DNA from: an uncultured Pelagibacteraceae bacterium
GTDB taxonomy: Bacteria; Pseudomonadota; Alphaproteobacteria; Pelagibacterales; Pelagibacteraceae
DNA: 15,840 bases
NCBI GenBank assembly: GCA_902633885.1
Contig: CACPIK010000013.1
Coordinates: 1 to 15,840, forward strand
Direction of reading: 5' to 3'
Position 1 is the first letter of the stretch. Each line of letters starts with the position of its first letter. Made by a program: the position numbers and the translations under genes. The notes under the pieces are model-generated. The model had not been told where the DNA came from and ran no database searches. It saw nothing but the letters and a program-made list of their open reading frames with translations. Shown here one piece after another: positions 1 to 15,840 of this stretch.

Positions 1-525
1 GGAGCCTCCGGAATTGTAATTGCTACACTAGGAATTATAATTTTATCTATTAAAGATACAAAATTATTTTTTAAAAATTTAATTTCAAAAACTACAATAA
101 TAGGATTGGTATCTGGATTTTTTTTAGCACTCAGTGTAGTTTACTTTAGAGCAGCCGCCTTAACATTGGAAAATTTTGAATCTAACTTTGAAAAAGCTTT
201 AAGCACATTATTTTTTGGTTTGATCATACAAACTGCAGTACTTACTACTTATATTTATTTTTTTGAAAAAGAACAATTTTCAAAACTTTACAAAAAAAAA
301 TTTGAAAGCTTTGGTGCTGGGATAGCAGGTTTTTTAGCAACTATTTCTTGGTTTTATGCTTTTACATTAATTCAATCATCTTTCGTCAGAGCATTAGGAC
401 AAGTAGAAATAATTTTTAGTTATATTTCTTCAAGGTTTTACTTTAAAGAAAAAATTAAAATTAATGAAATCATTGGTATTGTAATTTTTATTATTGGAAT
501 TTTAGTCCTATTAATTTTAAAATAA
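1..525 (+). CDS. EamA/DMT-superfamily permease, 3' part
   Basis: The reading frame is open from base 1 to the TAA at 523-525, so about 174 C-terminal codons are present and the start lies outside the window. The product is almost wholly hydrophobic. It shows alternating membrane segments with short basic loops, an SFVRALGQVE stretch and a final run of Ile/Val/Leu followed by a terminal Lys. These match the second EamA repeat of drug/metabolite-transporter permeases, which usually have ten membrane helices in about 290-300 residues. The substrate cannot be read from the sequence; relatives move amino acids, metabolites or drugs across the inner membrane. It converges on the gene at 528-1118 with only 2 nt between the stop codons and no room for a separate terminator. 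An internal ATG at 106 is not the true start, because the frame and the hydrophobic pattern continue upstream of it. Confidence 0.8.
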   Translation, partial: GASGIVIATLGIIILSIKDTKLFFKNLISKTTIIGLVSGFFLALSVVYFRAAALTLENFESNFEKALSTLFFGLIIQTAVLTTYIYFFEKEQFSKLYKKKFESFGAGIAGFLATISWFYAFTLIQSSFVRALGQVEIIFSYISSRFYFKEKIKINEIIGIVIFIIGILVLLILK

Positions 526-527
526 TT

Positions 528-1118
528 TTATTTTTTTGACCAAGCTATAGAGTCTTCCATTCTATCATCTCCCCAAAATATCTCTTTACCAACAACAAAG
601 GTTGGGCTTCCAAAAGCCTTGTTTTCTCTCGCACTATTTGTATTTTGTTGATATTGATTTTCAATCTCATCTTTAATTACATCTTCCATTACTTTTTTTT
701 GGTCAATTTTAAGTTCTTTAAAAATTTCAGAAATATTAGGTTCTGTGGCTGGTTCTTTTCCTTCTTGAAACCATCTTTTATAAGTTAATCTAACATAATC
801 TATTCCCCATCCTTCTTTAATACCTAAGATTGCTAGTTTATTTGCTAAATCAAATTGAGTTAAAGGGTAAGGAACTGGTGTTTTTGCAAAAAAACCATAG
901 CCCTCAGCGCGTCTTTCAATGTCTCTCCACATATAATCAACTTTATTTTTTTTATCTGGTGGAAAAGGAATATTGTTCATTTCTTTCATTATTGCTCTTA
1001 CACTAAATGGTTTCCAATTAAATTTTACTCCATGTATTTTTTCAACATTTAAAATTCTTGTCACCGATAGATAAGTGTAAGTACTACCTATTGAGAAATA
1101 AAAATCTATATTATTCAT
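528..1118 (-). CDS. DsbA-fold 2-hydroxychromene-2-carboxylate isomerase-like protein
   Basis: This 196-aa protein of the thioredoxin-fold GST-kappa/HCCA-isomerase group begins with DFYFSIGSTYTYLS. That aligns with the DFYF..SP.SYLA opening of 2-hydroxychromene-2-carboxylate isomerases, placing Ser12 at the catalytic or glutathione-activating serine. There is no CxxC, so it is not a disulfide oxidoreductase. The C-terminal FGSPTFVVGKEIFWGDDRM (about residues 168-186) is the usual cis-Pro and substrate-pocket signature. Characterised members isomerise an aromatic-degradation intermediate with glutathione. Many marine homologs have no known substrate and the pathway partners are absent here, so only the family is firm. 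It is the last gene of the minus-strand run, 51 nt after the SnoaL-like gene. The ATG at 1118 immediately precedes the first beta strand, which supports this start. Confidence 0.82.
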   Translation of the reverse strand: MNNIDFYFSIGSTYTYLSVTRILNVEKIHGVKFNWKPFSVRAIMKEMNNIPFPPDKKNKVDYMWRDIERRAEGYGFFAKTPVPYPLTQFDLANKLAILGIKEGWGIDYVRLTYKRWFQEGKEPATEPNISEIFKELKIDQKKVMEDVIKDEIENQYQQNTNSARENKAFGSPTFVVGKEIFWGDDRMEDSIAWSKK

Positions 1119-1169
1119 ACAAAAAAACTTATATTAGATAAGTAGCTAAAAATTAATGTTTTTAACTAA

Positions 1170-1490
1170 TTATTTAGGCATTGGTGTCGCGCCAGTTTCT
1201 AAAGTTATTATTTTTCCATCTTTATATTTATAAACTGCCATTACAGCCTCAACATTTCCATCATCAAATGTCACGAATGCATGGTGTATACCAACCTCAT
1301 CATTTTCGTAAACAACTCTCGTCTTATCTTGCTTAATGTCACCACTCATTGCCCATTTGATCACATCATTTTTACCTAAAACATTACCCGATTTATGCAT
1401 TGTAAATTTAAAATCATCATGCAAAAGTTCATTCATAGCTGCTTCGTCTTTATTTTTTATGGCAGCGCTATATTTTTCTAACATCGACAT
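1170..1490 (-). CDS. SnoaL/NTF2-like small protein
   Basis: This 106-aa soluble protein has the start of an NTF2-like cone fold. A helix (MLEKYSAAIKNKDEAAMNEL) is followed by LHDDFKFTMHKSG, then a helix with KNDVIKWAM. After these come three to four beta strands, including AFVTFDDGNVEAVMAVYKYKDGKI. This order (helix, 'L.DDF.F', 'G.D.I..W', then an antiparallel sheet) is typical of SnoaL-like/DUF4440 proteins. The family includes small-molecule isomerases, hydrolases and non-catalytic binders, so no reaction can be assigned. The acidic DD at residues 25-26 and the His residues at 32 and about 69-70 could line the pocket (inference). It starts 2 nt after the stop of the DUF1330 gene and so is probably translated from the same mRNA. 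An opposite-strand frame over its 5' end is a shadow. Confidence 0.75.
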   Translation of the reverse strand: MSMLEKYSAAIKNKDEAAMNELLHDDFKFTMHKSGNVLGKNDVIKWAMSGDIKQDKTRVVYENDEVGIHHAFVTFDDGNVEAVMAVYKYKDGKIITLETGATPMPK

Positions 1491-1492
1491 AT

Positions 1493-1783
1493 TTATGCTC
1501 CTTCTATTATTATTGCATTAGACTCTGCATTTTCTAGTCTAATTTTTTTTATTGGTTTATATTCGTCACTGTTGTAAAATTCTATTGCTTTTTCATATGA
1601 GGGAAATTTAATAACAACGGTCCTTGGGTATGTCCATTTTCCCTCGATAGTTATACTTTCTCCACCTCTAACTATATATTCACCTCCATGTTTTTCAGCA
1701 ATAGGTTTTACCTTCTCGATATACTCTTTGTAATTATCTGGATTTTTAACATTTATGTTAAAAATCATATAACCAGATTTCAT
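1493..1783 (-). CDS. DUF1330 family protein
   Basis: This 96-aa protein shows the DUF1330 pattern almost end to end: GYMIFNINVKNPDNYKEY, then 'KHGGEYIVRGG' (about 31-41), 'EGKWTYPRTVVIKFPS' and 'A..FYNSDEYKPI'. The family forms small ferredoxin-like alpha/beta-barrel dimers related to antibiotic-biosynthesis monooxygenases and EthD proteins. Its chemistry is largely undefined. There is no signal peptide or membrane segment, so it should be cytosolic. It sits third in the minus-strand run, 2 nt from each neighbour, which argues for tight co-translation with the GYD and SnoaL-like proteins. The function is unknown; the family call is strong because the motif order and length match. Confidence 0.85.
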   Translation of the reverse strand: MKSGYMIFNINVKNPDNYKEYIEKVKPIAEKHGGEYIVRGGESITIEGKWTYPRTVVIKFPSYEKAIEFYNSDEYKPIKKIRLENAESNAIIIEGA

Positions 1784-1785
1784 AA

Positions 1786-2109
1786 CTATTCAGCAGGCTT
1801 AATTACACTTTTTGCTGCATCTGAAGCTTTGCCAAAAGCTTTGTTGTAATCAAAAACCTCATGGATCATTAGTTGTTCCATAAGACCTGAATTAAGAAAA
1901 GCAACTTTCATTCCTATAACTGTTTCAGCATCTCCTTCTACACAACAAATTACATCGTAACGGCCACGAACCCATTCGTAGCTAATCATTTTACCACCTG
2001 CTGCTTCGATAACTTTTTTAGTCGAAGCAGATCTATCAGCTGCTGGATCTTTCTGCATTCTTTCCAACAGTTCATGACTTATTTTTCCAATTATGTAAAA
2101 TTTAGACAT
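1786..2109 (-). CDS. GYD-domain protein
   Basis: This 107-aa protein begins KFYIIGKIS, has 'KKVIEAAGGKMISYEWVRGRYDVICCVEG' in the middle (about 31-59) and then 'AETVIGMKVAFLNSGLMEQLMIHEVFDY'. This is the GYD-domain layout: a beta strand, a helix with an 'AGGK' turn, a strand ending in G(x)YDV, a helix, and a final strand. Here the namesake motif reads GRYD (49-52). GYD proteins are small ferredoxin-like barrels of unknown biochemical role. A charged Ala/Lys-rich tail (about 91-107) extends past the domain. Two adjacent cysteines (55-56) lie in the central strand. It has no secretion signal. It lies second in the run, 2 nt from both the unrecognised 96-aa gene upstream and the DUF1330 gene downstream. 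Confidence 0.75.
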   Translation of the reverse strand: MSKFYIIGKISHELLERMQKDPAADRSASTKKVIEAAGGKMISYEWVRGRYDVICCVEGDAETVIGMKVAFLNSGLMEQLMIHEVFDYNKAFGKASDAAKSVIKPAE

Positions 2110-2111
2110 TT

Positions 2112-2402
2112 TTATATTTCCACTTTAGTTAATTCCCACACATGCATTTTGTTTACACACTCATCATATATTGGTTTTCCAATTGGATTTGTTCCAGATA
2201 CCATCTCTTTCATTTTTTCCATATTATGAACAAATACCTTAAACATAACACCGCTTTTATCTGGTTTTACTGCTCCTATAGTTTTTTCTGGATGAGCTGC
2301 TGATTTTCTTACGCTCATTCCTTCATCTGATTGCATCCATCCCATAAATTTTTCAAGTTTTCCTTCTTTCAAATCTACGATCACTAACACTTCTTTTTCC
2401 AT
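2112..2402 (-). CDS. unrecognised 96-aa protein, probable small alpha/beta-barrel (ABM-like)
   Basis: I do not recognise this family with certainty. The 96-aa product reads as a strand (EVLVIVDLKE), a helix (KLEKFMGWMQSDEGMSVRKS), a strand (KTIGAVKPDKSGVMFKVFVHN), a helix (MEKMKEMVSG) and a last strand (MHVWELTKVEI). That order fits a ferredoxin-like dimeric alpha/beta barrel like the ones encoded just downstream. It is Met-rich and Lys-rich, with a single Cys at about residue 82 and no signal or membrane segment. The start at 2402 is backed by an AAGGGGGA-type ribosome site a few bases upstream on the minus strand. It is the first gene of the five-gene minus-strand run, 2 nt from the GYD gene, and is preceded by a TATAAT-containing intergenic region. 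The function is unknown. Confidence 0.7.
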   Translation of the reverse strand: MEKEVLVIVDLKEGKLEKFMGWMQSDEGMSVRKSAAHPEKTIGAVKPDKSGVMFKVFVHNMEKMKEMVSGTNPIGKPIYDECVNKMHVWELTKVEI

Positions 2403-2424
2403 TATTCCCCCTTGTTATTTTTTT

Positions 2425-2443
2425 TTAGCATTATACATGCTTA
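2425..2443 (-). promoter_or_regulatory. TATAAT box inside an imperfect inverted repeat
   Basis: On the minus strand a perfect TATAAT (2435 down to 2430) lies about 27 nt upstream of the first gene of the small-protein operon. It sits within an inverted repeat, TTAGCAT-5 nt-ATGCTTA on the plus strand (6 of 7 pairs match). No convincing -35 hexamer is seen at 16-18 nt. This layout could be a promoter with an overlapping operator, or chance in AT-rich DNA. It does not look like a terminator for cysK, because the bases after the repeat on that strand are A-rich, not T-rich. Confidence 0.35.
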
Positions 2444-2494
2444 GAGTATCATCGAAAGCTATAAACATTGATTTTATTACAATTCAGCTATGCG

Positions 2495-3496
2495 TTATAT
2501 CCAACTTGGTAAAGGAAGGTTCTTTTCTTTTAAGAAAGATTTGTTAAACATTTTTGAGTTATATTTGTCAGATTTATCACACAGAATTGTTACAATAGTT
2601 TTTCCAGGACCAAGTTCTTTACCCAATCTAATAGCTCCAGCAATATTTACACCACAACTTGTGCCTAAACTAAGACCTTCATTTTGAATTAAATCATATA
2701 AAATTGGCAAAGATTCGTGATCACTAATTGAAAAAGCCCCATCTATTTTAGCTTTTGCAAAATTAGCAGTAACTCTACTTGATCCAATACCTTCAGTAAT
2801 TGAACCGCCTTCTGATTTTAACTCTCCATTCTTGATATAATTATAAAGAGCAGAACCCGTTGGGTCAGATAAAAAAATCTTAATATTTTTATTTTTTTCT
2901 TTTAGATAACTGCTAACCCCACCAATTGTTCCTCCGGTTCCCGAAGAACATACAAATCCATCGACTTTCCCTTCTGTTTGATCCCAAATTTCAGGTCCAG
3001 TTGTTTCATAATGTCCTTTAGCATTTGCCGTATTGTCAAATTGATTAGCCCAAACTACACCATGGTTGTTTGAGTTTTTTAATTCTTCAGCCAATCTTCC
3101 AGCAACTTTTACATAATTACCATCGTCTTTATATGGTTTTACAGGAACTAATCTTAAATCTGCACCAATATTAACTAGAGTGTCTTTTTTTTCTTGAGTT
3201 TGGTTATCATTCATTACAATTATAGTCTTATAACCTAAAGAATTTCCTAAAAGACATAATCCAATACCCGTATTACCTGCGGTTCCTTCTACAATAGTTC
3301 CGCCCTTAGAAATTAACTTTTTCTCTTGAGCATCTTTTATTAAAGCTAATGCCGCTCTATCTTTTACGGATCCTCCAGGATTTAAATATTCAGCTTTTCC
3401 ATAAATATTACATCCTGTAATCTCTGATGCAGCTTTGAGTTTTATTAGAGGTGTGTTTCCAATAGATTCAATAAAATTATTGCTGTAATTTTTCAT
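2495..3496 (-). CDS. cysK: cysteine synthase (O-acetylserine sulfhydrylase, PLP fold II)
   Basis: This 333-aa cytosolic enzyme would make cysteine from O-acetylserine and sulfide. The N-terminus has IGNTPLIKL (12-20). The PLP Schiff-base lysine is K45 in [11 protein letters not shown]. The substrate loop is GTAGNTG (71-77), and the phosphate-binding loop is SSGTGGT (184-190). 'ANQFDN.AN...[10 protein letters not shown]' and '[17 protein letters not shown]' are typical of the alphaproteobacterial CysK-type group. The length matches that group. The C-terminal region ([13 protein letters not shown]) also agrees, and there is no CBS domain, which argues against a cystathionine beta-synthase. The start codon overlaps the cysE stop by 4 nt (ATGA), so the two are translationally coupled, the classic pairing of acetylserine maker and user. 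O-acetylhomoserine or another sulfur donor cannot be excluded from sequence alone. Confidence 0.93.
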
Positions 3497-4068
3497 TTAT
3501 TTTCCTTACTTTCTTCAGTAACAGCATAAGGTTTAAATTCTTCAGTTGAAGTACCAATATTTTTAGCTGGAATACCTACCATAACGGCATTTTCAGGAAC
3601 ATCATTAGTAACTACTGCATTTGCACCAATTTTTGAATTTTTGCCAACAACAACAGGTCCCAATATTTGTGCACCTGACCCTACAACAACATTTTCTTTT
3701 AGAGTAGGATGTCTTTTTACATTTCTTTGATTGTCCGAATTAATACTTGGAGAAATTCCACCTAGAGTTACCATATGATATATTGTTACATTGTCTTCAA
3801 TTTCTGAAGTTTCACCAATAACAACTCCCATCCCATGATCTATAAATAAATTTTTACCAATTTTAGCACTTGGATGAATTTCTATACCCGTTAAAAATCT
3901 TGAAAATTGAGAAATTATTCTTGCAATCAAATCAAACTTAGCAACTGAGAAAAAATTTGCTAGTCGATGAAAAAACACTGCTTTAACCCCAGGATAAGTC
4001 AATACAACACTTAATTTTGATTTTGCGGCAGGGTCTCTATTTATTATTGATTTTAAAAATTCATTCAT
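3493..4068 (-). CDS. cysE: serine O-acetyltransferase (EpsC-type, short form)
   Basis: This 191-aa left-handed beta-helix acetyltransferase makes O-acetylserine from serine and acetyl-CoA. After a short helical N-terminal part (1-60), '[27 protein letters not shown]' (61-87) begins the hexapeptide repeats. D77 and H78 match the catalytic Asp/His pair of serine acetyltransferases. Further coils follow: 'VTLGGIS', 'KRHPTL' with H120, and '[27 protein letters not shown]', ending in 'MVGIPAKNI'. It lacks the long N-terminal helical domain of E. coli CysE (273 aa) and matches the shorter EpsC-like class. The acidic C-terminal tail (about 171-191) resembles the flexible tail that docks in CysK (inference; it does not end in Ile). 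It overlaps cysK by 4 nt and follows the cysteine-rich small gene by 34 nt. Confidence 0.92.
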
Positions 4069-4102
4069 AAATATTTAAATGGTTTGTTAATTTAAATAAA
4101 AA

Positions 4103-4222
4103 TTAGCTGTTACAACAGCAGCTTCCTGATTCAGGTAAACACAAGCACTCTTTATTACCATTGCAGACACATAGGTCATATGTACAATTAGTGCATTTAC
4201 ATTTTTGGTTTTCGCATGCCAT
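4103..4222 (-). CDS. 39-aa cysteine-rich, metallothionein-like protein
   Basis: A short minus-strand frame from ATG at 4222 to TAA at 4103-4105 encodes 39 residues. Eleven are cysteines: C3, C8, C10, C13, C18, C20, C26, C28 and the run C35-C36-C37. There are three CxC motifs (8/10, 18/20, 26/28), and the opening K-C-K-C-T-N-C resembles the KCxCxxC start of bacterial metallothioneins. It has no His, Trp or Phe and a single Tyr (15), as expected for a thiolate metal-cluster peptide. An in-frame TAA lies two codons upstream (AAG and TAC intervene), so the ATG is the natural start; no strong Shine-Dalgarno is visible. It fills an otherwise unexplained 209-nt gap in the ETHE1-like / cysE / cysK run, 34 nt before cysE and 55 nt after the ETHE1-like gene. 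The likely role is binding Zn, Cu or Cd, or storing thiols (inference). The second half does not match the SmtA pattern, so the family is uncertain. Confidence 0.72.
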   Translation of the reverse strand: MACENQKCKCTNCTYDLCVCNGNKECLCLPESGSCCCNS

Positions 4223-4277
4223 GTACTTTTATATAGTTATTAAATTTTTAAAGACAATAGTAATTTTTTAAGCAATT

Positions 4278-4970
4278 TTACAAATCTTTTAGCGTTAATC
4301 CTTTTATATTAGCAGGCACAGCCACATCCATCATTTTTGGGTTAGCTAATTTTAAATTATTCATTACATCAAAGTATTCTTCTTTTGAGTTGACTTGAAG
4401 TCGGGGATTGTTATTTTTTTCATTTTTAATTGTAGAGTATTTTTTTCCATTATAATCATGGGCGGGATAAACAAATGTATTTTCTGGCAACTTTAGTAGT
4501 TTATTAAATATAGAGTCGTAAGCATCATAAGAATTTCCATTTTGAAAATCTGTTCTTCCAGTACCATTAATTAAAAGTGTATCTCCTGTAAAAACTCTAT
4601 CATTCATTAAATAACTGTATGAACAATCGGTGTGTCCTGGAGTATATATTGCTTTGAGCTTTATATCTTCTATTTCAATTTTTTCATTATCTTTTATTTT
4701 TAAATCAATTACCTCAGATTTTGAATGTTCACCCATAATTCTTGAGCAATCTGTTCTTTTGTTTAGTTCATTCAACCCTGTTATGTGATCTGCGTGTATA
4801 TGTGTGTCAATTACTTTAACTAATTTAAGTTTTAAATTTTTAAGTAGTTTTATGTATTCGTCAGTATGTTCGATTACTGGATCAATAATTAAAGCTTCTC
4901 TTCCTTCTCCGCTAGCAATTATATAAGTGTAAGTTGATGATTTCTCATCGAATAATTGATTAAATATCAT
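4278..4970 (-). CDS. ETHE1-like metallo-beta-lactamase-fold persulfide dioxygenase
   Basis: This 230-aa MBL-fold enzyme opens with FNQLFDEKSSTYTYIIA, the usual start of ETHE1/persulfide dioxygenases. Metal-site motifs are THIHADH (56-62), PGH with H113, TGD with D130 and YPAHD with H171. By alignment to human ETHE1 the mononuclear iron would use H57, H113 and D130. GTGRTDFQ (136-143) carries R139, the counterpart of the conserved ETHE1 arginine. The family oxidises glutathione persulfide to sulfite plus glutathione with O2. The C-terminal half (NNNPRLQVNSKEEY, ending in VPANIKGLTLKDL) fits the longer bacterial forms, and no rhodanese domain is fused. It heads the minus-strand sulfur block and is divergent from a peroxiredoxin across 80 nt. 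Glyoxalase II is less likely because the STYTY and GRTDFQ motifs are ETHE1-type. Confidence 0.87.
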   Translation of the reverse strand: MIFNQLFDEKSSTYTYIIASGEGREALIIDPVIEHTDEYIKLLKNLKLKLVKVIDTHIHADHITGLNELNKRTDCSRIMGEHSKSEVIDLKIKDNEKIEIEDIKLKAIYTPGHTDCSYSYLMNDRVFTGDTLLINGTGRTDFQNGNSYDAYDSIFNKLLKLPENTFVYPAHDYNGKKYSTIKNEKNNNPRLQVNSKEEYFDVMNNLKLANPKMMDVAVPANIKGLTLKDL

Positions 4971-4992
4971 AGATAAAAAAGATTATTAAAAT

Positions 4993-5042
4993 TTGCATAC
5001 CAAATCAATCTTGTTTATAATAATTCTAAAAATTATAGGAGA
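4993..5042 (+). promoter_or_regulatory. promoter and ribosome site of the peroxiredoxin gene
   Basis: A TTGCAT (4993-4998) and a perfect TATAAT (5016-5021) are separated by 17 nt. They are followed by AGGAGA (5037-5042), 8 nt before the ATG at 5051. The -35 match is only partial, but the spacing and -10 are ideal for a sigma-70 promoter. The same 80-nt gap must also hold the start signals of the divergent ETHE1-like gene. Confidence 0.55.
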
Positions 5043-5050
5043 CATATAAT

Positions 5051-5710
5051 ATGCTAAAAATAAACAGTGTTTGCCCAGATTTTCAATGCAAAACTTCTGA
5101 AGGAGATATATCTTTTCATGAATGGCTTGGAGATAGCTGGGGTGTTCTATTTTCTCATCCAAAAGATTTTACTCCAGTTTGTACAACAGAATTAGGTTCA
5201 TTAGGACAAATGAAAGCTGAATTTGATGCAAGAAATGTAAAAGTTATTGGATTGAGCGTAGACGGAGTTGAAGATCATAAAAAATGGCTAGAAGACATCA
5301 AAGATGTTTCTGGAACAAAACCAAATTATCCAATTATAGCTGATGAAGATTTAAAAGTTGCTAAGCTTTTTAATATGCTAGAAGGGGACGCGGGTACTAC
5401 TTCAATGGGTCGTACTGCTGTTGATAACGAAACAGTAAGAACTGTATTTGTAATAAGACCTGACAAAAGAATTGGTTTGTATTTAACTTATCCAATGGCA
5501 ACAGGAAGAAATTTCCATGAAATTTTAAGAGCTATTGACTCTATGCAACTTACAGCAAAACATAAAGTTGCAACTCCTGCAAATTGGAAAAAAGGTGAAG
5601 ATGTGGTTATACTTCCTGCGGTTAAAGATGATGAAGCAAAAAAAATCTACCCTGATGGATGGGAAACAGTAAAACCATATTTAAGAAAAGTACCAGATCC
5701 ATCAAAATAA
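5051..5710 (+). CDS. 1-Cys peroxiredoxin (Prx6 type)
   Basis: This 219-aa AhpC/TSA-family peroxidase reduces H2O2 and organic hydroperoxides. The active site is PKDFTPVCTTEL with peroxidatic Cys44, Thr41 and the distal Arg130 (TVRTVFVI). There is no resolving cysteine in the C-terminal half. The long C-terminal domain (TPANWKKGEDVVILPAV, and later YPDGWETVKPYLR) is the Prx6 dimerisation domain, and the length fits that class. Two further cysteines near the N-terminus (8 and 13) are extra. The reductant is unknown; glutathione or thioredoxin systems serve other members. A strong AGGAGA ribosome site fixes the start. It is transcribed alone, divergent from the ETHE1-like gene and closed by a terminator, which suggests oxidative-stress or high basal expression (inference). 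Confidence 0.93.
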   Translation: MLKINSVCPDFQCKTSEGDISFHEWLGDSWGVLFSHPKDFTPVCTTELGSLGQMKAEFDARNVKVIGLSVDGVEDHKKWLEDIKDVSGTKPNYPIIADEDLKVAKLFNMLEGDAGTTSMGRTAVDNETVRTVFVIRPDKRIGLYLTYPMATGRNFHEILRAIDSMQLTAKHKVATPANWKKGEDVVILPAVKDDEAKKIYPDGWETVKPYLRKVPDPSK

Positions 5711-5727
5711 TCTGGTAAAAATAAATT

Positions 5728-5777
5728 AAAAACCTCAGCGTTGGGAAATTTTTCAAGTAAGACTGGGGTTTTTTTTT
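5728..5777. terminator. Rho-independent terminator between convergent genes
   Basis: The arms AAAAACCTCAG (5728-5738) and CTGGGGTTTTT (5763-5773) pair over 11 bp with one G-U, around a 24-nt loop that may itself fold weakly. A run of nine T (5769-5777) follows. It terminates the peroxiredoxin transcript. Its T-run contains the stop codon of the opposing racemase gene. On the minus strand five T follow the stem, so it may work weakly both ways. Confidence 0.75.
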
Positions 5778-6474
5778 AAGATCTTTTATATTTTTTCATA
5801 GAAATATTAGCTAAAAGTAAATTTGGATCTATAAAAATTTTTGATTGCTTAATTTTTTTAAACGATTTGTATGCGAATATTGCAATAGGTAATTCAGTAC
5901 ATCCAAGTATTATTTTTTTACATTTAATTTTAATTAAATAATTTACCGCTGGCCTAATAGCTCTCTCAGCTTCTTTTATTTTGCCCATTTTAACATATTT
6001 AATAGATTTATTAACCGAGCTTTTTTGCAAAGAATTTTTAGGACTAACTAATTCAAAATCTTTATCAAAATATTTATTATAGACTTTTGTTGACAATGTT
6101 GCCTCTGTACTAAGGATTCCTATTTTTGAATTTTTTTTACAATTTTTTTTGGTATCTAAATAAACTTCTTTTGGCATACTAATTATTGGGATATCAATTT
6201 TTTTTTGAAGATCATCGTACCAGTAGTGAGCTGTATTGCATGGAATTACAATAAATTTACATTTATTTTTTTCCAACATTTTACACCCTTTAACAAGAGC
6301 ATTTAATACATTGTAATATTTTTTTAAATTTTCTGGCCTCTTTGGGGTATCTGATTTATTGTAAAGGACAAATAATGGATATTGTTGATCAAGCTTACCT
6401 CTGTTTAGTTTCGCTAATTTATTACAAAAATCTAAGCCAGCTTGTGTACCCATACCACCCAAAATGCCAATCAT
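5776..6474 (-). CDS. aspartate/glutamate racemase family protein
   Basis: This 232-aa cofactor-independent racemase begins with the family signature IGILGGMGTQAG (2-13). It has the two catalytic thiols in PCNTAH (C79) and GCTELP (C192), the pair that removes and adds the alpha proton from opposite faces. The lengths before, between and after the cysteines suit RacD-type aspartate racemases. Substrate choice among Asp, Glu and other acids cannot be read from sequence. The middle (about 110-190) is unusually rich in Lys and Asn, consistent with strong AT bias. The ATG at 6474 begins at the first beta strand. The gene is convergent with the peroxiredoxin gene and divergent from the alpha/beta hydrolase. 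It could supply D-amino acid for peptidoglycan or use D-amino acids as nutrients (inference). Confidence 0.88.
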   Translation of the reverse strand: MIGILGGMGTQAGLDFCNKLAKLNRGKLDQQYPLFVLYNKSDTPKRPENLKKYYNVLNALVKGCKMLEKNKCKFIVIPCNTAHYWYDDLQKKIDIPIISMPKEVYLDTKKNCKKNSKIGILSTEATLSTKVYNKYFDKDFELVSPKNSLQKSSVNKSIKYVKMGKIKEAERAIRPAVNYLIKIKCKKIILGCTELPIAIFAYKSFKKIKQSKIFIDPNLLLANISMKKYKRS

Positions 6475-6537
6475 ATTAACACTTTTTTGTTTTTTGTTTT
6501 AATCATAGATTTATACAACTATATTTTAAAAATATTT

Positions 6538-7290
6538 ATGCAAGATATTTATATTGATGATATTGGAAAAGGATTTCCTTTAGTTCTGGTACATGGATAT
6601 TTAGGTTCATCTGAAATGTGGACTTTACAAAAAGAATATTTAAGTAAATATTTTAGAATTATTACTCCAGCACTACCAGGTTTTGGTGAAAGTTTTAAAG
6701 CTAAATCTTTAAATAGTATTAAAAAAATGGCTCAATTTATAATTCAATGTTTGGATGAAAAAAAAATAAATAGTTTTAATTTAATGGGACATTCAATGGG
6801 TGGTATGATTGTTCAAGAAATGGCAATCACCTCTCCGGAAAAAATAAATAAACTTATTTGTTTTGCAACAGGATCAATCGGGAATATTCCTGATAGATTT
6901 GAAACTATAGAAACATCAATTGAAAGACTAAAGAGCGAAGGTATAAAAAAAACTGTAGAAAGAATACCTCCAAAATGGTTTGTGGAAGGTGAAAATTCAA
7001 AATATTTTTATTTGTGTAAAGATGCTGTAAAAAAAGTATCAGAAGAAACGGCACTTAATGCTCTTAATGCTATGAAAAATTGGAATGGTTTTGATAATTT
7101 AAAATATATTAAAAACAAAACTCTGATAATTTGGGGGGACAAAGATGTTTCTTACAATTTTAAACAAGTTGAAACATTGAATAAAAATATCCTAAACAGT
7201 AAACTTAAAATATTTAAAGGTTGTTGTCACAACATACATCTAGAACAACCTCAAAAGTTCAATGAAACAGTGAAAAATTTCTTAGAATAA
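6538..7290 (+). CDS. alpha/beta-hydrolase fold protein
   Basis: This 250-aa hydrolase starts MQDIYIDDIGKGFPLVLVHG. The oxyanion-hole segment is LVHGYLGSS (17-25). The nucleophile elbow is GHSMGG with Ser86, the acid is probably D203 in IIWGDKD, and the catalytic His is H234 in the HNIHLEQP segment. The lid (about 120-190) is short and helical. I chose ATG 6538 because it leads directly into the first beta strand. The frame stays open to an ATG at 6442, but that start would overlap the divergent racemase gene and add 32 residues of non-conserved sequence. No Shine-Dalgarno is visible before 6538. The substrate is unknown: esterases, lactonases and C-C hydrolases share this pattern. It is transcribed toward the betaine transporter operon, from which it is separated by an 88-nt gap with its own promoter. 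Confidence 0.85.
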   Translation: MQDIYIDDIGKGFPLVLVHGYLGSSEMWTLQKEYLSKYFRIITPALPGFGESFKAKSLNSIKKMAQFIIQCLDEKKINSFNLMGHSMGGMIVQEMAITSPEKINKLICFATGSIGNIPDRFETIETSIERLKSEGIKKTVERIPPKWFVEGENSKYFYLCKDAVKKVSEETALNALNAMKNWNGFDNLKYIKNKTLIIWGDKDVSYNFKQVETLNKNILNSKLKIFKGCCHNIHLEQPQKFNETVKNFLE

Positions 7291-7313
7291 TAATTAATAT
7301 TATTTCTTAATTA

Positions 7314-7371
7314 TTGACACTTGAAAAAGAACTAAGTTAACATCAGGTTTATAAATTTAATCTAGAAGGAG
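7314..7371 (+). promoter_or_regulatory. promoter and ribosome site of proX
   Basis: A perfect TTGACA (7314-7319) is followed 18 nt later by TAACAT (7338-7343, 4 of 6 to consensus). A strong AAGGAG (7366-7371) lies 7 nt before the ATG at 7379. These signals fit a highly expressed binding-protein gene and mark the start of the transporter operon. No riboswitch-like structure was recognised in the roughly 30-nt leader. Confidence 0.55.
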
Positions 7372-7378
7372 AAGTAAA

Positions 7379-8341
7379 ATGAGAATAATTAAAACAGCTA
7401 TTATTGCTGCTATAATTTCCTCTTTAACTGCATTTTCAAGTTTTGCTGAAAAAGTAAAAATTGGAGATCCAGGTTGGACAGGTGCAACTGCAATTGCAAA
7501 CTTACTTGCAGCAGTTGTTATTGATAAAATGGGAGGAGAAGCAGAATTAGTTCCCGGAAATAATACTGCAATATACGGAGCAATTGATAGAAGTAAAGGT
7601 GAAATAGAAGTTCACCCAGACATTTGGTTACCAAACCAAGAAGCATATACTAAAGACTTAGTTCCAAAAGGAACTTTAAAGTTAAGTAGCAATCCTTATG
7701 AAGGAAACCAAGGTTATTGTGTATCTCAGCAATTTGCAAAAAAAATGAATATTACAGCAATCGAAGACTTGGGAAGACCTGAAGTTGTTAAGGCTATGGA
7801 TAGCGATGGTAATGGTAAAGGTGAATTTTGGATTGGTGCAGACGGTTGGGCATCAGCAAATGTAAACCAAGTAAAACTTAGAGATTATAAATTATATGAT
7901 GCAGGAATTGAACCTATAAGAGCTGCTGAAGCTGTAAAAAATGCTAGAGTTTTAGACTCAATTAAAAAAGGTGAAGGTTATGCTTTCTATTGCTACAAAC
8001 CTCATGCGATTTGGGGAATGGCAGATGTAGTTATGTTGGAAGAGCCTAAATATGATCCTGCTAAATATAAAATGATTCAGCCAAAAGCAGATGCTGATTG
8101 GTATGAAAAATCTTATGTTGCATCAAAAGATGCTCTTAAACAAATACAAATAGGTTGGGGAACTTCTTTAGAAAGTAAGTCACCAGCAATAGTTGAGTTT
8201 TTTAAGAACTTTAAAATAACAGCTGATGATGTTTCATGGATGGCTTATGAAGTATCAGTTCAAAAAAGAGATCCTGGAGAAGTAGCAAGAGATTGGATGA
8301 GTCAAAATAAATCTACTGTTGATGGCTGGTTAGGTCTTTAA
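7379..8341 (+). CDS. proX: glycine betaine-type ABC transporter substrate-binding protein
   Basis: This 320-aa periplasmic binding protein of the ProX/OpuAC family has a classic signal peptide: basic MRIIK, a hydrophobic core, and cleavage after SFA at about residue 23. The mature part has tryptophans where the family builds its aromatic cage for quaternary ammonium groups: W33 (GDPGWTGATA), W83 (HPDIWLPNQ), W157 (GADGWASANVNQ) and W212 (PHAIWGM). A DSDGNGKGE loop (141-149) resembles a Ca-binding loop. Known SAR11 ProX is reported to bind glycine betaine and related osmolytes; the same role is inferred here. It is the first gene of the operon, with its own strong RBS, and is separated from proV by a stable hairpin. 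This fits the need for excess binding protein. The exact ligand range is not readable. Confidence 0.92.
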   Translation: MRIIKTAIIAAIISSLTAFSSFAEKVKIGDPGWTGATAIANLLAAVVIDKMGGEAELVPGNNTAIYGAIDRSKGEIEVHPDIWLPNQEAYTKDLVPKGTLKLSSNPYEGNQGYCVSQQFAKKMNITAIEDLGRPEVVKAMDSDGNGKGEFWIGADGWASANVNQVKLRDYKLYDAGIEPIRAAEAVKNARVLDSIKKGEGYAFYCYKPHAIWGMADVVMLEEPKYDPAKYKMIQPKADADWYEKSYVASKDALKQIQIGWGTSLESKSPAIVEFFKNFKITADDVSWMAYEVSVQKRDPGEVARDWMSQNKSTVDGWLGL

Positions 8342-8360
8342 TTAGTAAGATATAATTTTT

Positions 8361-8389
8361 TTACCTGGCAATATAAAGTTGCCAGGTAA
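8361..8389 (+). terminator. intercistronic hairpin between proX and proV
   Basis: TTACCTGGCAA (8361-8371) and TTGCCAGGTAA (8379-8389) form a perfect 11-bp stem with a 7-nt loop. The downstream sequence is T-rich but interrupted (TTATTTTTC). It lies 20 nt after the proX stop and 37 nt before the proV start. It most likely works as a partial terminator or 3' RNA-stability element that lets proX mRNA exceed proVW mRNA (inference). Such elements are common after binding-protein genes. Confidence 0.7.
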
Positions 8390-8425
8390 TTATTTTTCAA
8401 CAAAGTTTGGTTTAAAACATATTTT

Positions 8426-9478
8426 ATGGAAGTAGCAATTCAAATTAAAAATGTATGGAAAATATTTGGCAATACTTCCAAAGAATCTTTAGACGCTATC
8501 CAAAATAAAAATATCTCAAAACAAGAAGCTTTAGAGAAATATAACTCGGTAATAGGAGTTTCTGATGTATCTTTTAATGTAAAAAAAGGAGAAATATTCT
8601 GTGTAATGGGACTGTCAGGAAGTGGAAAATCTACTTTAGTAAGACATATTAATAGACTTCTTGAGCCAACATCAGGAAAAATATTAATAAATAATCAAGA
8701 TGTAATGCAATTTAATAAAGACAACCTTCAAGAATTAAGAAACAAAAAAATAGGGATGGTATTTCAGAATTTTGCTTTAATGCCACATAGGTCAGTATTA
8801 GATAATATAGCTATGCCCTTAGAAATAAGAGGTGTTAGCAAAAATGATAGATTAGATGCTGCAAATAAAATTTTAAACATAGTAGAACTTCAAGGATGGG
8901 GAAATAAATATGCACATGAATTATCTGGTGGTATGCAACAAAGAGTTGGTTTGGCCAGAGCTTTAGCTGCTGATCCAGAATTTTTATTAATGGATGAACC
9001 ATTCAGTGCTCTAGACCCTCTGATAAGAAGACAATTACAAACTGAATTTATAAAACTTTCTAAACAAATGAAAAAAACTACTGTTTTTATAACTCACGAT
9101 TTAGATGAAGCTGTTAGAGTAGGACATAGAATAGCCATTATGAGAGATGGAGCTGTAGTTCAAATTGGAACACCCGAAGAAATAGTGGTTAATCCAGCTG
9201 ACGAATATGTTGCTGATTTTGTTAAAGGAATTTCAAGATTAAAAGTTGTTCAAGCTAAAACAATTATGAAATCTATAAAAGATTATGAAAGTAAATTTGG
9301 TTCTTTAGATAATGATAACGAATTAGTTGATGAAAATGATGTTTTAAGTAAATTAATAGAAACTTCAATCTCAAAGAATAAACCAATTGTTGTTACAGAT
9401 AAAAACAATCTAAAAATAGGAGTTATAAGTCAATCCGATCTCCTAAAGGCTGTTGTTGAAGGAAATGAAAATGAATAA
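8426..9478 (+). CDS. proV: glycine betaine ABC transporter ATP-binding subunit, one CBS domain
   Basis: This 350-aa ATPase of the ProV/OpuAA family energises osmolyte import at the inner membrane. Walker A is GLSGSGKS (62-69), the Q-loop Gln is Q114 (MVFQNFALMPHRS), the signature is LSGGMQQR (166-173), Walker B is LLMDEP (187-192) and the switch His is H224 (ITHD). The family-specific insertion between the first strand and Walker A (about 15-45) is present. After the ABC domain the tail (about 275-350) holds only one recognisable CBS unit, ending PIVVTDKNNLKIGVISQSDLL. E. coli ProV (400 aa) and OpuAA carry a tandem CBS pair that senses ionic strength. The start has only weak SD signal. The 3' end overlaps proW by 8 nt, so the two are translationally coupled. 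Confidence 0.93.
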   Translation: MEVAIQIKNVWKIFGNTSKESLDAIQNKNISKQEALEKYNSVIGVSDVSFNVKKGEIFCVMGLSGSGKSTLVRHINRLLEPTSGKILINNQDVMQFNKDNLQELRNKKIGMVFQNFALMPHRSVLDNIAMPLEIRGVSKNDRLDAANKILNIVELQGWGNKYAHELSGGMQQRVGLARALAADPEFLLMDEPFSALDPLIRRQLQTEFIKLSKQMKKTTVFITHDLDEAVRVGHRIAIMRDGAVVQIGTPEEIVVNPADEYVADFVKGISRLKVVQAKTIMKSIKDYESKFGSLDNDNELVDENDVLSKLIETSISKNKPIVVTDKNNLKIGVISQSDLLKAVVEGNENE

Positions 9479-10973
9479 AGACAGTAAAAATTTATCTAGA
9501 TCCCAACTTATTAGCAATTTTGTTAAAACAAACCCTGAGTATTATATTAAAGAATTTAAAAAAATTGGCAGCAAACCATCTTACTCATTTTCATTTAACC
9601 TTTTTGCAGCTTTGTTAGGCCCAATTTGGTTTGGAATAAGAAATATATGGAATTATGCTTTAGCTTTTTTAATAGTTGAAACATTTGCAGTTGTCCAAAT
9701 TATTAGAGGTTTATTTGGCAATATTACAAAGGATGCTGTAGAGAAAATTGATAAAATTCAGTCAACAATAGACTTCAGAAAAAAACAACTTGAAGCAGCC
9801 ATAGAAAATAATCCAGATAAAGTAGAAGTATATGAAAGAGCAATAAAATCTTTAGAAGAAGCTATGAAAGAGTATGTAATAGATGTTCAACAAATTGAAG
9901 CATCAGCTATTTGGATAACAATCTTTGGTTTTGCCTTATTAATATTGGTGAAATTTATACAAGGAATTTTAGCTAATACTATTTTAGAAAAAAGATATTC
10001 AGAATGGCTTTCAAATGAATTAATCAGACCAGGCATGAAAATAAAAAATTATATACTAAGTGGAGTTTTTAGTGCTGTTATAATGTTGTTTTCAGTAGTT
10101 CATTATAGCTTTCCTGGTTTGATGACTATTATGAATGACTTTCCTACTCATCCTGAAATTAGACTGACCTCAATAAAATGGGTTGAAACAATTTTTGATT
10201 ATGCAGTAATCAAAGGAGACGCTTTATTTACGGCAATAACAATTGGAATTAGATCTGTATTAGATTTCTTAGAATTACTATTTGTAAAAACTCCTTGGAT
10301 TGTAATAATAACAACAATTGTAGTGCTTACCGCTTTATCGGCGGGAGTGAGAACTGCAATTTACTCAGCAGGGTTTTTAGCCTATATGGGCTTTCTAGGA
10401 TTTTGGGTTAAAGCTATGACCACACTTGCTTTACTAGGTACTGCCGCAATTCTAAGTATTGTTATTGGCATACCTTTAGGAATCTATTGCGCAAGACGTC
10501 AAAGATTTTATTCAATGATAAGACCTATAATGGATTTTATGCAAACCATGCCTGCTTTTGTATTTATGATCCCAGTAATTGCATTTTTTGGAACGGGAAA
10601 AGTTGCAGCAGTTATTATTACAATGATTTTTGGAGGAACGCCTGTCGTTAGACTAACAGTGTTAGGTCTAAGAGGAGTTCCTGAAACTATAAGAGAGGCG
10701 GCTATAGCCTATGGTGCATCCAAATGGTATTTGTTAAGAAAAGTGGATTTACCGTTGGCGACACCATCAATTCTTGCAGGAGTAAATCAAACAGTAATGT
10801 TAAGTCTAGCTATGGTAGTAGTTGCATCTTTAATTGGCGCAAAAGGTTTAGGACAAGATGTGCTAGAAGCTTTGCAGTACGCTAATGTAGGACAGGGAAT
10901 TCTAGCTGGAGTAGCTATTTTATTTGTAGCATTAATATTGGATAGAGTTGTTCAAGGAAAGAAAAGAGTTTAA
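9471..10973 (+). CDS. proW: glycine betaine ABC transporter permease with long N-terminal extension
   Basis: I place the start at ATG 9471. An AAGGA (9459-9463) lies 7 nt upstream, giving 500 aa; ATG 9465 or TTG 9453 are alternatives and would add a few residues. The C-terminal half is the BPD_transp_1 permease domain. It has 'TTLALLGTAAILSIVIGIPLGI', 'QTMPAFVFMIPVIAFFGTG' and the EAA loop, REAAIAYGASKWYLLRKVDLPLATPS (about 408-433), that contacts ProV. The N-terminal part is unusual. It has a NLFAALLGPIWFGIRNIW stretch (43-60, similar to DUF2628-type membrane anchors), a membrane segment, a charged coiled-coil-like stretch (about 86-142) and another membrane segment (about 146-165). E. coli ProW has 354 aa, so about 150 residues are extra. 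It overlaps proV by 8 nt and is followed 8 nt later by the MFS gene. Confidence 0.9.
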   Translation: MNKDSKNLSRSQLISNFVKTNPEYYIKEFKKIGSKPSYSFSFNLFAALLGPIWFGIRNIWNYALAFLIVETFAVVQIIRGLFGNITKDAVEKIDKIQSTIDFRKKQLEAAIENNPDKVEVYERAIKSLEEAMKEYVIDVQQIEASAIWITIFGFALLILVKFIQGILANTILEKRYSEWLSNELIRPGMKIKNYILSGVFSAVIMLFSVVHYSFPGLMTIMNDFPTHPEIRLTSIKWVETIFDYAVIKGDALFTAITIGIRSVLDFLELLFVKTPWIVIITTIVVLTALSAGVRTAIYSAGFLAYMGFLGFWVKAMTTLALLGTAAILSIVIGIPLGIYCARRQRFYSMIRPIMDFMQTMPAFVFMIPVIAFFGTGKVAAVIITMIFGGTPVVRLTVLGLRGVPETIREAAIAYGASKWYLLRKVDLPLATPSILAGVNQTVMLSLAMVVVASLIGAKGLGQDVLEALQYANVGQGILAGVAILFVALILDRVVQGKKRV

Positions 10974-10981
10974 CTTTTACA

Positions 10982-12148
10982 ATGAACAAGAATCTTGCTT
11001 TGCTAGTATCAAGTCAAGTATTTGGTTTTACAGCAGCTACAGTAACTGTTTTTATAAGTGGAATTATTGGAGCACAATTAAGTCCCATCAAAATTTTATC
11101 TACACTACCTCCTTCTATTTATGTCGTTGGTACTGCTGCTGCTACAATATTTGCAGCAAAAATAATGAGTATAGTTGGTCGAAGAATTGGATTTGTTTTA
11201 GCGTCAATTACAGGTTCAATTGCATGTTTGATTGGAGCCTATGCAATAATTATAGAAAGTTTTACTGTTTTTTGTATTTCGAAATTTATTTTAGGAGCTA
11301 CTATGGCTTTCAATCACCAATATCGATTTGCAGCTGCCGAAAGTGTTGAAAAAGATAAAGCACCAAAGGCTATTTCAACTTTATTATTAGCTGGAATTGT
11401 TGCTGCATTTATAGGAATTGCTTTAGCCAATTATACAAAAAACTTTGTTTCTGGATATCTCTATGTGGGATCTTATTTAACATTAGCAGCTTTAATTTTA
11501 GTACCAGCTTTTTTATTATTTTTTTTTAAAGATAATAAAGAAGTTTCTGATATTTCAAATGAAAATAATAAAGTTAGAAGTTATTCTGAATTCTTTACTG
11601 ACCCTAGATTCTTACAAGCAATAACATCAGCGGCTTTTGCTTATGCAGTTATGTCTTTTTTAATGACAGCAACACCAATAAGTATGCACATAGTTCACAG
11701 TTTAAGTTTAGAAAAAACTGGTATAGTTCTTCAGTTTCATGTTTTAGCTATGTTTTTACCATCTCTTGTTACAGGTAATTTAATAAGAAAATTTGGTTAT
11801 AGCAAAATGATATACGCCGGCGTTTTGTTTTATATTTTAACGATATTAATGAGCTTACTAGAACCATCTTTTTTAAATTATTTTATTGGATTAATATTTT
11901 TAGGAGTTGGATGGAATTTTTTATTTATAACAGGGACAAGTTTATTAGTTACAATTTATAAACCAGAAGAAAAATTTAAAGCTCAAGGATTTAATGATTT
12001 ATTAGTTTTTTCCTCTATGGCAATCGCAAGCTTATTAGCTGGAATTTTAATTTCACTAGTTAGTTGGAAAACCGTTAACTTATTTTGCATACCTTTTTTG
12101 ATATTAATTATTGCATCAACAATAAATGCTGATCGCAAATCTAGATGA
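10982..12148 (+). CDS. MFS transporter, substrate unknown
   Basis: This 388-aa protein has about twelve hydrophobic segments. The cytoplasmic loop after the second helix carries KIMSIVGRRIG (60-70), a variant of MFS motif A. A polar central loop (about 180-205, KDNKEVSDISNENNK) separates the two six-helix halves. The second half has a second basic GNLIRKFGYSK loop. Size and topology match a typical major-facilitator protein; the substrate and direction cannot be inferred from motifs. It begins 8 nt after proW and its stop overlaps the next start in an ATGA, so it is part of the osmolyte-transporter operon. A role in exporting degradation products or exchanging osmolytes is possible (inference). 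Frames of +1 phase over its 5' end give Cys/Tyr-rich non-protein-like translations and are shadows. Confidence 0.83.
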   Translation: MNKNLALLVSSQVFGFTAATVTVFISGIIGAQLSPIKILSTLPPSIYVVGTAAATIFAAKIMSIVGRRIGFVLASITGSIACLIGAYAIIIESFTVFCISKFILGATMAFNHQYRFAAAESVEKDKAPKAISTLLLAGIVAAFIGIALANYTKNFVSGYLYVGSYLTLAALILVPAFLLFFFKDNKEVSDISNENNKVRSYSEFFTDPRFLQAITSAAFAYAVMSFLMTATPISMHIVHSLSLEKTGIVLQFHVLAMFLPSLVTGNLIRKFGYSKMIYAGVLFYILTILMSLLEPSFLNYFIGLIFLGVGWNFLFITGTSLLVTIYKPEEKFKAQGFNDLLVFSSMAIASLLAGILISLVSWKTVNLFCIPFLILIIASTINADRKSR

Positions 12149-12759
12149 GCTTTATAGCACTTGGTTTTATTACAGGTTTAAGTTTAATACTAGCTATCGG
12201 AGCTCAAAATATTTTTGTAATAGAACAAGGTTTAAAAAAACAATATGTTTTTTTAGTTTGTTTAATCTGCTCTATATCAGACTTAATTCTAATTTTTTTA
12301 GGAATATTTTTATTTGAGTATTTAAAAATATATTTCACAAAAAATATTGAGTTATTTTTTAATATATTGCTTTTTATCTTTTTAATTTACTTTATTTATA
12401 ACAAAGTAAGATCTTTATATAAAAGTTCTAAGATAAACTTTGAAAATAGTAATTTATCTTTAAAGAATATAATGGCTAAAACTTTAGGATTTACTTATCT
12501 AAATCCACATGTTTATTCAGATACATTATTTTTCTTAGGAAATTTTTCAAAGAATTTTTTGCTTACTCATAAATATTTTTTTGGCATAGGTGCTTCTATT
12601 GCATCTTTTTTATTTTTTTTCTCTTTAGGTTATTTAGCTAAATTTTTTTCAAATTATTTAATTAATTCAAATGCTTGGCGAATTATAAACTTTTTTATTA
12701 TTATATTTATGACTGTTTTATCAAGCTATGTATTTTTAGATATTATTGATTTAATTTGA
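12145..12759 (+). CDS. LysE/ArgO family amino acid exporter-like protein
   Basis: This 204-aa membrane protein has six hydrophobic segments. It shows the LysE/ArgO hallmarks GAQNIFVIEQGLKKQ (19-33) and TLGFTYLNPHVYSDTLFFLG (about 112-131), where the NPH.Y.DT motif follows the central helix. Family members export lysine or arginine, and others efflux further amino acids. Cargo here is unknown. The start ATG overlaps the MFS stop by 4 nt. The stop overlaps the tail of the convergent dehydrogenase gene by 9 nt. Placement at the end of a betaine-uptake operon suggests export of an amino acid or amine produced from imported osmolytes, or osmotic balancing (inference). The product is extremely Phe/Ile/Lys-rich, in line with the AT bias. 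Confidence 0.87.
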   Translation: MSFIALGFITGLSLILAIGAQNIFVIEQGLKKQYVFLVCLICSISDLILIFLGIFLFEYLKIYFTKNIELFFNILLFIFLIYFIYNKVRSLYKSSKINFENSNLSLKNIMAKTLGFTYLNPHVYSDTLFFLGNFSKNFLLTHKYFFGIGASIASFLFFFSLGYLAKFFSNYLINSNAWRIINFFIIIFMTVLSSYVFLDIIDLI

Positions 12760-14037
12760 AAAACCGTATTTTCTAAGTCTTACATCTCCGGTTCTTGCGT
12801 GAGCTTCCATACCTTCATATCTTGAAATTCTTGCACAAGCAGCACCAACTTCTTTTGTTGAAGCTTTTGTCATTCTCTGAAAACTTAAGGTTTTTATAAA
12901 TTTTCCAACAAATAATCCACCTGTATATTTTGCTGCTCTTTTTGTTGGTAATATATGATTAGTCCCTGAACACTTATCTCCATAGGCTACAGTTGTCTCT
13001 TCACCTATAAATAATGATCCATAATTTTTTAATCTATCATGAAACCATTTTAGATTTTTTGTTTGAACTTCTAAATGTTCTGGAGCATATTCATCACTAA
13101 TTTTTGCCATTTCTTCATCATTATCGCAAAGAATTACTTCACCATAATCTTTCCACGCAGCGCCTGCATTCTCTTTGGGAAGTTCTGGTAAATCAGCAAT
13201 TAGTTCAGGAACTCTCTGAATAACATATTCTGCTAATTTTTTACTGGTAGTAAATAACCAAGCAGGAGAATTGTATCCATGTTCTGCTTGCCCAACTAAA
13301 TCAAAAGCTACAAGTTCAGGGTCTGCCGTATCATCAGCTATCACTGCTATTTCCGTTGGTCCTGCAAATAAATCAATACCAACTTTTCCAAAAAGCAATC
13401 TCTTGGCTTCGGCAACAAATTGGTTTCCCGGTCCTACTAAAATATCTGCTGGCGCATTTCCGAATAAACCGTTAGTCATTGCAGCTATAGCTTGCACTCC
13501 TCCCAAGTTCATAATTACATCAGCACCACATAAGTCTGCGGTATAAACAATAGAAGGGTGTACACCTATATCTGGTTTAGGAGAACTACAAACGATTATA
13601 TTTTTTACTCCTGCCACTTTAGCGGTAGTTACACTCATAACTGCGGAGGCAATATGAGCATATCTTCCTGCAGGCACATAACATCCTGCTGTGTTTACAG
13701 GAATTAATTTTTGCCCTGCAAATAGTCCATCTGATAATTCTACTTCGAAATCTTGTCCATAATTCTTTAGTTGTGCTTCTGCAAATTTTCTAACTCTTTC
13801 ATGAGAAAATTGAATATCGTCTTTTGTTTTTTGATCTAAATTTTTTTTAATATCTTCAATTTTTTCTCTAGTTATAATTATTTCTCCATCATATTTATCA
13901 AACTTTTTTCCAAGCTCTATACATCCATTTTCTTTTGTCTTTTCAATTTCTTTTAATATTCCTTCAACAATTTCTCTAGTTTTTGTATCATCAGAAGAAG
14001 ATGTTTTTGGAGATTTTTTCAAATATTTTATTGTCAT
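12751..14037 (-). CDS. HisD-superfamily dehydrogenase, sulfopropanediol dehydrogenase (HpsN)-like
   Basis: This 428-aa zinc/NAD dehydrogenase keeps the residues of histidinol dehydrogenase with identical spacing. The zinc ligands are Q250 and H253 (GQAEHG), D354 (YGDKCSGTNH) and H413 (EAHARTGD). The catalytic pair is E320-H321 (APEHLEV). Several stretches are unlike biosynthetic HisD and match my recollection of HpsN, (R)-2,3-dihydroxypropane-1-sulfonate 3-dehydrogenase. These are NTAGCYVPAGRYAHIASA (115-132), EHGYNSPAWLFTTS (252-265), SLFIGEETTVAYGDK (341-355) and YEGMEAHARTGD (407-418). The N-terminal IKYLKKSPKT also fits. The neighbours are a phosphate acyltransferase and a transporter rather than his genes, which supports a catabolic role. 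An AAGGATAA site precedes the start, 54 nt after the acyltransferase gene. The true substrate is unproven, and downstream sulfolactate-cleaving enzymes are not in the window. Confidence 0.82.
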   Translation of the reverse strand: MTIKYLKKSPKTSSSDDTKTREIVEGILKEIEKTKENGCIELGKKFDKYDGEIIITREKIEDIKKNLDQKTKDDIQFSHERVRKFAEAQLKNYGQDFEVELSDGLFAGQKLIPVNTAGCYVPAGRYAHIASAVMSVTTAKVAGVKNIIVCSSPKPDIGVHPSIVYTADLCGADVIMNLGGVQAIAAMTNGLFGNAPADILVGPGNQFVAEAKRLLFGKVGIDLFAGPTEIAVIADDTADPELVAFDLVGQAEHGYNSPAWLFTTSKKLAEYVIQRVPELIADLPELPKENAGAAWKDYGEVILCDNDEEMAKISDEYAPEHLEVQTKNLKWFHDRLKNYGSLFIGEETTVAYGDKCSGTNHILPTKRAAKYTGGLFVGKFIKTLSFQRMTKASTKEVGAACARISRYEGMEAHARTGDVRLRKYGFSN

Positions 14038-14091
14038 TAATTATCCTTTATAAAAATTGTAGTTTAAAATTTATTTTTTTTCAATAATGAA

Positions 14092-15003
14092 TCAATCCAA
14101 TGAAACAACTGCTGCAGCAATAGAAGCTAACCTAGCAGTAGCATCATCAGATCTGCTTGTAATTACTACCGGAACCTTTCCACCCACAACTACTCCTGCT
14201 GCGCATGCTCCCATAAAATAAATCATCATTTTAACCAAAGCATTACCAGACTCAACATTTGGCACTAGTAGAACATCTGCATCCCCTGCAACTGAATTTT
14301 TAATCCCTTTAATTGCTGCTGATTTTTTTGAAACACTATTATCAAAAGCTAATGGGCCATAAATATCAGCATTTAAATTTTCCTTATTTGCAAGTTCAGT
14401 AATTTCTTTCGCATCGAGCGAGCTTTGCATGCTATCTAGCACTTCCTCTGTAGCTGATAAAATTGAAACTTTGGGCCTTGGAATATTTATTCTGTGACAA
14501 AAATCTATTACATTTTTTAATATGTGCATTTTTGTTTTAATATTTGGATTAACATTAAGAGCTCCATCAGTTATAATTAGAGGACTATCATCTTTTTCAA
14601 CAGTCATATGCCATATGTGGCTTAATCTTTTTTTAGAAATTAAATTATATTCTCTTTTTAAAACTTCTTTCATTAAAATATCAGTGTGTATATGTCCTTT
14701 TATAATTATTTTTATCTCACCATCAGAAGCTATTTTTGCAGCAATTTTTGCAGTTTTGTTTTCTATCGGTTCATTTATTATTTTGTATTCTGAGATGTCA
14801 AACTTCAATTCTTCAGCACATTTTTTAATTTCTTTCTCATCTCCAATAAAAATTGGTTCTATAAGTCTTTCTTTGACAGTATCCATTGCTGATAACATAG
14901 GAAGAGTTTTTCCAGCATTAACAATAGCTGCTTTAACACCTCTTTTTTTTTGAGCAATATCTAGTAAATTTAATGGGCAAACCGTTGATTTATCTGAAAG
15001 CAT
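14092..15003 (-). CDS. phosphate acetyl/butyryltransferase family protein
   Basis: This 303-aa PTA_PTB-family enzyme interconverts an acyl-CoA and an acyl phosphate. Family landmarks are AKIAAKIASDGEIKIIIKGHIHTDILMK (85-112), TDGALNVNP (145-153) and the C-terminal 'LLVPNVESGNALVKMM..FMGACAAGVVVGGKVPVVITSRSDDATARLAS' region. The length fits single-domain phosphate butyryltransferase or short Pta proteins, and no MaoC or DRTGG domain is fused. It cannot be told from sequence whether acetyl or a longer acyl group is used. It precedes the HpsN-like gene by 54 nt on the same strand. In sulfonate catabolism Pta turns the acetyl phosphate made by Xsc into acetyl-CoA. That would fit, but no xsc gene is visible here (inference). 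The ATG at 15003 faces the divergent transporter across 66 nt. Confidence 0.87.
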   Translation of the reverse strand: MLSDKSTVCPLNLLDIAQKKRGVKAAIVNAGKTLPMLSAMDTVKERLIEPIFIGDEKEIKKCAEELKFDISEYKIINEPIENKTAKIAAKIASDGEIKIIIKGHIHTDILMKEVLKREYNLISKKRLSHIWHMTVEKDDSPLIITDGALNVNPNIKTKMHILKNVIDFCHRINIPRPKVSILSATEEVLDSMQSSLDAKEITELANKENLNADIYGPLAFDNSVSKKSAAIKGIKNSVAGDADVLLVPNVESGNALVKMMIYFMGACAAGVVVGGKVPVVITSRSDDATARLASIAAAVVSLD

Positions 15004-15069
15004 TGAATTTATATATACTAAAATAATAAAAAAACTATTATAACTATTGTTAGGAGAGGTAAAAATTAA

Positions 15070-15840
15070 TTGGAAATAGTAACCAAAATAGCACCTATTG
15101 CACTAGCATTGATTATGTTGGGTCTTGGCCTAGGTCTAACAATCAGAGATTTTTTAAGAGTAATTAATAATCCAAAAGATTTTACAGTTGGAATATTATG
15201 TCAATTAATCCTCTTACCAATTATTGCATATATTTTAGTTTTAATACTTAGGCTACCTGTCGAAATAGCGGTAGGCTTAATGATAATTGCAGCTGCTCCA
15301 GGTGGAGTAACATCAAATGTCTTAACAAAATTTGCAAATGGAGATGTAGCTTTGTCAATATCTCTTACAGCGATTGTTAGTTTAATAAGCATAATATCTG
15401 TTCCATTTATAGTTATATCATCCGCAAATTTATTGGGAGTTACAGATATATCATCAGAAATTACAATGACTGGTATTGCTTTAAAAATGGCATTGGTTGT
15501 TACAGTTCCAGTCATATTGGGAATGATAATTAGAGGATTTGCTGAAAACTTTATTTCATCAAACATAAATACAATAAATAGAATAACAGGGATATTATTT
15601 ATAATTGTATTTGCAGCTATATGGATTGAAGAAAGACAAAATATTTTTAATTATTTAGCTCAAGCAGGGCTAGCTGTATTAATTTTAAATGTAGTAATGA
15701 TGATTTTGGCATTTTATATTGCTAAATTTTTTGTAACTGGAATCTCACAAAGAAAGTGTATTTCTTTAGAATGCGGTCTACAAAATGGAACATTGGCAGT
15801 ATTTGTGGCAACACAAATATTTAATGATGTGGCATACATG
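15070..15840 (+). CDS. BASS-family (bile acid:sodium symporter-like) transporter, 5' part
   Basis: From TTG 15070 the frame is open to the end of the window (257 codons, truncated). In-frame TAA at 15067-15069 blocks any earlier start. TAGGAGAGG (15051-15059) lies about 10 nt upstream, which supports TTG; the next ATG (15115) would remove half of the first helix. The product is hydrophobic and carries BASS signatures: 'LGLGLTIRDF', 'AAAPGGVTSNVLTKFANGDVALSISLT' and 'SLECGLQNGTLAVFVA'. The GG.TSN and ECGLQN segments form the crossed-helix sodium and substrate sites in this family. BASS proteins import bile acids, pyruvate, pantoate and other organic anions with sodium. Being divergent from the phosphate acyltransferase and HpsN-like genes, it may import their substrate (inference). 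Confidence 0.87.
   Translation, partial: MEIVTKIAPIALALIMLGLGLGLTIRDFLRVINNPKDFTVGILCQLILLPIIAYILVLILRLPVEIAVGLMIIAAAPGGVTSNVLTKFANGDVALSISLTAIVSLISIISVPFIVISSANLLGVTDISSEITMTGIALKMALVVTVPVILGMIIRGFAENFISSNINTINRITGILFIIVFAAIWIEERQNIFNYLAQAGLAVLILNVVMMILAFYIAKFFVTGISQRKCISLECGLQNGTLAVFVATQIFNDVAYM

Follow-up and report, generated by a model that had tools for sequence, protein, structure and literature searches.

The stretch of DNA analyzed here (15,840 nt from an uncultured Pelagibacteraceae bacterium, hereafter the window) raises the question of what a short reading frame crowded with cysteine codons does directly in front of genes for cysteine synthesis. The translation bore out what the sequence-only reading had described, namely a minus-strand ORF of 39 amino acids with eleven cysteines, three CxC motifs, a CCC run, no histidine and one aromatic residue, and the in-frame stop that it had placed just upstream of the ATG is present (TAA, 4231-4229). 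The ORF runs from 4222 to 4103 and ends with TAA; cysteine accounts for 28% of its residues, with CxC at C8-C10, C18-C20 and C26-C28 and CCC at the C-terminus, and Tyr15 is the only aromatic residue. The genes concerned are the following:

4103..4222, minus strand: small ORF of 39 aa with 11 Cys, pattern C-x4-CxC-x2-C-x4-CxC-x5-CxC-x6-CCC
3493..4068, minus strand: cysE, serine O-acetyltransferase, 34 nt downstream of the ORF; passes the NCBIfam cut-off of TIGR01172
2495..3496, minus strand: cysK, cysteine synthase A, overlapping the cysE stop; passes the NCBIfam cut-off of NF007989
4278..4970, minus strand: MBL-fold hydrolase, the upstream but not obligatory neighbour; NCBIfam gloB and sulfur-dioxygenase models below cut-off

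The position of the ORF and the identity of cysE and cysK agreed with the earlier description, whereas the label "ETHE1-like" for the upstream enzyme was left unconfirmed because the MBL protein passes no NCBIfam cut-off. CysE makes the O-acetylserine needed by CysK. In all 55 positive genomes examined (53 from an order-level draw plus G787 and G822), cysE lies directly downstream of the ORF. In one genome, G293 (locus L119), no MBL gene was found within the 4 kb fetched upstream of the ORF, and the gene following cysE is msrB, not cysK. Since the ORF exists there without an adjacent MBL or cysK gene, its constant partner is cysE and not the MBL gene. The best reading of this layout is that the ORF forms the first cistron of a presumably co-transcribed cysE unit, usually cysE-cysK. 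Our verdict, drawn from sequence comparisons, is that the ORF represents a putative unannotated new family of metallothionein-like peptides in SAR11 that is tied to cysE.

No metal gene was recognised among the neighbours of the ORF within the window. On the strand of cysK, four short genes come next (1170-2402); they encode a SnoaL-like, a DUF1330, a GYD-domain and a 96-aa protein, the last of which (2112-2402) has no Pfam match. In G293 (L119 3470-5092), a 137-aa protein without NCBIfam model match is encoded upstream of the ORF on the other strand, which we take to be glyoxalase-like by its look. Several loci (L027-L032, L034-L039 and others) carry a peroxiredoxin gene about 1.3 kb further from the MBL gene, so that something has been inserted between these two genes. 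Very cysteine-rich mechanical ORFs with 28-29 Cys in 93 aa in L076 (1204-1593) and L077 (108-488) are perhaps the antisense of a low-complexity gene.

Cysteine conservation and distribution in SAR11

The 111 carrier loci, which partly stem from the same genomes, comprise 87 distinct sequences. Eleven cysteine columns with fixed spacing hold cysteine in 86-87 of these 87 sequences, and TGT and TGC are exchanged freely in them; the four exceptions are single changes in four different columns (L028, L110, L140 and L139/L144). The majority of the other columns is variable, N5 (86/87) and the proline after the last CxC (81/87) being conserved as well. One or two histidines occur in 37 of the 87 sequences and none in 50, 76 sequences lack any aromatic residue, and most members have 11-13 regularly spaced cysteines. 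With its small size, few aromatic residues and high content of cysteine in CxC, CxxC and CCC arrangement, the family has the composition of the metallothionein class, for which CxC and CxxC spacing is typical.

Purifying selection on the cysteine codons, which the sequence-only reading had proposed to examine by synonymous and nonsynonymous changes, was evident within clusters, where pN/pS (Nei-Gojobori) was 0.016 at the eleven cysteine codons versus 0.305 at the other codons. The eight cysteine codons upstream of the CCC, with a value of 0.018, are as conserved as the CCC itself. Between the 32 cluster representatives no nonsynonymous change was found at the cysteine codons, and the other codons gave a pN/pS of 0.627, with synonymous sites saturated. 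An alignment query of a set of 5.8 billion proteins returned 45 metagenome relatives, all of them unnamed and lacking Pfam domains. All eleven cysteines are kept in 37 of them. Frameshifted ends account for two of the remaining eight and the lack of one or two cysteines for the other six, losses in which sequencing error and real variation are indistinguishable. As in the metallothionein class, the cysteines are under purifying selection, the four genome sequences and these eight metagenome relatives being the exceptions. Because the cysteines have been kept almost without exception by evolution, the ORF is a genuine gene under strong protein-level selection; what is selected is a protein. Of the alignments prepared, A1 contains 42 of 46 distinct proteins, near-duplicates having been dropped, and A2, the AF2 input, contains 31 of the 45 metagenome proteins; since all eight cysteine-deficient ones were omitted from A2, its list of invariant positions is not evidence.

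To determine the distribution, the MBL protein encoded next to the ORF was used to scan GTDB species genomes; of 511 relatives the best 80 were kept, each of them from Pelagibacteraceae or Pelagibacter. Among these best 80, the ORF lies between the MBL gene and cysE on the same strand in 50 SAR11 loci, while in 21 loci cysE stands beside the MBL gene with a gap of 14-39 nt and no ORF; in the other nine no cysE match was obtained, and no such ORF lies within 400 nt downstream of the MBL gene. The recurrence in 50 of the 80 loci, together with the cysteine columns and the pN/pS of the cysteine codons, makes the ORF more than a product of chance. Nine of the 80 were searched across the whole genome, with a single match in each of the two carriers and none at E <= 1 in the seven non-carriers. 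In the order-level draw the ORF was found in 53 of 397 SAR11 genomes, as a single match in each, and in a family-level draw in eight of 197 genomes, of which two (G787 and G822) were new. Drawn at class level, 385 genomes contained one strong match, in a SAR11 genome, and six weak ones in Alphaproteobacteria (E 0.02-0.09), which were taken as chance, none of the four neighbour genes being present in the stretches of about 3 kb around them. Among viral contigs, 50 pattern matches yielded no confirmed one.

A quick tree of CysE, MBL protein and CysK with 72 rows (51 with the ORF, the window included, and 21 without) needs four changes for the presence and absence of the ORF, versus 18.4 in shuffles. 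If a single origin is assumed, four losses follow, including one in the group that is sister to the window's genome; the ORF was thus probably lost at least four times. Since the tree requires at least four gains or losses, the ORF is dispensable. The frameshifts or stops among relatives that would have spoken against a gene did not appear in any copy among the genome loci, and two of the 45 metagenome predictions have frameshifted ends; the check looked for open ORFs, and the 21 loci without ORF leave only 14-39 nt between the MBL gene and cysE.

For the ORF or its relatives no significant match was obtained in Pfam, NCBIfam, Rfam or PDB, a SAR11 peptide family being absent from the family libraries searched. 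Lone members of A1 touch DUF3648 (0.15), YmjE (2.5) and TIGR01766 (0.15), nothing of weight, and PDB matches to evasin (E 1.1) and eight LDL-receptor-type modules (E 0.73-5.9) were read as matches of cysteine composition.

Upstream boxes and the hairpin at the 3' end

Four elements accompany the coding sequence:

4230..4235, minus strand: -10-like TATATA, 7 nt before the ATG of the ORF
4252..4257, minus strand: -35-like TTGTCT, beginning 35 nt upstream of the ATG
4106..4119, minus strand: hairpin GCTGT-TGTA-ACAGC, spanning codons C-C-C-N-S as far as the stop
4094..4102, minus strand: U-run TTTTTATTT following the stop

All 32 cluster representatives have a TAT[AT] box whose end lies 4-10 nt ahead of the ATG, a count without shuffled control. 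A TTG starting 33-37 nt upstream of the ATG occurs in 32 of 32 representatives and 87 of 87 distinct sequences, compared to a mean of 2.8 and a maximum of 7 of 32 in 300 shuffles of the upstream sequence; this fixed-position comparison is descriptive because the position window was chosen after the alignment was seen. A free best-match promoter scan barely separated real from shuffled sequence (8.9 versus 8.4), and a stricter scan listed no promoter at the ORF, with 5 in the region versus 11.0 expected. The fixed spacing of the boxes places the predicted start on the A of the ATG or directly beside it, which suggests that the ORF has its own promoter-like boxes and a leaderless mRNA. Loci without the ORF have TATATA 6-10 nt before the ATG of cysE in 15 of 21 cases (at about 8 nt in L003, L004, L007-L010, L012-L014, L016 and L017) and none in the other six. 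As the box is kept close to the cysE ATG, cysE may itself be leaderless in loci that lack the ORF.

The final codons (S-C-C-C-N-x-stop) form a hairpin that extends across the stop codon. Its stability was assessed on the last seven codons, the stop and 12 nt against synonymous recodings in 32 clusters. The tail was stabler than its recodings, with a mean z of -2.42 and p<0.05 in 23 of 32 clusters, which share phylogeny and for which p-values are uncorrected; with a poorer codon table, 21 of 32 were obtained. For windows of 12 codons inside the ORF, mean z ranged between -0.2 and -0.9 and p<0.05 was reached by 0 to 8 of 32; the control 3' ends had z around 0, with p<0.05 in 0/31 (MBL), 0/32 (CysE), 3/23 (CysK) and 2/23 (peroxiredoxin). 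Within 12 nt after the stop, TTTT occurs in 17 of 32 clusters versus 5.9 expected (0/500 shuffles), not always adjoining the stem. Because 15 of 32 clusters have no TTTT within this distance, a consistent intrinsic terminator as a general rule was rejected. The 8 nt that follow the stem contain 3.69 T on average versus 3.13 (sd 0.19) in shuffles, and five or more T were found in 5 of 32 clusters versus 4.0. The terminator-like site of the window taken alone lies within chance (1 found versus 0.6 +- 0.8 in shuffles).

RNAalifold returned zero pairs and no consensus stem for the tails, and the register of the hairpin differs between clades. Counting pairs in 40 of 55 distinct tails put 80.7% as paired (76.2% in shuffles), with a covariation of 0.251 versus 0.208 (0/500); double-change pairs were not above shuffles (273/500), and a partner slid by three columns still pairs in 70% because of the TGT repeat. 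In the L001 clade, the L074 clade and L142, the hairpin is not stabler than recodings and every cysteine is kept. Since these lineages and the eight cysteines upstream of the CCC retain their conservation, the peptide itself matters. An RNA-level layer at the 3' end of the ORF is nevertheless probable on sequence grounds, and with a hairpin over the CCC codons the role of a leader peptide (attenuator) must be weighed too.

Readings of the peptide's function

We favour, with somewhat better than even confidence, the reading that the peptide is metallothionein-like and works as a metal-thiolate peptide, encoded by a gene with a leaderless mRNA before cysE. A sigma-70-type promoter belonging to the ORF would give rise to a leaderless message starting at the predicted position. 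The peptide, once translated, would use its spaced cysteines to fold about a thiolate cluster of Cu(I) or Zn(II), and would buffer these metals in cells whose genomes yielded no heavy-metal P1B exporter. Co-location and presumable co-transcription with cysE would supply cysteine for a product that consists of cysteine to more than a quarter, and the hairpin might tune read-through into cysE. The earlier proposal of a metallothionein in a streamlined marine genome holds in so far as SAR11 encodes here a genuine small protein, rich in cysteine, whose composition and CxC spacing are those of a metal-thiolate peptide; it is not a member of SmtA/PF02069. Counting against the metallothionein reading are the absence of a recognised metal gene among the neighbours, the dispensability of the ORF, the cysteines missing in 8 of 45 metagenome relatives and in four genome sequences, the genomic link to cysteine synthesis, the lack of a match to any known metallothionein family and the RNA signal at the 3' end, which a plain metallothionein does not predict.

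No PF02069 gene above the cut-off was found in 197 SAR11 genomes, the control cyanobacterium being positive; one SAR11 genome had a match with E 0.003, which is below the cut-off and contains an internal stop. Heavy-metal P1B ATPases (TIGR01525, at 1e-10) were found in none of 53 carriers and none of 53 non-carriers (the latter hand-picked from the 397-genome draw), all of them genomes of unstated completeness, and controls were positive in 14 of 14 cases. The absence of these exporters does not explain who carries the ORF, because it is equal in both groups. In place of metal export, a cell could reasonably rely on a thiol buffer in its cytosol, which is background and not proof given that carriers and non-carriers alike lack P1B. 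The AlphaFold2 model of the peptide (pLDDT 59.5) has no confident fold, a value that is compatible with a peptide folding on metal but uninformative and nothing positive.

A dual role, which overlaps the metallothionein reading, can be proposed tentatively: the peptide would be a metal-thiolate buffer of SAR11 and its own translation a cysteine gauge for cysE. Synthesis of so cysteine-hungry a peptide would drain Cys-tRNA, ribosomes would stall on the CCC codons in the hairpin, and cysE would be raised; if true, a metallothionein coding sequence serving as attenuator of cysteine synthesis would be a new regulatory arrangement. A pure leader peptide without any job of its own is unlikely in our view. 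It would let ribosomes stall on the CCC when Cys-tRNA is short, with the 5' arm of the hairpin covered at the stop codon and transcription or translation proceeding into cysE, and would let the hairpin form and limit cysE when cysteine is ample. As in cysteine attenuators, a short ORF with Cys codons stands immediately upstream of a cysteine gene in 55 of 55 genomes, including G293 without adjacent mbl and cysK; the leaderless promoter-like spacing, the tail stabler than recodings in 23 of 32 clusters, unlike the 3' ends of four neighbour genes, and the TTTT shortly after the stop (within 12 nt) in 17 of 32 clusters point in the same direction, and so do the precedents of Cys-codon uORFs before Rhodobacterales cysS (PMC8632094, in excerpt) and actinobacterial cys operons (PMC1262725, in excerpt). 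However, a leader has no need of eight Cys codons upstream of the CCC that hardly vary and keep their spacing, all cysteines are retained in lineages where the hairpin is not selected, 15 of 32 clusters have no TTTT near the stop, no RNAalifold consensus emerged, and the hairpin of the window alone is within chance. Moreover, the available part of PMC5069961 reports that cysE and cysK of P. ubique were not upregulated under sulfur limitation, in a strain that may or may not carry the ORF; locus L051 (Ca. Pelagibacter ubique) has none.

Quite unlikely, too, is a metal-free thiol or sulfane-sulfur buffer, which would serve as a cysteine store or as a shuttle of persulfide sulfur between the MBL enzyme and CysE/CysK. 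It would suit the role of CysE and CysK in thiol metabolism, the match of the MBL protein to a sulfur-dioxygenase model, albeit below cut-off, and the dependence of SAR11 on reduced sulfur stated in the accessible text of PMC5069961, but storage needs no fixed cysteine spacing with CxC pairs, the MBL gene does not adjoin the ORF in G293, and locking up scarce reduced sulfur seems costly. The constant neighbourhood of cysE would also be expected of a protein ligand of CysE or of another enzyme, that is, a regulatory subunit with structural Zn and no metal buffering; a binding interface, however, should not evolve as fast as the non-cysteine positions do (pN/pS 0.63 between clusters), and we hold this to be very improbable. 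A chance ORF, or an RNA element only, would agree with the missing database family but is refuted here by codon-level selection across 87 sequences and retains next to no probability.

To our knowledge, copper and zinc handling in SAR11 is poorly understood; where no heavy-metal P1B exporter is detected, a metallothionein-like peptide that has been conserved would fill one of the gaps in this picture. According to the available excerpt of PMC4161860, a metagenomic survey found few detoxification genes in P. ubique, and the available text of PMC13198564 counts SAR11 among the most abundant ocean cell groups and says that the lineage has few transcriptional regulators. The accessible portions of the open-access literature on SAR11/Pelagibacter metallothionein, cysE/cysteine and small cysteine-rich proteins, subscription journals being outside this scope, contained no description of the ORF. 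The hairpin over the poly-Cys end offers a directly testable mechanism of cysteine sensing.

Comparison with known systems

Like SmtA and BmtA (PF02069), the peptide is short, cysteine-rich and bacterial, and SmtA has CxCxxC motifs near its N-terminus, as has the ORF peptide. The sequence-only reading was right that the rest of the ORF does not follow SmtA/BmtA: neither the window ORF nor any of 42 members matches PF02069 (0/42 at E <= 10), and the window member has no histidine, ends in CCC and sits before cysE. As for the histidine ligands and zinc-finger-like fold of SmtA/BmtA, 50 of the 87 sequences are without histidine, and the AlphaFold2 model (pLDDT 59.5) is too poor for folds to be compared. 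With MymT, the mycobacterial copper metallothionein (PMC7558416, in excerpt), it shares the nature of a small unannotated cysteine-rich ORF; the lineage is another one, and family searches gave no match for the ORF.

On the side of leader peptides, no Rfam family matches the window stretch, although Rfam may not hold uORFC-8-2. Mycobacterial polycysteine leaderless short ORFs were reportedly described by Canestrari 2020. They resemble the SAR11 ORF in their leaderless layout and run of Cys codons, and in M. smegmatis leaderless Cys-codon ORFs act as attenuators, the downstream gene being regulated by cysteine availability (PMC9031893, in the part available); their Cys codons are contiguous, whereas the SAR11 ORF has spaced cysteines, protein-level selection and a hairpin over the CCC. 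The actinobacterial cys leader peptides are likewise short ORFs with Cys codons near the stop in front of cys genes, but the excerpt of PMC1262725 describes no conserved terminator hairpin for them, and in the SAR11 ORF the hairpin lies on the codons. Likeness in another respect is found in uORFC-8-2 of Rhodobacterales cysS, an alphaproteobacterial uORF with tandem Cys codons inside its (first) stem, which, as far as the accessible text of PMC8632094 goes, differs from the SAR11 ORF in having two stems, a U-run in all cases and two cysteines only, and in standing before cysS.
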